From: Limnobacter sp. SAORIC-580
Lineage (GTDB): Bacteria; Pseudomonadota; Gammaproteobacteria; Burkholderiales; Burkholderiaceae_B
NCBI RefSeq assembly: GCF_013004065.1
Contig: NZ_CP053084.1
Location: 186,001 to 250,000 of the forward strand
DNA length: 64,000 nt
Direction: 5' to 3'
The number at the start of each line of letters is the position of its first letter. Position 1 is the stretch's first letter. This document shows, piece by piece, positions 1 through 64,000 of the stretch. Position numbers and translations under genes: made by a program. The notes under the pieces were generated by a model that was not told the origin of the DNA, did not search any database, and was given only the letters and a program-made list of their open reading frames with translations.

Positions 1-169
1 GGCTGGCGGCAAGTTGCCACAGTGAGCCCATCATTTGCATTTCATAACTCATGACCACTACATCGGCGGGGGATGAGCCGAAATCCGGTTGGGTCAGATA
101 GCTATCGACACGTTTGGCATGACGGTCAGCAAAACCGAACACCCTTGAACCTACATCTAGAACTTCCAT
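1..169 (-). CDS. Small T3SS protein, possible needle subunit (SctF-like), partial
   Basis: An open frame starts at ATG 169 behind a strong GGAGG ribosome site and runs off the left edge after 56 codons. The visible end reads SSPADVVVMSYEMQMMGSLW, a Pro-Asp turn followed by a Met-rich amphipathic helix. Needle and rod proteins of T3SS have this helix-turn-helix plan, and the gene follows the inner-rod gene by 17 bases in the same operon. The assignment to SctF is inferred from position, size and pattern only; the missing C-terminus would decide it. It could also be a second rod-like protein or another small secreted component. Confidence 0.4.
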   Translation of the reverse strand, partial: MEVLDVGSRVFGFADRHAKRVDSYLTQPDFGSSPADVVVMSYEMQMMGSLWQLAAS

Positions 170-185
170 ACAACCTCCCTTGGGT

Positions 186-527
186 TTACTGTTGCTTAAC
201 CAACTGCTCAAAACTTTCGGATACTTTGCTACCAATCTTTCCAGTCAATTGAACTGAGACCGATTTCATTGAGCTCACATGCATGGCATCAATCAGGCTG
301 AATACGCTGTCACGCGAATCAAAGTCCCGAAGTTTTTTGTCCATACTTACTTTGCTTTGATCCAGTTGTGTTTGCGCTTTTTCCACAAAATTTTTCACAG
401 ACTCGTTCACTGGATTGGGCTCGGACAGGAGTTGGGAGAATCGCGATACATCTTCGGGAATCGCTTTTGGGCTGGCGCCGCCTGTGAGCGGACTATTTGT
501 TTGAATTGCTGCAATCGATTCAATCAA
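186..527 (-). CDS. sctI: T3SS inner-rod protein, SctI (YscI/HrpB2 type)
   Basis: This 113-residue protein has no signal peptide or membrane segment. Its C-terminus (about residues 84-113) contains SVSVQLTGKIGSKVSESFEQ and ends LVKQQ. This fits the conserved end of the SctI/HrpB2/YscI family, in which a 'V..(D/Q)LT.K..GK.S....LVK.Q' helix builds the rod joining the basal body to the needle. It starts at TTG 527 with GGAG upstream and overlaps the end of the preceding SctP-like gene by 8 bases, which suggests translational coupling. A second rod-like protein sits at the more usual place before sctJ (6593-7021), so which of the two is the true rod is open. Confidence 0.68.
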   Translation of the reverse strand: MIESIAAIQTNSPLTGGASPKAIPEDVSRFSQLLSEPNPVNESVKNFVEKAQTQLDQSKVSMDKKLRDFDSRDSVFSLIDAMHVSSMKSVSVQLTGKIGSKVSESFEQLVKQQ

Positions 528-1050
528 TTTTTATCTCCAGTTCAACACCCAGATTTTTGCTGAGACCCGAGCGAAGGATCTTCTCTAGCGCAGCCTGTTC
601 CTGGGTAGACAATTTACTTTTCAAACTCAAATACACAATGCATTTGTGACCATCAAACTCGCCTTGAACATTCACTTCGCCAGCCAGTGTGTTCGCTATA
701 CAAAAGTTAAACTTGTTGTTAGCTGCTTGAAGATTCTTTTCCTCACATTTCTTTTGTGGTGAAAAAAAATGATTAGTTCCTGTCAATGAATTGAGTTCTT
801 TTTTTTCATCCAGATGAAATTGCATATCAGATGGACTGCGAGTTTGATCTGCTTGTAACAACATGCCCAGAAAGTCCTGATCTGATTTTGTATGGCTTGA
901 ATTTCGGTTGGAATGATTGAATGCTCTGCTGCTTTGACCGTTCGATGTAGGGATGCTCACCTCGGGTACAGTTCGGCGATTTTTTGCATCCAGTTTTCGA
1001 TTTGTAATTTCAGAAATTTTCAAGGGGTCATACTGCGTATTGATCGTCAT
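520..1050 (-). CDS. Putative T3SS needle-length/substrate-switch protein (SctP/HpaP-like)
   Basis: This 176-residue protein has a long, polar, probably disordered N-terminal two thirds and a compact C-terminal part (about 118-176) containing GHKCIVYLSLKSKL and ending in GVELEIKID. A disordered N-terminus with a small C-terminal alpha/beta domain is the plan of SctP (YscP, HrpP, HpaP), which senses needle length and switches substrate class. The ATG has GGAG a few bases upstream. Position directly before sctI in a T3SS operon supports the call. Sequence identity to known SctP is not obvious by eye, so the function is inferred from architecture and context. Confidence 0.45.
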   Translation of the reverse strand: MTINTQYDPLKISEITNRKLDAKNRRTVPEVSIPTSNGQSSRAFNHSNRNSSHTKSDQDFLGMLLQADQTRSPSDMQFHLDEKKELNSLTGTNHFFSPQKKCEEKNLQAANNKFNFCIANTLAGEVNVQGEFDGHKCIVYLSLKSKLSTQEQAALEKILRSGLSKNLGVELEIKID

Positions 1051-1086
1051 TTAATAAGCTCCAGAATTAAGGCGAGTGTTTTAACC

Positions 1087-1437
1087 TCAATTTATTTGTC
1101 GATTGATTTCCCAAAGGATTTGCTCAAGTGCCGTGCGGGCTTGGGTTTCGGACTGTATGTTCCAGTTGGGTTTGGTATGAACTACAAATCCAGGAGTTGG
1201 TTCTGAGTGGAACATGACTTTGAAACCCGGAAAGGCTGATGTATGTTTTTCTTGATTCAGAGATTCCGCTGCAGCAATAAAGCGTGGGGTAAGTGGTGAA
1301 TCTCCGATCCAGACCAGAAAAAACTGCTTGCCGTTTTCATCATTTGAATCTGTGTGGCTTGGCAATAGTGTCCAGTCGTTGTGGATACACAAAGGATCGG
1401 GAAATTCTGGTGGAGGCAGCATCATCAGTTGTCCCAT
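1087..1437 (-). CDS. Unknown 116-aa protein in the T3SS operon
   Basis: I do not recognise this protein. It is 116 residues long, soluble, without signal peptide or transmembrane segment. The start is Pro-rich (MLPPPEFPDP), the middle contains FFLVWIGDSPLTPRF, and the end is an amphipathic helix (ALEQILWEINRQIN). It begins 9 bases after the stop of sctW and precedes the SctP-like gene, so it is almost certainly co-expressed with the secretion system. A small acidic-neutral alpha/beta protein at this place could be a T3SS chaperone or an SctO/SctX-like accessory protein. No motif proves either. An internal ATG at residue 5 is an alternative start. Confidence 0.6.
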   Translation of the reverse strand: MGQLMMLPPPEFPDPLCIHNDWTLLPSHTDSNDENGKQFFLVWIGDSPLTPRFIAAAESLNQEKHTSAFPGFKVMFHSEPTPGFVVHTKPNWNIQSETQARTALEQILWEINRQIN

Positions 1438-1446
1438 TCAGTTGAT

Positions 1447-2649
1447 TTACGATGAGGGCGACAAAATTGCAGACAGCTGGGTGTTGCGTTCAATATTTTC
1501 AACGAGGATTTTTCGTTGATTTGAATTTTTATACATGCCAATTAACAGATCATGGAGTAGAACCCAGCGACAATAATTTGTGATGAAAGCGTTGCGGGCA
1601 GGCAACTTGTCGGATCGAACTGCCGACGCAATTGCAATGAGAGCGTTCGCGCCAGCAAGGGTTTCGTTGGTTAGCACTGCTTGAAGACATGACTCGGTCA
1701 ACTGGGCCATGCTTGGTAAGCCCTGAAGATTGGCAGTACGCCCCCAATCAAGAAATTTACCGTGCAGGGCATGAAGGTTGATGAGCAGGCCGAACTGCTT
1801 AATGCGACTCAAAATAATGTGATGTCTGGGGCTGGTTACCCTGCTGGGTTCCTGCGTTTTTTCGCGACTTAAAATTTGTACAAAACCTTCTTGCATGGCG
1901 ATTAACTTGCTCCGCGGCGCGCCGGCTTCGAGGTCTTTTTTGATTAACTTGTACAGTGCGTGAAGATCTGGAACCGATATGGTGTTGGGCTGAATTTCAA
2001 TAATTTGGTAGGCTTTGATAAATTCGCGCAGCGAGGGACCTTTAAATGCTTTGGCTTTGCCAATGTCGTAGGCGCCCACTGTGCCCTGAATGAAATCGCC
2101 AAACTCGCTTTCCAGTTTTTTTCGAACCAGCAGCAATTCAGTTCTGTCGCCTGCACTGAGCAAGCCACCGTGGTCTTGCTCCAGTGACTTGAGCAACAGA
2201 AATTTTCTCAATGCTTTTTCGGCAGGGTTTAGATCACCCGCTAAATCAACCAGGCTTTTCCCTTTGCTTCTGACCGAATGAAGCATGGACATCTGGTCTT
2301 TGTGATGAAAGCTGTCACTGCCTGTGAACAGTGTTTTGTAAATATCTGCATATTTGCTACCTCGACCCTTTTTCTTGGGGTCTGCTTCAGCCAGACCTCG
2401 TTGTAATGCAGCATGCTGTTGTTCCGAAGCATTGACCTGCGGCTCGCTACTTGAACCTGCTAGGCCTTGCGGATGAACTGATGCATCGTTTCCGGTTTGA
2501 CCGCTTTGGGTGTGTGCTGCAATGAAGCGTTCTACACGCTTTTTTCCTTCTCCTTCAAGCGGGCGGCGATTTGCAAGACTCCCGTGAAGCGCTTCGGTTG
2601 TGGTGACCTCCTGAAGACCGCTCGGTTTGACCGGAATTGCTGTATTCAT
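1447..2649 (-). CDS. sctW: T3SS gatekeeper, SctW (YopN/InvE/HrpJ family)
   Basis: This 400-residue, mostly helical soluble protein has a disordered N-terminus (about 1-95), as expected for a secreted gatekeeper. Helical repeats follow from about residue 100 to 385, with HrpJ/YopN-type segments such as SLVDLAGDLNPAEKALRKF and YQIIEIQPN. Gatekeepers of this family bind the export gate and set the order of translocator and effector export. The length matches MxiC/InvE (about 355-372) plus a longer N-terminus. The start ATG overlaps the sctC stop in an ATGA arrangement, so the two are translationally coupled. A separate TyeA-like partner is not visible; the C-terminal part probably covers it, as in InvE. 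Confidence 0.72.
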   Translation of the reverse strand: MNTAIPVKPSGLQEVTTTEALHGSLANRRPLEGEGKKRVERFIAAHTQSGQTGNDASVHPQGLAGSSSEPQVNASEQQHAALQRGLAEADPKKKGRGSKYADIYKTLFTGSDSFHHKDQMSMLHSVRSKGKSLVDLAGDLNPAEKALRKFLLLKSLEQDHGGLLSAGDRTELLLVRKKLESEFGDFIQGTVGAYDIGKAKAFKGPSLREFIKAYQIIEIQPNTISVPDLHALYKLIKKDLEAGAPRSKLIAMQEGFVQILSREKTQEPSRVTSPRHHIILSRIKQFGLLINLHALHGKFLDWGRTANLQGLPSMAQLTESCLQAVLTNETLAGANALIAIASAVRSDKLPARNAFITNYCRWVLLHDLLIGMYKNSNQRKILVENIERNTQLSAILSPSS

Positions 2650-4397
2650 CGAACACCCTCCAGTCGGTTATCCAAGCGCAATGCGGGCGTTGGTTGCAGG
2701 TTTTCACCTGTGAGTTTGAATGACTTTTGAAGCGAGTTGATGGCTGCGCGAGTGGATTCGGAGTTGTGTGGTGGGTCTTCGATCAGCCTTGGTGTAATCA
2801 AAAACAGACGAGCTACATTCTGGCGTTGTTTCTGCTTGCTGGAGAATGCAGCTCCGATGAATGGCAGTGAGCCAAGAACCGGGACTCGGTAATCTTTGTC
2901 GCCTTCAGATTCGCGATTGTAGCCACCAATCAAGATGGCTTTTTCGCGTTGAATCAATGCCTGCGTACTTAGAGATGTATTTTGAATGCTGGGAGCAGAG
3001 ATGCTTTGCGCGCTTTGCATATTCTGAGTGATGTTGCCATCCTGAATTTCAATGCGCAGGAAGATGCGGTCGTCGCCTCCTTCCTTTACCAGCCTGGGCG
3101 TCACTTGAAGCAAGCTGCCTGCCGTCACAGGTACTACATCTGCCACTCGTTCACCCAATACCTGCAGGTACAGGGTTTGACTCAAATCTATATAAGCCGA
3201 TACGTTGTCCTGGGTGACAATTGTTGGGCGAGCTAATACCTTTGCATTTTCATCAGCGGATAAGGCTTTCAGACGGGCTAGAAAGCGTACTGGGTCCACA
3301 ATGGTACTGGCGCCTGGAATGGTAAGACTGGGGGAGTTCACGCCAGAACCGGGGAAATCGTAAAGTAGATGACTGGATTGAAATCCAAATTCAAGACCCA
3401 GTTCATTCAAGCCGCGTTGATCAACTTCCACCAACATCGCTTCCACTTCGATCATGGGCAGCGGACGATCCAGTTTATCAATCAGTTGTTTGTAGTAGTC
3501 AAATTTACTTTTCGCATCACGAACCAGAATTGAGTTTGTGCGCGGGTCTGCAGTAACACTGACCGGAGCTTCTTCTTTTTTTTCTGTTTGGGGTGCTTCT
3601 TTTGGTGGAGTAAGAGTGGTTGGTGACATGACTTGGGCACGGTAGTTGTTACCTTGTAGCAAACCCATGCCAGCAGTTTGTTGCCCGGCACCATCAACAA
3701 TCATGCCTGCCTTTTTGTTTTCTGGGGATGCTGTCATACGCTGGTTTGGTAAACCCAACAGATTGAGCAATACCGATAAGGCACCAGGTGTGGTTAGTGT
3801 GGCACCCCTCAGTGTTGTTTGGCGATCTTCGACGGATGCGTATTGAAGCGGAAAAACCATCAACTCAATGCCGTGCTTCGCAATTTCAGAAGGGTCGGGT
3901 GGGGCTTGTTCAAAGGCTTCACGCAACAGGTTCAGGTAGCTTCTGGGTCCAGACACGATCAGTTCCTTGGTGTCGGAATTAATTGCGAATGGGAATTCCT
4001 TGTAGAAAAGCCCAGCAGATGTCAGCAAATCCTTCCAGTCGTCATTGCTGCGAGCGCCGCCAACGAATATTTTTTGGGTTCGCCAGTCATCAGACCGATA
4101 AACATAGACTTGGGTACCATTTTGGAACCAGTTGATGCGAAAGGAGCTACGGAAGTAAGCCATTAACTCTTCGACGTTGGAGAATTCAAACTTTCCGCTG
4201 ATTGGGCGAGTGTTAATCGCGTTTGTATTCAAGCGCAGTCCAAGCATGTCCAGCATGGTTTCCAGTGCTCTCTTGGAGGATTCTTCCTGGGCCATGTAGA
4301 TTCTCATTTCTGCTTTTGCTGCAGATGCCGCTTGCAACCATGCGCCCTGAACCATGATCAGGGAGGCCAGCGTTATTGCTTTAATCCACTTCTTCAT
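2646..4397 (-). CDS. sctC: T3SS outer-membrane secretin, SctC
   Basis: This 583-residue precursor has a Sec signal peptide (MKKWIKAITLASLIMVQGAW, cleavage near AASA). N0/N1-type periplasmic domains occupy about residues 30-165. The secretin core runs from about 320 to 545 and shows the family signatures VEAMLVEVDQRGLNELG and ARLFLITPRLIED. Only two N-domains precede the core, as in YscC/HrcC and unlike type II secretins. It forms the outer-membrane ring through which the needle passes. I chose ATG 4397, which overlaps the end of sctL by 17 bases and puts the signal peptide at the start; a longer reading from 4451 adds an implausible basic leader. No pilotin gene is visible. Confidence 0.9.
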   Translation of the reverse strand: MKKWIKAITLASLIMVQGAWLQAASAAKAEMRIYMAQEESSKRALETMLDMLGLRLNTNAINTRPISGKFEFSNVEELMAYFRSSFRINWFQNGTQVYVYRSDDWRTQKIFVGGARSNDDWKDLLTSAGLFYKEFPFAINSDTKELIVSGPRSYLNLLREAFEQAPPDPSEIAKHGIELMVFPLQYASVEDRQTTLRGATLTTPGALSVLLNLLGLPNQRMTASPENKKAGMIVDGAGQQTAGMGLLQGNNYRAQVMSPTTLTPPKEAPQTEKKEEAPVSVTADPRTNSILVRDAKSKFDYYKQLIDKLDRPLPMIEVEAMLVEVDQRGLNELGLEFGFQSSHLLYDFPGSGVNSPSLTIPGASTIVDPVRFLARLKALSADENAKVLARPTIVTQDNVSAYIDLSQTLYLQVLGERVADVVPVTAGSLLQVTPRLVKEGGDDRIFLRIEIQDGNITQNMQSAQSISAPSIQNTSLSTQALIQREKAILIGGYNRESEGDKDYRVPVLGSLPFIGAAFSSKQKQRQNVARLFLITPRLIEDPPHNSESTRAAINSLQKSFKLTGENLQPTPALRLDNRLEGVR

Positions 4398-5049
4398 ATT
4401 GATTACCTTTGGTAGCGATTGAATCCTTGATTTCTTTTTGCAGGTTTTCAATCTCTCGTTTGTATAAAGCCATCAGATTTTCAATTGACACCTGAATTTC
4501 AGAGCCTTTCGCTGCCTTGATTCTTAGTTCAAAGGGTTGAAGGTCGTCGGCGATTTGTACTTCCCACTTGCGCAGCATTGCTTGGTTCGATATAACTTTG
4601 CCCAGCGATTCCTGAACCAGATTGATTTGACAAGTAGTACATTCAAGGACCAGTTCTTGATTGCTTAAGGAATGCTCAAGCAAAGCTTTCACCAGTTTTT
4701 CGATTTTGATTCGATCGGGTACTGTGTTTAAAAACTCGCTCAATGCGGCTACGCTGATATCGATACAAATTCTTGCAGAAGTGTCGGCAAGTGCTTTAAC
4801 TCTCTGACGCATGGTTCTCCGAATCGATTTGAGGTCCTGTTGCATGGATTCAGCAATTTCCTGTCTGGCTTGCTCTCGAATCCGGTTAGCCTCTTGATTG
4901 GCTGCGCGAATGATCGACTCAGCCTCATCGCGCGCGTATGCAACGATGTCATGGTGGTTCTGTGCGAACTTTAATGTGCGTGCTGGAATGAGATGATCGT
5001 GAATCTGAACATCAGCTGGAAAGCGTATTTTGCGCAGGAGATTAAGCAT
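4381..5049 (-). CDS. sctL: T3SS stator/ATPase regulator, SctL (HrpE/YscL/FliH family)
   Basis: This 222-residue soluble protein has a long charged coiled coil (about residues 40-95, with AESIIRAANQEANRIREQAR) and a C-terminal globular part. This is the pattern of SctL/FliH proteins, which dimerise and tether the ATPase SctN to the sorting platform. The start is ATG 5049 (MLNLLRKIRF), preceded by GGAGGA and overlapping the sctK stop by 8 bases. It is followed by sctC rather than by the usual ATPase gene, so sctN must be elsewhere. Confidence 0.82.
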   Translation of the reverse strand: MLNLLRKIRFPADVQIHDHLIPARTLKFAQNHHDIVAYARDEAESIIRAANQEANRIREQARQEIAESMQQDLKSIRRTMRQRVKALADTSARICIDISVAALSEFLNTVPDRIKIEKLVKALLEHSLSNQELVLECTTCQINLVQESLGKVISNQAMLRKWEVQIADDLQPFELRIKAAKGSEIQVSIENLMALYKREIENLQKEIKDSIATKGNQYEEVD

Positions 5050-5797
5050 TCGCTCCTCCGTATAGCTGATCGACATCTACAGTTGTGTAATCGCCATCCA
5101 GAAGCAAATCATTTTCAATTTCCAGTTTTGGCTCTTGATGTTGTTGATTAATTTCGTCAAACAACGCCTGGATTTCTGTAGCTAGCCATTCATGCACTTC
5201 TTTCCACAAACCCTGCTCTATTGGATCGATTGTGTCCACTAGACGAACGACTTGATGGGGTACATTCAGCGCCCACCGTTTGAAAAACGATGGAAAATAG
5301 CTTTTTAGAACCACGCCTAGTCCTATTTCTACGCGCGTCTGAATCGAGATCACGAGGCGATCATCTTGATTGATCGCGTTGGCACATTGATACTGCCACC
5401 GGTTCAGACGGATCGGTATGCTTCGATAAAATTCAATAATTTTTCGAATTTCATCTGCTGATTTGACATTGAACTTTTGATCCCATTCTTGGGGGCGCGC
5501 ATGGATGATGCTGGAATCCAGTGTGAGTGACGCCACTTTTATCAAGTGCATTTCGAGTTGTTTCTGCGTCGACAAGGAGATGGAAATCAGTTCTGGATAA
5601 TGCAGTAGATCTTGATCGGGATGGTCATCAAGTTCCAGCACACTTCGTGTTTGCAAAAGCTGGAAGTAATCAACCGATGATTTGCCAGCTTTACCCAGTG
5701 CGTATGGCATGCGGTGCTGATGATCGCTATTGAGACCGATCAGTGGGTTACTCCACCAACGCCACCATTCAACTTGAAGTGTTTTGGGCAGACTCAT
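5042..5797 (-). CDS. sctK: T3SS sorting-platform protein, SctK-like
   Basis: This 251-residue soluble protein, starting MSLPKTLQVEWWRWW, lies exactly between sctJ and sctL, the place of SctK (YscK, HrpB4, OrgA) in many T3SS operons. SctK links the cytoplasmic sorting platform to the inner ring. The family is very divergent, so recognition rests on synteny, size and the soluble mixed helical character. The ATG overlaps the sctJ stop (ATGA). A longer reading upstream would overlay sctJ and is rejected. The acidic tail (about 225-251) is rich in Asp and Glu. Confidence 0.66.
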   Translation of the reverse strand: MSLPKTLQVEWWRWWSNPLIGLNSDHQHRMPYALGKAGKSSVDYFQLLQTRSVLELDDHPDQDLLHYPELISISLSTQKQLEMHLIKVASLTLDSSIIHARPQEWDQKFNVKSADEIRKIIEFYRSIPIRLNRWQYQCANAINQDDRLVISIQTRVEIGLGVVLKSYFPSFFKRWALNVPHQVVRLVDTIDPIEQGLWKEVHEWLATEIQALFDEINQQHQEPKLEIENDLLLDGDYTTVDVDQLYGGANA

Positions 5798-6591
5798 TTC
5801 AAGAATCTCGAGCGAATTGATTGCAACACTGATGGCCACTGATCGATACCCTTGGCTTGTAGCCAAGTCAGGCCGATTGAAAGCATCCACATGAAAAGAA
5901 TGATGTACACGATTGCCAGGAAGTAGCCTTTGTCTGCAGCACTCAGCGCAATTGGGCCGTACCACACCAATGGTACGCACTCGTCGATTTTTAGTTCTGA
6001 CGGTATGGCAGTAACGGTGACATTGGATTGAGCATCGCCAGCGATACCGGGAATGCTTTTAAAGACCATTTCACGTACCTTTGGAATGTACGCTGGGAAC
6101 TGGGCTTGTTCACTGTACTTGACGAATACTGCGGCAGACGATGGGCTGAGCGGTTCTCCTGGATTTGCACGTTCGGGCAAGACGATATGTACTTTGGCGG
6201 AGAGCACGCCATCGATACGCATAAGTGTATCTTCGAGTTCTTGCGACAAGGCGTATAGATAGCGGGCTCGTTCTTCCAGCGGCGAACTGATCATGTTCTC
6301 TTTTTTGAACACCTGTCCGATTGAAGATTTTTTGTCACGGGGTAAGCCATTGGCTTGGGTGATACTCAATGCATTGGCCGAGAGATTTTCGGGTACAGAA
6401 ATCGCAGAACCCTCTTTAGTTCTTGTTTTTTCTGCGGGTATTCCTGCGGCCAAAAGGTGTGAGTAAATTTCATTGGCTTCTGGCTCGGACAATCCATTAA
6501 AGAGCATGGCTCTGTCAGAACAGCCAGTGAGAATCAGCACCAAGGTGAAGGCGCCAAGGTATCGCTGAATGAAGCGGAGTGGCTTGCTCAA
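5794..6591 (-). CDS. sctJ: T3SS inner-membrane ring lipoprotein, SctJ (YscJ/PrgK/HrcJ)
   Basis: This is a 265-residue lipoprotein. It has a signal peptide with lipobox LILTGC, two ring-building modules (about 30-95, 110-190) with the family stretches LSEPEANEIYSHLLAAGIPA and VHIVLPER, and a C-terminal transmembrane helix (about 215-240). SctJ makes the inner ring of the basal body together with SctD. I chose TTG 6591, which lies just after the stop of the preceding gene with GGAG 8 bases upstream and gives a normal-length signal peptide. An ATG at 6633 is possible but overlaps the upstream gene by 41 bases. Among the T3SS calls this is one of the safest. Confidence 0.92.
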   Translation of the reverse strand: MSKPLRFIQRYLGAFTLVLILTGCSDRAMLFNGLSEPEANEIYSHLLAAGIPAEKTRTKEGSAISVPENLSANALSITQANGLPRDKKSSIGQVFKKENMISSPLEERARYLYALSQELEDTLMRIDGVLSAKVHIVLPERANPGEPLSPSSAAVFVKYSEQAQFPAYIPKVREMVFKSIPGIAGDAQSNVTVTAIPSELKIDECVPLVWYGPIALSAADKGYFLAIVYIILFMWMLSIGLTWLQAKGIDQWPSVLQSIRSRFLK

Positions 6592-6592
6592 T

Positions 6593-7021
6593 TTATCTTC
6601 TCCGAGTAACAGAGGTGACTTCTTCGGAGACATCTTCGGCAGTGTTGCCTACCCGGCTGACACCTAGAAAGTAGTAGGCTGAGGAAAATTGCTGTTGGGT
6701 GACGGCTTTGGCAAAGTTACCATCCGTGGTGTGTCCACCTTCTAATTGTTGAATACTACCCATGAGGTGACGTTGCAGGCGGCTGATATAAAACTCTGCT
6801 TTATTCAGTTCAACAGCTGACTTGGCAAGAAGCGATGGTGCTGCTTGGTCTGAGCGGGGTGAAGTGATTTTGGTATCAAGCGCGCTGGATGAAGTCTTAA
6901 AAGTTTCTTTTAAGCCAGTAAGCAATTGTTGAAAGTGTTCAACGTTTTGCGCAGGCGCGATGAGTTGGGCAGGTTTTAATTGCGTGAAGTTTAGTACGGG
7001 ATTGATGTCGATCTTCTGCAT
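6593..7021 (-). CDS. Rod-like small protein upstream of sctJ (candidate SctI paralogue)
   Basis: This 142-residue soluble protein stands immediately before sctJ, the place of yscI and hrpB2 in other systems. An N-terminal segment contains VEHFQQLLTGLKETFK, a middle helix contains ELNKAEFYISRLQRHL, and a C-terminal helix contains QQQFSSAYYFLGVSRVGN. A 'Q..F......' helix near the end is compatible with rod or needle packing. It lacks the clear 'LT.K..GK.S' signature of the 113-aa SctI at 186-527. It may be the true rod, a second rod, or a system-specific basal-body part. Ribosome site GAGGTG precedes the ATG, and the gap to the motor gene upstream is 72 bases. Confidence 0.5.
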   Translation of the reverse strand: MQKIDINPVLNFTQLKPAQLIAPAQNVEHFQQLLTGLKETFKTSSSALDTKITSPRSDQAAPSLLAKSAVELNKAEFYISRLQRHLMGSIQQLEGGHTTDGNFAKAVTQQQFSSAYYFLGVSRVGNTAEDVSEEVTSVTRRR

Positions 7022-7093
7022 TGTGCACCTCTATTGTCCTGCGCATTCTAAGTATTGCCCCTGCGGACAAAGTTCCACGAAGGGCCTCTTCGC

Positions 7094-7891
7094 CTATAAC
7101 ATGCAACGTTCCTGGTTGTTGTCATGAAATTTAAGTTCATATTCCGCAGAGTTCGATTTCTCGGATTCATGCCCGTAAAATTGGAGACGAAGCTCGATTC
7201 GTCGGCTCGCGTCTTTGGATTGTTGGAGGTTGTTGAAAGCCACACCGCCGGCCAGAAAGAGTTTTTTTATCTGGATTCGTTGATCTGAGTTGAACTGGAT
7301 TGGACTGTTGTTGCTGGATTGCAGCAAGGTGCACATGACCCATTCTGAGCGTTTTAGACTGAGATTCAGGTTGTACAGATAAGAGCCGTCGGTGTCGGTA
7401 TACCCTTCAATAACTACTTGTTTGAGCCACTTCTGACCCATCGGCGTGTTGGCTGTTTCAAGAATGACTGGCACTACATCGGCCAGCGCGGCTTGGCCGG
7501 CCTCGCCTAACTTGTATTCGTCAGTGTCGAATTGTCCCTGCGCACCGAAATTGATTCGGTTTAGCTTGCAATCTACATTCAAATCGGGGTTAACCTGTTC
7601 GGCTTTTTGGGAGAGGGTGTCGCAGATTGCGTTAATTTCTTGAAACCGAAGTTCCGTTTGTGTCAGTTCTGGATCCGTGGTGCGTATGATCACCTCCGGT
7701 TTTTCAAGATCTCCTTTTTGAGCTTTTTCAACCAGTTCCTGGGCTTGCCTGGAAATTGCTGACAATGCGGCAACCATGATGACCAAGAACAGAATCATCA
7801 AGGCTGTCATCAAATCTGCGTAAGAAATCCAAAAAGGTTTCTCGCCTTCATCACTTCGGTGCGCAGGCGTGTAAGACGTCATCAAACTCAT
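7094..7891 (-). CDS. ZorB/MotB-like stator subunit with OmpA-type peptidoglycan-binding domain
   Basis: This 265-residue protein has a short cytoplasmic N-terminus, a single membrane helix (about 21-45) beginning FWISYADLMTALM, a linker, and an OmpA/MotB-type domain (about 110-245) with the peptidoglycan-binding pattern IEGYTDTDG...NLNLSLKRSEWV. Asp26 in the helix is placed like the ion-carrying aspartate of MotB and of ZorB, the anti-phage Zorya motor. In such motors, two B subunits sit inside five A subunits and use ion flow to turn the A ring. Its ATG overlaps the stop of the A-like gene (ATGA). The rest of a Zorya system (ZorC/D or ZorE) is absent; T3SS genes follow instead. Confidence 0.82.
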   Translation of the reverse strand: MSLMTSYTPAHRSDEGEKPFWISYADLMTALMILFLVIMVAALSAISRQAQELVEKAQKGDLEKPEVIIRTTDPELTQTELRFQEINAICDTLSQKAEQVNPDLNVDCKLNRINFGAQGQFDTDEYKLGEAGQAALADVVPVILETANTPMGQKWLKQVVIEGYTDTDGSYLYNLNLSLKRSEWVMCTLLQSSNNSPIQFNSDQRIQIKKLFLAGGVAFNNLQQSKDASRRIELRLQFYGHESEKSNSAEYELKFHDNNQERCML

Positions 7892-8913
7892 GATTGCACC
7901 GAAGATGAAGCAGTGTCGTCGTGGCTTTCTTGTTGTCTGGCGCGAATTACCTTCATGGCCAAATCCTGAGGCGTGCTTTTAATGTGACTTAGTCGATTGT
8001 CCAGACGCGCACCCATGTCTTCAATGGGTTGTTTTACTTGCCGTGCCAATGCAGTTTCAAGTTGATTGACTAACCGTTTGTTTGATTCGTTGAGCGCTTT
8101 CTCCAGGGCTTGGCTTAAGCCGTCGTCTCTTTGGCCTTGAACAGATTCAAGTTGTTTGATTACCGGCAGCATGGCTTGCAGCAAGTCGTCTTTCAGGTCT
8201 CGGGTCAAGTTGCTGGCGCTAGACGAGTGTTGTACAAGCGTTGCCAAGTATTCCTCGCCGACACCCGGCTCAAACAGGCCGTTCATGGCATCAACCAAGT
8301 CATCAAGAGCTGCCAGATTTTTGCGGTAAAGCGATTTTTCCCAGTGTGTGATTACCATGGCGGCACAGATCGCGGCAGCGGAAGCATAAAACGCATCGCG
8401 AACACCCCCAATCAACAGGGTGATACTTTCATTCATGTTTTCGACACTGGAGGCATCAAAACTGCTCAAACCAAATAAAAGACCCGAAAATGTACCAATG
8501 ATGCCAATGCCGGTGAGAATACCCGGGAGATGCTTGAAGTACTCGACGCCCAATGGACGGTCTATGACGGTGGAGGCTGAGAAGTGGGTAGACACAGGCA
8601 CAGTCAGACGAAATTTCCGGTTTCGTTTGACGCCGTTGATCATGCCGGTTTGTGGGTGCAGGGTCTTGGCGAAATCTTTCCAAGCTTTTTCGAGCATTGT
8701 TCCCTGAAAAATTCGGGCAACACCGTCTTTGCGCATGAAGTCATCACCCTCAGACATTGAGCGCACGGTGCTGCCAATTTTGGATATCAGATCCGCCAGT
8801 TCTTTGGACTTGAGTACATATTGTTTGTAGAAATTGAAGCAGGATAAGCACAAGAGCACCATCACTGCGGCGGGTGGAATTAGCTGGATAAGATTGGTTG
8901 TGGTTGTGCTCAC
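7888..8913 (-). CDS. ZorA/MotA-ExbB-like stator subunit
   Basis: This 341-residue membrane protein has helices at about residues 9-34, 129-152 and 165-190. The second helix carries LPGILTGIGIIGTFSGLLFG and the third follows LLIGGVRDAFYASAAA, the pore-lining pattern shared by MotA, ExbB/TolQ and especially ZorA. A roughly 150-residue cytoplasmic coiled-coil tail (about 191-341) follows. As I recall, ZorA of defence systems has a much longer tail, so this form is short. The start is GTG 8913 with AAGGAAG upstream. It is the first gene of the leftward operon and is coupled to the ZorB-like gene, which is then followed by the T3SS ring genes. Confidence 0.8.
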   Translation of the reverse strand: MSTTTTNLIQLIPPAAVMVLLCLSCFNFYKQYVLKSKELADLISKIGSTVRSMSEGDDFMRKDGVARIFQGTMLEKAWKDFAKTLHPQTGMINGVKRNRKFRLTVPVSTHFSASTVIDRPLGVEYFKHLPGILTGIGIIGTFSGLLFGLSSFDASSVENMNESITLLIGGVRDAFYASAAAICAAMVITHWEKSLYRKNLAALDDLVDAMNGLFEPGVGEEYLATLVQHSSSASNLTRDLKDDLLQAMLPVIKQLESVQGQRDDGLSQALEKALNESNKRLVNQLETALARQVKQPIEDMGARLDNRLSHIKSTPQDLAMKVIRARQQESHDDTASSSVQS

Positions 8914-8962
8914 CGTGTCTTCCTTGAGGATCGATTCGGATTGTCGAAAAGGGGTGGTTACC

Positions 8963-8988
8963 TGACTGCAAGTTTTGAGTTGCAGTCA
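8963..8988. promoter_or_regulatory. Inverted repeat upstream of the ZorA-like gene
   Basis: TGACTGCAA and TTGCAGTCA form perfect 9-base arms separated by 8 bases, 50-75 bases upstream of the GTG start. Because it lies in the only leader of the motor-T3SS operon and has no T-tract, it looks more like a regulator site than a terminator. The regulator is unknown. Confidence 0.45.
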
Positions 8989-9025
8989 CAGGTGATTGGT
9001 TCCAGATTTGATGAGTATGAAATGC

Positions 9026-9052
9026 AAAAAGGCACCCCGAAGGGTGCCTTTT
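9026..9052 (-). terminator. Rho-independent terminator of the FecR-like repeat protein gene
   Basis: On the minus strand a 7-base-pair stem GGCACCC/GGGTGCC with a TTCG tetraloop is followed by TTTTT. It lies about 45 bases after the stop of the gene at 9095 and separates that gene from the motor-T3SS operon. The plus strand also ends in TTTT, so it may work weakly in both directions. A second hairpin (GCCTGGGG/CCCCAGGC) sits at 9059-9081. Confidence 0.85.
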
Positions 9053-9094
9053 CACTTTGCCTGGGGGTCGGAGCCCCAGGCAATACTACAAAGC

Positions 9095-10777
9095 TTAGAT
9101 GGGCAGGCTGTCTGTGGGCAGCGCGCTGGTCAATGCATCCAGTGGGCTTGCGCCTGAGGAGATTGGCAGGCTGGAGGGATCCAGCAAGCTTGTCAATGAG
9201 TCCAGAGGCGTGCCTGTGGATGGGAAGCTTGGCAAGCCACCACCTGCACCACCGCCCGCTGCCAGGTCGGTCAGTACGCTAGGGTCCAGCAGTGAAGTTA
9301 CCATGTCCAACGGCGTGCCCGTTTCTGGGATGCCGGGCAAACCGCCGCCACCACCTGCACCTGCCAAGGCGTCTGTCAGAATGGCTGGGTCGAGCAATTC
9401 AGTGACCATATCCAGCGGCGTACCAGTGCTTGGCAAACCAGGCAAACCGCCGCCACCGCCACCAGCCAATGCATCTGTCAGAATGCTGGGGTCGAGCAGG
9501 GCTGTAACCTGGTCCAGGGGTGTGCCTGTTTCAGGGAAGCTTGGCAAACCGCCGCCGCCTGCGCCACCCAAGGCGTCAGTTACAGGGCCAAGCACTGCGT
9601 CCAACGGTGTACCTGTGGGGCCAGCAGCACCACCTCCATCACCGCCGGGCAGCGGCAAGCCACCGGACAGCGCTGCAATCAGTGGATCGGTCACTGGTGT
9701 CAGTGCGTCGAAAGCTTGGTTCAGGCCATCGGCCAAAGGCTGGGAAACCATGGGCAGTGCATCAGTTGCAGTGGCCAAGCCATCAAACAAGGGCGCGGCT
9801 GCGTCAAAACCTTGGGTCAGACCATCGTTCAGTGGGCCCAGGGCTGGTGCAAGCGCTCCAACTGCCTGAGACAGGCCATCGGCCAGCTGGGGTGTCACCA
9901 TGCTCAAGCCGCCACCCAGTTGTTCTGCGACCACGCGCAGATTAACTGGCAAAGTGTCAGCAGCGGCTGTCACCAAACCATCTTCATTGCCCGCCAACAC
10001 ATCGACCACGGGTGAAAGCGCTTCTTCAACAGCTTCAGTGATAGGTGTTACGTTTTGATCCAGAGAGTCGGTCACTGGGGCCAAGCCTGTCAGTGCATCA
10101 CTCAAGGTGTCGTTCACAGGTGTAAGCGCTGGCTCGAGTGCATCCGTGATGGGTGCTGTTTCTTCCAGCACTGGATCGAGTGCTTCAGTCACGGGTGCCA
10201 AAGCACCTACTGGCGCATCAACCACTGTTGTTACAGGGGACAGGGCATCCAGAGTCTCTTCGAGTGCGGGGGAGGCAGGGCCGGCTGCATCGGTAACGGG
10301 CTCGAGTGCGCCTGCGGCTGCTTCGCCAGAGCCACCACCGGAAGAACCACCGCCGGATCCGCCGTCGCTGTCATCGCTTCCCAACACGAATGCAGCACCA
10401 GCTGCTGCTGCCAATGGGCCAGCCAAACCGCCTGCGGCCAAACCTGCACCAAACAAACCAAACATACCGCCTGCGCCTGTTACAGCTACAGTTTCGCCTT
10501 CAGTCAGCAATTCGAATTCGCCTTCGGCCACTTCAAATTCAGCGCCGTTTTCGCCTTCTTTCAGCGTAGCTAATGCGTTGGACTGCAGAATACCCTCAGT
10601 GGCTTGCTGGCCATCTGCACCCGGGAATTCAATGTAGGCAGAGCCCTCGGCACTGGTGGTGACGGTGTCACCCGCAGAAATAATGTCGCCTTCTTTCAGA
10701 AGGACTTGTTCACCGTCGGGACGGGTTACAGAAACCTCTCCCAACACGCTTTTGATAATTCCAGTGATATTAGCCAC
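9095..10777 (-). CDS. Repeat-rich protein with FecR-like/retention-module N-terminus
   Basis: This 560-residue protein begins with a FecR-like beta domain (about 1-100; GIIKSVLGEVSVTRPDGEQV), similar to the N-terminal retention module of LapA-type adhesins. A Gly/Ala hydrophobic stretch (about 101-133) and a Gly/Ser linker follow. The rest is low-complexity repeat: many 'ALxPVTDAL' units (about 155-385), then five longer units starting TGTPLD and containing LLDPS.LTDALAGGGGGGLP (about 390-545). It has no RTX repeats and no type I secretion signal I can see, and no transporter genes are nearby. Giant adhesins with this N-terminus are usually several thousand residues, so this is a short, unusual member. 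Codon use seems ordinary. Function is unknown; a surface or envelope role is inferred. Confidence 0.75.
   Translation of the reverse strand: MANITGIIKSVLGEVSVTRPDGEQVLLKEGDIISAGDTVTTSAEGSAYIEFPGADGQQATEGILQSNALATLKEGENGAEFEVAEGEFELLTEGETVAVTGAGGMFGLFGAGLAAGGLAGPLAAAAGAAFVLGSDDSDGGSGGGSSGGGSGEAAAGALEPVTDAAGPASPALEETLDALSPVTTVVDAPVGALAPVTEALDPVLEETAPITDALEPALTPVNDTLSDALTGLAPVTDSLDQNVTPITEAVEEALSPVVDVLAGNEDGLVTAAADTLPVNLRVVAEQLGGGLSMVTPQLADGLSQAVGALAPALGPLNDGLTQGFDAAAPLFDGLATATDALPMVSQPLADGLNQAFDALTPVTDPLIAALSGGLPLPGGDGGGAAGPTGTPLDAVLGPVTDALGGAGGGGLPSFPETGTPLDQVTALLDPSILTDALAGGGGGGLPGLPSTGTPLDMVTELLDPAILTDALAGAGGGGGLPGIPETGTPLDMVTSLLDPSVLTDLAAGGGAGGGLPSFPSTGTPLDSLTSLLDPSSLPISSGASPLDALTSALPTDSLPI
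9199..9622 (-). repeat. Tandem DNA repeats encoding TGTPLD units
   Basis: Five imperfect copies of a segment encoding TGTPLD...LLDPS.LTD...GGGGGLP lie at spacings of about 87 to 106 bases inside the repeat protein gene. Copies differ at both synonymous and coding sites. The Gly runs are encoded by CCGCCGCCACC-type tracts on the plus strand and could vary in number by slippage. Confidence 0.75.
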
Positions 10778-10904
10778 AGTGCATTCTCCGACAATGGTGT
10801 GTTCATTTGAAAATTCGGCAAAAGTTTCGCCTTGTGAGAGTTTTACCGGCCGTAATCAGGAAATGGATGTGAATATTTCCTAATAATTAACAATCTTTAA
10901 CATT

Positions 10905-10929
10905 ATTTGTAAGTTTTATACTTACAAAT
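10905..10929. promoter_or_regulatory. Inverted repeat in the leader of the repeat-protein gene
   Basis: ATTTGTAAGT and ACTTACAAAT form perfect 10-base arms with a 5-base spacer in an AT-rich stretch, about 130 bases upstream of the start codon at 10777. The rest of the 250-base gap (10778-11029) has no gene. It may be an operator or an mRNA hairpin; no binding family is recognised. Confidence 0.45.
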
Positions 10930-11029
10930 CCTGATTTGCCGCATGTAAAGCACTCTCAGAGGAACGCCGATCGAATCTAATTGTTTGTAATTCAGGCGTT
11001 TAGTGTAACTCTTTCGGGGGGTAATTTGC

Positions 11030-12160
11030 TCACCAAGCCAGTTGGCGAATGGCCAGTTCTTTCATGATTTCCTCCGCGCCACCGCCAATGCACATCACTT
11101 TTACTTCGCGATAGATGCGCTCGGTCGAGCTTCCGCGCATAAAACCCATACCCCCCAAAATTTGCACCGCCTCGTTGGCGCAGTGCTGCAAAGTTTGAGT
11201 GGCCTGGTTTTTCAACAAACAAATATCAGCCACCAGTTCTTCGTTGATATCGCCTTTGTCGATGCGCGCAATCGTTTCATCGAACCAGGCCTCCGTTGCA
11301 CGGATTTTCATGCGCATGTCGGCCAGTTTGTGGGCAATCACCTGGTGATCCATCAAACGCTTGCCAAAGGTGTGGCGGTTCTGGGCCCAGTCCAGTGCCT
11401 CGTTCAAACACACGCGCGAGAAACCGACGCAGGCGCCCGCCAGCATCAGACGTTCGGTGTTGAAGTTTTCCATGATGATGCGAAAACCTTTGCCTTCTTT
11501 ACCGACCAGGTAGGTGGCAGGTACTTCCACATTGTCGAAGTAAATGCTGGCGGTGTCGCTCATCCACCAACCAGTTTTTTTAAGCGGGCTGCGTGTCAGG
11601 CCTTTGGCGTTGCCAGGCACCATGAGAACGGAAATACCGCGCGCACCGGGTTCGCCAGTACGAACTGCTACGGTGAGCCAATCAGCACGCACGCCGCTGG
11701 TGATGAATACCTTTTCACCATTGATACGGTAATGAGGCACGCCATCTTTTTGAAACAGGTCGGCTTTGGTTTTGAGGTTGGCCACGTCGGACCCACCCGA
11801 GGGTTCGGTAATGGCCAGCGCGCTGATGGCTTCACCTTTCAATACCGCAGGGGCGATTAGTTGGACCAGCGCTTCACTGCCATGATTCAACAACGGAGGT
11901 AAACCGATGTTGTGGCTGAACAAACCTGCCAACAGACCTCCGCTGCCTGCGGAGCACACCAGGTTGGACAGCTTCAAACGATCGGCCAAGGTGCATTCGA
12001 ATCCTCCCACTTCTTCCGGGTAACCCAGGCCAAGCAAGCCGAGCTCACCCGCCTGACGGTAAAGCTCGCGCGGGAATTCCCCAGCCTCGTCCCAGTCATT
12101 GATGTGGGGCTTGATCTGCTCATTCACAAATCGCTCCACCGAGCGGAAAAAGTCTTCCAT
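11030..12160 (-). CDS. Acyl-CoA dehydrogenase
   Basis: This 376-residue FAD enzyme has the full acyl-CoA dehydrogenase plan: an N-terminal helical domain, a middle beta domain with ITEPSGGSDVAN, and a C-terminal helical domain with QNRHTFGKRL and QILGGMGFM. The usual C-terminal catalytic Glu motif is replaced by IGGGAEEI. As in isovaleryl-CoA dehydrogenase, the base is probably the Glu in NTERLMLAG. It is the last gene of the atu-like cluster. The start is ATG 12160, with GGAGGAGA 7 bases upstream; an upstream extension would run into the preceding gene. The likely substrate is a branched or terpenoid-derived acyl-CoA. Confidence 0.85.
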   Translation of the reverse strand: MEDFFRSVERFVNEQIKPHINDWDEAGEFPRELYRQAGELGLLGLGYPEEVGGFECTLADRLKLSNLVCSAGSGGLLAGLFSHNIGLPPLLNHGSEALVQLIAPAVLKGEAISALAITEPSGGSDVANLKTKADLFQKDGVPHYRINGEKVFITSGVRADWLTVAVRTGEPGARGISVLMVPGNAKGLTRSPLKKTGWWMSDTASIYFDNVEVPATYLVGKEGKGFRIIMENFNTERLMLAGACVGFSRVCLNEALDWAQNRHTFGKRLMDHQVIAHKLADMRMKIRATEAWFDETIARIDKGDINEELVADICLLKNQATQTLQHCANEAVQILGGMGFMRGSSTERIYREVKVMCIGGGAEEIMKELAIRQLAW

Positions 12161-12194
12161 GGATCGTGTCTCCTCCAGCCGGGCTGTGTGTTGT

Positions 12195-14186
12195 TTATTG
12201 GATCTGACCAAGCTGGACCATGGCTTGTTTCTGCTTCATTTGGTCACCCACCTTGATGTGCACCTGCTCCACAATTGCAGCGGATTTGGCGGTAATGCGG
12301 TGTTCCATTTTCATGGATTCCAAACACACCAACACGGTGCCAGCCTCAACCTGCTGACCGGGTTGAACCAGCACCTGTGTCACTTTGCCGTTCATCGGGC
12401 TGCTGACAAGGGCTTGAAACACACCTTCCGCCAAAGCAGAGGCACTCAGCAGAGTTTCATCCTCCACATGCAATGCCTGTGGGTTTAGCCACTGTTGAAC
12501 CCACACGCCGGTGTTGGATCGGGTGACTGTGTATTGCGCGGATTGCCCTTGTACCATCGCCTCGATGGTGAAAATGCCTTGCTGCGCCACGGCGCAATGC
12601 CATTGTTCAAGCATCACTGCTTCACCAGCAAGCCCATCGATTGCATAGCCGTTGGCATTGTTACTACTTACTTTCAAATTCAGGGTGTTGCCCTGTGCCT
12701 TGAGTTTCAGCGGCTGCGGCAGCGCACGTGTGCTTGAAAAGCCGGCCAAGGGTGCAGGCCATGCGCAGCGCTCATGGCGTGGTGCATAGGCAAGGAACAC
12801 TGCGGCTACAGCGCACTCTGCCTGGAAATGTTGGGGCTTGAGCAATTCATCAGCATGCTGGGCCAAAAAGCCCGTACCAAAATCTCCACCCTGGAACACG
12901 GGGTGACTGGAAATTCGTTGCAAGTAGTGCGCGTTGTGCTCAAAGCCAATGAGCACCGTTCGCTTCAGCGAGTCAGCCAGCTTTTCACAGGCAGCAAGGC
13001 GGTTATCGCCGTGCACAATGACCTTCGCCAAAAGGCTGTCGTACCAGGGGCTGACCTCTCCACCCGCTTGCAGGGCGTGGTCGCAGCGGCTGTTCGCATC
13101 AGGACTCCAGGTCAGCACTGGCCCGGTTTGCGGCATGAAGTCGCGCGCAGGGTCTTCGGCACACAGGCGGCCTTGAATGGCATGGCCGTTGAACACAATT
13201 TGTTCTTGTTGCAAGGTGAGGTGTTCGCCTGACGCAATTCGCAATTGCCATTGCACCAGATCAACGCCGGTGATTGCTTCCGTAACGCCATGCTCCACTT
13301 GCAAGCGGGTGTTCATTTCAATGAAGTAAAAATCACCGTTTGAATCCAGCAAAAATTCAACCGTGCCCGCACCCACATAGTGGGTGGCATGCACCAGTTT
13401 TAATGCGGCTTCACCCATGCGTGCACGCAGCTCCGCGTTCACTGCTGGGCTGGGTGCTTCTTCCACAATTTTTTGGTGGCGGCGTTGAACGGAGCAATCG
13501 CGCTCGCCCAAATGCACCGCGTGATCGTGGATATCGGCCAGCACCTGAATTTCAATGTGGCGCGGGTTGATGATGGCTTTTTCAAGCATGACCCGGTCGT
13601 CATTGAATGCATTCTTCGCCTCAAGTTGGGCCGAGTGAAGTTGCGATGCAAATTCGGATTCAGTCATCACCAAACGCATGCCACGTCCGCCACCGCCTGC
13701 CAACGCTTTGATCATCACTGGGTAGCCAATGCGCTGCGCTGCAGCCATCAGGTCGCTTACGCTTGCGTTGGGCTCGCTGAAGCCTGGAATACAAGGCAAA
13801 CCAGCCTGTTGGGCAATTTCTTTCGCACGGGCCTTGTCGGCCATATCAGCGATCGCCTGTGGCGTGGGGCCCACCAGGGTAATTCCCGCGTCCACGCAGG
13901 CTTGTGCAAAGGCAGGGCTTTCCGATACAAAACCATAGCCAGGGTGAATGGCATCTGCACCGGCTTTCAGCGCTGTTTCTATCAGTTTGTCGATGCGCAA
14001 ATACGATTCAAGCGAGGGTGCCGGGCCAATGCAATAGGCTTCGTCAGCCTCTTGCACATGCATGGCTTTTTTGTCGGCCTCGGAATAGACAGCGACTGTT
14101 GCAATACCCATGGGCTTGGCCGCGCGCAATATTCTGCGCGCGATTTCATTGCGATTGGCAATGAGCAGTTTTTTGATCCTAGGCAT
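12195..14186 (-). CDS. Acyl-CoA carboxylase biotin subunit (geranyl-CoA or methylcrotonyl-CoA carboxylase alpha)
   Basis: This 663-residue protein has a biotin-carboxylase N-terminal domain (LLIANRNEIARRI at the start), an ATP-grasp domain (about 115-310) with the glycine loop KALAGGGGRGMR and the motif EMNTRLQVEH, a linker/BT domain, and a C-terminal biotinyl domain (about 590-663) with ESMKMEH as the biotinylation site. It charges biotin with CO2 for the partner carboxyltransferase at 15376. Length and order relative to a short-chain dehydrogenase, carboxyltransferase and acyl-CoA dehydrogenase match atuF of terpene degradation better than the leucine liu operon. Substrate choice cannot be proved by eye. 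The start overlaps the preceding gene by 8 bases. Confidence 0.85.
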   Translation of the reverse strand: MPRIKKLLIANRNEIARRILRAAKPMGIATVAVYSEADKKAMHVQEADEAYCIGPAPSLESYLRIDKLIETALKAGADAIHPGYGFVSESPAFAQACVDAGITLVGPTPQAIADMADKARAKEIAQQAGLPCIPGFSEPNASVSDLMAAAQRIGYPVMIKALAGGGGRGMRLVMTESEFASQLHSAQLEAKNAFNDDRVMLEKAIINPRHIEIQVLADIHDHAVHLGERDCSVQRRHQKIVEEAPSPAVNAELRARMGEAALKLVHATHYVGAGTVEFLLDSNGDFYFIEMNTRLQVEHGVTEAITGVDLVQWQLRIASGEHLTLQQEQIVFNGHAIQGRLCAEDPARDFMPQTGPVLTWSPDANSRCDHALQAGGEVSPWYDSLLAKVIVHGDNRLAACEKLADSLKRTVLIGFEHNAHYLQRISSHPVFQGGDFGTGFLAQHADELLKPQHFQAECAVAAVFLAYAPRHERCAWPAPLAGFSSTRALPQPLKLKAQGNTLNLKVSSNNANGYAIDGLAGEAVMLEQWHCAVAQQGIFTIEAMVQGQSAQYTVTRSNTGVWVQQWLNPQALHVEDETLLSASALAEGVFQALVSSPMNGKVTQVLVQPGQQVEAGTVLVCLESMKMEHRITAKSAAIVEQVHIKVGDQMKQKQAMVQLGQIQ

Positions 14187-15342
14187 TCTTTTTCTTGCCC
14201 GGCAAAATACCCATGAATTTGCAGATGATGCCCAGCATTACCTCGTCTGCACCGCCACCAATCGAAATCAGTCGGCCATCGCGATACAGCTGCGAAGCCG
14301 GGTTTTCCCAGGTAAAACCCATGCCGCCCCAAAATTGCAAACACTTGTCGGCGACTTCGCGCACCAAGCGACCACTTTTCAGTTTGCACATGCTGGCCAG
14401 CTCGGTGACTTCGCCACCAGCCACGTATTCTTCAGTGGCCTGCCATACCAAAGCACGCAAGGCCTCAATTTCAGTTTTCAATTCAGCCAATGTGAAATGC
14501 ACCACCTGTTGATCGAGCACGGTGCTGCCGAACAAGTTGCGTTGGCGGGTGTAGTTGATGGTTTCGTTCAGCACATGCATCATGCCTTCGATGCTGTTGG
14601 CGGCACCCCACAGGCGCTCTTCCTGAAACTGGATCATTTGGTACATGAAGCCTGCGCCTTCCATACCAATCAAGTTGCGCTGTGGCACACGCACATTGTC
14701 AAAGTGAATAAGACCCGTGTCGGATGCCCACATGCCAATTTTGTGAATCTTCTTCTCAATCGTAATGCCCGGAGTTTTCATGGGCACGATGATCAGTGAT
14801 TTGTTCTGGTGGGGTTTGCCTTCGCTGGTGTTGGCCAACAGGCAGATCCAGTCGGCTTGCAAACTGTTGGTAATCCACATTTTACTGCCGTTGATGATGT
14901 AGTCGCTGCCATCTTTTTTTGCAGTGGTTTTGACACCTGCGACATCCGACCCTGCGCCGGGCTCTGAAACACCAATACAAGCCACCATGTCGCCAGCAAT
15001 GGCGGGGGCCAAAAATTCACGACGCAGCTCGTCGCTGCCAAACCGCGCCAAAGCGGGTGTGGCCATGTCGGTCTGAACGCCGATTGCCATGGGCACACCG
15101 CCACAATGGATTTTTCCCAAAGCTTGCGCCGCCACCACGGAATAGCTGTAGTCCAAACCCATGCCGCCAAACTCTTCTGGTTTGGTCAGTCCCAGCAAGC
15201 CAAGATTACCCATCTTTTTGAACAGCTCATGGGCGGGAAACATTTGTTCCTTTTCCCAGGTAGCCACATGCGGATTAATTTCATTCTCCACAAAGCGTTC
15301 GATGGTGCGTTGTAGTTCTTTGTGTTCCTGGCTTAGTCTCAC
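14179..15342 (-). CDS. Acyl-CoA dehydrogenase, citronellyl-CoA dehydrogenase (AtuD)-like
   Basis: This 387-residue acyl-CoA dehydrogenase has MAIGVQTDMATPALARFGSD in the N-terminal domain, VSEPGAGSDVAG in the middle domain and WGGMGFTWENP near the end. The catalytic Glu is probably in FQEERLWGA, because the C-terminal motif reads ISIGGGADEV. These stretches remind me strongly of AtuD, which oxidises citronellyl-CoA to geranyl-CoA, the substrate of the carboxylase encoded on both sides. The next gene starts inside its last codons, so translation is coupled. A Pro-Gly-Lys-rich tail (GKKKNA) ends the protein. Confidence 0.75.
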   Translation of the reverse strand: MRLSQEHKELQRTIERFVENEINPHVATWEKEQMFPAHELFKKMGNLGLLGLTKPEEFGGMGLDYSYSVVAAQALGKIHCGGVPMAIGVQTDMATPALARFGSDELRREFLAPAIAGDMVACIGVSEPGAGSDVAGVKTTAKKDGSDYIINGSKMWITNSLQADWICLLANTSEGKPHQNKSLIIVPMKTPGITIEKKIHKIGMWASDTGLIHFDNVRVPQRNLIGMEGAGFMYQMIQFQEERLWGAANSIEGMMHVLNETINYTRQRNLFGSTVLDQQVVHFTLAELKTEIEALRALVWQATEEYVAGGEVTELASMCKLKSGRLVREVADKCLQFWGGMGFTWENPASQLYRDGRLISIGGGADEVMLGIICKFMGILPGKKKNA

Positions 15343-15375
15343 TGCACTTCCTCCTCGTTATTCATTGGTCACGCG

Positions 15376-17004
15376 CTAGGGGCGAGCCACGCCAAATTGC
15401 ATGGGTTGCACGCTGCGCTCTTGTTGCAGACAGGCGATCAGCGCAAGTGCCAACACCTGTCGTGTGTCTCTTGGATCGATCACGCCGTCGTCGAGCAACA
15501 ATCCGCTGGTGTGGAATGCGCTGGTTTGTGATTCAAACGTGTCGATGATTTGTTTTTTCATGTTTTCCAGCATGAACTCAGGTACCTCCATGCCTTTTCG
15601 GGCGGCGCTGGCCTGCATCACGGTGGCCATGGTGCCCGCTGCTTGTTCTGCACCCATGACCGCAGTTTTGCTGTTGGGCCATGCAAACACGAAACGTGGA
15701 CCAAACGCCCTGCCGCACATGCCATAGTTACCTGCACCAAAACTGGCACCGCACAGCAAAGTGATTTGTGGCACGGTGGCGTTGCTCACGGCCTGAATCA
15801 TTTTTGAGCCATGCTTGATGATGCCTCCTTGCTCGGCTTCTTTGCCCACCATGTAACCGGTTGTGTTTTGCAGGTAAATGATTGGGGTTTTGGTTTGGCA
15901 GCAACTTTGAATAAAGTGCGTGGCTTTGGTGGCACCTGCTGTGTCGATCGGTCCCAGGTTACTGATAATACCGATGGAAACACCCATCAGCTTGGCGTAT
16001 CCGCAGAGTGTGGCTGGGCCGTAGTTGGCTTTGAATTCGAGGAAGTCGGAGTCGTCAACGATTCGGGCGATGACTTCGCGCATGTCCACCGGCGTTTTGA
16101 TATCGGCGGGCATGATGCCCAGCAGTTCTTCGGCCGGGTAGCGAGGTGCTGGTGCCTGGGCATTCAACATCGGTATCACATTCCGGTTGCTGCTGTTCCA
16201 GTCGATTTTTTCCATCACCTCGCGGGCCAGTGCAATGGCGTGGCGGTCGTCGTCGGCGATGTAGTCACCCAGGCCTGAGACTGAGCAGTGCATGTCGGCA
16301 CCACCCAGTTCTTCATCGGTGGCAATCTCGCCCGTGGCTGCTTTCAGCAGGGGTGGGCCAGCCAGAAATGCGCGTGCACGTTCGCGCACCATAATGACGA
16401 CATCGCTTAAGCCCGGAATGTAGGCACCACCCGCTGTGGATGAACCGTGCAGCACATTGACCACCGGCAAGCCAGCAGCGCTGAGTTTGGCCAAGCGATA
16501 GAAGTTACCGCCGCCCAATATGAAGTGCTCGACTTTGTACTTCAACAAATTGGCCCCGGCGGATTCGCCGAGGTTGATGAAGGGCAGTTTGTTTTCCAGG
16601 GCGATGTCTTGGGCCCTTTGCATTTTTTCAATGCCCATGGCCTGAAGCGCACCGGCCTCGATGCCTGAATCGCTGGCCACCACCATGCACAAGGTGTTGG
16701 CCACATAGCCCAGCCCGGCAATGATGCCGCCGCCGGGAATGCTTTTGTCGGCCTTTTGGCCATCTTGCATGTAACCAGCGAGGGTGCTGAGTTCCAGAAA
16801 TGGGGAGCCCGAGTCGAGCAGTAGCGCAACCCGGTCGCGAGGCAGCAACTGCCCGCGCTTTGCAAACGATGGTGCAGCTTTTGCGGAGGCGTCGCGTGTA
16901 CGTTTCTCCAGTGATCGAAGTTCATTCAGGGCCGTTTCCATATTGGCCTTGTTGAGTTCAAACTCGGCGGAATTTGCGGAAACGAGGCTCTCTAAAATAG
17001 GCAT
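15376..17004 (-). CDS. Acyl-CoA carboxylase carboxyltransferase subunit (AtuC/MccB-like)
   Basis: This 542-residue carboxyltransferase of the crotonase fold has two halves. The N half carries NVLHGSSTAGGAYIPGLSD, FLAGPPLLKAATGE and EELGGADMHCSVSGLGDY; the C half carries QNTTGYMVG and CGASFGAGNYGMCGRAFGPRF. It transfers CO2 from biotin to an enoyl-CoA. The protein is close in length to LiuB and AtuC. The neighbouring AtuD-like dehydrogenase and short-chain dehydrogenase favour geranyl-CoA over 3-methylcrotonyl-CoA. A TetR-like palindrome lies about 40-63 bases before the start, so it probably has its own regulated promoter. Confidence 0.85.
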   Translation of the reverse strand: MPILESLVSANSAEFELNKANMETALNELRSLEKRTRDASAKAAPSFAKRGQLLPRDRVALLLDSGSPFLELSTLAGYMQDGQKADKSIPGGGIIAGLGYVANTLCMVVASDSGIEAGALQAMGIEKMQRAQDIALENKLPFINLGESAGANLLKYKVEHFILGGGNFYRLAKLSAAGLPVVNVLHGSSTAGGAYIPGLSDVVIMVRERARAFLAGPPLLKAATGEIATDEELGGADMHCSVSGLGDYIADDDRHAIALAREVMEKIDWNSSNRNVIPMLNAQAPAPRYPAEELLGIMPADIKTPVDMREVIARIVDDSDFLEFKANYGPATLCGYAKLMGVSIGIISNLGPIDTAGATKATHFIQSCCQTKTPIIYLQNTTGYMVGKEAEQGGIIKHGSKMIQAVSNATVPQITLLCGASFGAGNYGMCGRAFGPRFVFAWPNSKTAVMGAEQAAGTMATVMQASAARKGMEVPEFMLENMKKQIIDTFESQTSAFHTSGLLLDDGVIDPRDTRQVLALALIACLQQERSVQPMQFGVARP

Positions 17005-17043
17005 TGGTTCTTGGCTTTAAATAGCAGCAAAATGGGTTTGTTA

Positions 17044-17067
17044 AAAATCAAACGTTTGTTTGATTTT
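17044..17067. promoter_or_regulatory. TetR-type operator before the carboxyltransferase gene
   Basis: AAAATCAAAC and GTTTGATTTT are perfect 10-base arms around a 4-base spacer GTTT. The core CAAACGTTTG resembles the centre of the palindrome at 18047-18066, so one regulator may bind both. It lies 40-63 bases upstream of the start at 17004. Confidence 0.65.
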
Positions 17068-17106
17068 GAGGGTGAGGCCTGGGTGTGTCAAGCCTTAAAT
17101 ATTTGC

Positions 17107-18039
17107 TTATTTCTTGCTGGCTGCGGCGCGCGCGGCATCGCGGCGCTGAATTACTTCAGGCACGCCACCCAAATGAAAGCTGTTGAAAGCCGGGTTGGGT
17201 TTGCCGGTGCCCACTTGCCAAATGCGGCGCGCGTTGGGGGCTGCGCCGTCGATTCGAATGCAGGAACCCGAGATGAATGAGGCCGCAGGGCTGCACAAAA
17301 ACACCAATGCGCCTGACACCTCGGCTTCCAGCCCCAGGCGTTGCAGTGGGATGGTTTTGTCCAGCTGCATGATGGTTTGTTTCATGGGCTCGGGGTAAGT
17401 GTCCATGCCACTTGATGCGATGAAGCCCGGTGCAACCGCATTCACGCGTACGGGTGCCCATTCATTGGATGCAGTTTCCGAGAAGTTCAGCATGCCGGCG
17501 CGCGCTGCGCCGGAGTGGCCCATGCCGGGCATGCCGTTCCACATGTCAGCAATGATGTTGGTGATGGACATGTCGGACTCGCCCAAGTGCAACATCATGT
17601 ACTGGTTGAATACCTCACGGGCCATGAGAAAGCCACCGGTAAGGTTGTTACGCACCACAGTTTCGAACCCCTTGCCACTGATCATGTTTAGCGGTGAGGG
17701 AAATTGCCCGCCTGCGTTGTTGATCAGGTGATTGATTTTGCCGTGGGTTGCCAACACATCGGCTACAGTCTCTTTTACCCGTTCCTCTTCACGAATATCG
17801 CAGCTGTGTAACGAAATTTTGACTGTGCAGGTTTGCTCGATTTCCGCTTTCACGGTTTCAAGCTTTTCCATTTTTCGACCGACCAAGGCCAGGTCCGCAC
17901 CCAGGCTGGCCAATTCATGCGCGGTGCAGCGGCCAATGCCCGAGCCCCCACCAGTGACCAGTACGGTTTGTCCTGCAAACAGATTGGGGCGAAACACGGA
18001 TTGGAAGCTGTTCAAAAGGGTCACCTGTGAATTGTGCAA
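17107..18039 (-). CDS. Short-chain dehydrogenase/reductase (AtuB/AtuG-like)
   Basis: This short-chain dehydrogenase of about 300 residues has the Rossmann motif TGGGSGIG, the NNAGG motif and an extended C-terminal tail rich in Ala/Arg/Lys. The catalytic region is unusual: around the expected Tyr-x-x-x-Lys it reads GHSGAARAGMLNF, so the usual Tyr and Lys are not seen. The same holds for some enoyl/dienoyl-CoA reductase-type members. In the atu pathway such enzymes act on terpenoid alcohol or acyl-CoA intermediates. The start is uncertain: the longest reading begins at TTG 18039, and a TTG at 18015 preceded by AGGTGA is a good alternative. It is the first gene of the cluster. Confidence 0.75.
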   Translation of the reverse strand: MHNSQVTLLNSFQSVFRPNLFAGQTVLVTGGGSGIGRCTAHELASLGADLALVGRKMEKLETVKAEIEQTCTVKISLHSCDIREEERVKETVADVLATHGKINHLINNAGGQFPSPLNMISGKGFETVVRNNLTGGFLMAREVFNQYMMLHLGESDMSITNIIADMWNGMPGMGHSGAARAGMLNFSETASNEWAPVRVNAVAPGFIASSGMDTYPEPMKQTIMQLDKTIPLQRLGLEAEVSGALVFLCSPAASFISGSCIRIDGAAPNARRIWQVGTGKPNPAFNSFHLGGVPEVIQRRDAARAAASKK

Positions 18040-18046
18040 TTTGATT

Positions 18047-18066
18047 ATTCAAACGATCGTTTGAAT
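18047..18066. promoter_or_regulatory. TetR-type operator at the head of the atu-like cluster
   Basis: ATTCAAACGATCGTTTGAAT is a perfect 20-base palindrome just upstream of the short-chain dehydrogenase gene. It shares the CAAACG...CGTTTG core with the palindrome at 17044-17067. P. aeruginosa AtuR is a TetR-type regulator of the equivalent genes, but no regulator gene is next to this cluster. Confidence 0.7.
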
Positions 18067-18122
18067 TTAACCATGCTTTTGCAGATTGTGCTTTCGCACG
18101 ATCCGATTCACAGGTGATTTTT

Positions 18123-18812
18123 TTACCGGCTACCAGCGTCTGCCAAACGGAGGGTGTCTGTTTTGCTGAACATTTGATCAGCGAAAGCGATGGTGTGTGT
18201 ATTCAAGGCACGCGAGCTGTCGTGCTCTGGATCGCGTTTCGAAAAGTCGGTGCGAATCGCCTTCACACGTTGATACACCACCTCAAAGTGCTCTGGCATC
18301 ACTTTCTGAACATAGGCCAGACCCACCAGGTCGGCCAGCGTCTCTTCAAAATGAACATTGTTCTTGAACTGAACACCCAGGTGTTCTTGTAGTGCCTGCT
18401 TGGCGGCTACACGTTTTCCCTTTTCGGACATCAGGCAGTGCGTCAATTCATGGGCCGAGGTGAATGCCAGGAATGCAGGTTCGGCACCGTCATGACCTGA
18501 ATCCAGAAAATGAGACCACACGCGCTTGGCGTCTGCATGCTGGTTAACATGCAGCACGCAGGCCTTGATGCCACTGTTGGTCAAAAATGGCGAGGGGTTG
18601 TTCATGGTGCTTTCCCGAACATGGATGCGATCGGTGTCGATGGCATAAACCTGCGCGAACTGGGCGATTTCCTCTTTCATGGCTGCCGTGTCGGGCAGGC
18701 TGGCCTGGGGCGTGAACAGGCTGACCAAACCAAAAAATAGACCGTTCCACATGACATGCTCCAAGAATTCCGGTGATGTCTTGTGAACGGCAGGTTTTGT
18801 TGAATTCAGCAT
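18123..18812 (-). CDS. Uncharacterised protein with HExxH zinc-protease motif
   Basis: This 229-residue protein has SAHELTHCLMSEKGK (about residues 118-132), where HELTH fits the HExxH zinc-binding motif, and a likely third ligand in HFEETLADLVGLAY about 30 residues later (E in an ExxxD pattern). That spacing is typical of gluzincin-type metallopeptidases. A hydrophobic stretch near the N-terminus (WNGLFFGLVSLF) may be a membrane anchor or weak signal. I do not recognise the family. It is followed by the atu-like cluster on the same strand but is not obviously part of it. Confidence 0.65.
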   Translation of the reverse strand: MLNSTKPAVHKTSPEFLEHVMWNGLFFGLVSLFTPQASLPDTAAMKEEIAQFAQVYAIDTDRIHVRESTMNNPSPFLTNSGIKACVLHVNQHADAKRVWSHFLDSGHDGAEPAFLAFTSAHELTHCLMSEKGKRVAAKQALQEHLGVQFKNNVHFEETLADLVGLAYVQKVMPEHFEVVYQRVKAIRTDFSKRDPEHDSSRALNTHTIAFADQMFSKTDTLRLADAGSR

Positions 18813-18924
18813 TGCACCAATGCGTTGCCCTTAAAGGGGGTATTCAAACGGGGTGGGGGCGTGAAAGGGCGGCGTCCATGTCAAAATGCAGGCAATCAAT
18901 CATTCAATGCGGGAGTCGATTTTC

Positions 18925-19614
18925 ATGAGCAATACCAATCCAGTGGCGATTATTACGGGCGCAGCAGGCAATTTGGGGCAGGCAGTGGCCACCCATTTGG
19001 GCAGTTTGGGTTATCGACTGCTGTTGATTGATTTGCATCAGCCTGAGTGGGAAGGCGAGAGCGATGCTGTGTCAATCGGTAACGTGGACCTGACCTTGCC
19101 CGAGCATGCCCAAGAGGTGGTGAATCAAGCCTGGGAATATTTCGGTCAAATTGATGCAGTGGTGAATATTGCAGGTGGTTTTGTGTGGGAGCGTCAGGCT
19201 GAGAGCAGCTTGGATACCTGGAATACGCAGTACGCCATGAATGTGCAAACCACCGTGAACATGTGCCAAGCCATATTGCCGCAGTTTCAGGATCAGCAAA
19301 GCGGTGTGATCGTAAACATTGGTGCGGCCGCAGCTGGCAAAGCAGCTGAGGGTATGGGTGCTTATGCAGCGGCCAAATCGGCCGTACTGCGCTTGACTGA
19401 GGCCCTGGCCGCGGAAAACAAACATTTGGGCATTCGTGCCAATGCCGTGTTGCCCAGTATTTTGGACACACCCGCCAATCGAGAGGCCATGCCTGACGCT
19501 GACCCGGCAGACTGGGTTGCTCCCGAATCACTGGCCGGTGTTATCGCATTCTTGTTGTCAGATGTTGCCCGCGATATCACCGGAGCGGGCATTCCGGTCA
19601 CAGGCCGGGTTTAA
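18925..19614 (+). CDS. Short-chain dehydrogenase/reductase
   Basis: This 229-residue classical short-chain dehydrogenase has TGAAGNLG for cofactor binding, NIAGG, the catalytic YAAAKSA (Tyr-x-x-x-Lys), and a C-terminal GAGIPVTGR. The substrate is unknown. I start at ATG 18925 (MSNTNPVAII), which puts the first beta strand at the N-terminus. It lies alone between a minus-strand protease-like gene and the convergent TetR gene. Confidence 0.8.
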   Translation: MSNTNPVAIITGAAGNLGQAVATHLGSLGYRLLLIDLHQPEWEGESDAVSIGNVDLTLPEHAQEVVNQAWEYFGQIDAVVNIAGGFVWERQAESSLDTWNTQYAMNVQTTVNMCQAILPQFQDQQSGVIVNIGAAAAGKAAEGMGAYAAAKSAVLRLTEALAAENKHLGIRANAVLPSILDTPANREAMPDADPADWVAPESLAGVIAFLLSDVARDITGAGIPVTGRV

Positions 19615-19638
19615 CAAGCCACGCTGTGCCTAAGGCGG

Positions 19639-20259
19639 CTACTTTCTGTTGGCCAGGCCGTTCAGGTAGTTGTCGATTGTAAATTCAGCCTGTTCCATCA
19701 GGTTGAACAGATTGGGGCTGAGCACAAAGTTGGCAAAAAGCCCGTCAATCAAGGCATGCAAACCAATGGCTGCCTGGCGGGCATTGGTGTTTGCGGGCAA
19801 TTCGCCTTTGTCAATCGCGGCTTGAAAATCTGTTTCAATGGTTTGAATGCAGCCTTGAATGGCTTCCAGGTGCCTGTCTCGAATAGGCAGCATGTCGTCG
19901 ACCATTTCGGCTTTGTGCATCACAATGTCAAAAACCCGCTGTGTGCGGGGGTCTTCTGCCAGCGTACGCACCACATGCATGGACCTAGTACGCAGGTAGG
20001 CCAACGGTTGTTGCTCGGGGTGCAGGTCGGGCGTTGCGATGAATTCATCCATCGGTAATATGACGCGTTGTAACATGGCATCAAACAGGTCGGCCTTGTT
20101 CTTGAAGTGCCAATAAATGGCCCCCCGCGTTAAATCCGCGGCCTTGGCAATGTCGTTCAGCGTGGTCCTCGATACCCCTTTTTCCGAGAACACGGCCTCG
20201 GCCGTGTCCAGAATAAGATTCCTGGTTTCCTGCGCTTCTTCCTTCGTTTTTCTTACCAC
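19639..20259 (-). CDS. TetR/AcrR-family transcriptional repressor
   Basis: This 206-residue TetR regulator has an N-terminal helix-turn-helix (about 10-56) with the family stretch GVSRTTLNDIAKAADLTRGA and IYWHFKNKADLF, and a helical ligand-binding C-terminus. It is divergent from the RND efflux operon, and an AcrR-type operator lies in the shared leader. It is most likely the local repressor of the pump and of itself, as AcrR, TtgR and similar proteins are. Drug binding is an inference. Confidence 0.88.
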   Translation of the reverse strand: MVRKTKEEAQETRNLILDTAEAVFSEKGVSRTTLNDIAKAADLTRGAIYWHFKNKADLFDAMLQRVILPMDEFIATPDLHPEQQPLAYLRTRSMHVVRTLAEDPRTQRVFDIVMHKAEMVDDMLPIRDRHLEAIQGCIQTIETDFQAAIDKGELPANTNARQAAIGLHALIDGLFANFVLSPNLFNLMEQAEFTIDNYLNGLANRK

Positions 20260-20289
20260 AATCGTCTACGCCAAATTGAAAAATTTATT

Positions 20290-20313
20290 TACATACACTC
20301 ATGTATGTATGTA
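20290..20313. promoter_or_regulatory. AcrR-like operator between the TetR gene and the RND operon
   Basis: TACATACA...TGTATGTA arms with an 8-base spacer make a 24-base site that matches the layout and arm sequence of the known E. coli AcrR operator. It lies 31-54 bases upstream of the TetR start and 68-91 bases upstream of the adaptor gene, so one site can repress both. Confidence 0.8.
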
Positions 20314-20380
20314 TTATCTGACTTCTCGGTCATTAAATCAACCCGAAAAATTCCCACAAGGATATAACAGGGCACACATC

Positions 20381-21628
20381 ATGCACAGCAACTCATTGAA
20401 TTCAAAGCAAACTCAAGCTTCCCCCTACAGTCGCGCTTTTGCAGGAGCCACCCTTCTGCCCGCGTTGCTGGTGACTATATTGTCCAGCGCCTTGTTGCTG
20501 GGTTGCGGCCAGGGCGCTGATGCCCAGGCCCCTGGTGGCCCCGGTGCTGGCCAGGCAGCACCTGTACCCGTGGTTGAGGTAAAAACCGAACCGCTGGAAT
20601 TAACGTATGAGTACCCTGCCCAAATTGCCGGCCTGCGCGAAGTTGAAATTCGTGCCCGAGTGGCCGGTATTATCGAGCGCCGCCAGTTTGAAGAGGGTGG
20701 TCGAGTGAAGAAAGGCCAATCTTTGTACAGCCTGGACAATGCTCCCTACCAAACTGCTTTGGTCCGTGCTCTGGCCGATGAAAATGCGGCCAAGGTTCGC
20801 GCTGCGCAAGCCGAACGCGATTACAAACGGGTCATGCCTCTGGCCGACAGCAAAGCGGTGTCGCAATCTGAATTGGACAATGCGCAATCTGCATTTGAAG
20901 TGGCCAAGGCCGACCTGCAAGTGGCCAGTGCTGCAGTTCGCACGGCTCGCCTGAACCTGGAGTATGCGCGGGTTGAATCGCCAGTGAATGGCTTTGCAAG
21001 CCGCTCGCTTTACTCCGAAGGCAGTTTTGTATCAGGCCCTTCCGAGTTGCTGACCACAGTAACGCAGATCGACCAGGTCTATGTGAACTTTGGTATTCCT
21101 GAAAAAGACCACGAACAACTGCGCAAAGGCATTGCAAGTGGTGCGGTTGCTTTGAGCAATGGCGATTTGGTGGTTGAGGTGCTCGGTGCCGATGGCAAAC
21201 CCATGGGATTGAAAGCCAAGCTGGGCTTTCAGGATGTGCGTGTGAACCCAGCCACCGGTACGGTCGATGCACGTGCCGTGTTGGCCAATGACAAGGAAGT
21301 GTTAAGCCCGGGACAATTTGTACGTGTGCGTGTGAGTGGCGCAGTGCAAAAAAACGCCGTGTTGTTGCCACAACGGGCTGTGCTTGAAAACCCGGAGGGT
21401 GGCAAGGTTGTGATGACAGTCAGCCCTGAAAATACTGTGGCACCACGCCCTGTGCAGGTTGCGCAGTGGAAAGGTGACCAATGGGTAGTAACCGATGGAC
21501 TGGTTGCTGGCGACAAAGTGATGACCGACGGGTTCATGAAGGCCCCACCCGGAACACCCGTACAACCTGTGATTGCAGGCGCCGACGCGCAAGACGCAGC
21601 ACCAGCAGCCACTGAGCAAAAGCAATAA
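20381..21628 (+). CDS. RND efflux periplasmic adaptor (AcrA/MexA-like)
   Basis: This 415-residue adaptor is a lipoprotein (lipobox ALLLGC near residue 40). It has the barrel-sandwich/lipoyl halves (ARVAGIIERRQFEEGGRVKKG and ESPVNGFASRSLYSEGSFV) flanking an alpha hairpin (about 115-175), then the beta-barrel and membrane-proximal domains. It links the inner-membrane pump to the outer-membrane channel. ATG 20381 is chosen because it opens the signal peptide; the nearest Shine-Dalgarno (AAGGA) is about 20 bases away, so the true start could be slightly different. It is the first gene of a three-gene operon. Confidence 0.92.
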   Translation: MHSNSLNSKQTQASPYSRAFAGATLLPALLVTILSSALLLGCGQGADAQAPGGPGAGQAAPVPVVEVKTEPLELTYEYPAQIAGLREVEIRARVAGIIERRQFEEGGRVKKGQSLYSLDNAPYQTALVRALADENAAKVRAAQAERDYKRVMPLADSKAVSQSELDNAQSAFEVAKADLQVASAAVRTARLNLEYARVESPVNGFASRSLYSEGSFVSGPSELLTTVTQIDQVYVNFGIPEKDHEQLRKGIASGAVALSNGDLVVEVLGADGKPMGLKAKLGFQDVRVNPATGTVDARAVLANDKEVLSPGQFVRVRVSGAVQKNAVLLPQRAVLENPEGGKVVMTVSPENTVAPRPVQVAQWKGDQWVVTDGLVAGDKVMTDGFMKAPPGTPVQPVIAGADAQDAAPAATEQKQ

Positions 21629-21638
21629 GGGGTCACAC

Positions 21639-24600
21639 ATGTTTTCGAAATTTTTTATCGACCGGCCTGTGTTTGCGGCCGTGTTGTCGATTTTCATCAT
21701 GCTGGCCGGTTTGGCTGCCATGCGTGGTTTACCGATTGCGCAGTACCCTGAAATTGCACCCCCAGTGGTGCAGGTTCGTGCAGTGTATCCAGGTGCTTCC
21801 GCAGAGGTAATTGCCAGCACCGTGGCCGCGCCCATTGAAAACGCCATCAACGGTGTTGAGAACATGATGTACATGAGCTCGACTTCGGCCAGCAGTGGCG
21901 TGGTTGAAATCATGGTGACGTTTGAGATTGGCACCGATCCTGACCAAGCCGCTTTGAACGTGAACAACCGCGTGAAGCAAGTGGAAAACATTTTGCCGCA
22001 GGAAGTACGCAGACAAGGTGTGACGGTGAACAAAGGTTCGTCGTCATTCTTGCAGGTGTTGGCGTTTTACTCGGAAGACGGCAGGTTCGATGACTTTTAC
22101 ACCTCGAACTATGTGACCTTGAACGTGCTGGACCGTATCAAGCGGATTCCGGGTACGACCAACGTTCAAATTTTTGGTGCCAAAGATTATGCAATGCGTA
22201 TCTGGATCAAACCGGATCGCATGGCGCAATTGAAGTTGACCGCCGGGGACATTGCCGCGGCCTTGAACGAGCAAAATGCACAGTTTGCAGCGGGTAAAGT
22301 TGGCCAGGCGCCCAACAACAACGGCCAGGAACTGGTCTACACCATCACGGCGCAAGGCCGACTGCAAGATGTTGAGGAGTTCGAGAATGTATTGATACGG
22401 GTGAACCCGGATGGTTCGTCCTTGCGCTTGAAAGACGTTGCCCGCGTGGAATTGGGATCCAAGGATTACGACTTTACCGGTCGTATCAATGGCAAGCCAG
22501 CGACATTGGTGGGTGTGTTTTTGCAGCCCGGTGCCAATGCGCTTGAAGTGGCTCAAACCGTGAAAGGCACGGTCGATGAAATTGCGGCAGATTTCCCGGA
22601 AGGACTAGACTATGCGGTGCCTTATGACACCACACGTTTTGTGGAAGTGTCTATTCGCGAAGTGGTAAAAACACTGATTGAAGCGATGATTCTGGTGTTC
22701 ATCGTGGTGTATGTGTTTTTGCAAAACTGGCGCGCCACGCTGATTCCGATTCTGGCTGTTCCCGTGTCCCTGTTGGGTGCGTTTGCTGGCTTGTACCTGT
22801 TGGGTTATTCCATTAACACGCTTACCTTGTTCGGCATGGTGCTGGCCATTGGTATTGTGGTGGACGACGCCATTGTGGTGCTGGAAAACGTTGAGCGAAT
22901 CATGCATGAAGAGGGCTTGGGTGCCCGCAAAGCCGCGATCAAGGCCATGCAGGAAGTAACTGGCCCGGTGATTGCGATTGTGCTGGTGCTGTCGGCCGTG
23001 TTTATTCCGATTGGCTTTCTCGGTGGTTTGACTGGTGAACTGTACCGCCAGTTTGCGATCACCATTGCGATTGCGGTGATCGTGTCGGGCATCGTGGCGC
23101 TGACTTTGACGCCAGCTTTGTGTGTGATGCTGTTGAAACATGAGCACAAAAAACCGGGCAAATTTTTCACCTGGTTCAACGACTGGTTTGGCCGTGTCAC
23201 CACCAAATACGTAGGTGGCGTGAAGTTCATCAGCATGCGCCCTGCCATTGGTATCGGCTTGTTTTTGGTCATGCTGGTGGTAACCGCTGGTTTGTTCAGG
23301 GCTACACCCGGTTCATTGGTACCCGATGAAGACCAGGGCTACTTTATTGCTGCGGTGTTTTTGCCTGACGGCGCTACTTTGCAGCGCACAGACAAGGTGG
23401 TGGCAGAAGTGGTGGATGCAGTAGCAGCCAACCCGGCCAATGAGTATTCCGTGGCATTCACTGGGTTCGACTTTTTGGGTGGCAGTTTCAAGAACAACGC
23501 GGCCACCATGTTCGTGACACAGCGCCACTGGGATGAGCGCGAAGCTGTAACCGGGGAGCTGGTGGGTGAATTGTTTGGCCGCACGGCCGGCATTCAGGAA
23601 GGTTTGGTGCTGGCCTTTGCCCCACCTCCAATCTTCGGTTTGGGCAATGCAGGTGGCTTTGAGTTTTACATTCAAAATCGCGGCGAGGGTGGCCCGGCTG
23701 AACTGGCCAAGGTGATGAACGACTTCATTGCCAAAGCCAACGCCGATCCGCGCCTTGCGGGTGTACAAACCTTGTGGCGTCCCGGTACTCCTCAGTTGTA
23801 TGTGGATGTTGACCGCGAACGTGCCCGCGCAATGGGTGTGAATGTGAACGAGGTGTTTGATACCTTGTCGGCAAGCCTGGGTACGTACTATGTGAATGAC
23901 TTCAACAAATTTGGCCGCACGTGGCAGGTGTTGATGTCGGCTGATTCGCAATACCGCAAAAGCCCAACCGACATCGGCAATATGTATGTGCGCTCCAACA
24001 AAGGCGAGATGATTCCGATTTCAGCCTTTGCAAAAGTGGAGTTTTCACAGGGGCCGGAAACTTTGGAGCGTTTCAACAATCTACCCGCGGTGAAATTGCT
24101 GGGCAGTGGCGCACCCGGGGTTAGTTCTGGCGAAGCCATCAAGGCGATTGAAGACATTGCAGCAGAGGTGTTGCCCGACGATTTCAGCTACGACTTCTCG
24201 GGTGCTTCCTTCCAGGAAAAGCGTTCTGCGGGTTCATCCAGCTTTGCCCTGATTTTGGGTGCACTCATGGTGTTCCTGATTTTGGCGGCACAGTATGAAA
24301 AGTGGACACTGCCGTTCTCGGTGTTGCTGGCCATGCCATTTGGTTTGTTTGGTGCCTTGCTGGCAGTGTGGATGCGCGACATGACCAACGATGTGTATTT
24401 CCAGATCGGCCTGGTGACCCTGCTGGGTTTGGCGGCCAAGAACGCGATTTTGATTGTGGAATTTGCTGTGTTGAAACGCGAGGAAGGCATGAGTGCCCTT
24501 GAGGCTTCTCTGGAAGCGGCCCGTTTGCGGTTCCGCCCCATCTTGATGACCTCGTTTGCGTTTATTCTAGGGGTCGTTCCGTTGGCGTTCTCCAGCGGTG

Positions 24601-24803
24601 CGGGTGCCGGCGCACGAACAGCGGTGGGCACTGGTGTAATGGGTGGCATGACTGCCGCCACATTGCTGGCCATTTTCTTTGTGCCCCTGTTTTACCGTCT
24701 GATTGACAGAAGTGAGAAAGGTGGGCGACACCATGGTGATGAAGAGGAAGCAAATGATTCATCCAATCAATCTACAACGAACAAAGGGGGCGACCATGTT
24801 TAA
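21639..24803 (+). CDS. RND multidrug efflux transporter (AcrB/MexB-like, HAE1)
   Basis: This 1054-residue inner-membrane pump has the full HAE1 plan: a first helix FSKFFIDRPVFAAVLS, two large periplasmic loops and 12 helices. The proton-relay residues are visible: the Asp pair in IGIVVDDAIVVLENVER (helix 4) and the Lys in LLGLAAKNAILIVEF (helix 10). Length fits the family (about 1030-1050). It exports hydrophobic and amphiphilic compounds driven by protons. It starts 10 bases after the adaptor stop with AAGGGG upstream and overlaps the channel gene by 8 bases. Confidence 0.95.
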   Translation: MFSKFFIDRPVFAAVLSIFIMLAGLAAMRGLPIAQYPEIAPPVVQVRAVYPGASAEVIASTVAAPIENAINGVENMMYMSSTSASSGVVEIMVTFEIGTDPDQAALNVNNRVKQVENILPQEVRRQGVTVNKGSSSFLQVLAFYSEDGRFDDFYTSNYVTLNVLDRIKRIPGTTNVQIFGAKDYAMRIWIKPDRMAQLKLTAGDIAAALNEQNAQFAAGKVGQAPNNNGQELVYTITAQGRLQDVEEFENVLIRVNPDGSSLRLKDVARVELGSKDYDFTGRINGKPATLVGVFLQPGANALEVAQTVKGTVDEIAADFPEGLDYAVPYDTTRFVEVSIREVVKTLIEAMILVFIVVYVFLQNWRATLIPILAVPVSLLGAFAGLYLLGYSINTLTLFGMVLAIGIVVDDAIVVLENVERIMHEEGLGARKAAIKAMQEVTGPVIAIVLVLSAVFIPIGFLGGLTGELYRQFAITIAIAVIVSGIVALTLTPALCVMLLKHEHKKPGKFFTWFNDWFGRVTTKYVGGVKFISMRPAIGIGLFLVMLVVTAGLFRATPGSLVPDEDQGYFIAAVFLPDGATLQRTDKVVAEVVDAVAANPANEYSVAFTGFDFLGGSFKNNAATMFVTQRHWDEREAVTGELVGELFGRTAGIQEGLVLAFAPPPIFGLGNAGGFEFYIQNRGEGGPAELAKVMNDFIAKANADPRLAGVQTLWRPGTPQLYVDVDRERARAMGVNVNEVFDTLSASLGTYYVNDFNKFGRTWQVLMSADSQYRKSPTDIGNMYVRSNKGEMIPISAFAKVEFSQGPETLERFNNLPAVKLLGSGAPGVSSGEAIKAIEDIAAEVLPDDFSYDFSGASFQEKRSAGSSSFALILGALMVFLILAAQYEKWTLPFSVLLAMPFGLFGALLAVWMRDMTNDVYFQIGLVTLLGLAAKNAILIVEFAVLKREEGMSALEASLEAARLRFRPILMTSFAFILGVVPLAFSSGAGAGARTAVGTGVMGGMTAATLLAIFFVPLFYRLIDRSEKGGRHHGDEEEANDSSNQSTTNKGGDHV

Positions 24804-26241
24804 AGCCCTTCCCAAAACTGCGATCGCCTTGGGCTTGACCTTGGCGCTGACCGGCTGTGCCTCTAGCATTCCCTTGCTGGACAGGTTCACCGCCAAGCCC
24901 GAGCAGCCTACCCAGGTGGTGGTGCCTGAAAACGCCAAAGGCGTGGGAATGAGCCAGGTTCAGAACGAAGCCTGGTGGCTGTTGTTGGGCGACCCTGCGT
25001 TGACGGCAGTGGTTGAACAGGCCTTGAGAAACAACACCGATGTGCGTTTGGCCAATGAGCGCTTGAATGAAGCCGGTGCCGTACTGGGAATTGCGAAATC
25101 ACAAAAGTGGCCCTCCATTTTCGGTCAATTCACAACTGGCCGAAACCGCCCGTCGCAAGCGGGCAATGTACCCGTATTTGGTGGGCAGAACGTGTATGAA
25201 AGCCAGCAGTTTGGCATTGGCGCCACTTGGGAGCTCGACCTGTGGGGCCGAATTGGTGCCCTGGAAGATGCAGCCCGTGCCGGTTTCATGCAGCAAGGCT
25301 ACAACGTACGTGGAGTGCGTTTGAGCGTTGCAGCAACCGCAGCCTCGCTTTATACCCAAGTGCGCGTGTTGGGCTTGCAAGTGAAGGTACTTGAGCAAAC
25401 CCTGGAAAGCCGGGACTCGGCCTACAAACTTGCCAAGCAGCGTTACGACGTGGGTTTGAGCAATGAACTTCAATTGCGCCAAACCGAAGCGGAATTGCTG
25501 GCAGTGCGTGCGCAGTTGCCCGACACCCGAGAACAACTGGCCCGCGCGCAAAATGCGTTGGCGGTGATTGTCGGCGGAAACACACCGGAGTTGCCCAACT
25601 TGGCCGTGGAAAATCTGGAATTGACCAAGCTGTTCATATTGCCGGAAAACACACCTTCAGAATTGTTGCTGCGCCGCCCCGATTTGGCTGCAGCCGAGCA
25701 ACAATTGCTCGCGGGTGAGGCCAACCTGGAAGCGGCTCGCAAAGCCTTTTTCCCAACAATTGGTTTGAGCGCCTTTGGGGGCCGGGAAAGCGCAGATTTA
25801 AGCGATTTATTCAGCGGGCCAGCCCGAATCTGGAGTTTCCAGACTCAAATTACACAGCCAATTTTCCAGGCGGGTCGTTTGTTTGATGAACGAGACGCAG
25901 CCGTGGCGCGCCGCAATCAAGCAGTGTTGCAGTACGAAGCCAGCATTCGCACTGCATTCCAGGAAATTTACGACGCCATCGTGGCACAGCGTGAAGCGCG
26001 TGAGCGCTTGCAGGCGCGACAAGAGCAGGTTCAAACCCTGACCCAAGTGGTTCGCCTGGCGCAATTGCGTGTGGACAATGGCGTGGCCAACCAGCTTGAA
26101 CTGTTGGATGCACAGCGCAATTTGTTGAATGCACAACTCAGTTGGGCATCGGCCTGGCAAAGCCAGCAAGGTGCAAGCCTGGCGATGATCCGTGCGTTGG
26201 GCGGTGGTTTCAATGCTGAGCAGGTGGCCTTGAAAGAATAA
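24796..26241 (+). CDS. RND outer-membrane channel lipoprotein (OprM/NodT family)
   Basis: This 481-residue outer-membrane factor has lipobox LALTGC at the N-terminus and two repeats of helical-hairpin/strand structure, with family stretches such as WELDLWGRIGALEDAARAG and QLELLDAQRNLLNAQ. It completes the tripartite pump as the trimeric exit duct. The ATG lies inside the last codons of the pump gene, so translation is coupled. A terminator follows at 26265. Confidence 0.93.
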   Translation: MFKALPKTAIALGLTLALTGCASSIPLLDRFTAKPEQPTQVVVPENAKGVGMSQVQNEAWWLLLGDPALTAVVEQALRNNTDVRLANERLNEAGAVLGIAKSQKWPSIFGQFTTGRNRPSQAGNVPVFGGQNVYESQQFGIGATWELDLWGRIGALEDAARAGFMQQGYNVRGVRLSVAATAASLYTQVRVLGLQVKVLEQTLESRDSAYKLAKQRYDVGLSNELQLRQTEAELLAVRAQLPDTREQLARAQNALAVIVGGNTPELPNLAVENLELTKLFILPENTPSELLLRRPDLAAAEQQLLAGEANLEAARKAFFPTIGLSAFGGRESADLSDLFSGPARIWSFQTQITQPIFQAGRLFDERDAAVARRNQAVLQYEASIRTAFQEIYDAIVAQREARERLQARQEQVQTLTQVVRLAQLRVDNGVANQLELLDAQRNLLNAQLSWASAWQSQQGASLAMIRALGGGFNAEQVALKE

Positions 26242-26264
26242 GCGCTTGAAAAATGCAGTACCTC

Positions 26265-26295
26265 AAACGGCGGCCTGGCAACTGGTCGCCGTTTT
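26265..26295 (+). terminator. Terminator of the RND efflux operon
   Basis: AAACGGCGGCC and GGTCGCCGTTT pair into a long stem around TGGCAACT with one mismatch, followed by TTTTTGC. It lies 24 bases after the channel gene. Confidence 0.85.
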
Positions 26296-26387
26296 TGCTT
26301 GATGCATTGAACTTTCACCGGCCTGTGATATAACCAAAACGGGTTAACCCATAGCATTCACCAAACATTCAAACAAAGGAGTTGGAG

Positions 26388-26723
26388 ATGGCAGGTTATT
26401 TCGAATTAAGCAAAAGCAGCGACGGTCAGTTCAAATTTGCCTTGAAAGCGGGCAACCATGAAACCATTTTGACCAGCGAGCTTTACAAAACCAAAGCCGC
26501 CGCTGAAAACGGAATTGAGTCGGTTCAGAAAAACTGCGGTGACGCTGCACGCTACGAGAAAAAAGTGGCTGCCAACGGCAAACACCATTTCAACCTGAAA
26601 GCCGCCAATCACCAAATTATTGGCTCTAGCCAAATGTACGCCAGCGAGGCGTCCTGCGACGGTGGCATTGAGTCGGTGAAAACCAATGGCAAGTCGACCA
26701 CGGTCAAAGATTCGACAGCCTGA
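26388..26723 (+). CDS. YegP-like protein, two DUF1508 repeats
   Basis: This 111-residue protein is made of two tandem copies of a ~50-residue unit. Each copy has 'F.LK.ANH..I..S..Y.....(A/C)..GIESV' (GQFKFALKAGNHETILTSEL and HHFNLKAANHQIIGSSQMYA). This is the DUF1508/YegP fold, a small alpha/beta protein of unknown role found in many proteobacteria. The start is ATG 26388, with AGGAG 5 bases before it. It stands alone between terminator and hydrolase gene; the 147 bases after it hold nothing I recognise. Confidence 0.85.
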   Translation: MAGYFELSKSSDGQFKFALKAGNHETILTSELYKTKAAAENGIESVQKNCGDAARYEKKVAANGKHHFNLKAANHQIIGSSQMYASEASCDGGIESVKTNGKSTTVKDSTA

Positions 26724-26870
26724 TTTTGATTGCAAATCATGCGGGGATGCACCGCATGGTTTGCCGCACTGCGGTAGAGCAAATCCACTATCGGTTCTGT
26801 CACTTCCCGGTTATGATCAAACCATGACATCGAATAATGTCATCCTAATCAAAGCCGTCGGAGATCCACC

Positions 26871-27833
26871 ATGACTGCCACCACTGCTGCGCGAAAAAAA
26901 GCCGCGCGTCCCGCGTCCAACACTGACGTGCCTTTGAAGCAACGCAACGTGAAATTTGATTGGTCGGAAACGCCGATTGACTGGATTCCCAACGAGCCCT
27001 ATGCCAGCTATTTCATCAACGAAATCAACCTGATTTTGCCGACAGGTGAATTCTGGTTTTGCCGCCTCTACAACAAGGCCCTGCCCTTGGTGACCGACGA
27101 AAAGTTGAAAGAGGACGTGCGTGGTTTTATCAAGCAGGAAGCCATGCATGCACGTGGGCACAGCTCGGCCACCGAGGAGTACCTGGCGGCGCGCGGCATC
27201 AAGACCGAGCGCAATCAGCAATTGATGAAATGGTTGTTTGATGTGGTACTGGACGACACGCCTTTTGGCAGAAAAGTACCCGCATGGCTGGAGCACCGCT
27301 GGTTACTGGCGCGATTGGGCTTGGTGGCGACCATTGAACACATGACCTGCGTGTTGGGCATGTATGTGCTTGAAAACAAAAAATGGGATGAGCTGAATTC
27401 AGACCAGGTATTGCTGGACCTGATTCGCTGGCACGGTGCTGAAGAGGTGGAACACCGTAGCGTGGCCTTTGATTTGTACAAGCATTTGGGGGGCGATTAT
27501 TTGTCCCGCTATTACCTCGCCGCCATCGTGGTGCCAATGATTATTGGCTTGTGGGTGGATGGCGCGGCCAACATTGCAGGGCAAGATCCTCGTTTTGCCA
27601 AGAAAAAACCTGCTGTGTACAAACCCTGGATGTGGGTCGAGTGGTTCAAAAGCTCCCGCAAAGGTTTGTTGCCCAACCCACTGTGGCTGGTGATGCAGCA
27701 GTTGCCTTATTTCAGCCCCTGGTACGATCCTTCCAAAGAAGGTTCGACCGAATTGGCACAGGCCTACTTGAACCAGTCTCCGGCTGCCATGGCCGCTGGC
27801 GCGATTGCTGCGAACATGAAAGTGCCGGCCTAA
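26871..27833 (+). CDS. Predicted metal-dependent hydrolase (PF10118 family)
   Basis: This 320-residue protein resembles the PF10118 'metal-dependent hydrolase' family, which is helical and ferritin-like in motif layout. Candidate metal ligands are in QEAMHARGH (about 83-95), in ATIEHMTC and in WHGAEEVEHRSVAFD (about 200). The N-terminus (TTAARKKAARP) is basic and probably disordered. The enzymatic reaction is not established for the family. The gene is monocistronic as far as can be seen. Confidence 0.75.
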   Translation: MTATTAARKKAARPASNTDVPLKQRNVKFDWSETPIDWIPNEPYASYFINEINLILPTGEFWFCRLYNKALPLVTDEKLKEDVRGFIKQEAMHARGHSSATEEYLAARGIKTERNQQLMKWLFDVVLDDTPFGRKVPAWLEHRWLLARLGLVATIEHMTCVLGMYVLENKKWDELNSDQVLLDLIRWHGAEEVEHRSVAFDLYKHLGGDYLSRYYLAAIVVPMIIGLWVDGAANIAGQDPRFAKKKPAVYKPWMWVEWFKSSRKGLLPNPLWLVMQQLPYFSPWYDPSKEGSTELAQAYLNQSPAAMAAGAIAANMKVPA

Positions 27834-27894
27834 GCTTCCAACAGGGGTAATCTTCCGAACTTTCCCCAGCTTGCCCTGTCTTAATTGAGGTGGT

Positions 27895-28320
27895 ATGTTG
27901 CTGCTTATGACAAACATGGTTCGAATTCTTTTCATGTGGCTTATGTTGCTTGCGTTGCCCGTTCAGGGCATGGCGCAGGCCAGCATGTTTGCATGCCATT
28001 TGAATGGAAATTCCAGCAGCGTTGGTCAGGCAATCGACCATAGCACCATGGGCCATGGCGTAATGAACCACGACGGCATGGACCACAGCATGCACAACAT
28101 GGATGTACAAGCCGATCCTGACTCGTCCAAAAAATTGATGAAGTCGCTGCACGGTTGCTGTAACTGCGCGCCCACCTGCGCGGTGGTGCTGTTGCCTGTG
28201 GCACAAGCCAGCTTCACCCCCATATTGCAGGATGCAACGCATCCCGTTTCTGTAGCTCAACTACCCCATTCTGCCGACACTCGCCGGATAGACCGACCAC
28301 CCAAAACCCTCGCCATTTAA
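27895..28320 (+). CDS. Small exported His/Met/Cys-rich protein, CopL-like
   Basis: This 141-residue protein has a signal peptide or membrane anchor (residues about 8-28), a His/Met-rich middle (HSTMGHGVMNHDGMDHSMHN) and a Cys cluster HGCCNCAPTC near residue 88. Such small periplasmic metal-binding proteins (CopL/DUF2946-like) head copper-resistance operons, where they aid copper binding or regulation. The following genes (multicopper oxidase, cupredoxin, CusF-like) confirm a copper context. ATG 27895 has GAGG upstream. The family name is tentative. Confidence 0.65.
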   Translation: MLLLMTNMVRILFMWLMLLALPVQGMAQASMFACHLNGNSSSVGQAIDHSTMGHGVMNHDGMDHSMHNMDVQADPDSSKKLMKSLHGCCNCAPTCAVVLLPVAQASFTPILQDATHPVSVAQLPHSADTRRIDRPPKTLAI

Positions 28321-28383
28321 TTCGTGCGCATGCTTGGCTGAATGTGCCTGCATGCCTTGTATATTGAATGATCGCGAGGACTT

Positions 28384-28704
28384 ATGAAGTTTCATCCCCT
28401 ATTCGCGCTGCCCTCAGTGGTATTGGTGTTGGCATGGCCCGTGCATGCTGAAACACCCGCGCAAGAACTTGAATATGAATCGGTGTTCGAGGGCTACCAG
28501 GCCTATTCCGACCCGGAAATACAAAATTGGCCGAAGGTGAACCAGCTGGTTGAAGAAATTGGCGGTTGGCGTGTATATGCCAGTGAGCCTTATGAAGAAA
28601 AAAAGGAAGGCAAACCCACAGGGGGCTCGTCAGTGGATGCTGAAAGGCCACCTGCGGCCAAGCCACCCGCATCCAAACCCCATCAACACGGAGGTGCGCG
28701 ATGA
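28384..28704 (+). CDS. Small exported protein of the copper operon, unknown
   Basis: This 106-residue protein has a clear signal peptide (about 1-22, cleavage after VHA), a short conserved-looking middle (YESVFEGYQAYSDPEIQNWP, VEEIGGWRVYA) and a Lys/Pro-rich tail ending HQHGGAR. Its stop overlaps the start of the TolC-like gene by 4 bases, so it is coupled to it. Small proteins of this sort accompany CusC-like genes in betaproteobacterial copper operons, but I know no function. Confidence 0.6.
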   Translation: MKFHPLFALPSVVLVLAWPVHAETPAQELEYESVFEGYQAYSDPEIQNWPKVNQLVEEIGGWRVYASEPYEEKKEGKPTGGSSVDAERPPAAKPPASKPHQHGGAR

Positions 28705-30125
28705 CCCCCCCCCGTATTCTGAAAAAAACAGCTATCGCGTTGGCGGTGTTAGTGCTGGCGGGCTGCGCCACGGTCAACATCAGTGAGTCGGTGGATCAAA
28801 CCAATCAGGAATTGAATGGTTTTACCAACGGTAAACTGAGCCTTGTTCAAACCGATGAACAACGCCAGGCCATGGCTTCCAAGGCCAGTGAAATTCTGAA
28901 AGAACCGTTAAGCCAAGCTGCTGCGGTTGAACTGATGCTGACCCACAGCCCCCAGTTCCAAACCGTGTTGGCCGAGAATTGGGCACAAGCCGCGCAAGCT
29001 GCACAAAGCGGTCGAATTCACAACCCGGTTTTTGCCTTCGAGCGTTTGCGAATCAAGGATGAGCTGGAACTGGGGCGTTTGCTAAGTTTTGGCCTGCTGG
29101 ATTTGCTGAGTTTTCCCGCACGCCAAGGCATTGCCCGCACGCAAATTGACCGCGCGCAGTTGCAGCTCACCAGCAGCGTGGTGGACCAGGTTACCCAGGT
29201 TCGCCAAGCCTGGGTAGATGCAGTTGCTGCCCAACAGGCTCACACTTATGCCCAGCAAGTGTTTGAAAGTGCTCAAACCAGCGCTGAACTGGCGCGCCGC
29301 ATGCAGGAAGTGGGCAACTTCACCCGCTTGCAACGCGCACGCCAGCAAAGCTTTTATGCCGATGCTGCGCTTAATCTTGCTGCCACACGGCACAAAGCCA
29401 CAGCCACCCGTGAAGCGCTGGTGCGCATGCTGGGCTTGAACACCGAGCAAACTGCGCAGCTGAAGTTACCCGATCGCTTGCCCGATTTGCCTGAGGCCCC
29501 CAAAGCCGCGTCTGATGTAGCCAAACAAGGCGAAAACCGTTTGGATGTTCGCATGGCCAAGCAGGGTTTCGATGCGAATGCCAAGGCACAAGGTTTGGGC
29601 AATGTGGCCAGTTTTCTGGATATTGAAGCCGGTATACGCTACGACACCATTTTCGAAAACGACACCGGCGAGCGCAACAACAAAAAAGGGTATGAGCTTG
29701 AATTGGCCCTGCCAATTTTCGATTGGGGCGGCATGAAGCGCGATACCTTCAATGCCAACACACTGGCTGCAGCCAACCGGCTTGAGGCCACCTTGCGCAG
29801 TGCGCAATCCACCCTGCGGGAGAGCTACTCGGCTTATCGCACCACCTACGACATTGCACGCCACTACCGCGATGAAATCATTCCACTGCGGCAAACCATC
29901 GCCGATGAAAATGTGCTGCGTTACAACGGCATGTTTATTGGGGTGTTCGAGTTGTTGGCGGACAGCCGTGACCAGGTGAATGTGGTGGTGCAAGCCATCA
30001 ACGCTCAAGCTGATTTTTGGCGTGCTGACGCTGCTTTGCAGGCCACTGTGGTGGGCAAGCCCATGATGGTGTCGGTCAGTGGTGCGGCTGCAAGTGCTGG
30101 CGGTGATGCTGGCGGTGGCCACTAA
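28701..30125 (+). CDS. TolC/CusC-family outer-membrane efflux protein
   Basis: This 474-residue lipoprotein (lipobox VLAGC) has the two-fold TolC-type repeat: helical segments around 100-250 and 300-440, with KGYELELALPIFDWGGMKRD marking a strand-turn-helix of the barrel. No RND pump or adaptor gene lies beside it, which is unusual for an efflux channel. The same arrangement with a multicopper oxidase occurs in copper operons. It presumably handles copper export together with parts encoded elsewhere, or has a stand-alone role. The Gly/His-rich end (GGDAGGGH) may bind metal. Confidence 0.85.
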   Translation: MTPPRILKKTAIALAVLVLAGCATVNISESVDQTNQELNGFTNGKLSLVQTDEQRQAMASKASEILKEPLSQAAAVELMLTHSPQFQTVLAENWAQAAQAAQSGRIHNPVFAFERLRIKDELELGRLLSFGLLDLLSFPARQGIARTQIDRAQLQLTSSVVDQVTQVRQAWVDAVAAQQAHTYAQQVFESAQTSAELARRMQEVGNFTRLQRARQQSFYADAALNLAATRHKATATREALVRMLGLNTEQTAQLKLPDRLPDLPEAPKAASDVAKQGENRLDVRMAKQGFDANAKAQGLGNVASFLDIEAGIRYDTIFENDTGERNNKKGYELELALPIFDWGGMKRDTFNANTLAAANRLEATLRSAQSTLRESYSAYRTTYDIARHYRDEIIPLRQTIADENVLRYNGMFIGVFELLADSRDQVNVVVQAINAQADFWRADAALQATVVGKPMMVSVSGAAASAGGDAGGGH

Positions 30126-30142
30126 ATGAAAGGATATTGAAC

Positions 30143-31555
30143 ATGACTTCCAGACGAGAATTTTTCAAGGCCGCTGCACTGACTGGCGGCGCGGTGGCTG
30201 CGGCCAGCGTCAGCAAAGTGGCCATGAGCGCTTTGCCTGAACCCATTTTACAAACATCGCCCGACACCATGCCCCCCTTGGTGCCCAACACCGGGCGCCC
30301 TTACAACCCGGTGGTTACATTGAATGGCTGGACATTGCCTTGGCGCATGAACAATGGCGTGAAGGAATTCCACTTGGTGGCCGAGCCCGTGTTGCGGGAA
30401 ATGGCACCGGGCATGACTGCCCACCTGTGGGGCTACAACGGCCAAAGTCCTGGCCCCACCATTGAAGTGGTGGAAGGCGACCGCGTGCGGATATTTGTGA
30501 CCAACAAACTGCCTGAGCACACCAGCATTCACTGGCATGGCCAGCGCTTGCCCAACGGCATGGATGGTGTGACCGGTTTGAACCAGCCAGGTATTCCAGC
30601 CGGTAAAACCTTTGTGTATGAGTTTGAAGCACGCAGGCCTGGTACCTTCATGTACCACCCGCATGCGGATGAAATGGTGCAAATGGCCATGGGCATGATG
30701 GGTTTTTGGGTAACACACCCGAAGAATAAAAATCCGTTGATCAGCGAAGTGGATCGGGATTACTGTTTTTTGTTGAATGCCTACGACATTGATCCTGGTG
30801 CCTACACACCGAAAATCATGACCATGCTCGACTTCAATTTGTGGACTTGGAACAGTCGCCTGTTCCCGGGCATTTCACCTTTGGTGGCACGCAAAAATGA
30901 CCGAGTGCGTTTGCGTGTTGGCAACCTGACAATGACCAATCACCCCATTCACATTCATGGCCATGAATTTGAAGTGACTGGTACCGATGGTGGGCCCACA
31001 CCGAAAAACTCACGCTGGCCTGAAGTAACCGTGGACATTGCGGTGGGCCAAATGCGGCAAATGGAATTCATTGCCAGCGAGGAAGGCGACTGGGCATTCC
31101 ATTGCCACAAAAGCCACCACACCATGAATGCCATGGGCCACGATGTGCCCACCATGATCGGCGTGGACCACCGGGGCATGACCAAAAAAATCACGAATCT
31201 GATTCCTGATTACATGGCCATGGGTGAGCGCGGCATGGCCGACATGGCTGAAATGCAAATGCCGCTGCCGGATAACACCATTCCAATGATGACCGGTGAC
31301 GGCCCATTTGGTTCGGTCGAAATGGGTGGCATGTTCAGCATGCTGAAGGTGCGCAAGGATCAGAAACCCGGTGATTATTCCGACCCTGGTTGGTACAAGC
31401 ACCCCGAGGGCACTGTGGCCTATGAATTCACAGGTGAGCTGGCTAAACCCAAACGCAGCAGCAACGCTGGGCAACCCAGCATGAAGTTGGCACAGAAAAA
31501 CCAGCCGCACATTGAACTGCAGGTGCGTAAACCTACAGGCCATTCAGGGCACTAA
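30143..31555 (+). CDS. Multicopper oxidase (CopA/CueO-like), Tat-exported
   Basis: This 470-residue enzyme begins with a twin-arginine signal (SRREFFKAAAL). It carries the four copper-binding stretches: SIHWHGQ, FMYHPHADE, NHPIHIHGHEFEV and WAFHCHKSHHTMNAMGH, the last giving the type 1 and trinuclear ligands. A Met-rich segment near residue 360-400 (MADMAEMQMPLP) resembles the copper-sensing region of CueO. It would oxidise Cu(I) in the periplasm. ATG 30143 with AAGGA upstream is preferred over a TTG two codons earlier. Confidence 0.92.
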   Translation: MTSRREFFKAAALTGGAVAAASVSKVAMSALPEPILQTSPDTMPPLVPNTGRPYNPVVTLNGWTLPWRMNNGVKEFHLVAEPVLREMAPGMTAHLWGYNGQSPGPTIEVVEGDRVRIFVTNKLPEHTSIHWHGQRLPNGMDGVTGLNQPGIPAGKTFVYEFEARRPGTFMYHPHADEMVQMAMGMMGFWVTHPKNKNPLISEVDRDYCFLLNAYDIDPGAYTPKIMTMLDFNLWTWNSRLFPGISPLVARKNDRVRLRVGNLTMTNHPIHIHGHEFEVTGTDGGPTPKNSRWPEVTVDIAVGQMRQMEFIASEEGDWAFHCHKSHHTMNAMGHDVPTMIGVDHRGMTKKITNLIPDYMAMGERGMADMAEMQMPLPDNTIPMMTGDGPFGSVEMGGMFSMLKVRKDQKPGDYSDPGWYKHPEGTVAYEFTGELAKPKRSSNAGQPSMKLAQKNQPHIELQVRKPTGHSGH

Positions 31556-31590
31556 GTGAGCAAGCAGCCATTTTGAGTAAAGGAATGTAA

Positions 31591-32085
31591 ATGTTTAAAT
31601 TTTCAGGAATCGTGTTGGCGTGTGCTGCGTTATTGGGGGGAGTGAACAATGTTGCGCTTGCCCATGGTGAAAAAAAGCACAGCAGTGCACCAGTGGTGAA
31701 AGAGCAAACCGATTGGGGCATTGCGGGTGACGCGGTCAATGTGGCGCGCACCATTGATGTGAGCATGGGCGATGACATGCGCTTTAAGCCCGGGCGGCTT
31801 GCAATCAAAGAAGGGGAAACCATTCGCTTTCGGGTAAAAAACACCGGCAAACTATTGCATGAATTCGTGATCGGTACGCAAGCCGAAAATGCAAAACATG
31901 CGGAGTTGATGTTGAAGTTTCCAGGCATGGAACACGACGAGCCCTACATGGCGCATGTGGACGCTGGTCAATCTGGCGAAATTGTCTGGACCTTTAACCG
32001 GGTGGGTGAGTTTGAATTTGCATGCCTGATCGCAGGTCATTTTCAGGCGGGCATGGTGGGCACAATCACCGTGGCTGCCAATTAA
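31591..32085 (+). CDS. Periplasmic cupredoxin
   Basis: This 164-residue protein has a signal peptide ending near ALAHG and a plastocyanin-like domain (about 45-160). Likely type 1 copper ligands are His in LLHEFVIG, then Cys, His and Met in FACLIAGHFQAGM. Met- and His-containing loops (MGDDMRFKPG, FPGMEHDEP) may bind further copper. It may pass electrons or copper to the multicopper oxidase encoded just before it. Its ribosome site is AAAGGA. Confidence 0.85.
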   Translation: MFKFSGIVLACAALLGGVNNVALAHGEKKHSSAPVVKEQTDWGIAGDAVNVARTIDVSMGDDMRFKPGRLAIKEGETIRFRVKNTGKLLHEFVIGTQAENAKHAELMLKFPGMEHDEPYMAHVDAGQSGEIVWTFNRVGEFEFACLIAGHFQAGMVGTITVAAN

Positions 32086-32104
32086 TCTTTAAAGGAGTTA
32101 AATC

Positions 32105-32464
32105 ATGAAAAATTCATTGAAACTGAGTGCAATTACCCTGGCCTTGTTGGCTGCAAATGCAGCCAATGCCAACGACCACACTGTGCATGTGGGTGGTCAA
32201 GGCCATACGCACAAAGCCGAAGCCAAGGGTGCTGCTCAAGCTGAAATGGCCGATGGCGAAATTCGCAAGATCAACAAAAACACTGGCAAGATCACTGTGA
32301 AACACGGTGAAATCAAAAGTGTTGAAATGCCGCCCATGACCATGGTGTTTGGTGTGGCCGACAAAGCCATGCTGGAAGGCCTGAAGGAAGGCGACAAAGT
32401 GAAGTTCAATGTGAAGCAGGAAGGTTCGAACTACACAGTCACCGAAATCAAGAAAGCGCAATAA
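32105..32464 (+). CDS. CusF-like periplasmic copper-binding protein
   Basis: This 119-residue protein has a signal peptide (cleavage near ANAN), a His-rich linker and a CusF-type OB-fold domain (about 52-119). The hallmark MPPMTMVFGV and GDKVKFNV are present. CusF proteins bind Cu(I)/Ag(I) through Met, His and a capping aromatic residue; the two Met of PPMTM are present. It is the last gene of the copper operon, 18 bases from the convergent phosphatase gene, and no terminator hairpin is evident. Confidence 0.88.
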   Translation: MKNSLKLSAITLALLAANAANANDHTVHVGGQGHTHKAEAKGAAQAEMADGEIRKINKNTGKITVKHGEIKSVEMPPMTMVFGVADKAMLEGLKEGDKVKFNVKQEGSNYTVTEIKKAQ

Positions 32465-32482
32465 GGTTTTGACTGTGGAGTA

Positions 32483-33247
32483 TTACCTGTAGGAAATCAG
32501 GCCATTGGGTTTGGCAGCAAATGCTTCCAGCCCATTGGCTTGTTCTGCCAACACGCCTGAAATTTCACCTTCAAAATGGGCTTGCTCATTGAAGCTTGCC
32601 AGGCTGATGCCCCGCTGTCCAAACAACAGTTTGCTTACACTGCAATTGGTGATCATCCAGTTCAAGTTGAATGCGTTGGTATCGGGCAATTGCAACAGGC
32701 TTTGAGCAACTGCTGTAATTGGCCCACCCGAGGTAAACACTGCCACATTCGCTGAACCCGACCCGTGTTTTAGTTGCATCGCTTGAGCGGTCACGGAGCC
32801 CAGGCCGCTCATTACCCGGGTTTTGAATGTGCGCCAACTTTCCGGGTAGTCGGTGTCGTGTTCACCGCTCACCCAGCGCGAAATCGCTTTTTCAAAAATT
32901 TGCTGAAATGCCTTGCGGGGGTCTGCGTTCTGCATCACCTGTTGCTCGAATGCATCGGGGTCGTCGTATTGCCCAATCAGCGCTTGCAATATGGCCTCGT
33001 GGTCGTATTCGTTCAAGCCCGCATGCTGTATCGGCTCCTGAAATACACCATAGGTGCTTGCAAAGGCCTGGGCAGTTTGCAAGTGCCGGTTCATGCTGCC
33101 GCTGAAAAAACCATGCAGGCGAATTTTTCGGGCCTTGAACCAGGCGCCCAACTGGGCTGCCTGAAGTTGTCCAAGCTCGGACAAATTGTCGTAATCTGCG
33201 CTGTCAAAACTGGCTTGCCCGTGGCGAATCAAATAGATGGTACCCAT
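32483..33247 (-). CDS. Histidine phosphatase family protein (phosphoglycerate mutase-like)
   Basis: This 254-residue protein starts MGTIYLIRHGQASF, the RHG motif of the histidine phosphatase superfamily; Arg and His form the phospho-pocket. A second conserved region, VAVFTSGGPITA, occupies the place where many members have a catalytic His but reads SGGP here, as in several divergent members. The substrate is unknown. It is the last gene of a three-gene minus-strand operon with an APH kinase and an acyl-CoA dehydrogenase, which suggests a role in acyl or hydroxyacyl metabolism. Confidence 0.85.
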   Translation of the reverse strand: MGTIYLIRHGQASFDSADYDNLSELGQLQAAQLGAWFKARKIRLHGFFSGSMNRHLQTAQAFASTYGVFQEPIQHAGLNEYDHEAILQALIGQYDDPDAFEQQVMQNADPRKAFQQIFEKAISRWVSGEHDTDYPESWRTFKTRVMSGLGSVTAQAMQLKHGSGSANVAVFTSGGPITAVAQSLLQLPDTNAFNLNWMITNCSVSKLLFGQRGISLASFNEQAHFEGEISGVLAEQANGLEAFAAKPNGLISYR

Positions 33248-33253
33248 GCGTGT

Positions 33254-34330
33254 TCAGCCCAGTTTCCTGATCAGCGATTTACAACGCCAATCAAAATAAT
33301 TCACCATAATCCAGAAGTTTTTGAATGCCGGGTTGCGGGTTTGCTTGTGGTGGTAGCGGTAATAAATTTGCTGTGCAATCACGGCAATACGGAACAAGCC
33401 AAACACTTCGTAGAAGGTCCAGTTGTGGGTGTGTATGCCGGTTTTCTGCATGTAGTAATCCACCATTTCCTGGCGCGTCATCATGCCGGGCAGGTTAGAG
33501 GGTTGGCGCTGCAACATCTTCATCAAGAAGTTGTCGTCGGCTTGCACCCAATAGGTAATTACGCTGCCCAAATCCATCAACGGGTCGCCCACAGTGGCCA
33601 ATTCCCAGTCTAGAGCCCCAATGATTTCGGTGGGATTGCTTGGGTTCAGCACCACATTGTCCAGTCGCCAGTCGTTGTGAATCATGCACAGCTTCACATC
33701 GTCGGGGCAATTCATGTCAAGCCAGCGTCTCACCTTGTTGAATGAACTTACATTCCATGTGCGTGCCTTGTCATAGCGTTGGTTCCAGCCGTCAAGCTGG
33801 CGGCGTGTGTAACCACTGCCCTTGCTTAAGCTATTCAGTCCGCTGGTGTGAATGTCGATCTGGTGTAGCTCGATCAAACGATCCAGAAAGTTGATGCTGA
33901 GTTGCCGGGCTTCATCGCGATCAAGCTGCACACCGCGTGGCATGTGCTTGCGCGGAATAATGCCCTCGATGCGGTGCATCACATAAAACTCGCTGCCAAT
34001 CAGCGACTCATCAGCGCAATGCCCAACCATGGCCGGTACATAGGGGTACACCGGTTTCAACAGGCTTTGAATACGAAATTCGCGACCCATGTCGTGCGCA
34101 CCTTTGGCTTTGGTGCCTTTGGGTGGGCGGCGCAGAATTAAATCGGCTTCGGGGTATTTCAAACGGTAGGTCCAGTTGGAAGCGCCACCAGAATATTGCG
34201 TTAACTCTGGCTTGTCGCTCAGCGTTAAACCTTTCGTGCGCAGCCAGCCTGTTACCACATCGGTATTCAACTCTTCGCCCTGGCGAACCTCACCACCTGT
34301 GTCGATGACCGATTTTGCAGAGTCGGTCAT
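33254..34330 (-). CDS. APH-family phosphotransferase (ACAD10/11 kinase-domain type)
   Basis: This 358-residue protein has an aminoglycoside-phosphotransferase/choline-kinase fold. An N-lobe carries YSGGASNWTYRLKY, the catalytic loop is CMIHNDWRLDNVVLN and the metal-binding segment is ALDWELATVGDP. The same domain precedes acyl-CoA dehydrogenase in human ACAD10/11, where it phosphorylates 4-hydroxyacyl groups. The start codon shares one base with the stop of the acyl-CoA dehydrogenase gene (TAATG), so the two are tightly coupled. Antibiotic resistance is very unlikely. Confidence 0.87.
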   Translation of the reverse strand: MTDSAKSVIDTGGEVRQGEELNTDVVTGWLRTKGLTLSDKPELTQYSGGASNWTYRLKYPEADLILRRPPKGTKAKGAHDMGREFRIQSLLKPVYPYVPAMVGHCADESLIGSEFYVMHRIEGIIPRKHMPRGVQLDRDEARQLSINFLDRLIELHQIDIHTSGLNSLSKGSGYTRRQLDGWNQRYDKARTWNVSSFNKVRRWLDMNCPDDVKLCMIHNDWRLDNVVLNPSNPTEIIGALDWELATVGDPLMDLGSVITYWVQADDNFLMKMLQRQPSNLPGMMTRQEMVDYYMQKTGIHTHNWTFYEVFGLFRIAVIAQQIYYRYHHKQTRNPAFKNFWIMVNYFDWRCKSLIRKLG

Positions 34331-35559
34331 TATTTGAACCCTCGCTTCATCATCTCAATGCGGGCAATCACCCCTTTGTGAACTTCATCGGGGCCGTCGG
34401 CCAGGCGCAGGCTGCGCGCCTGAATGTAGAAGCCAGAAAGTGGCGTGTCGCGGCTAACGCCAGCTCCACCATGCATTTGAATGGCCATGTCTACCACCTG
34501 CTCAAGCACATTGGGCGCCACCACTTTAATGGCTGCAATCTCTGTCATCGCACCCAGTGCGCCAAGTTGGTCGAGCTTCCATGCGGCGTAGAGTGTTAAC
34601 AAGCGGGCTTGGTCAATGGCCAGCCGTGCTTCAGCCACACGTTCGCGGTTGCCGCCCAAATTAATCAAGGGCTTTCCAAATGCCACGCGCGAAATACCGC
34701 GCTTGATCATCAGGTCCAGCGATTCCTCGGCCGCACCAATGCAGCGCATGCAGTGGTGAATGCGGCCAGGCCCCAAGCGGCCTTGTGCAATCTCAAACCC
34801 TTTGCCCAAGCCCGCAATTACATTGCCCAAGGGCACGCGCACATTCTTGAACTCCACCTCGCCATGGCCATGGGGTTCATCGTAAGTGCCGAACACGGGC
34901 AGCATGCGCTTGATTGAAACGCCCGGAGTATTCAAAGGCACCAGCACCATGGTGTGTTGGTGGTGGCGGTCTAAATCCGGGTTTTCCGTGCGTGCCATCA
35001 CAATGGCGATTTTTGCACGCGGATCGCCAATGCCACTGCTCCACCACTTGGTGCCGTTGATCACCACTTCGTCGCCTTCCAGCGTGGCGGTGGCTTGCAT
35101 ATTGGTGGCGTCGCTGCTGGCCACATCGGGTTCAGTCATGCAAAAAACAGATCGAATTTCTCCCGCAAGCAGCGGCTCAAGCCATTCTTTTTTCTGCTCT
35201 GCATTGCCGTATTTCCACAGCACTTCCATGTTGCCGGTGTCGGGCGCGTTGCAATTAAACACTTCAGGTGCCATCAGGCTTCGGCCTGTTTCTTCGGCCA
35301 CCAGCGCGTATTCCATGGTGCTCAGGCCCGCACCCAGTTTTTCGTCGGGCAAGAACATATTCCACAAGCCCACCTCGCGGGCCTTGCTTTTCAGGGCCTC
35401 CATTTCGGGGGGAATACGCCAGTTGTTCCACTCGCGGCCATTGCACTGGGCTTCAATTTTGTCCCAGTAGGCGGCTTCAAGCGGCGCAATTTCGTTTTTC
35501 ATGAAGGCGCGAACGCGCTTTACAAAGTCTTGCGCTTTGGCGCTTGGTTCAAAATTCAC
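34330..35559 (-). CDS. Acyl-CoA dehydrogenase, ACAD10/11-like
   Basis: This is a 409-residue acyl-CoA dehydrogenase of the long N-terminal type. It shows MTEPDVASSDATN in the FAD/middle domain, GPGRIHHCMRCIGAAEESL in the helical domain, and RSLRLADGPDEVHKG near the end. That last signature is the one I associate with ACAD10/ACAD11, not with short-chain enzymes. It probably works with the adjoining kinase on 4-hydroxy fatty acids. I start at GTG 35559 because AGGAGA lies 7 bases upstream; no ATG fits. It is the first gene of the operon. Confidence 0.85.
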   Translation of the reverse strand: MNFEPSAKAQDFVKRVRAFMKNEIAPLEAAYWDKIEAQCNGREWNNWRIPPEMEALKSKAREVGLWNMFLPDEKLGAGLSTMEYALVAEETGRSLMAPEVFNCNAPDTGNMEVLWKYGNAEQKKEWLEPLLAGEIRSVFCMTEPDVASSDATNMQATATLEGDEVVINGTKWWSSGIGDPRAKIAIVMARTENPDLDRHHQHTMVLVPLNTPGVSIKRMLPVFGTYDEPHGHGEVEFKNVRVPLGNVIAGLGKGFEIAQGRLGPGRIHHCMRCIGAAEESLDLMIKRGISRVAFGKPLINLGGNRERVAEARLAIDQARLLTLYAAWKLDQLGALGAMTEIAAIKVVAPNVLEQVVDMAIQMHGGAGVSRDTPLSGFYIQARSLRLADGPDEVHKGVIARIEMMKRGFK

Positions 35560-35643
35560 AACGGGTCTCCTGATTATTTTGATGGTTCGGCTTGTTTCCT
35601 CCGATATCATCCATGCTAACGGAAATTACAAGGTGTCAACAAC

Positions 35644-36777
35644 ATGCGTGTTTTGGGCAAAGTTTTGGTTGCAGTGGTATTGCTGCCAGCTGCGGTAATG
35701 GGTGGTGCGGTGTTGTTTGGTTCAACGCCTGTGGAACCTGTGGCCTGGAAGCCTGCACCCATGCCCAGCCTGACCTCGGGCCCATATGCCTATAATAATT
35801 TGTTGCAAGACGCGCAAGTATTTGGCATCTACAACCTGCTGCAGCCCGAGTCAATCGCACCCGGTGCAGATGGTTTGCTGTACACCGGAATGAACACAGG
35901 TGAAATTGTTAGATTCGATCCAAGCAAGTTGCAGGTTCCTGAAAGTCCCCAAACGACTCCTTTTGATTTGATCGCTAACACCAAAGGCCGCCCCTTGGGT
36001 TTGGTGTTTCATCCCGAAGGGTATTTGGTGGTGGCCGATGCAATCAAAGGTCTACTGAAAGTGAGCCTGCAGGGCGAAGTCACGGTGTTGTCGACTGAGT
36101 CGGAGGGTGTGCCATTCAAATTTGTGGACGATGTGGCCGTAAGTGCCGATGGTCGCTATGCCTATTTTTCCGACGCTTCCAGCAAATTTGATTTGAACAG
36201 TTATGTGCTCGATATTGTGGAGCATGGCCCCAATGGAAGATTGCTCCAATATGACTTCCTCACCGGTGAAACCAAAACATTACTTGGCGGCTTGCAGTTT
36301 GCCAATGGTGTCACAATTTCAAAAGCTGGCGATTATGTGCTGGTGAATGAAACTGGAGAATACCGAATTGTTCGGTATTGGTTGCAAGGTGAAAAGGCTG
36401 GAACCAGTGAGGTATTCGTCGATGGCCTGCCCGGCTTTCCCGACAATATCCGCACGGATGCCGATGGTAACTACTGGCTTGCAGTACCCAGTTTACGTGA
36501 CCCGCTGCTCGATTCACTCGCCGACAAACCTGCTGTGCGCAAAGCAATGGCAAAATTATTGAACTACGTTCAATTCCCGATCAAGCCCAGGGCCATGGCA
36601 CTGGCAATCAACCCGCAAGGCACCGTGATTGCCAACCTGCAAGCTGAGAAGGCTGGTGCCTACTATTATTACTTGACGCAGGTAACGCCCTTTGATGGCA
36701 AACTGTATTTTGGGTCAGTGCACATCAACGGAGTTGCAACTATTTCCAATCCACTGGGTCTGTCACCAAACGAATAA
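35644..36777 (+). CDS. Strictosidine synthase-like/SMP-30 beta-propeller protein
   Basis: This 377-residue protein has an N-terminal membrane anchor or signal (about 5-27) and a six-bladed beta-propeller. It shows PESIAPGADGLLYTG, RPLGLVFHPEGYLVVADA, DDVAVSADGRYAYFSDAS and GPNGRLLQYD, the last being the strictosidine-synthase-family signature also found in animal APMAP. Members are arylesterase/lactonase-like enzymes. It divides from the operon at 35559 and precedes dps by 16 bases, without sign of shared function. Confidence 0.83.
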   Translation: MRVLGKVLVAVVLLPAAVMGGAVLFGSTPVEPVAWKPAPMPSLTSGPYAYNNLLQDAQVFGIYNLLQPESIAPGADGLLYTGMNTGEIVRFDPSKLQVPESPQTTPFDLIANTKGRPLGLVFHPEGYLVVADAIKGLLKVSLQGEVTVLSTESEGVPFKFVDDVAVSADGRYAYFSDASSKFDLNSYVLDIVEHGPNGRLLQYDFLTGETKTLLGGLQFANGVTISKAGDYVLVNETGEYRIVRYWLQGEKAGTSEVFVDGLPGFPDNIRTDADGNYWLAVPSLRDPLLDSLADKPAVRKAMAKLLNYVQFPIKPRAMALAINPQGTVIANLQAEKAGAYYYYLTQVTPFDGKLYFGSVHINGVATISNPLGLSPNE

Positions 36778-36793
36778 AACTGGAGAGAGAAAA

Positions 36794-37297
36794 ATGGCCA
36801 AAGCAGCAAAAAAACCCGACATGCCATCAATCAATATTGGTATCCCCGATGCCAAGCGTGCGGCGATTGCCCAGGCCCTTAGTCGCCTGCTGGCTGAAAC
36901 TTACACCTTGTACCTGACCACGCACAACTTCCACTGGAATGTGACAGGCAAAATGTTCAACACCCTGCACACCATGTTCATGGGTCAGTACACCGAAATG
37001 TGGAATGCTGTCGATCCAATCGCAGAGCGTATTCGGGCACTTGGTTTTCATGCGCCGGGCTCCTACGCCGAATTCGCGAAGTTAAGCACTTTGAAAGACG
37101 CACCAGCCAAACCGCCCAAGGCCATGGAGATGGTGGAAATCCTTGCCAAGGGGCATGAGGCGATTGCGCGCACTGCCCGCGAAATTTTTCCCATCATTGA
37201 AGACGGTGATGATCAGCCCTCGGCAGACATCCTGACGCAACGCATGGATATTCATGAGAAAACCGCCTGGATGTTGCGAGCCCTGTTGGAGGATTAA
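36794..37297 (+). CDS. dps: Dps-family DNA-binding ferritin-like protein
   Basis: This 167-residue protein has the four-helix Dps fold. The ferroxidase ligands are visible in THNFHWNVTG (His pair) and MWNAVDPIAERI (Asp and Glu). A Lys/Ala-rich N-terminus (AKAAKKPD) can bind DNA. Dps dodecamers store iron and protect DNA from peroxide. ATG 36794 follows GGAGAGAG. A GC-rich hairpin with T-tract at 37323 ends the transcript. Confidence 0.93.
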   Translation: MAKAAKKPDMPSINIGIPDAKRAAIAQALSRLLAETYTLYLTTHNFHWNVTGKMFNTLHTMFMGQYTEMWNAVDPIAERIRALGFHAPGSYAEFAKLSTLKDAPAKPPKAMEMVEILAKGHEAIARTAREIFPIIEDGDDQPSADILTQRMDIHEKTAWMLRALLED

Positions 37298-37322
37298 ATC
37301 GGGTTGAGTGTTTTAACCCAAG

Positions 37323-37353
37323 CGGGGGGCCTCGGTTTTTGCCCTCCCTTTTT
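37323..37353 (+). terminator. Terminator after dps
   Basis: GGGGGGC pairs with GCCCTCC (one G-T pair) around CTCGGTTTTT, followed by CTTTTTG. It falls between dps and the sigma factor start at 37388, which argues against a longer N-terminus for the sigma factor. Confidence 0.7.
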
Positions 37354-37387
37354 GCATCTGTTTTACCTTGCAGCGAGTAGTGTTAAC

Positions 37388-37936
37388 GTGACTGAAAAAA
37401 TTTCTCCAGACCCCAGCGACTTTGACTACGAGGCTGCGCTTCTGGCCTGCGCTCGTGGTGAAAAGTTTGCATTGCAGACCATTTATGCGCGTGACAGTCG
37501 CTGGTTATTCGCCGTGGCGTACCGAATCGTGAAACGGCGTGAACTGGCCGAAGAGGTTTTACACGATGCCATGGTCAAGGTCTGGAATCGATCTCGGTTA
37601 TACTCTCCCGCCTTGGGGTCTGCGCGCGGTTGGGTGTACACGGTGGTGCGCAACCAAGCGTTAAACACGGTGCGCAAACGGTTGATGGAAGTGTCTTCCG
37701 AAGAGCACGACGTGCCCGAGCTGTCGACCAACGACAACCAGGAACTGGCTCAGGAAGCTGAAAAGCTCAGTGTGTGTCTGGGCAAACTGGATGAAACCAA
37801 ACGCAACGCCATTGTTTTGGCCTTTGTAGATGGTTATACCCATGAGCAAATTGCAGAACGATTGAATTCGCCCCTCGGTAGCGTCAAAAGCTGGATACGC
37901 CGAGGATTGTTGAAACTGAAGGAGTGTTTGTCATGA
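37388..37936 (+). CDS. ECF RNA polymerase sigma factor
   Basis: This 182-residue sigma-70-family factor has region 2 (about 35-100; RIVKRRELAEEVLHDAMVKVW) and region 4 (about 120-180; VDGYTHEQIAERLNSPLGSVKSWIRRGL), with only a short linker, typical of ECF factors. The next gene encodes its probable anti-sigma factor and overlaps by 4 bases. GTG 37388 is my best start; a reading from 37304 would run through the dps terminator. This arrangement resembles SigK-RskA pairs. Confidence 0.9.
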   Translation: MTEKISPDPSDFDYEAALLACARGEKFALQTIYARDSRWLFAVAYRIVKRRELAEEVLHDAMVKVWNRSRLYSPALGSARGWVYTVVRNQALNTVRKRLMEVSSEEHDVPELSTNDNQELAQEAEKLSVCLGKLDETKRNAIVLAFVDGYTHEQIAERLNSPLGSVKSWIRRGLLKLKECLS

Positions 37937-38652
37937 CAGAGACGACGCAGACAGAAGCCAAGATTGTTGAGGCTGGCGAGTACGTGCTCGGCGTAATGAC
38001 AGACGCTGAGCGACAGGATTTCGAGCGGCGCTTGAACCAGGACCCCGAGCTGGCCAAAGAAGTGAGCAGCTGGACTGAACATTTTGCCGCCATGTCCAGA
38101 AAGTTTGAGCAAGAACCGGTCAGTGCCAAAGTGTGGGCCAAAGTAGACCGTTCCATTGCCGCCTCTGGCGGAAAAACTGTTCCAACAACAGCCTCCTCAC
38201 TCGCCTGGTTGTGGAAAGGCTGGGCAGTTGCAGCCAGCACTGCCGTGGTGGTGTTGGGCGTTCAATTGCTGGGGGTTAATCAGGATGTGAACGATGCGCC
38301 CCGTTATGTTGCGGTGATGAAAAGCCCTGATAAAACCACCGAGTGGCTGGTGGAAGCCATGCCTGATGACACGATTCGTGTTTATCAAATTGGCAATTTG
38401 CCCATTGAAGGCAACCCGGCCAACATGGGTAAAACGTTGCAGCTGTGGACCAAAGCACCCAGTGACCCGGCACCTACCTCGCTGGGTTTGATGGAATGGG
38501 GCAAACCCACGGTGGTGCGCGCCGACAAGCTTCCCGATTTGGTTGAGCAGCAGTTGTTCGAGGTGACGCTGGAACCAGCTGGTGGATCGCCCTTGGGCAA
38601 CCGACCTTCCGGTCAAATCATGTTCATTGGTACTGCGGTGGCGTTGAAGTAA
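37933..38652 (+). CDS. Anti-sigma factor, RskA-like
   Basis: This 239-residue protein has an N-terminal anti-sigma zinc-finger-like or ASD region (about 10-85, EAGEYVLGVMTDAERQDFER), one membrane helix (about 93-115, GWAVAASTAVVVLGVQLLGV) and a periplasmic RskA domain (about 120-239). The zinc ligands of true ZAS proteins are not seen. It would hold the sigma factor at the membrane until proteolysis. ATG 37933 overlaps the sigma stop (ATGA) behind AAGGAG. Confidence 0.87.
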   Translation: MTETTQTEAKIVEAGEYVLGVMTDAERQDFERRLNQDPELAKEVSSWTEHFAAMSRKFEQEPVSAKVWAKVDRSIAASGGKTVPTTASSLAWLWKGWAVAASTAVVVLGVQLLGVNQDVNDAPRYVAVMKSPDKTTEWLVEAMPDDTIRVYQIGNLPIEGNPANMGKTLQLWTKAPSDPAPTSLGLMEWGKPTVVRADKLPDLVEQQLFEVTLEPAGGSPLGNRPSGQIMFIGTAVALK

Positions 38653-38670
38653 TTTCGATGGTGTGAATAA

Positions 38671-38706
38671 AAAAACCCCCGGTCTTATGGACCGGGGGTT
38701 TTGTTT
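38671..38706. terminator. Bidirectional terminator between anti-sigma factor and DUF4394 gene
   Basis: AAAAACCCCCGGTC and GACCGGGGGTTTT... pair around a short loop (TTATG), with A-tract before and T-tract after. It can end transcripts from both sides, as the two flanking genes converge on it. Confidence 0.9.
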
Positions 38707-38718
38707 GTGAAGACCGAA

Positions 38719-40449
38719 TTAATACTTCACAGTCAATGCGCGAACATCAGTGCTTGCTGTTGCTCCAGTACCGATTTCGTTCGTACCAGTGGATGTACCG
38801 GCAGCTGTCGTAACACCAGTGCCGAGGTTTGCCGTGAACAAGCTGAATGCACCAGTAGCACCAACTCTGTTGGCCATCAACACCATGCCGTTGTCGCCTC
38901 CGGAAATGTCAAAACCACCGTAATCATTGAACACTGAGCCTGTACTACCGATCACCGTCAAAGTACCATCATTCGGAGGTACTTGTTGTAATAAACGGTT
39001 GTTGTCTGCATCGATATCAAACATTCGAGTGGCAGTAGGTGCGGGGTTTGCAAAGCTGTTTGAGTATGCTATTTGCGCAATACCAAAGCCGGTAGTCAAG
39101 CCACCCAGTGTCAGGTCGGCGTCCGTGGCTGTCGCCCCAGTGCTTTCCAGGTTTGCGCCCGCAACACGATAGTTCTTGGAGGCGCCATCACCGTCAGGCG
39201 AACTGACAATGCGCAATGCATCCGCCAGGGGATTAAAGTCTATTGCGTAGCTCTTTCCCGCTGTCAAACCGTTCGTGATTGCAGTGGCAATACTCAAAGT
39301 AGATCCCAAAGTGGCCGCGCCAGTGTCTGGATTGATCGTGAAGATTTTGCCCGTGCTGCTCAAACCGTACAATCTGCCATTGCTCGGGCGGTAGTCGATT
39401 GACAAAAGGCGTTCTCCGGCGGGCAAGCCGGAAATTGCTGTGGCTGTAGCTGAATTGGGGTTGCGAATGCCGAACTTTAGCAGACGCTGCGAACCAGCGG
39501 TGTTGCCATCTAAAGCAATGGCTTGCGGGGCTGTTGGCTGAATCAAGACCATGCCAATTACTGGATTGGGTACATTCAGCGTGCCAACGGCTGTGGTAGC
39601 CGCGGGCACAGGAAGAGTGGCAGTGGCGTCTGGAATGGAAACTGTGTACAAACCAGTCACCCCACCCACTGTCATCACTGCGAAGCCACGGTTGTTGCGC
39701 GCATCGATGTCGAATGCCACGTTGCCTGTCGCGTCAACGCCCAATGGAGCTGCAACAACTTGTGTGCCATTGTTTGGTGGATCTTGCAATGTCAATGTGT
39801 CGGTTGTGGCGTTGATGTTGAACAAACGAGTGGTTGTAGTACCATCAAACGAGTTGGTGTAACCCGCACCAGAAATATTGGCCGCTGCACCATTCACATC
39901 ACCATCGGTGAATGTTGCACCCACGGGCACCGGGGGCGTGGCTGTAGGGGCTGCATTTAATACGACGCGTAGGTTTTGACCTGTGCTGCTGATCACGCGA
40001 AGTGCATCCGCAGCGGGATTAAAATCAACCCCAAATGTTGCAGGTGCTGCGGACAGCGCTGAATACGGGGCGCTTGAATCGCTTGGATGGGGCGTCAGAA
40101 TCGCAACTTCAGTCGCTGCGCCTGTACGCGTGTTAATTGTGTACAAACGTCCTTCGTTGGGCACACCTGTCATTCCGTTGTTACGTGCTACAGCGTACAG
40201 TTGCCCGTCACGTGGTCGGAAATCAATACCCACAATTGCAAACCCGGAAGCAATACCAGATACGGTAGCAGACGTGCGAATCACACCAGGCTGGGTTTTG
40301 TCATAGCTGATAAGTTGGTTTGTCGCGGTCAAAACCAGCATGTCGCCAGCGGGCAGTGCGGCAAGTTCGTTGCTGTCATCCGATCCACAAGCGGCAACTA
40401 AAGCGCCCGAAACTGCCAGCGCCAACCATTTCATTCTAAATTTTGTCAT
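38719..40449 (-). CDS. Lipoprotein with two DUF4394 domains
   Basis: This 576-residue lipoprotein (lipobox LVAACG) consists of two copies of a DUF4394 unit (about 35-300 and 310-576). Each copy has 'IDFRPxxGxLYAVxxxGxxYTINTxTGAAT' and 'GVDFNPAADALRVISSTGQNLRV'. Repeated beta-propeller-like strands suggest a surface or periplasmic propeller; no function is known. Paired Asp-Phe-(N/R)-Pro motifs may bind calcium. It converges on the ECF/anti-sigma pair; whether that sigma factor controls it is untested. Confidence 0.82.
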   Translation of the reverse strand: MTKFRMKWLALAVSGALVAACGSDDSNELAALPAGDMLVLTATNQLISYDKTQPGVIRTSATVSGIASGFAIVGIDFRPRDGQLYAVARNNGMTGVPNEGRLYTINTRTGAATEVAILTPHPSDSSAPYSALSAAPATFGVDFNPAADALRVISSTGQNLRVVLNAAPTATPPVPVGATFTDGDVNGAAANISGAGYTNSFDGTTTTRLFNINATTDTLTLQDPPNNGTQVVAAPLGVDATGNVAFDIDARNNRGFAVMTVGGVTGLYTVSIPDATATLPVPAATTAVGTLNVPNPVIGMVLIQPTAPQAIALDGNTAGSQRLLKFGIRNPNSATATAISGLPAGERLLSIDYRPSNGRLYGLSSTGKIFTINPDTGAATLGSTLSIATAITNGLTAGKSYAIDFNPLADALRIVSSPDGDGASKNYRVAGANLESTGATATDADLTLGGLTTGFGIAQIAYSNSFANPAPTATRMFDIDADNNRLLQQVPPNDGTLTVIGSTGSVFNDYGGFDISGGDNGMVLMANRVGATGAFSLFTANLGTGVTTAAGTSTGTNEIGTGATASTDVRALTVKY

Positions 40450-40534
40450 TTTTCCCTCTGTCGTTCGTGCTTAATACGGAGTCAAACCTCGCGGTGACAC
40501 CCATAGAACACGAATAACCAGAGATTGGATGCAG

Positions 40535-41245
40535 TCAAATCAGTTCTGCCTTCCGTTTTAACCCTTCTAGATTCAAGATCTCGATATTCCCCCTTCCCAG
40601 TTGAAGTAAACCTTCATGCTCCAGTTCCTTCAGCATCTGGTTCACTGTTTGCCGCGAAATTGACAGCATGGCTGAGAGCTTCTCTTGCGACACATGCAGG
40701 GTACGCGCGCTCACAGTGCTGCTGTCTGATCGTATGCCGTAGCCCTCAGCCATTTGTAGCAAACGGCGGGCAAGGCGGGTGGGGGTGGGCAACAGGGCCG
40801 CGTCTTCAATGGCCCCGAAAATAAGGCGCACCTTCTGGGTCAACAGCAGGCCAAATTCACGCCAGTAGTTGGGGTTTTCTGAAATCAGTTGATCCAGCAG
40901 AGCCTGCCGCACATGAAATACAGTGGCAGGTCCGTCTGCCAGCGCATCGTGGGTGCGGGGTTGGCGGTCGAACAGGCAAATTTCTCCAAACCAGTCCGGT
41001 GGGTCAATCAGGGTCAGGATTACATGTTTGTCCTCTGCGCCATGTTTGCTGGCGCCCACAATTTGTACCGACCCGCTCAGCACAGCATACAAACCGTCGG
41101 CACAATCGCCCCTCGAGAACAGGCGCTGCCCGTTGTGAAACTGACGCAAAACGCCGTGCTTTAACAAAGCCTGTTGCAGGTTGCCGGGCAAATTGGCAAA
41201 CCATTTCCCGCGGTTCAATATTTGTTGAATGTTGTGTGTCTGCAT
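40535..41245 (-). CDS. Crp/Fnr-family transcriptional regulator
   Basis: This 236-residue regulator has a cyclic-nucleotide-binding-type N-terminal domain (about 25-145; LFSRGDCADGLYAVLSGSVQ), a dimer helix and a C-terminal winged helix (about 165-235) with VSQEKLSAMLSISRQTVNQ. It has none of the N-terminal Cys of Fnr, and the RS residues that bind cAMP in Crp are not obvious. The ligand is therefore unknown. It may act on neighbouring genes, but no Crp-like operator was found near it. Confidence 0.87.
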   Translation of the reverse strand: MQTHNIQQILNRGKWFANLPGNLQQALLKHGVLRQFHNGQRLFSRGDCADGLYAVLSGSVQIVGASKHGAEDKHVILTLIDPPDWFGEICLFDRQPRTHDALADGPATVFHVRQALLDQLISENPNYWREFGLLLTQKVRLIFGAIEDAALLPTPTRLARRLLQMAEGYGIRSDSSTVSARTLHVSQEKLSAMLSISRQTVNQMLKELEHEGLLQLGRGNIEILNLEGLKRKAELI

Positions 41246-41387
41246 TGTTTTTTTGTTATGTCTCCACCTGTTCCACTAAATTAGCATCAAATGTCAGGCA
41301 ATTGACAGACCTTTCAGGCTTGATTTGTAACCATATAAGCCCAAAATCAAATATTTAGAGCAATTGCCGCTTCAAGGAGAACAAGCC

Positions 41388-41909
41388 ATGAGAACGTTGG
41401 TCGATCAACTGGCAACTTATGCCACTTATCACCGAGACCCACGCAACATCGCCACCCACTTCGTGGGCGTGCCAATTATTGTGTTGTCTGTGCTTATTCT
41501 GCTGTCGCGCGTGTCGGTTGATGTTGCTGGCATCGCGGTTACGCCGGCATTGGTGGTGTTTTTGTTGTCCAGCCTGTTTTATCTCAAACTCAGCCTCGCT
41601 TACGGTTTGGCCATGTTTGTCATTCACGGCGCACTGCTGTTGGCTGCCGGCCACTTTGCAACCTTGAGCACATTGGCCTGGTTGGGTGCTGGCGTGGGTA
41701 TTTTTGTGGTGGGCTGGATTATCCAGTTTGTGGGCCACTATTACGAGGGCCGCAAGCCCGCTTTTGTAGACGACCTGATTGGCTTGGCGATCGGCCCCTT
41801 GTTTGTGGTCGCTGAACTGGGCTTTTTAATTGGCTTGGGCAAGAAAACCCAAACGCAGGTTGAAGCCATTGCCGGCCCTGTGCGCCGACGCGAAACAGCT
41901 AGCGCTTAA
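41388..41909 (+). CDS. DUF962/Mpo1-like integral membrane protein
   Basis: This 173-residue protein has about four hydrophobic helices and the family's conserved motifs: YATYHRDPRNIATHFVGVP near the N-terminus and WIIQFVGHYYEGRKPAF in the middle. Yeast Mpo1 of this family is an iron-dependent dioxygenase in 2-hydroxy fatty acid alpha-oxidation, with His ligands in these motifs. The bacterial role is inferred. ATG 41388 has AAGGAGA upstream. It is followed by a convergent DUF1840 gene. Confidence 0.85.
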   Translation: MRTLVDQLATYATYHRDPRNIATHFVGVPIIVLSVLILLSRVSVDVAGIAVTPALVVFLLSSLFYLKLSLAYGLAMFVIHGALLLAAGHFATLSTLAWLGAGVGIFVVGWIIQFVGHYYEGRKPAFVDDLIGLAIGPLFVVAELGFLIGLGKKTQTQVEAIAGPVRRRETASA

Positions 41910-41938
41910 ACACAACAAAGCCTCGGCAAGGGGGTTCA

Positions 41939-42271
41939 TCAGAACCCCCAATGCACGTCCACTTCTTTTTTTGCTGCTTCTTCCAGCATTTTCAACAAGG
42001 GGTAAGCTCTTTGTTCCAGGCCCACATGGTTTTTCAGGGCAATTTTTTCTTCGGCGCTTAGCTCATCTTCATCAATCGGGTTCTCGGCGCGGGCCATGCG
42101 TTCAGTATTGACCGCTGCAACCAGCTGTGCATGGGCATGCGCAAGATCGTGTGGTTCGATCACGCCCCGCTCACTGGGTTCAATACCCATAATTCGAAAT
42201 AGTTGGTCTGCATTGGATTTGAACATCACTATGTCGCCGGCTGCTTTCGATTTGAATTTCACAATACCCAT
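41939..42271 (-). CDS. DUF1840-family protein
   Basis: This 110-residue soluble protein starts MGIVKFKSKAAGDIVMF, the conserved opening of DUF1840 proteins, and ends with a helix containing LLKMLEEAAKKEVDVHWGF. The family is small, common in betaproteobacteria and without known function. I start at ATG 42271 because that reading matches the family; a longer one adds 14 residues. Confidence 0.75.
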   Translation of the reverse strand: MGIVKFKSKAAGDIVMFKSNADQLFRIMGIEPSERGVIEPHDLAHAHAQLVAAVNTERMARAENPIDEDELSAEEKIALKNHVGLEQRAYPLLKMLEEAAKKEVDVHWGF

Positions 42272-42361
42272 TCTGTCCACACTCTGGTTATCACTGCTAT
42301 TGATCTGTATCAAGAGCCCCTACAATGGAGCACCTGCCTAATTTTCGCCTCAAAGCGCCTC

Positions 42362-42904
42362 ATGAAAACAGCTTTCACTTCAAGCCGTGCAATTTTCGTT
42401 TCCCTGCTTGCATTATGCGCCTTGGTCGCTTGTTCGCCCCAGTTCAACTGGCGCGTGGTGCCCAATACCGACATCGGCTACATGGCCACTTTTCCCGACA
42501 AACCAGCGCAAGCCACCCGAACCATGGATCTGATTGGGCTTCAAGTGCCGCTGACTTTGCAGGCTGCGCAAATTGAAGGCTTGTATTTTGCCGTAGGCAC
42601 CGTGCCCTTGCAGGGCGAATTGGCAGCGCAAGGCGCAGCCCTGCGCGACGCTTTGGCCCAGGCGGTTGCCAACAATATTGCGGCGGGCCAGGCCGAGGTA
42701 AAGCCTATTCAATGGTTGGGCAAAACCGTCTATGAAATGTCGATCAAAGGCAAGTTGCCAAGCGGTGAAGCTGCTTTTGCGCAGGCTCGTTTTTTTGAGC
42801 ACCAAGGCGTTTTGTATGAGGTGTTGATGATGGGCCCTGGCGAGGCTGCCAATCCAGATTCAGCCACTTCGTGGTTCGGTGGCTTTTCCCTGTTGGGGCA
42901 GTAA
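42362..42904 (+). CDS. Small lipoprotein, unknown
   Basis: This 180-residue protein has a signal peptide with lipobox ALVAC and an alpha/beta domain (about 40-180) beginning TDIGYMATFPDKPAQATR. The FPDKP.. strand pattern is seen in small periplasmic proteins of unknown function. The gene is coupled to the MFS carrier gene that follows (TAATG overlap), so the two likely serve one process. Confidence 0.75.
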   Translation: MKTAFTSSRAIFVSLLALCALVACSPQFNWRVVPNTDIGYMATFPDKPAQATRTMDLIGLQVPLTLQAAQIEGLYFAVGTVPLQGELAAQGAALRDALAQAVANNIAAGQAEVKPIQWLGKTVYEMSIKGKLPSGEAAFAQARFFEHQGVLYEVLMMGPGEAANPDSATSWFGGFSLLGQ

Positions 42905-44214
42905 TGCAGTACAAACCCGAAAATGTATCGCGTGAAATTGGGCCCGATGGCGTAGAGCACATGTATGTGAATGGCAGCCTCGCCATGCGCATGTTCATTA
43001 TTTTCGCAGCCGCCTATGTGATGTCCTATGCGTTCAGGGCCATCAATGCCGTAATCGCACAGCCCTTGGTTCAAGAACTGGGGTTGACCGCCGGGCAGTT
43101 GGGTTTTCTGGCCTCGGCGTATTTTTTGTCCTTTGCCATTATGCAGTTGCCTGTGGGGGTCATGCTGGATCGTTACGGCCCGCGGCGCGTTGAGGCAGTG
43201 TTGATCGGATTTGCAGCGCTGGGTGCCCTGCTGTTCGCAGTTGCTGATTCTTATCTGGTGTTGTGGTTGGGCCGAGCCCTGATAGGTGTGGGCGTGTCGG
43301 CGTGTTTAATGGCGGCCGTAAAGGCCTACTCCCTGTATTTCAGGCCGCACATGCAGGCCAGCCTGTCATCCTGGATGCTGGTGGCCGGGTCGCTTGGAGC
43401 ACTCACCGTGACCACGCCCGTGGAAGCCGCTTTGCCTGCTTTGGGTTGGCGCGGTGTGTTTGGGGTGGCAGCAGTGTTGTGTGTATTGGCTGGTCTGGCA
43501 CTGTGGTTTGCTTTGCCAGCTTTGTTCAAACCCCAAAAAACCCAGTCGGTTGCCGACATGGCCCAGGGTTACCGGGCCATTTATGCACACCCTCATTTTT
43601 GGCGTGTTGCGCCTTTGGCCATGATCACGCAAGGTGGTTTTATGGCTTTTCATGGTTTGTGGGTTGGCCCCTGGTTCACCAATGTGATCGGGGTCAGCAA
43701 TGCACAGGCCGCGCAAAACATGTTCTGGATTTCTGCAGTGCTCATGCTGGGTTATCTCGCTTTGGGCTTTCTGACCAAACGGGTGTCCAAAGCGGGGGGT
43801 GATGAAGATCAAATCATGTTGATCGGCATGGGTTTGTCACTGTTGGTATTCGCTGTTCAAATTGTGCAGGGCGAGCAGTCAAGCTTGTGGGGCTGGTTAA
43901 TCCATGCCTTCCTGATTTCGTCCGGCATCATGACTTATGCCACTTGCAACAAGCCATTTCCAAAGAAACTCACGGGTCGTTCCAGTACGGCTTTGAACCT
44001 TCTGATTTTCATCGGTGCATTCAGTATTCAATGGGGCATTGGCATAGGCATTGATACCTTCGTGGCATTGGGGTTGGACAGTACCGATGCCATGCGGCTT
44101 TCGCTGGCCATTTTGTGGGTCCTGCAATTGTTCAGCTGGATTTGGTATGCTCGACCTGGACGCAAAACAAGTCATCTAATTCCGTTTGGGGTAGAACAAC
44201 AACATCGGGGGTGA
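42904..44214 (+). CDS. MFS transporter
   Basis: This 436-residue carrier has 12 predicted helices, an N-terminal cytoplasmic segment, and the MFS signature in loop 2-3 (GVMLDRYGPRRVE). The helix-1 stretch AAYVMSYAFRAINAVIA and the tail are compatible with the organic-anion/sugar-phosphate branch, but the substrate is not predictable by eye. It is coupled to the lipoprotein gene before it and stands 2 bases before the Fe-S protein gene. Confidence 0.87.
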   Translation: MQYKPENVSREIGPDGVEHMYVNGSLAMRMFIIFAAAYVMSYAFRAINAVIAQPLVQELGLTAGQLGFLASAYFLSFAIMQLPVGVMLDRYGPRRVEAVLIGFAALGALLFAVADSYLVLWLGRALIGVGVSACLMAAVKAYSLYFRPHMQASLSSWMLVAGSLGALTVTTPVEAALPALGWRGVFGVAAVLCVLAGLALWFALPALFKPQKTQSVADMAQGYRAIYAHPHFWRVAPLAMITQGGFMAFHGLWVGPWFTNVIGVSNAQAAQNMFWISAVLMLGYLALGFLTKRVSKAGGDEDQIMLIGMGLSLLVFAVQIVQGEQSSLWGWLIHAFLISSGIMTYATCNKPFPKKLTGRSSTALNLLIFIGAFSIQWGIGIGIDTFVALGLDSTDAMRLSLAILWVLQLFSWIWYARPGRKTSHLIPFGVEQQHRG

Positions 44215-44216
44215 GC

Positions 44217-45593
44217 ATGGCTCAGGCTCTAGTGGATGGCAGTGCTCATGAAGCATTGGGGCTCAGTGTTACCTGGGCCAGCCCCGATTATCTCGATGAA
44301 CAGCAATGCTTGGCGAGCATGGAGCGCGTGTTCGACGTGTGCGCCAGCTGCAGGCGTTGTTTGTCCCTGTGCAGCACCTTTCCCGCTTTGTTCGACCTGA
44401 TTGATGAGTCTGACGACTCAGAGCTTCGCAGCGTACCCAAATCGCGCTATCTGAACCTGGCCGATCAATGCCACCTGTGCGACCAATGCCATGTGGGCCA
44501 TTGCCCCTACAGCGCGCCACACCCCCAGCAAATCAATTTTCCGGCCACCATGCTGCGCGCCAAGGCTGTAAAGTTTGCCAAGGGCAGTGTCAGTTATACC
44601 AACGCTTTTGAGCGGCACCATCCTTTCTCTCATCTGGCTGGTATTCCGGTTGTTACTGCGTTGGCAAACACAATTGTGGACAGCAGTGCTGTGCGCAAGT
44701 TGATGGAACGCATGACGGGTGTTGACGCACAAGCCTGGTTGCCCAAATTGGCCAAGCGAACATTTCTTGCTCAGGCGAGTAGTCTAATTATGGCCAACCC
44801 CTCGCAGGCCGCCGTAGTGGCAGACCATGGCCAGGTACCCCGGCAGGTGGCTATTTTTGCCGGTTGTTACGTGAATTTGTACGAGCCGGAAATTGGCCGG
44901 GACTTGATTCAAGTACTGCAGCACAATGACATTGAGTGTGTGGTAGCCAATCTTGAGTCATGTTGTGGCCACGCCAAACTGAACGCGGGCGACCTTTCCG
45001 GTTTTGCTGATTTGGCGCGAAGCAACATACCGCCCTTGTTGGCTTTGGCGCAAAGGGGGTACGCCATTGTTTCCCCAAGCCCCGCTTGTTCAAGAGTATT
45101 CACACACCATTTGCCAACTCTTTTTCCGGACGATGTGGAAATTCAGCAAGTGAAGGAAGCATTTTGGGCGCCCACTGAATACCTGATCGCCTTGCATGGA
45201 GAAAGCGCTTTGAGAACCGATTTCAGCAACCCCCTGGGCAAGGTGAATTATCACGAACCGTTCCTGGGTGGTGCCCATTTGGGTATTGCCCGGCACACCG
45301 AGACCTTGTTAGGTCTGGTGCCCCACACCGAAGTGAATGTGGTTAAGGGTAGCCCCGGCTTCGGCTGTCATTGGGGCAACCAGCGCGAAGATTTTCCCGG
45401 GGCGATCAAGTTGGGGCAGCGTGTGTTCAGGCAAATGGCTGAGCAGGCCCCTGACTATTTGTCGACCGACTGTCAGTTAACGGGTCGGCAAATTGCCTGG
45501 GGTATTGAAATCCTGGACCTTGTCCAGACCTCTGACAAAAAACCGGAACTGGTACACCCTATTACCTTGCTGCGAGTGGCTTACGGGTTGTGA
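44217..45593 (+). CDS. HdrD/GlpC-like Fe-S protein with degenerate second CCG domain
   Basis: This 458-residue soluble protein has two 4Fe-4S motifs, CASCRRCLSLC (about 46-56) and CHLCDQCHVGHCPYSAPHPQ (about 91-110). A first CCG domain is complete (FAGCYVN, SCCGH, SPACS). In the second the canonical Cys are partly lost: HEPFLGG stands where HxPC is usual, and SPGFGCHWG stands where CCG is usual. The CPY..PH..N/DFP.(T/L)MLRAKAVKF stretch links it to heterodisulfide-reductase-related proteins that usually pair with rubrerythrin. Here it pairs with an MFS carrier. GGGGGTGA precedes ATG 44217. Its end overlaps the convergent comM by 13 bases. Confidence 0.82.
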   Translation: MAQALVDGSAHEALGLSVTWASPDYLDEQQCLASMERVFDVCASCRRCLSLCSTFPALFDLIDESDDSELRSVPKSRYLNLADQCHLCDQCHVGHCPYSAPHPQQINFPATMLRAKAVKFAKGSVSYTNAFERHHPFSHLAGIPVVTALANTIVDSSAVRKLMERMTGVDAQAWLPKLAKRTFLAQASSLIMANPSQAAVVADHGQVPRQVAIFAGCYVNLYEPEIGRDLIQVLQHNDIECVVANLESCCGHAKLNAGDLSGFADLARSNIPPLLALAQRGYAIVSPSPACSRVFTHHLPTLFPDDVEIQQVKEAFWAPTEYLIALHGESALRTDFSNPLGKVNYHEPFLGGAHLGIARHTETLLGLVPHTEVNVVKGSPGFGCHWGNQREDFPGAIKLGQRVFRQMAEQAPDYLSTDCQLTGRQIAWGIEILDLVQTSDKKPELVHPITLLRVAYGL

Positions 45594-47155
45594 GTCGGGT
45601 GGTGCACGGGCGATTGGCTACCCGCCTCGCCAGCCAGCGCTTTTCGGTATTGAATGGCGGTAGCAATGTGTTTTTTATCAATTTGACCTGCTTGGTCAAG
45701 GTCAGCCAAGGTGCGTGCCACCCGGCAAATTCGATGCAGTGCACGGGCTGAAAGATGATTTTTCTGGGCGTAGGCCAGCAACAGTTTTTCAGCGCTGCTG
45801 GCGGGTTTGCAATACTTGTTAATTTGGCCTGCGCTCATTTCACCATTCAGGCAGCCCTGGCGTTGTAGCTGAATGGTGCGGGCCTGTTCAACTTGTTTGC
45901 GCAGCTCGGTACTGCTGCCCAACTCGGCGTGGTCTGTTTCCCCGTGTAGCAGTGTGCCGTGGTCAATGGCTTGCACCTCAACTGAAATATCCAGCCGGTC
46001 GGCCAAGGGGCCAGACAGTTTGTTTTGATACTTTCTTACTTGGTCGGGTGTGCATCGGCATTCTTTGGCAGGGTGCCCAAACCAGCCGCAGGGGCAGGGG
46101 TTGTGGGCGCACACCCACAAAAACCTTGCCGGAAAACTGGCCTGGTGACCTGATCTGGAAATATTTACACGCCCGGTTTCAAGCGGCTCACGCAGCGACT
46201 CAAGGCAACGTCGATCAAATTCCAATACCTCATCGGTGAACAAAATACCTTGGTGTGCCAGCGTAATTTCTCCTGGCGAGGGTGGGTTTCCTCCGCCGAT
46301 CAGCGCGGCCATGGTGCTGCTTGGGTGCGGATTCCGAAAAGGGCGCTGCGGGCTTAGCACGTCACTTTCGCCCTTCAAGCTTCGTATGGCTGAAATTTCC
46401 AGCGAGTCTTCAAAGGGCAGCGGTGGCATCAGGCTGCCAACACGCTGTGCCAGCATCGACTTCCCACTGCCGGGCGGTCCCACCAAGCGAATGTGGTGTT
46501 GGCCCGCTGTGGCAGCAAGCAAGGCGTGTTTGGCGGTTTGGTGACCAATCACCTCGGCCATGTCCAGCGGGTTTGGCTGGCTCGCGTTGCCGTGCGTATT
46601 ATGCGTGTATTGCTCTAGTGGGTTACCGTGCCCCACCAAATGCGCTGCCGCTTCAAACAAATTGTGGGCACCAAATACCGCAATGTCAGGCACTGTGGCT
46701 GCAAGCTTGGCTTGCGCTTTGGGCATCATCAGTTTTAAAGGGCGTTGGCCGGCCGCAGATTCTTTTCGGGCTGCAACTGCCAGTGCAAAAGGGCTACGAA
46801 CGCCAGTCAGCGCACCAGAAAGTGAAAGCTCGCCGGCAAATAACCAGTCAGAAAGGTCGGCTTTGGCCAGTTGGCCCGATGCACTCGCAATGCCCAATGC
46901 CACTGCAAGATCGAATGCCGCGCTGCCCTTGGGAAGGTCGGCGGGTGCCAGGTTGACTGTAATTCGTTGAGAGGGAAACTCGAATCCGCTGTTGAGCAAG
47001 GCCGAGCGAACCCGTTCTTTCGATTCGCGAATTTCGGTATCGGGCAGACCAACCAGCGCGAAAGAGGGTAAACCGGCCGACAGATGAACTTCAATTTGAA
47101 CCGCAACAGGGCGAACGCCCACAAAAGTCAGGCTTTGAAGGGTGGCTAAAGGCAT
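45581..47155 (-). CDS. comM: ComM/YifB family Mg chelatase-like AAA+ ATPase
   Basis: This 524-residue protein has the N-terminal ChlI-like domain (about 1-165; GLPSFALVGLPDTEIRESKERV), an AAA+ module with Walker A GPPGSGKSML (about 220) and Walker B ILFTDEVLEFD (about 305), and a C-terminal domain. ComM is a hexameric helicase that helps branch migration during natural transformation. A complete copy suggests, but does not prove, a transformable lineage. Confidence 0.93.
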   Translation of the reverse strand: MPLATLQSLTFVGVRPVAVQIEVHLSAGLPSFALVGLPDTEIRESKERVRSALLNSGFEFPSQRITVNLAPADLPKGSAAFDLAVALGIASASGQLAKADLSDWLFAGELSLSGALTGVRSPFALAVAARKESAAGQRPLKLMMPKAQAKLAATVPDIAVFGAHNLFEAAAHLVGHGNPLEQYTHNTHGNASQPNPLDMAEVIGHQTAKHALLAATAGQHHIRLVGPPGSGKSMLAQRVGSLMPPLPFEDSLEISAIRSLKGESDVLSPQRPFRNPHPSSTMAALIGGGNPPSPGEITLAHQGILFTDEVLEFDRRCLESLREPLETGRVNISRSGHQASFPARFLWVCAHNPCPCGWFGHPAKECRCTPDQVRKYQNKLSGPLADRLDISVEVQAIDHGTLLHGETDHAELGSSTELRKQVEQARTIQLQRQGCLNGEMSAGQINKYCKPASSAEKLLLAYAQKNHLSARALHRICRVARTLADLDQAGQIDKKHIATAIQYRKALAGEAGSQSPVHHPTHNP

Positions 47156-47273
47156 GGTAGAGACATGGTGGGGCGAGAGTCAAACCCCCACGATTATCCC
47201 CACACAGTTTGGTTTGGCAAACGGGTGCTTCGGTTTGCGTCACCCGGTGGAGGAGGCCTTGCCCGTCGGTGGG

Positions 47274-47504
47274 TCAGGTCCGTTTCTCGAGTTCAGCCAC
47301 GCGCATTTCCAGTGCATGCACCTTTTCGCGCAACCTGTTTAACACTTCCTTCTGAATCTCAAAATCCTCAAGGCTGACAAATTCCATGTCTTGCAAACCC
47401 TGGCGAATCAGCTGTGTGACGGGGTTTTCCATGTTTTGAAGCCCTTTTGCATTGAGCAATTCACCCACTTTGGCCGTGATGGCATCGAAAGGATTGTTCG
47501 CCAA
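47274..47504 (-). CDS. ubiK: Ubiquinone biosynthesis accessory factor UbiK (BMFP family)
   Basis: This 76-residue protein has a disordered or amphipathic N-terminus and a C-terminal coiled coil (FVSLEDFEIQKEVLNRLREK, VHALEMRVAELEK). This matches the YqiC/UbiK BMFP domain, which supports the UbiJ/UbiE ubiquinone complex. I chose TTG 47504 after GGGGGAAA; the longer reading to 47696 crosses the NtrC sites and sigma-54 promoter of the next gene and is unlikely. The start remains the weakest point. Confidence 0.75.
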   Translation of the reverse strand: MANNPFDAITAKVGELLNAKGLQNMENPVTQLIRQGLQDMEFVSLEDFEIQKEVLNRLREKVHALEMRVAELEKRT

Positions 47505-47532
47505 TGTTTCCCCCAAAAGAGTTGTATCGCAT

Positions 47533-47562
47533 TGCACCGAAACAGTGCACCAATTTGGTGCT
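47533..47562 (+). promoter_or_regulatory. Two overlapping NtrC-type binding sites
   Basis: TGCACCAATTTGGTGCT at 47546-47562 is one base from the enteric NtrC consensus TGCACC-N5-GGTGCA. A second, weaker site TGCACCGAAACAGTGCA (47533-47549) overlaps it by 4 bases. Both lie about 85-110 bases upstream of the sigma-54 promoter, the usual place for an enhancer. Confidence 0.8.
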
Positions 47563-47644
47563 GCGATGGAAAATTCAAAAAATTGAATCGCTATTGTGCC
47601 CGAAAAAGGGGGATTTATCGCGAAATTACCGACGAGTTCACGGC

Positions 47645-47660
47645 TGGCACACTTCTCGCT
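47645..47660 (+). promoter_or_regulatory. Sigma-54 (RpoN) promoter of torF-glnK-amtB
   Basis: TGGCAC (-24) and TCGCT (-12) are separated so that the GG and GC pairs are exactly 10 bases apart. The only mismatch to the core consensus is C for T in the -12 TTGC. It sits about 55 bases before the torF start. Confidence 0.8.
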
Positions 47661-47715
47661 AATAGACCCTTGCCAAAAAAACTTTACGGCATTCATCTAT
47701 TTTTAGGAGAGTGAG

Positions 47716-48486
47716 ATGAAAAAATTAGTACTGGTCGCCGCAATCGCCGCAACTACTTTCGGTGCTGTTTCAACTGCACAAGCTGAAGTAACTACTACAG
47801 CAAACGCCAACATCACCACCGACTACAAGTTCCGTGGTATTTCCCAAACCAACGCAGGCCCAGCTTTCCAGGGTGGTTTTGACGCCGCTTTCAGCAATGG
47901 CTTCTACGTAGGTAACTGGAACTCCAACATCAACAACCTGGGCGCTGGTAGCTCCGGTTTGGAAATGGACTTCTACGGTGGCTATGCTGGTTCATTCGCC
48001 AACGGTATCGGCTACGACGTAGGTGCCCTGTATTACTTCTACGAAGGTTTCGCGCCAGCCGTTAACGGCCCAGACGCTGACACTCTGGAAATTTACGGTA
48101 AGTTGTCCTACGCTGGTGCATACGCCAAGTTGTCAGTGGCCGCTTCTGATGACTATTTCGCGTTCCAGGCCGCCAATGGTTCAAACGATCAGGGTGGTTC
48201 TACCTACCTCGACTTGGGTTACACATTCGCATTGTCCGATGCGCTGTCTTTGACCGCTCACTACGGCTTGACATCGTTTGACAAGGACATGGCTGACCTG
48301 CGCCCTGGTGCTACCGGCACAATCGACTCCTATGCTGATTACAGCATCGGTGCCACTTATGCCTTGAGTCCCAAGTATTCCGTGACTGCCGCTTACATCG
48401 AAACTGATGATGACGCATCCGCGTTGATCGGCAACGACGATCTGACCGACGGTTCTTTGGTAGTGACTTTCAGCGCCAAGTTCTAA
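47716..48486 (+). CDS. TorF-family putative porin
   Basis: This 256-residue protein has a signal peptide (cleavage after AQA) and a beta-rich body starting NITTDYKFRGISQTNAGPAF, the TorF-family opening, and ending in a terminal Phe (VVTFSAKF), the outer-membrane insertion signal. It is linked to glnK-amtB in betaproteobacteria. With the sigma-54 promoter it is probably induced under nitrogen limitation, perhaps for nitrogen-compound passage; that role is inferred. Confidence 0.85.
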   Translation: MKKLVLVAAIAATTFGAVSTAQAEVTTTANANITTDYKFRGISQTNAGPAFQGGFDAAFSNGFYVGNWNSNINNLGAGSSGLEMDFYGGYAGSFANGIGYDVGALYYFYEGFAPAVNGPDADTLEIYGKLSYAGAYAKLSVAASDDYFAFQAANGSNDQGGSTYLDLGYTFALSDALSLTAHYGLTSFDKDMADLRPGATGTIDSYADYSIGATYALSPKYSVTAAYIETDDDASALIGNDDLTDGSLVVTFSAKF

Positions 48487-48497
48487 ATTGAATCCAG

Positions 48498-48896
<399 letters not shown>

Positions 48897-48917
48897 CCAG
48901 AGAGAAGTGAGGAAATC

Positions 48918-50375
48918 ATGAAAAAACTTCTGACTGTCTGGCTGGCGGCCGCTGCACTGGGTTTCAGTGTTGCAAGCCCCGGTGTGTTTGCACAAGAAAC
49001 ACCGATGGCGCCTGCCACCGAAGCCACTGAAACAATGCCCGCTGCAGTTGAAGCAGCGCCCGCAGCAGTAGAACCTGCTGCCGAAGCACCCATGGCTGCT
49101 GAAGCTGCCCCCGCAGAAGAAGCCGCACCTGCTGTTGAGCAAACAGTGGACAAGGGCGACATTACCTGGATGATGATTGCCACAATTTTGGTAATTTTCA
49201 TGACCATTCCTGGTTTGGCACTGTTCTACGGTGGCCTGGTCCGCTCGAAGAACATGCTGTCTGTGCTCATGCAAGTCATGTCCGTGTTCTGTTTGATTGT
49301 TGTGTTGTGGGCCATTTATGGCTACAGCCTGACTTTCGGCGGTGGTGACAATCCGTTCGTGGGTAACTTCAGCAAGCTTTTCCTGAGTGGTGTAACACCC
49401 GATTCATTGTCGGCCACCTTCACCGAAGGCGTGATGATCCCCGAATTCATTTTCATCGCATTCCAGTCCACTTTCGCGGCCATTACTTGCGGGCTGATTG
49501 TGGGTGCATTCGCTGAGCGCATCAAGTTCTCTGCTGTACTGTTGTTCTGTGCAATCTGGTTCACATTCAGCTACATCCCAATCGCACACATGGTGTGGGA
49601 CGCTGCAGGTTTCATCTTCGCAGACGGCGCAATCGACTTCGCTGGCGGCACAGTAGTTCACATCAACGCTGCGGTTGCAGGTTTGGTGGGTGCCTACATG
49701 ATCGGCAAGCGTGTTGGTTACGGTAAAGAAGCAATGACTCCACACAGCCTGACATTGACCATGGTTGGTGCCTCCATGTTGTGGGTGGGTTGGTTCGGTT
49801 TCAACGCCGGTTCAAACCTGGAAGCCAACGGTGGTACAACACTGGCCTTCATCAACACATTGCTGGCCACGGCTGCTGCAACACTGAGCTGGGCCGCTGC
49901 TGAAGCACTGCTGAAAGGCAAGGCCTCCATGCTGGGTGCTGCTTCCGGTGCAGTGGGTGGTTTGGTTGCGATTACTCCAGCTTGCGGTACGATCGGCCCA
50001 ATGGGCGCACTGATCCTCGGCTTGATGGCTGGTCCAATCTGCCTGTGGGGCGTAACTGGCCTGAAGAAGATGTTGGGTGCAGACGACGCACTGGACGTAT
50101 TCGGTGTACACGGCGTGGGCGGTATCTTGGGTGCCTTGATGGTGGGTGTGTTGTCAGCACCTAGCTTGGGCGGCACCATGGGTGACGACTTCGTGATCGC
50201 TTCTCAGTTGGCAGTACAAGCCAAGGGCGTGGTAATCACCATCGTTTGGTCTGGTATCGTGGCTGCAATCGCGTTCAAACTGGTTGATCTGATCGTCGGT
50301 TTGCGTGTTTCTGAAGATGCAGAGCGCGAAGGTCTGGACATCACCTCACACGGTGAAACAGCCTACAGCAAGTAA
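48918..50375 (+). CDS. amtB: Ammonium transporter AmtB
   Basis: This 485-residue protein has a signal peptide (about 1-27) and an unusually long Ala/Glu/Pro-rich periplasmic extension (about 28-75, with AEAPMAAEAAPAEEAAPAVE) before the first helix. It shows WFTFSYIPIAHMVWD, the twin-His segments (VVHINAAVAGL and VFGVHGVGGILG) and the Amt signature region. Eleven membrane helices are expected. The tail has the cytoplasmic AmtB end that binds GlnK. The Ala-Glu extension is seen in several betaproteobacteria. Confidence 0.95.
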   Translation: MKKLLTVWLAAAALGFSVASPGVFAQETPMAPATEATETMPAAVEAAPAAVEPAAEAPMAAEAAPAEEAAPAVEQTVDKGDITWMMIATILVIFMTIPGLALFYGGLVRSKNMLSVLMQVMSVFCLIVVLWAIYGYSLTFGGGDNPFVGNFSKLFLSGVTPDSLSATFTEGVMIPEFIFIAFQSTFAAITCGLIVGAFAERIKFSAVLLFCAIWFTFSYIPIAHMVWDAAGFIFADGAIDFAGGTVVHINAAVAGLVGAYMIGKRVGYGKEAMTPHSLTLTMVGASMLWVGWFGFNAGSNLEANGGTTLAFINTLLATAAATLSWAAAEALLKGKASMLGAASGAVGGLVAITPACGTIGPMGALILGLMAGPICLWGVTGLKKMLGADDALDVFGVHGVGGILGALMVGVLSAPSLGGTMGDDFVIASQLAVQAKGVVITIVWSGIVAAIAFKLVDLIVGLRVSEDAEREGLDITSHGETAYSK

Positions 50376-50429
50376 GTAACACTCTCCACTTAGGTGGAAT
50401 CCTTCAGCCCGGGGTAAAGGGCTGATTCA

Positions 50430-50454
50430 AAGGCACCTTCGGGTGCCTTTTTTG
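50430..50454 (+). terminator. Terminator of the glnK-amtB unit
   Basis: GGCACC and GGTGCC pair around a TTCG tetraloop, followed by TTTTTT. Confidence 0.88.
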
Positions 50455-50538
50455 CTTCACCCCCGATTTCCCTTCCTCAATGTGGCAGTGCAGCGTTTTG
50501 GATTACACTTGGCGAAGTGTCTTACCCAGGGAATGTTG

Positions 50539-51828
50539 ATGGTTCCACATCTTGTAACAGCTTTAACCGGTCCGCTGCTGGATCTTGAAAAACGAATGCT
50601 CGACAAAACCACCGAAATTGAGCGGTGGTTTCGCATGGCCTGGAACGAGAATACCCCTCCGTTCTACAGTTCTGTCGATGTGCGCAACGCAGGTTTCAAG
50701 CTCGCCCCTGTTGACACCAACCTGTTCCCTGGCGGTTTTAACAACCTGGCCCCCGACATGATGCCGCTGGCCATTCAGGCCGCCATGAGTGCGATTGAAA
50801 AAATTTGTCCCGAAGCACGCAGCATGGTGTTGGTGCCTGAGAACCACACACGCAATACTTTTTACCTCACGAATGTGGCCCGCTTGGCTGCCATTCTCAA
50901 GCAAACCGGTTTGGATATTCGGCTGGGTTCCGTGTCGCCTGACATTACCGAGCCCACTCGCTTCGATTTGCCCGATGGTCAGCACATTGTGCTTGAGCCA
51001 CTCAGGCGCTATGGCAACCGTGTCGGTGTTGAGGGCTTAGAGCCTTGCGCTGTGTTGTTGAACAACGACCTGTCCGCTGGTGTGCCCCCAATTCTTCAAG
51101 GCATTAAAGACCAAATTGTGTTGCCACCGCTGCATGCCGGTTGGGCCACTCGTCGCAAGAGTGCCCACTTCAAGGCCTACGATTCTGTCGTGGAGGCATT
51201 TTCTGAAATGCTGGAAATTGATCCCTGGTTGATCAATCCCTATTTCACGCATCGAAACAAGCTGAATTTTCAGGAACGTGTGGGCGAAGAAGCCTTGGCA
51301 GAGGCTGTAGATGAAGTGTTGGCCAAGACACGTGTGAAGTATGCTGAGTACGGGATTGACGAGCAGCCTTACGTGGTTGTGAAGGCCGATGCTGGCACCT
51401 ATGGCATGGGCATCATGACTGTGAAAGACGCCTCGGAAGTGGTGGGTTTGAACCGCAAGCAACGCAACAAAATGTCGGTGGTCAAAGAAGGTTTGCAAGT
51501 GTCTGATGTCATCATTCAAGAAGGTGTGCACACCTTTGAGAACATTGAGGACGCGGTGGCTGAGCCCGTGGTTTACATGATTGACCGTTATGTGGTGGGC
51601 GGTTTTTACCGTGTGCACACGGGCCGAGGTCGCGATGAAAACCTGAATGCACCTGGCATGCACTTCGTTCCATTGGCGTTTGAAACACCGTGCAACACAC
51701 CCGATTGCAGTGATCGCCCCGATGCGGCCATGAACCGCTTTTACGCTTATGGTGTAATCGGCCGTTTGGCGGCACTTGCAGCCTCGCAAGAACTGGAGGC
51801 CACTGCCAGCGTGGAGTTGGCCGCATGA
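50539..51828 (+). CDS. gshA: Glutamate-cysteine ligase, betaproteobacterial type
   Basis: This 429-residue enzyme catalyses the first step of glutathione synthesis. It starts at ATG 50539 (MVPHLVTALTG) and contains VDTNLFPGGFNNL, VLVPENHTRNTFYLTN, YVVVKADAGTYGMGIMTVK and FYRVHTGRG, characteristic of the GshA type found in Burkholderiales and Acidithiobacillus, unrelated in sequence to E. coli GshA. gshB overlaps its end (ATGA). ATG 50533 is an alternative start, but AGGGA then abuts it. Confidence 0.93.
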   Translation: MVPHLVTALTGPLLDLEKRMLDKTTEIERWFRMAWNENTPPFYSSVDVRNAGFKLAPVDTNLFPGGFNNLAPDMMPLAIQAAMSAIEKICPEARSMVLVPENHTRNTFYLTNVARLAAILKQTGLDIRLGSVSPDITEPTRFDLPDGQHIVLEPLRRYGNRVGVEGLEPCAVLLNNDLSAGVPPILQGIKDQIVLPPLHAGWATRRKSAHFKAYDSVVEAFSEMLEIDPWLINPYFTHRNKLNFQERVGEEALAEAVDEVLAKTRVKYAEYGIDEQPYVVVKADAGTYGMGIMTVKDASEVVGLNRKQRNKMSVVKEGLQVSDVIIQEGVHTFENIEDAVAEPVVYMIDRYVVGGFYRVHTGRGRDENLNAPGMHFVPLAFETPCNTPDCSDRPDAAMNRFYAYGVIGRLAALAASQELEATASVELAA

Positions 51829-52787
51829 GCAGTAAAAGCTTTGTGTGCGTGATTGACCCACTCACCAGCCTGAATCCGAAAAAAGATTCCTCCATCGCCA
51901 TGATGGAATCGGCCCAATCGCGTGGCTGGAAGGTGGGTGTGATCGAGGACGGGGGCTTGCACTGGTCCACTGGCGCAGGTGTGCGCGCGCAGGTGGTGTG
52001 GATTACAATTGATCGCGCAAATAAACCTTGGTACGCCGAGGTGGGGCGTGAAGAAATGGCATTGAAAGACCTTGATGCCGTCATCATGCGTAAAGACCCG
52101 CCGTTTGATGCCGAGTTTGTAACCGCCACCTGGTTGCTTGAGCAAGGCGAGCGCGAGGGTGCGCGCGTATTCAACAGCCCGCGCGCCATTCGCGATCACA
52201 ACGAAAAATTCACCATTGCCCAGTTTGAACAGTTTGTGGTGCCAACCCTGGTTTCGCGCAATGCTGCCCAGCTTCGCGGTTTTCTGGAACAACACCCCGA
52301 CGCCATTGCCAAACCCCTGGATGGCATGGGCGGCACCTCAATTTTTCGCATGAAAAAAGGCGATCAAAATGTGGGTGTGATATTGGAAACGCTGACCGAC
52401 TATGGCCGAAAAACCGCCATGATTCAGCGCTATATTCCTGAAATTGTGGATGGCGACAAACGTGTGTTGCTCATCAATGGCGAGCCGGTGCCCTATTGCC
52501 TCGCACGTTTGCCCAAAGAGGGTGAGCACCGAGGCAACCTGGCGGCGGGCGGCACGGGCAGGGCGCAGCCCTTGAGTGAAAGCGATTGGCACATTGCCCG
52601 CACACTGGCCCCGGAATTGAAAAAGCGTGGGCTGTTGCTGGTGGGCCTGGACATTATTGGGCAGAACCTGACCGAGGTGAATGTGACAAGCCCCACCTGC
52701 TTCCGTGAGATCATGGATCAAACCGGTTTTCCCGTTGCGGATACTTTTGTGCAAGCGGTTGAAAACGCCTTGCAGAAGGGCAACTGA
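51825..52787 (+). CDS. gshB: Glutathione synthetase
   Basis: This 320-residue ATP-grasp enzyme adds glycine to gamma-glutamylcysteine. It shows VIMRKDPPFDAEFVTATWLLE, FNSPRAIRDHNEKFTIAQF, AKPLDGMGGTSIFR and GTGRAQPLSESD, all typical of GshB. The start overlaps the gshA stop, and the EIIA gene overlaps its stop by one base (TGATG), which makes a gshAB-pts transcription unit. Confidence 0.95.
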   Translation: MSSKSFVCVIDPLTSLNPKKDSSIAMMESAQSRGWKVGVIEDGGLHWSTGAGVRAQVVWITIDRANKPWYAEVGREEMALKDLDAVIMRKDPPFDAEFVTATWLLEQGEREGARVFNSPRAIRDHNEKFTIAQFEQFVVPTLVSRNAAQLRGFLEQHPDAIAKPLDGMGGTSIFRMKKGDQNVGVILETLTDYGRKTAMIQRYIPEIVDGDKRVLLINGEPVPYCLARLPKEGEHRGNLAAGGTGRAQPLSESDWHIARTLAPELKKRGLLLVGLDIIGQNLTEVNVTSPTCFREIMDQTGFPVADTFVQAVENALQKGN

Positions 52788-53251
52788 TGCTTGGGCTGGT
52801 TCTGGTTACGCATGCCCCTTTGGGCGACGCCATTGCCCAATGTGTGAAACACGTCATGGGTTCTCTGCCAGATGGTCTGGCGGTCGTGGATGTACCCGGC
52901 GATGAAGACATTGAACAGTCGGTGCAACGCATTCAGACCGCTGCGCGGCAGGTGCATGCGGGCGAAGGCGTCGTGTTTCTCACCGACCTGTTTGGCGCAA
53001 CTCCCTCCAATGCAGCTGTGCGTGCCGGTGTGGAATCGTTGAACCTGCCCACAGTGTTGGTCTCGGGCTGCAATTTGCCCATGGTGTTGCGCGCACTTGG
53101 TTTTCGGGATTTGCCCATCAACGAAGTGGCCGAACGTTTGGTCATGGGTGGCCGAAACGGTATCGTAAGCACTGGTGCCACAGCGCCACAACGTCAAACC
53201 TTTAACCCGGCGAAAAACGATGATTCAGCAAGAAATCACCATCAGCAATAA
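52787..53251 (+). CDS. PTS mannose-type EIIA component
   Basis: This 154-residue EIIA of the mannose class has its probable phosphorylated His in LVTHAPLGDAI (residue 9) and the FLTDLFGATPSNAAV loop. No EIIB, EIIC or EIID gene follows, so it is probably part of a regulatory PTS with HPr and EI, as in other Burkholderiales. The C-terminal end overlaps ptsH by 32 bases. Confidence 0.92.
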   Translation: MLGLVLVTHAPLGDAIAQCVKHVMGSLPDGLAVVDVPGDEDIEQSVQRIQTAARQVHAGEGVVFLTDLFGATPSNAAVRAGVESLNLPTVLVSGCNLPMVLRALGFRDLPINEVAERLVMGGRNGIVSTGATAPQRQTFNPAKNDDSARNHHQQ

Positions 53252-53489
53252 ATTGGGCCTGCACGCGCGTGCCTCGGTCAAGTTGACCCAAACAGCCAGC
53301 CGCTTTCAGTCCGAGGTGTGGATCGGCAAAGCGGGCCGCCGCGTGAATGCGAAAAGCATCATGGGTGTCATGATGCTGGCCGCGGGCAAAGGGCACAACG
53401 TGGTGCTGGAGGCAGAAGGCAGTGACGAGGCTGAGGCCATTGCCGCACTAGTGGCCCTCATTGATGACAAATTTGGCGAAGGCGAGTAA
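53220..53489 (+). CDS. ptsH: Phosphocarrier protein HPr
   Basis: This 89-residue HPr has NKLGLHARASVKLTQ with the active His (residue 15), and the regulatory Ser in KSIMGVMMLAAG. The presence of that Ser fits an HPr kinase acting in trans. Start ATG 53220 lies inside the end of the EIIA gene. Confidence 0.95.
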   Translation: MIQQEITISNKLGLHARASVKLTQTASRFQSEVWIGKAGRRVNAKSIMGVMMLAAGKGHNVVLEAEGSDEAEAIAALVALIDDKFGEGE

Positions 53490-53492
53490 ACC

Positions 53493-55244
53493 ATGACCCT
53501 GGCCTTGCATGGCATCGCAGTTTCACGAGGCATTGCAGTTAGCCGCGCCCTGGTGTGGGACACGGCCATGCGGGATATTCCCCGCAATCGCATCGATAAA
53601 AAATCGGTTCGTTTCGAGAAAAAAAGATTCGACAATGCCATCAAGCGCGTGGCCGATGAACTGGTTGAAATTCGCAGTCAAATTGCCGCTGACTCCCCTG
53701 CCGAGTTCGATGCCTTTCTGAACCTGCACAGCCTGATCCTTGCCGACCCCATTTTGTCGGAAGAACCCAAAAACCTGATTCAAAGCAAGCTGATCAATGC
53801 CGAATGGGCCTTGATTGAGCAAATGGAAGTGTTGCTGGAGCAGTTCTCCGCGATTGAAGACGACTACTTCCGCGAGCGCAATAGCGACGTGCGCCAGGTG
53901 GTTGAGCGGGTTTTGAAATCGCTGCGAGGGCATGCAACGGCTTTGCCCCTGCCGCCAGAAGGCGAGAATGAGGACCCCTGGCTGATTGTTGCGCACGATA
54001 TTTCGCCCGCCGACATGGTGCAACTGAAAGGTCGCCGTGTGGGCGCTTTCGTGACTGAAATGGGTGGTGCAACCTCCCACACTGCCATTGTGGCGCGCAG
54101 CCTGGGCATACCCGCTGTGGTGGGCGTGCCGCGTGCGCTCGAGTTTGTACACAACGGCGACCTGGTGGTGGTCGATGGCAAGGTTGGTGCTGTATTCCTC
54201 GACCCCGCTACCATGGTGGTCGAAGAATACCAGCGCAAGCAGGCCATTCTGGCTTTGTCGCGCCAGCGCCTGAAACGACTGATTACCACGGAGGCACGCA
54301 CCCAGTGTGGTCGCCGGGTTGAACTGCTGGCCAACATTGAATTGCCTGAAGACGTGAAAGGTGTGGTCGATGCCGGAGCCGATGGTGTGGGCCTGTTCCG
54401 TTCCGAATTCCTGTTCATGAACCGCAAGGAATGGCCATCAGAAGATGAACAGTACGAAGCCTACCGCAAGGTGATCAAGGCCATGAAAGGCAAGCCGGTC
54501 ACGGTTCGCACGCTTGATCTGGGTGCGGATAAAACCCTGCAATTCGATGGTGCCAACAGCAGTGCCCCCCCGGTGTCCAGCACCTCGGCGCTGGGTTTGC
54601 GTTCCATTCGTTTCAGCCTGTCCGAGCCTGCAATATTCCTCACCCAAATTCGCGCCTTGTTGCGGGCTGCCAAGCATGGACCTGTGAAAATTCTGTTGCC
54701 CATGCTCACCAACATTCGTGAAACCAGGCAGGCCTTGGCTTACATCGACATGGCGCGTGAGCAATTGCTCGAACGGCGCTTTCAGGCCAATCAGGCCGTG
54801 CCCATTGGCGGCATGATCGAAGTGCCTGCGGCCGCGCTAAGCCTGCCACATTTTTTGAGTTACCTCGATTATGTGTCGATCGGCACCAACGACTTGATCC
54901 AGTACACCCTGGCTGTTGACCGGGTTGATCACCAAGTGGCTCACCTGTACGATCCCCTCCACCCGGCGGTGTTAAGGCTGGTGTACGAGGTCATCTCCAG
55001 TGCCGAAAAAGCAGGCGTGCCCGTGAGCGTGTGTGGTGAAATGGCAGGTGACATTCGCTTGACCCGCTTGTTGCTGGGTATGGGTCTTACCCAGTATTCG
55101 ATGCATCCGTCACAACTACTCGATGTCAAAGAGTTGCTCTTGAAAACCGACTTTGAGGCCACGCAAAAACTGGTCAAAAAGGTGACTCGAACATTTGACA
55201 TCGATAAAATTGACGCCCTGATGCGCCAATTGCACGAAGACTGA
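53493..55244 (+). CDS. ptsI: PTS phosphotransferase enzyme I
   Basis: This 583-residue enzyme takes phosphate from phosphoenolpyruvate to HPr. It shows the phospho-His region TEMGGATSHTAIVARSLGIP (about 180-200), DGVGLFRSEFLFM, and the PEP-binding C-domain with GGMIEVPAAAL, DYVSIGTNDLIQYTL and VSVCGEMAGD. Full length. It is the last PTS gene of the gsh-pts unit. Confidence 0.95.
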   Translation: MTLALHGIAVSRGIAVSRALVWDTAMRDIPRNRIDKKSVRFEKKRFDNAIKRVADELVEIRSQIAADSPAEFDAFLNLHSLILADPILSEEPKNLIQSKLINAEWALIEQMEVLLEQFSAIEDDYFRERNSDVRQVVERVLKSLRGHATALPLPPEGENEDPWLIVAHDISPADMVQLKGRRVGAFVTEMGGATSHTAIVARSLGIPAVVGVPRALEFVHNGDLVVVDGKVGAVFLDPATMVVEEYQRKQAILALSRQRLKRLITTEARTQCGRRVELLANIELPEDVKGVVDAGADGVGLFRSEFLFMNRKEWPSEDEQYEAYRKVIKAMKGKPVTVRTLDLGADKTLQFDGANSSAPPVSSTSALGLRSIRFSLSEPAIFLTQIRALLRAAKHGPVKILLPMLTNIRETRQALAYIDMAREQLLERRFQANQAVPIGGMIEVPAAALSLPHFLSYLDYVSIGTNDLIQYTLAVDRVDHQVAHLYDPLHPAVLRLVYEVISSAEKAGVPVSVCGEMAGDIRLTRLLLGMGLTQYSMHPSQLLDVKELLLKTDFEATQKLVKKVTRTFDIDKIDALMRQLHED

Positions 55245-55334
55245 TCCCGCAACCGGGACGCCTTCAATGCCGGTTTGCGATTTATACTCAAAGGCTTGCG
55301 AAAACCAACAATCCAACCTAAGAAACACCGTATT

Positions 55335-56471
55335 GTGTCTGCCAACCAGTCCGTGGGCTTCGTAAAGCCCGAGCTTATTGAATTCACCGCACCGCTTTTG
55401 CTGGAGTGCGGAAAGTCCCTGCCCAGCTATTCGCTGATGGTGGAAACCTATGGCATGCTGAATGCCGAGAAAAGCAATGCCGTGTTGGTGTGCCACGCAT
55501 TGAATGCCTCTCACCATGTGGCGGGTCTGTACGAAGGGCAAGACAAGAGTGAGGGCTGGTGGGACAACATGGTGGGTCCCGGCAAGCCGCTTGACACCAA
55601 TCGGTTTTTTGTAATCGGCGTGAATAATTTGGGTTCGTGCTTTGGCTCTACCGGCCCAAGCAGCACCAACCCGGAAACTGGCAAACCCTACGGCGCTGAC
55701 TTTCCGTTTGTTACAGTTCAAGACTGGGTGAATGCGCAGGTTCGCCTGGCTGATTATTTCGGCATCGAAAAATTTGCCGCAGTCATGGGCGGCAGTTTGG
55801 GCGGCATGCAAGCCCTGCAATGGAGCCTCAGTTACCCAGACCGCGTGGGGCACTGCATGGTAGTTGCCTCTACACCCAAGTTAAGCGCACAGAACATTGC
55901 CTTCAATGAAGTGGCACGCCAGGCCATCGTGACCGACCCCGATTTTCATGGTGGCAATTACTACGAGCATGGCGTGGTACCCAAACGCGGTTTGCGCCTG
56001 GCCCGAATGATTGGTCACATCACTTACTTGAGCGGTGACGACATGGCCGAAAAGTTTGGCCGCACCCTGCGCAACGGCGATTACAACTACGGTCTTGAAG
56101 TGGACTTTCAGGTAGAAAGTTACCTGCGCTACCAGGGCGACAAGTTTGCAGATTACTTCGATGCCAATACCTACTTGCTGATTACCAAAGCGCTGGACTA
56201 TTTCGACCCCGCACGCCACACGGGTGGCGATTTGGCCAAGGCCCTGGAAGCGGCCAAAGCCAAGTTTCTGCTGGTCAGTTTTACCACTGACTGGCGATTT
56301 GCACCCGAGCGAACCCGCGAAATTGTGGAGGCCCTCATGGCCAACCAGCGCGATGTCACTTACGCGGAAATTGACGCCCCACACGGTCACGATGCATTTC
56401 TGCTCACTGATGAGCGCTACCACAACGTGGTGCGTGGCTACTTTGAGCGCATTGCCAAGGAGCTTGCATGA
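55335..56471 (+). CDS. metX: Homoserine O-acyltransferase (MetX)
   Basis: This 378-residue alpha/beta-hydrolase has [17 protein letters not shown], the nucleophile elbow [14 protein letters not shown], and the catalytic His in [12 protein letters not shown]. It acylates homoserine for methionine synthesis. In proteobacteria MetX may use succinyl-CoA instead of acetyl-CoA, so I do not name the donor. GTG 55335 is chosen from alignment of the N-terminus with MetX in Burkholderia; no strong ribosome site is visible. metW overlaps the end by 4 bases. Confidence 0.92.
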
Positions 56472-57109
56472 AAACCCTGCACGCCGTTCGCCAAGATGTA
56501 CAACCCCTGCCCATTGTGGTGCCGCGGGCCGATCTCGATTTGATCGAAAGCTGGGTGCCCATGGGGGCACGCGTGCTCGATTTGGGCTGTGGTGATGGTT
56601 CGTTTTTGGCCCGTTTGATGAAAACCCGCAAGGCCACAGGCTATGGCGTTGAAATTGACGACAGCAATGTGCAGCGCAGTGTGGCCAATGGCATCAACGT
56701 GATACAGCAAGACCTTGAAAAAGGCCTGGCCATGTTCGAGGACCATGCCTTTGATGTGGTGATTTTGTCGCAAACCCTGCAAGCCATGCACAACACCGAG
56801 CGAATTTTGAAAGAGATCGCCCGGGTGGGCAAAGAAGGCATTGTCAGCTTCCCAAATTTTGGTCATTGGTACCATGTATGGTCGATTGCATTGGGCCGCA
56901 TGCCAGTGTCCAAACAAATGCCTTATCAGTGGTACAACACACCGAACATTCACCTGTGCACCCCCAAAGATTTCGAGGCGCTGGTTGCTCAAATCGGACA
57001 TAAAGTACTGGGCAAACAACTTTTTTTAAATGGCGAACCCGTTGAATTGTTGGGCAATTTGCGCAGCACTTTGGCGGTCTATCGCTTCAAGCCCCAGTTT
57101 GCAAATTAG
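56468..57109 (+). CDS. metW: Methionine biosynthesis protein MetW
   Basis: This 213-residue SAM-dependent methyltransferase-like protein has [32 protein letters not shown], and [15 protein letters not shown]. MetW is always linked to metX in proteobacteria and is needed for MetX activity in some of them. Its ATG overlaps the metX stop. Confidence 0.93.
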
Positions 57110-57118
57110 GCCAACACC

Positions 57119-57448
57119 ATGAAAACCCAGCAACCCACCCCACTTGAAAACGAGTATTGGCGGCAGGTTAAAAGAATTACCTGGCGCTTGCTGGCGGTGT
57201 GGATTGCCCTGATTCTCAGCGTGGTGTTGTTTATTCCCCAGCTTGGCATCACAGTTTATGGGGTGCCTTTGACCTATTGGGTCATCTCCAGCGTTCTGCT
57301 TTTGAGTTTTTTGGGATTGGTTGCGTGCTACGCATGGCGCATGGATAGGTTAGAATTGAAATTCAAACGAGCGGTGGAAAACAACCGCAACCATCCAGGA
57401 GACACGAATGAAAAGCAGCACCGGCGAGGTGGGAAAACCCCTCACTGA
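57119..57448 (+). CDS. Small two-helix membrane protein, DUF4212-like
   Basis: This 109-residue protein has two membrane helices (about 24-45 and 55-78) and the end-of-helix motif CYAWRMDRLELKF. The WRMxRLxxxF ending resembles DUF4212 proteins, small partners of sodium:solute symporters. No symporter is next to it. Its last 41 bases overlap the icmF start, so the genes are coupled. The tail after residue 85 is basic and probably disordered. Confidence 0.65.
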   Translation: MKTQQPTPLENEYWRQVKRITWRLLAVWIALILSVVLFIPQLGITVYGVPLTYWVISSVLLLSFLGLVACYAWRMDRLELKFKRAVENNRNHPGDTNEKQHRRGGKTPH

Positions 57449-60400
57449 CACCAAAGGCACGCCTCTGCGTTTTGTAACTGGTTCGTCCCTGTTCGACGGA
57501 CACGACGCCGCGATCAACATGATTCGCCGCCTGTTGCAAAGCCAAGGTGCTGAAGTCATTCACCTTGGGCACAACCGCTCCGTGCAGGAATTGGTAGACG
57601 CCGCCATTCAGGAAGATGCGGATGGCCTGGCCGTGAGTTCCTATCAGGGCGGGCACAACGAATTTTTCAAATACATGGTGGACGAGCTGAGGGCCAACAA
57701 CGCCGGTCACATTCAAGTGTTTGGTGGCGGTGGCGGTGTCATTTTGCCTTCTGAAATTGAAGCCCTTCAGGCCTATGGCGTAAACCGAATTTACAGCCCG
57801 CAAGATGGTCAGAAAATGGGTCTGGAAGGCATGATCGGCGACATGATTGCCCGTGCAGCACAAGTGCGCGATGCCCGCAAAAAGATTGACACAGCTTGCT
57901 CACCGGAAAGCATCAAGGCTTTGGCCAACAACTGGCCCCTGCTAACCCAACTGATTACCCGCCTTGAGCGTGACGAAGTGCCTGCTGCCGATTTGGAAGT
58001 GATTCGCGAGCAAGCCAAAGCCAGCAAAACCCCAGTGTTGGGCATTACCGGTACGGGCGGTGCGGGTAAATCCAGCCTGACTGATGAATTGATTCGCCGC
58101 CTGCGCATGGACCATGGCGACGACCTGACCATTGGCGTGGTGTGCGTAGACCCTTCCCGCCGTAAAACCGGCGGTGCCTTGCTGGGCGACCGCATTCGAA
58201 TGAATGCCATTGGCCCTTGGGCTGGCAATGGCCCCAAAGTGTTCATGCGCTCGTTGGCCACACGCGATTCCGCACAAGAAGTGCCCGCTACCCTGCCAGA
58301 TATTATTGCCTTGTGTCGCGCTACGGGTTTTGATGTGGTGCTGATTGAAACCCCGGGCATTGGTCAGGGTGACGCTGCAATTGTGCCGCATGTGGATTTC
58401 AGCCTGTATGTAATGACACCGGAATATGGTGCAGCCAGCCAGCTTGAAAAAATTGACATGCTGGATTTTGCGGACTTTGTCGCGGTGAACAAATTTGACC
58501 GCAAAGGCGCACTGGATGCGCTACGCGATGTGTGCAAACAGGTGCAGCGCAACCGCATGGCCTTTACCAGCATGCCCGACACCATGCCCGTGTACGGCAC
58601 GCTGGCCAGCCGGTTTAACGATGATGGTGTCAGCGCCCTGTATAAAGCATTGCGCGCAGCCCTGCCCATTGCCAAGCCTTCCAAAGGCTTGTTCAATTCA
58701 ATCGACACCAAACATTCCACCACCCTGAAAGCCGTAGTGCCTTCCGAGCGCGTGCGATATTTGGCTGAAATCGCACAGGCTGTACGCAGTTACAAGGCGC
58801 AAGTACAAAAAGACGTGGCTGCAGTGTACGACCTGGAATGCATGCAACGCGCCCAGGCCCTGTTGCTTGAACACAAGCCTGACAAAACCAAGGCCGTGGA
58901 AGCGCTGGACGATATTGTTGAGTTGACGAACACTCGAATCAGCATGGCTGCGCAAAAGGCCATGAAAGACTATTCAAAGCTGACTGAGGGTTACCAAGGC
59001 GACACGCTGACCTATGAAGTGCGCGGCAAGGCCCTGCAAGCACCGTTGACCGTGACTTCGCTCAGTGGCCTGAAAATCAATCGCGTCAGTCTGCCCAAGT
59101 TCACCAGTCGGGCCGACCTGCTGAAATTCGTGATGCTGGAAAACCTGCCGGGTTATTTTCCCTTTACCGCAGGCGTATTCCCGGTGAAGCGCGAAGGTGA
59201 AGACCCCACCCGCATGTTTGCCGGTGAAGGCGACCCGGCCCGCACCAACCGCCGCTTCAAAATGTTGAGCAGTGCAAGCGATGCCAAGCGATTGTCGACT
59301 GCATTTGATTCAGTCACCTTGTATGGTTTCGACCCCGACCTGCGCCCCGACATTTACGGCAAGGTGGGCACCAGTGGCGTGAGTGTGGCCACGCTAGACG
59401 ACATGAAAGTGTTGTACAGCGGCTTTGATTTGTGCGCTCCAAGCACCAGCGTGTCCATGACCATCAACGGCCCGGCACCCAGTATTTTGGCCATGTTCCT
59501 GAACACTGCCATTGATCAGCAGGTGGATTTGTTCACAGCCAAAAACAAGCGCGCACCGAATGCCGATGAATATGCAAACATCAAGGCCAGCACTTTGAAG
59601 GCAGTGCGCGGCACCGTGCAAGCCGACATTCTGAAAGAAGACCAAGGCCAGAACACTTGTATTTTCTCGACTGAATTCAGCCTGCGCGTGATGGGCGACA
59701 TTCAGCAATACTTCATCGACCACGAAGTGCGTAACTTCTACAGCGTGTCGATCAGCGGTTATCACATTGCCGAGGCCGGGGCCAACCCGATTTCACAACT
59801 GGCCTTTACGCTTTCGAACGGCTTCACATTCGTGGAAGCCTATTTGGCGCGTGGCATGAAGATCGACGACTTTGCGCCCAACCTCAGCTTCTTCTTCAGC
59901 AATGGCATGGACCCCGAATACACCGTATTGGGCCGCGTGGCCCGCCGCATTTGGGCCATTGCCATGCGTGACCGTTACGGCGCTGCCGACCGCAGTCAGA
60001 AGCTGAAATACCACATTCAAACCAGTGGCCGCAGTTTGCACGCACAGGAAATCGCGTTCAACGACATACGCACCACCTTGCAAGCCCTGATTGCCGTATA
60101 CGACAACTGCAATAGCCTTCACACCAACGCCTATGACGAGGCAGTGACCACGCCGACCGAGGAAAGCGTACGCCGTGCCATGGCCATTCAGTTGATCATC
60201 AACAAGGAATGGGGCTTGGCGAAAAACGAAAATTCAAGTCAGGGTGCGTTCATCATTGAAGAATTGACCGAACTTGTGGAAGAAGCCGTGCTGGCTGAAC
60301 TGGATCGCATCAGCGAACGCGGCGGCGTGTTGGGTGCTATGGAAACAGGCTACCAGCGCAGCAAAATCCAGGAAGAGTCGATGCACTATGAAATTCAGAA

Positions 60401-60710
60401 GCACGACGGCACCTTGCCAATTGTGGGTGTGAATACATTCACCAACCCCAATGACAACGCCGATTCCTTGAACTCGCTTGAACTGGCCCGCGCAACGGAG
60501 GAGGAAAAGTTGAGCCAGCTGGATCGCCTTGCCGAGTTTCAGCAAAGGCATGCGGCAGAAAGTGGCCCCATGCTGGAGCGTTTGAAGCAAACTGCCATGG
60601 ACGGTGGCAACGTGTTCGAGGTGCTGGTGGATGCTGTTCGGGTGTGTTCACTTGGGCAGATTACGCAGGCGCTGTTTGAGGTGGGTGGGAAGTACCGCAG
60701 GTCAATGTGA
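57408..60710 (+). CDS. icmF: Fused isobutyryl-CoA mutase, IcmF
   Basis: This 1100-residue protein carries, in order, a B12-binding domain (about 15-150), a MeaB-like G-domain with Walker A GITGTGGAGKSSLTDELIRR (about 212-231), and a mutase catalytic domain (about 510-1100) ending in the substrate-binding region. The B12-binding His-x-Asp motif is not in the usual form; I read SSLFDGHDAAINMI near the start, with DGHDAA supplying it. It interconverts isobutyryl-CoA and butyryl-CoA, and the G-domain guards the cofactor. Length matches IcmF (about 1090). Confidence 0.95.
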   Translation: MKSSTGEVGKPLTDTKGTPLRFVTGSSLFDGHDAAINMIRRLLQSQGAEVIHLGHNRSVQELVDAAIQEDADGLAVSSYQGGHNEFFKYMVDELRANNAGHIQVFGGGGGVILPSEIEALQAYGVNRIYSPQDGQKMGLEGMIGDMIARAAQVRDARKKIDTACSPESIKALANNWPLLTQLITRLERDEVPAADLEVIREQAKASKTPVLGITGTGGAGKSSLTDELIRRLRMDHGDDLTIGVVCVDPSRRKTGGALLGDRIRMNAIGPWAGNGPKVFMRSLATRDSAQEVPATLPDIIALCRATGFDVVLIETPGIGQGDAAIVPHVDFSLYVMTPEYGAASQLEKIDMLDFADFVAVNKFDRKGALDALRDVCKQVQRNRMAFTSMPDTMPVYGTLASRFNDDGVSALYKALRAALPIAKPSKGLFNSIDTKHSTTLKAVVPSERVRYLAEIAQAVRSYKAQVQKDVAAVYDLECMQRAQALLLEHKPDKTKAVEALDDIVELTNTRISMAAQKAMKDYSKLTEGYQGDTLTYEVRGKALQAPLTVTSLSGLKINRVSLPKFTSRADLLKFVMLENLPGYFPFTAGVFPVKREGEDPTRMFAGEGDPARTNRRFKMLSSASDAKRLSTAFDSVTLYGFDPDLRPDIYGKVGTSGVSVATLDDMKVLYSGFDLCAPSTSVSMTINGPAPSILAMFLNTAIDQQVDLFTAKNKRAPNADEYANIKASTLKAVRGTVQADILKEDQGQNTCIFSTEFSLRVMGDIQQYFIDHEVRNFYSVSISGYHIAEAGANPISQLAFTLSNGFTFVEAYLARGMKIDDFAPNLSFFFSNGMDPEYTVLGRVARRIWAIAMRDRYGAADRSQKLKYHIQTSGRSLHAQEIAFNDIRTTLQALIAVYDNCNSLHTNAYDEAVTTPTEESVRRAMAIQLIINKEWGLAKNENSSQGAFIIEELTELVEEAVLAELDRISERGGVLGAMETGYQRSKIQEESMHYEIQKHDGTLPIVGVNTFTNPNDNADSLNSLELARATEEEKLSQLDRLAEFQQRHAAESGPMLERLKQTAMDGGNVFEVLVDAVRVCSLGQITQALFEVGGKYRRSM

Positions 60711-61434
60711 GCAGCTACTGGTGTCTGTTGCCAACTCGGCGTGGGTTACTCGTGCTCCACAGGGCCGGTGAGTTTGGAGCCAAACTTGAATGGTCACCGC
60801 TGCCCGAAAACTTGGCATTTCGGCTTGTCGGCTTGATCCTGCACTAAGCCAAGCCCTCCAAAAGTAACGGTCGGGTCTTGGCTTTCGCGCCAAGGCGCGA
60901 TCGTTAGTCTCGGCGCGCCAAGCCGGCAAGTTTTCTGACTGGTCATCGTGCGACCCATTGCAAGTTCAGCTCCCAGCTCTCCAGTGCCGCGCCTCTCCAC
61001 CTCCGAGCGACTCATGGCTGTGTTCAGAGGCCAATCGACACCGGCGAATCTGTACCACTTCGCAGTTCACGTATGGACATGCTGCCCAATCGGCGGCGGT
61101 GTTTCGATCGCCTCGCCTTCAAGAAAACCTGCCCTTGCGTGCCGAGCAGGGCCGGTGTTGCCCAGCATGGGCGACAGAGAACGGACCCGACCCGAAGTTT
61201 AGGAGGGTCGTTCTCAGGCATCGCAAGGCTCAGCAAGGGAGAAACAGGTTTTCTGGCGAGAGATCGGAATTCAAGCCGATTGGGCGATTAAGAAGCTACT
61301 AGAGATCGGAACCCAAGCCGAGTGGGCGATTAAAAAGCTGCGAGACAGCTGAACCCAAGCTGATTGAGCTAGACAAAACGGCTTTCGAGCTTTGCGTTAA
61401 AATGAGACTATCGCAGTATTCACCAAGCAGCACC
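60711..61434. other. Long non-coding stretch of unusual composition
   Basis: About 720 bases between icmF and the bicupin gene carry no convincing gene. The middle (60750-61230) is GC-rich, with many short inverted motifs (CCAAGCC/GGCTTGG, CGCGCC, CCAAGGCGCG) and only short shadow frames of poor composition. The last 180 bases turn AT-rich and contain a degenerate 42-base tandem repeat (next entry). It could be an interspersed repeat or a decayed gene. A promoter for the bicupin gene must lie near its end. Confidence 0.6.
61260..61370. repeat. Degenerate 42-bp tandem repeat
   Basis: A 38-base unit GAGATCGGAA..CAAGCCGA.TGGGCGATTAA.AAGCT occurs at 61260-61297 and 61302-61339 with four differences, and a third, shorter copy follows at 61342-61370. 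In one plus frame it encodes EIGIQADWAIKKLL repeated twice and ending in a stop, so it may be the tail of a dead repeat gene. Confidence 0.7.
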
Positions 61435-62091
61435 ATGAAACTCAATGCCGATCTTTCCCAACGCGCGGTCGTCAACAGCAACAACGTCGACTGGGTTGCC
61501 TCACCAGCCCCTGGTGTATGGCGCAAACCACTGGAACGCGATGGCGATGAAGTGGCGCGTTTAACTTCGATTGTTCGTTACGACGCAGGCTGTTCATTTC
61601 CTGAACATGAGCATGGCGGTGGCGAAGAGTTCTTCGTGCTGGAAGGTACTTTTGAAGATGAGTTTGGCGTTTATCCCAAGGGTACATATGTCAAAAATCC
61701 TGTCGGAACCAAACATTCTCCACGCTCCAATAACGGTTGTATTCTTTGGGTAAAGTTGCGTCACATGCACCCAGACGACCAGCAGTCTGTGGTCATCAAC
61801 ACAGTGGAAGGGCCGTGGGAAAACACCCTGTTCCCGGGTGTTCAAATTTGTAGGCTGGATCGTTTTCTAACGACGGATACTTTCCTGTTAAAGTGGTCTC
61901 CCGGCGCAACCTATGCCTTTCATCGGCACAGCGGTGGCGAGGAAATATTTGTGTTGGAGGGTACCTTGCAAGACGAACTCGGTGTTTATCCAGCGGGGAC
62001 CTGGACGCGCAATCCAGACGGAAGTTTTCACAAACCATTTAGTCCGGATGGTTGTTTGATATTGGCGAAAATCGGCCATTTGCCGACCTAG
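61435..62091 (+). CDS. Bicupin protein, ChrR-like
   Basis: This 218-residue protein is built from two cupin halves (about 30-110 and 135-215). Each has a metal-binding motif of the kind H-x-H/E: PEHEHGGGEEFFVLEGTF and FHRHSGGEEIFVLEGTLQ, both followed by 'DE(F/L)GVYP.GT(Y/W)'. It resembles the cupin domain of ChrR, which binds zinc and anti-sigma partners, but lacks the ChrR N-terminal sigma-binding domain. The metal and role are unknown. ATG 61435 is preferred, although no strong ribosome site is seen. Confidence 0.75.
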   Translation: MKLNADLSQRAVVNSNNVDWVASPAPGVWRKPLERDGDEVARLTSIVRYDAGCSFPEHEHGGGEEFFVLEGTFEDEFGVYPKGTYVKNPVGTKHSPRSNNGCILWVKLRHMHPDDQQSVVINTVEGPWENTLFPGVQICRLDRFLTTDTFLLKWSPGATYAFHRHSGGEEIFVLEGTLQDELGVYPAGTWTRNPDGSFHKPFSPDGCLILAKIGHLPT

Positions 62092-62192
62092 GTGTTTGTG
62101 TGTCAAATTAGTGACTTGTCTCTTAGTAGGTTTCACCTCATCTTAAGCACCGGCAGCTTGGTAACAGTACCAAACCCAATTGGACTGTCGCC

Positions 62193-64000
62193 ATGTTGTA
62201 CACCACCCGAATCCTTCTCCCTGCGCTTCTTGTTTCACTGCTGGCTGCATGCGGTGGCAATGACAACACCACCCCTCCCACACGGGTAGAGGGTCAGGAA
62301 ACCTCTCCCACGCTAAGCGCCGGAAGCAATCAGCAAGCCGCAGAGCGAAGCACCATTGAGCTGCGCGCCACGGTGCAAAACACGGATCAGAATTCTGTGG
62401 TGGCTTATGCCTGGTTTCCTGCCAGTGAAGAAACCGTGTTCTTTGGTGATGCGGGTCGGTCGGATGAATCTGTTTTGAATCTGCAACTGCCCCAGGTCAA
62501 CAACGACACCTCTGTTGAGTTTGTGGTGCAAGCCCAGCTTTCCAGCGGCACTGTGCTTGAGGACCGTGTTCAGGTCACCATTCAAAACACCTTCGACAAC
62601 GCCTTGCCCGTGGTCAATACCAATGCGCTGCCTATTCAAGCCGATAACCGGCTAATGGCCAGCGCCTGTGATTCCACCGATTCCGATGGCACCATTCAAA
62701 CTTACCAATGGCGCAATGAAACCCTGAATATTCAATACGAAGAAACAAGCTGCAACTTGAATGTGCAACTGCCCAATTCGCCTGAATCTCAAACTTACAC
62801 CTTGCGGGCCATTGCAATTGACAACGAGGCGGGCTTGGGCTTCAAACTGTTCAATGTCACCACCCCCCAGCGCCCAGCCAACACTGCACCGGTGATTCAA
62901 AACGCCAGTGCATTGCCTGAACCCGTGCGTCCCGGTGAAACTTTGAACTTGCAAGTCAACGCCAGTGATGCCGATGGTGACACCCTGTTTTATCGCTGGA
63001 CACAAACCGATGGTGCGATGCTGGAAATAAGCAATGCAGACAAAGCCATGGCCCAGGTGCAAATTCCACCTGACCTGGCCAATCAAACCTTAAGCTTCCG
63101 CATTGAAGTGTCAGACCGAGCCAATTTCCAAACCTCGGTCAGCCAACGCAGCGTGGATGCCAGCGTGCGCAGCAACACCAGCAATAACGCAGGTCTTCTG
63201 GAGTGCCTGCAAGACCCCACGCGCGTGGGTTGTCCCCTGGCCGGTTTGTTGACTGCGCCTCCCCTCGGTGCTCAACAACCGAGCAGTGCGCAGTTTTCAG
63301 CTGGGCAGTGCACTCCCTTTTATGGCGGTGGTGTGAATGGGCAAGGCTACTCCCACTTGTTGGGTGCCATGCACGAGCACACCGCTTACTCGGATGGGCA
63401 GGCCAACACCGATCCGCTTCAGGTGTACCAGCAAACCCGAGAGCGCGGCATGGACTTTGTCATGTCCTCAGATCATTCCGACAATCTGGCTATTCCCCTG
63501 GCCTTGCCTGACACCGACAATTGCACTGACAACCCCTTGTCTTGCCTGATTTCCGATCCTGACAACTTGCCCAACAGCCTCACCAAGTGGCGCAGTACCT
63601 TGAACCAGGCCAATCAGGTGACTGGCGAGTCGCCTGGCCTGTTCACCGCCATGCGAGGTTTTGAATGGACATCTGACCGTTTTGGGCATGCCAATGTGTA
63701 CTTGAGTAAACACAATATCAACGCCAAGCTTGGCCCGGGCTATTTGGTGTCGATGGATTTGTTCTGGCAGTGGTTTGTGTTGTCGCCGCAATTGGGTGGC
63801 GGTGGAGATGGCCTCATGATATTCAATCACCCTGGCCGTGAAGATGCGCTGCATGGTGCCTTGTTGCAAATTGGTGAGGGCGTGGGCCAGGCCACACGCA
63901 TGGCTGGCGCGCTGAATGCATTGAATGTGTTTCAGCAAGGCGACCCGGCTTACGCCTTTAACGACTTCAAATACGTGGCACCTGCCGACTACCGCGTGGT
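62193..64000 (+). CDS. Lipoprotein with PHP-type phosphoesterase domain, partial
   Basis: The frame starts at ATG 62193 with a lipobox (LLAAC at about residue 18) and stays open for 602 codons to the window end, where it is cut. Residues about 60-310 look like two or three Ig/PKD-like beta domains (for example DSDGTIQTYQWRN and VNASDADGDTLFYRWTQTDG). From about residue 385 it reads LLGAMHEHTAYSDGQANTDP and GMDFVMSSDHSDN, the HxH...DH signature of PHP-fold metal phosphoesterases, with further possible ligands in RGFEWTSDRFGHANVY and FNHPGRE. It is probably a surface or periplasmic phosphodiesterase or related hydrolase. The C-terminus is missing. Confidence 0.75.
   Translation, partial: MLYTTRILLPALLVSLLAACGGNDNTTPPTRVEGQETSPTLSAGSNQQAAERSTIELRATVQNTDQNSVVAYAWFPASEETVFFGDAGRSDESVLNLQLPQVNNDTSVEFVVQAQLSSGTVLEDRVQVTIQNTFDNALPVVNTNALPIQADNRLMASACDSTDSDGTIQTYQWRNETLNIQYEETSCNLNVQLPNSPESQTYTLRAIAIDNEAGLGFKLFNVTTPQRPANTAPVIQNASALPEPVRPGETLNLQVNASDADGDTLFYRWTQTDGAMLEISNADKAMAQVQIPPDLANQTLSFRIEVSDRANFQTSVSQRSVDASVRSNTSNNAGLLECLQDPTRVGCPLAGLLTAPPLGAQQPSSAQFSAGQCTPFYGGGVNGQGYSHLLGAMHEHTAYSDGQANTDPLQVYQQTRERGMDFVMSSDHSDNLAIPLALPDTDNCTDNPLSCLISDPDNLPNSLTKWRSTLNQANQVTGESPGLFTAMRGFEWTSDRFGHANVYLSKHNINAKLGPGYLVSMDLFWQWFVLSPQLGGGGDGLMIFNHPGREDALHGALLQIGEGVGQATRMAGALNALNVFQQGDPAYAFNDFKYVAPADYRV

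Follow-up and report, generated by a model that had tools for sequence, protein, structure and literature searches.

A type I Zorya-like ZorAB pair in an injectisome gene cluster of Limnobacter: a candidate dedicated motor

Genes and features of the locus

The window, a stretch of 64,000 nucleotides of Limnobacter sp. SAORIC-580 (NZ_CP053084.1, positions 186,001 to 250,000), held two motor-like genes, zorA and zorB, standing directly upstream of the half-operon X, sctJ, sctK, sctL, sctC and onward of a type III secretion system (T3SS). The features were as follows, in positions of the window:

186 to 527, minus strand: sctI, inner rod (PF17001 9.3e-7, just under cut-off)
1447 to 2649, minus strand: T3SS-cluster gene after sctC, present in several relatives, no Pfam or NCBIfam match
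2646 to 4451, minus strand: sctC, secretin (TIGR02516 8.3e-103, over cut-off)
4381 to 5076, minus strand: sctL (HrpE/YscL PF06188 4.2e-7, over cut-off; TIGR02499 4e-6, under)
5042 to 5980, minus strand: sctK, by position and synteny with homologues in relatives (open reading frame as listed; the start may be later)
5794 to 6633, minus strand: sctJ, inner-membrane ring lipoprotein (TIGR02544 4.7e-60, over cut-off)
6593 to 7021, minus strand: gene X, 142 aa, between zorB and sctJ, weakly SctI-like (hhalign)
7094 to 7891, minus strand: zorB-like gene, 265 aa (NCBIfam, PADLOC, Pfam and PDB matches; residue comparison)
7888 to 8913, minus strand: short-tailed zorA-like gene, 341 aa (NCBIfam, PADLOC and PDB matches; AlphaFold2 monomer model; hydropathy)
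8919 to 8925, minus strand: ribosome-binding-site-like AAGGAAG ahead of the GTG start of zorA (direct reading)
9026 to 9050, minus strand: terminator-like hairpin AAGGCACCC-TTCG-GGGTGCC-TTTTT, after Ret and before zorA (direct reading)
9095 to 10777, minus strand: Ret, a weak LapA-type retention module in the flank, outside the system (NF033682 1.8e-6, under cut-off)

A preliminary description of this DNA had given zorA and zorB the same strand and coordinates, an ATGA overlap (7888-7891) and a 72-base gap between zorB and gene X (7022-7093), all of which was reproduced. It had also called 6593-7021 a rod-like gene; what stood of this was a weak likeness of gene X to the SctI family (hhalign probability 57, P 1.1e-4), as the gene matched no Pfam or NCBIfam family and the SctI match lay at 186-527. 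The position of gene X was shared with relatives, being read in G007 from the gap. The sctK frame likewise had no match in Pfam or NCBIfam, and the product of 1447-2649 might be the gatekeeper SctW, a guess from position. No minus-strand terminator was listed between zorA and sctJ by a promoter and terminator scan, which returned fewer sites than its shuffles, did not list the 9026-9050 hairpin and was of no use as evidence.

The genes sctV to sctU lay just left of the window. SctC, SctJ, SctV and SctR exceeded curated cut-offs, SctN, SctT, SctU, SctD, SctQ and SctL matched NCBIfam Sct models below cut-off, SctS was recognized by homology, and an SseC-type translocator was over cut-off. With core, rod and translocator represented, the cluster qualified, by its predicted gene content, as an injectisome T3SS.

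Identity and architecture of the motor pair

The A protein matched NCBIfam ZorA1 (NF041794; E 2.8e-63, profile positions 19-307 of 729) at 214.5 bits, under the curated cut-off of 750, a cut-off that the genuine ZorA of G015 also failed to reach (619.4 bits). The B protein matched ZorB1 (NF041788; E 8.4e-95) at 316.8 bits, with a cut-off of 400 that the genuine Zorya ZorB of G015 missed slightly (379.7 bits), and it exceeded the Pfam cut-offs for MotB_plug and OmpA (PF00691, 8.7e-7). PADLOC models (ZorA1 2e-74, ZorB1 8.3e-86) and PDB chains (8qyk for ZorA, 2.8e-51; 8qyd_F for ZorB, 1.1e-74) were matched as well. The three membrane helices of the A protein and the single helix of the B protein, described earlier, were recovered by hydropathy, and residue comparison and Pfam confirmed Asp26 and the OmpA/MotB domain of the B protein.

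In the ZorA-like protein, TM1 lay at about 8-34, TM2 at about 131-154 and TM3 at about 164-188. The AlphaFold2 monomer model (mean pLDDT 80.2) predicted a Zorya-type cytoplasmic domain with a beta-hairpin at 85-103; the tail helix covered 236-311, and an end helix at 315-328 was less certain. T141 and S178 were invariant among 70 aligned short ZorAs, and Thr/Ser of this type are what we take to be the pore-lining residues of TM2 and TM3. The tail past residue 225, about 115 residues in the protein of the window, was 112-120 aa long for 76 of the 85 ZorAs of the short family, and of the remaining nine, three were fragments under 260 aa; the tail ended in a conserved basic motif of its own. The ZorB-like protein carried its one transmembrane helix with the pore Asp26, invariant in 9 of 9 aligned ZorBs and present in all 120 of the best 120 among 2158 ZorB homologues, and an OmpA/MotB-type peptidoglycan-binding domain in which the putative binding residues T165, D166, R181, R230 and R231 were kept. 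These comparisons established homology to ZorA and ZorB, with pore and peptidoglycan-binding residues that appear intact and a shortened tail. The short tail need not block assembly, because PDB 8qyh holds a 280-aa ZorA chain together with ZorB, and the pair may well form a 5:2 complex of the ZorA5B2 type and conduct ions.

Relation to known motors

The ZorA core of the pair and its ZorB aligned over most of their length with type I Zorya ZorAB (PDB 8qyd; 8vvn, Shewanella sp. ANA-3), sharing the pore Asp, the Thr/Ser residues, the Zorya-type beta-hairpin and the peptidoglycan-binding domain. However, type I Zorya has ZorC and ZorD, whereas this pair stands without them inside a T3SS gene cluster, and its ZorA has 341 aa, against a range of 528-833 aa over 68 long ZorAs, and a tail-end motif of its own. 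A genome-wide profile search matched neither ZorC nor ZorD, in agreement with the absence noted earlier; the ZorC model was silent in every control genome yet detected ZorC in G015, and the ZorD search gave signals in 11 control genomes, none over cut-off. With no long-tailed ZorA over cut-off and neither ZorC nor ZorD, the pair fell outside type I Zorya proper, and its pore Asp, Thr/Ser and OmpA-like domain would place it in the ZorAB motor family of the MotAB superfamily.

The flagellar MotAB stator, whose partner is FliG, is also ion-driven and operates next to a type III export apparatus. The cytoplasmic domain here differed in being Zorya-type, with the hairpin at 85-103, and the pair was not identified as a flagellar stator, since MotB and FliG are encoded elsewhere in the genome, at a distance of about 0.8 Mb. 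A PF01706 search found this one FliG only in the genome, so the pair has no known rotor partner, a point against the motor reading. SiiAB of Salmonella SPI4, probably of another motor subfamily, has its role in type I secretion and in the retention of an adhesin. PMC6272769 proposes it to be a proton channel pair of MotAB-like type that belongs to one secretion system. The GldM-containing motor is proton-driven and powers a secretion system, according to a section of PMC9127263, but differs in its other secretion machinery and large periplasmic GldM part.

Distribution and gene order in Limnobacter

The pair was present in 11 (the window's included; G010 with part of zorB) of the 16 Limnobacter genomes surveyed. 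Two others (G001, G002) had other T3SS lineages without the pair, G003 retained remnants of both pair and T3SS, and two lacked both. Had the pair adjoined sctJ in no other genome, the proposed association would have fallen; it adjoined X/sctJ in 10 of the 11 carriers. The pair had been described as heading the operon, which held in the window, whereas in three relatives it lay mid-cluster: G004, G007 and G011 had the co-directional order sctV-D-N-(O)-Q-R-S-T-U, zorA, zorB, X or its interval, and sctJ-K-L-C, with sctU-zorA gaps of 69, 144 and 71 bp, respectively. G002 had sctU, a gene in the X position and sctJ with no zorAB between, which is likely an empty site, although the support of G002 as nearest outgroup was weak (81/76) and its branch long; its X-position gene had no significant match to X (probability 3).

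Three genomes departed from the common arrangement and count against the dedicated-motor reading. In G012, an assembly with 6% contamination, zorAB was on another contig, of 4.4 kb, and 464 bp separated sctU from sctJ; in G009, zorAB was intact and about 18.5 kb of the T3SS was gone from the contig (a MAG, perhaps misassembled); and in G010 zorB was represented by its C-terminal part alone, where a contig begins. Beyond the genus, samples of 399 order and 369 class genomes yielded no T3SS-linked short ZorA, setting aside a frame of 135 aa in the class sample that the end of its contig cuts too short to judge (G954). Among the best 120 homologues listed by each of the database searches, all seven short-family members with an organism in the name were Limnobacter (most names give none). 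Judging from these genomes, the association seems to have arisen once and to be confined to one genus. A short ZorA was rejected as a T3SS marker, since G495 of the same order had a pair of 324 and 249 aa without a T3SS match within about 9 kb.

Inheritance and selection

In a SctV tree of 19 rows, the 10 zorAB-bearing T3SSs formed one clade (100/99), with G001 and G002 outside. The ZorAB tree likewise grouped the 10 T3SS-linked pairs (100/98), and their sister, the nearest relative among those sampled, was the complete Zorya I of G015, itself a Limnobacter (100/99). ZorA and ZorB identities tracked those of SctV (r 0.96 and 0.93; 28 pairs, 8 genomes), with mean identities of 54% (ZorA) and 56% (ZorB) beside 54, 56 and 54% for SctC, SctJ and SctU. 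The GC content of zorA and zorB was 49 and 47%, that of T3SS genes 44-48.5% and that of the flanks 54-59%.

Ret differed more than zorA in close pairs (pN 0.063 and pS 0.52 against 0 and 0.19 between G000 and strain P1; pN 0.056 against 0.008 between G005 and G014) and was therefore a poor clock, its pN against G005 being 0.012 where that of zorA was 0.24; MetH was used as the flank control instead. MetH, which flanks sctV, was 92-97% identical between G000 and G004, G005, G011, G012 and G014, and ZorA was 41-65% identical in the same comparisons; in the close pair G000-G015, MetH (89% over 198 residues) and ZorA (91%) showed no difference. An edge-of-island reading was disfavored by the mid-operon position and by divergence matching the T3SS, not MetH. 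Between G000 and P1, zorA had pN 0 and pS 0.19 and zorB pN 0.006 and pS 0.19, and both genes were about as constrained as sctJ and sctC. The trees, identities and substitution patterns demonstrated, at the level of sequence, co-inheritance of the pair with the T3SS and purifying selection. Ret was disfavored as a partner because it also adjoins a different T3SS without zorAB (G001).

Interpretation

Integration of the pair into the T3SS cluster was strongly supported by gene order and phylogeny. The proposal of the preliminary description that this T3SS uses a dedicated motor gained support from linkage, clade and co-inheritance, and the pair may rotate or energize secretion. On balance, and by a slight tilt, we favor the domestication of a type I Zorya ZorAB as a dedicated T3SS component, an ion-driven, peptidoglycan-anchored motor; torque, rotation or gating by the pair is what we infer. 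One injectisome lineage would have captured ZorAB, most likely by insertion between sctU and gene X; ZorC and ZorD would not have come along, and the ZorA tail would have shrunk by most of its length. A ZorA5B2-type complex would occupy the inner membrane next to the needle complex, with ZorB fixing it to peptidoglycan, and ion flow would turn ZorA around ZorB. The tail rod of about 11 nm and its conserved basic end motif could transmit force, or a signal carried by conformational change, to the injectisome's cytoplasmic portion, either the sorting platform or the export gate, so that secretion would be powered or activated. The fuller version, a stator-driven injectisome in which the domesticated defense motor applies torque to the platform via the short ZorA rod and powers or switches secretion, is offered more tentatively.

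The same evidence of integration would fit a SiiAB-like gate, with ZorAB as a channel or sensor, dependent on proton motive force, that would permit, hold back or halt secretion and turn no part of the injectisome. SiiAB, proposed in a portion of PMC6272769 to be a MotAB-like proton channel for SPI4 type I secretion and SiiE retention, is a precedent; however, a pure channel has no obvious need of a ZorA tail of near-constant length with a conserved end motif, and we regard the gate as rather unlikely. An envelope role, in which ZorAB opens, tethers or stabilizes the wall that surrounds the basal body and so helps assembly in a Tol-like manner, seems less probable still. The conserved peptidoglycan-binding motif of ZorB and the lack of a lytic enzyme match among 17 proteins of the T3SS cluster searched against Pfam suit such a role, as does the loss of T3SS function without Tol-Pal in EHEC and Citrobacter, cited in a passage of PMC12204202, but G001 and G002 have T3SS lineages that dispense with zorAB, and the conserved ZorA tail points into the cytoplasm.

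Homology to ZorA1 and ZorB1 could also reflect residual phage defense, a reduced Zorya that senses envelope damage and lies in the T3SS cluster by chance. This is very improbable: neither ZorC nor ZorD was matched in the genome, zorA and zorB are constrained like sctJ and sctC, G015 has a separate complete Zorya I, and the Zorya I tested in PMC11890865 needed every component for defense, as well as the cytoplasmic extension of ZorA and the domain by which ZorB binds peptidoglycan. The chance insertion of an orphan pair, raised earlier as the other reading, drew on the short pair of G495 and on the unlinked zorAB of G012 for what support it had. The data spoke strongly against such a neutral hitchhiker in the T3SS island, which is scarcely credible given adjacency in nearly all carriers, retention mid-operon at identities down to about 40% with divergence like that of the T3SS, an invariant pore, strong purifying selection, and decay of the pair with the T3SS in G003.

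Rotation of the Pseudomonas aeruginosa injectisome dependent on proton motive force was reported by one group (in a section of PMC3877841), whereas PMC4295842 states that rotation is not generally attributed to injectisomes, which speaks against the motor reading. Whether they rotate, and how the proton motive force reaches them, is disputed. A T3SS with its own peptidoglycan-anchored ion motor makes this question testable by removing two genes from an environmental bacterium. Our literature search found no report of a T3SS-dedicated ZorAB pair, and to our knowledge no T3SS injection needle was previously known to have its own motor. A defense module has apparently turned into a secretion part, and within a single genus there are a site that is probably empty, a relative that is a complete Zorya, and the pair in its domesticated form. 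If the stator-driven reading is true, the Limnobacter injectisome would be the first one equipped with an ion-driven rotary motor of its own, a motor that evolved independently of flagellar MotAB.

Motor pair and secretion system

The window forms positions 186001-250000 of a one-contig, 3.30 Mb genome (G000), placed in Limnobacter by the closest relatives that bear a name, and carries two overlapping genes:

7888-8913, minus strand: zorA-like gene; ZorA1-like product; ATGA overlap with zorB
7094-7891, minus strand: zorB-like gene; ZorB1-like product; ATGA overlap with zorA

Against the NCBI profiles, the zorA product matched ZorA1 (E 2.8e-63, positions 19-307 of 729) and the zorB product ZorB1 (E 8.4e-95), both below the curated cut-offs; the scores were strong though partial, and the assignment agreed in PADLOC and PDB comparisons. 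Hydropathy gave three hydrophobic segments in ZorA and one in ZorB, and residue comparison found Asp26 and a peptidoglycan-binding motif in ZorB, and T141 and S178 in ZorA. The preliminary description of the overlap and strand, and of three membrane helices in one protein and one with Asp26 in the other, was thus borne out. Judged by these membrane segments, residues and the peptidoglycan-binding motif, the pair has the parts of a working motor. According to PMC11890865, defence by Zorya depends on three features: the pore aspartate of ZorB (D24 in that protein), the peptidoglycan site and the cytoplasmic extension of ZorA. Genome search found no match to ZorC or ZorD, whose absence had been claimed. 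Flagellar MotB and FliG are encoded elsewhere in the genome, ruling out the pair as flagellar stator.

The T3SS of G000 is complete. Inside the window lie sctC, sctL, sctK, sctJ, X and sctI; to the left (stretch L082) lie sctV-D-N-O-Q-R-S-T-U plus translocator-like genes, one SseC-type. Two genes of this one system are SctI-like, 186-527 and, weakly so, X (6593-7021), which stands before sctJ wherever observed among the genomes.

A single co-directional cluster, sctV-D-N-(O)-Q-R-S-T-U-zorA-zorB-X-sctJ-K-L-C, was found in G004, G007 and G011, where sctU and zorA are 69, 144 and 71 bp apart, respectively. The gene-order comparison gave no SctO match in the G007 and G011 clusters; X was readable in a 537-bp gap of G007 and was found in G011 by separate comparison. 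In G000, G005, G014 and G015, the second half of the cluster is inverted, so that zorA heads that half. The mid-operon order occurs in both SctV subclades (G004 in one, G007/G011 in the second) and so is likely the ancestral one. G002 has sctU, a 136-aa gene at the X position and sctJ, with zorAB absent. MetH, at the other flank of the island, lay near sctV in 9/9 other genomes examined (G003, G004, G005, G007, G009, G011, G012, G014 and G015), placing the island at one chromosomal site in those genomes.

Linkage in the genus and beyond

Our genus census covered 16 genomes, one per species, and wherever short zorAB was found, some part of this T3SS was found too. Seven (G000, G004, G005, G007, G011, G014, G015) had a full T3SS in which zorAB lay immediately 5' of X/sctJ, so the proposed check, for the pair beside sctJ in other genomes, came out positive. 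Partial clusters comprised G010 (contig beginning within zorB, whose C-terminal part precedes X and sctJ, with zorA out of view), G008 (65% complete; zorA-zorB-X-sctJ on a 4.6 kb contig) and G009, which kept zorA-zorB-X-sctJ-sctK and lacked about 18.5 kb of T3SS on its contig relative to G000, either a real deletion or a MAG misassembly. That contig (L149, G009:C55) joins sctK to sctV plus the first part of sctD, the two matches overlapping by ~13 bp. The T3SS and zorAB of G012 occupied separate contigs. G003 retained a truncated sctV with zorB (191 aa) and zorA (240 aa, without its middle) remnants; this collapsed island (L137, G003:C6, about 203700-206300) has 453 matched SctV residues. G001 and G002 had a T3SS without zorAB, and neither was seen in G006 and G013.

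A ZorB scan of genome contigs confirmed 83 relatives, of which 80 were kept. sctJ lay downstream in eight (L002-L006, L041, L042, L073); all but L003 (strain P1) belong to census genomes and are not extra evidence. The ZorA frame spanned 340-366 codons, extended starts included, in the 7/8 with ZorA in view; L073 starts within zorB. No sctJ was found in the other 72, some with short flanks; L061 gave a weak secretin match. ZorA was at least 528 aa in 67 of these, broken or partial in three (L017, L035, L081) and out of view in two (L057, L079).

Injectisome-type SctV (at least 667 bits by our own count; the next matches lay clearly apart, under 618) occurred in 56/268 family genomes, 12 in the genus and 44 outside. 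Of the 44, G038 alone matched ZorB as well, on another contig. Of 399 genomes sampled from the order, 17 outside the genus matched SctV at 1e-120, and none of these gave a ZorA match in a search also of 399 genomes (overlapping sets). Outside-genus ZorA matches in the order sample had frames of at least 523 aa, save G495 (333) and a G334 fragment (110). The G495 pair (L255, 9165-10913; 324 + 249 aa), with no T3SS-gene match in its 20 kb, is an orphan ZorAB of another short-tailed type, two genes, by eye, from a type IV pilin-like ORF.

Co-inheritance and divergence

In a tree of ZorA core and ZorB (53 rows picked from the loci after removal of near-copies and broken pairs), all 10 T3SS-linked rows formed one clade (100/98). 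Its sister (100/99) was L136 of G015, where 5092-13338 (G015:C1, about 3.453-3.461 Mb) encodes the full set of Zorya I proteins; ZorC scored 424 bits and ZorD 1373 bits, each a little short of its cut-off. G015 holds a complete type I Zorya and T3SS-linked zorAB in the same genome, an internal control for domestication. In the SctV tree (19 rows), the 10 zorAB-bearing T3SSs likewise formed one clade (100/99), with G002 next (81/76), then G213 and G001; the program flagged G001, G002, G213, G171 and G244 as long-branched, and we chose G244 as the root. G012 differed between the trees, being weakly placed by ZorAB (82/92) and grouped with G007/G010/G011 by SctV (100/100). G002 (L143/L230) and G001 (L144/L231) represent two other T3SS lineages inside the genus; replacement or exchange of T3SSs seems to occur in Limnobacter.

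The preliminary description had allowed for chance insertion of an orphan pair. Identity correlated with that of SctV (28 pairs, 8 genomes) at 0.96 for ZorA and 0.93 for ZorB, inside the 0.88-0.98 range of eight other Sct proteins, as expected of any vertically inherited cluster. GC content was 49% in zorA and 47% in zorB, 44-48.5% in T3SS genes and 54-59% in the flanks, and between G000 and G005 pN was 0.24-0.26 in zorA, zorB, sctJ and sctC, with pS saturated. The telling point is that zorAB divergence follows the T3SS, not MetH. Over 324-1110 residues, MetH of G000 was 97% identical to that of G005, 94% to G014 and 92% to G004/G011/G012, while ZorA identity to G005, G014, G004, G011 and G012 was 64, 65, 65, 41 and 43%; for G007, the values were 72-82% (MetH) and 42% (ZorA). 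The close pair G000-G015 gave no difference (MetH 89% over 198 residues, ZorA 91%). Between G000 and strain P1, zorA had 0 non-synonymous differences in 341 codons at a pS of 0.19. This divergence and constraint argue against chance insertion.

The flanking gene Ret (9095-10777, minus strand) encodes a weak LapA-type retention module, then low-complexity repeats. It adjoins the T3SS in several Limnobacter and a different T3SS in G001. Its near-identity between some distant genomes and greater difference between some close ones suggests recombination.

ZorA tail

The short family, ZorA-like proteins with a trimmed C-terminal tail that include the window's 341-aa ZorA, was distinct by score and length (P0121-P0204, among the best 120 of 241 protein-database matches; repeated by profile). 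An AlphaFold2 model of the ZorA monomer (mean pLDDT 80, pTM 0.54) contained a beta-hairpin (85-92, 95-103); in PMC12505986, an additional beta-sheet of the cytoplasmic domain is described as the mark of Zorya-type proteins. After TM3, a helix (236-311) of 76 residues would extend about 11 nm by arithmetic, followed by a less confident end helix (315-328). Conserved positions of the end helix, basic ones included, were K321 (89%), I323 (81%), R324 (85%) and A325 (88%) among 70 aligned sequences, and the exact end pattern occurred in 40/70 short versus 0/68 long ZorAs. The tail beyond residue 225 measured 112-120 residues in 76/85 short-family ZorAs, the window's included, and in 66/70 alignment rows, from which some outliers were left out; the nine exceptions among the 85 were P0161 (109), P0176 (121), P0180 (132), P0194 (133), P0175 (151), P0202 (145) and three proteins below 260 aa. 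This near-constant length suggests that the tail spans a set distance to a partner. In PDB entry 8qyh, ZorB is accompanied by a ZorA chain of just 280 aa, which we take to be an E. coli ZorA shortened by design, so a short tail need not block assembly.

Possible roles of the motor

Our search of the PMC literature, with bioRxiv and most subscription journals outside its range, found no report of ZorAB or a stator-type motor with a T3SS among the titles and first lines of abstracts listed; the sole match combining ZorA, ZorB and "type III secretion" concerned milk oligosaccharides by its title and abstract. A 2025 paper (PMC12204202) names pentamer:dimer motors that act in motility, in defence against phages (ZorAB) and in secretion of type I (SiiAB), along with TolQR and ExbBD; its list has no T3SS. 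Limnobacter T3SS genes were recorded in a table of PMC2702493 and, with doubt, in PMC4557100, with no motor named in the parts available.

Homology predicts that zorAB encodes an ion motor of ZorA5B2 type. As to what such a motor would do, gating in the manner of SiiAB and remodelling of the cell wall are both real alternatives. The simplest model remains a motor acting on the secretion system, in which the peptidoglycan-anchored ZorAB complex would pass force or a signal to the cytoplasmic side of the injectisome.
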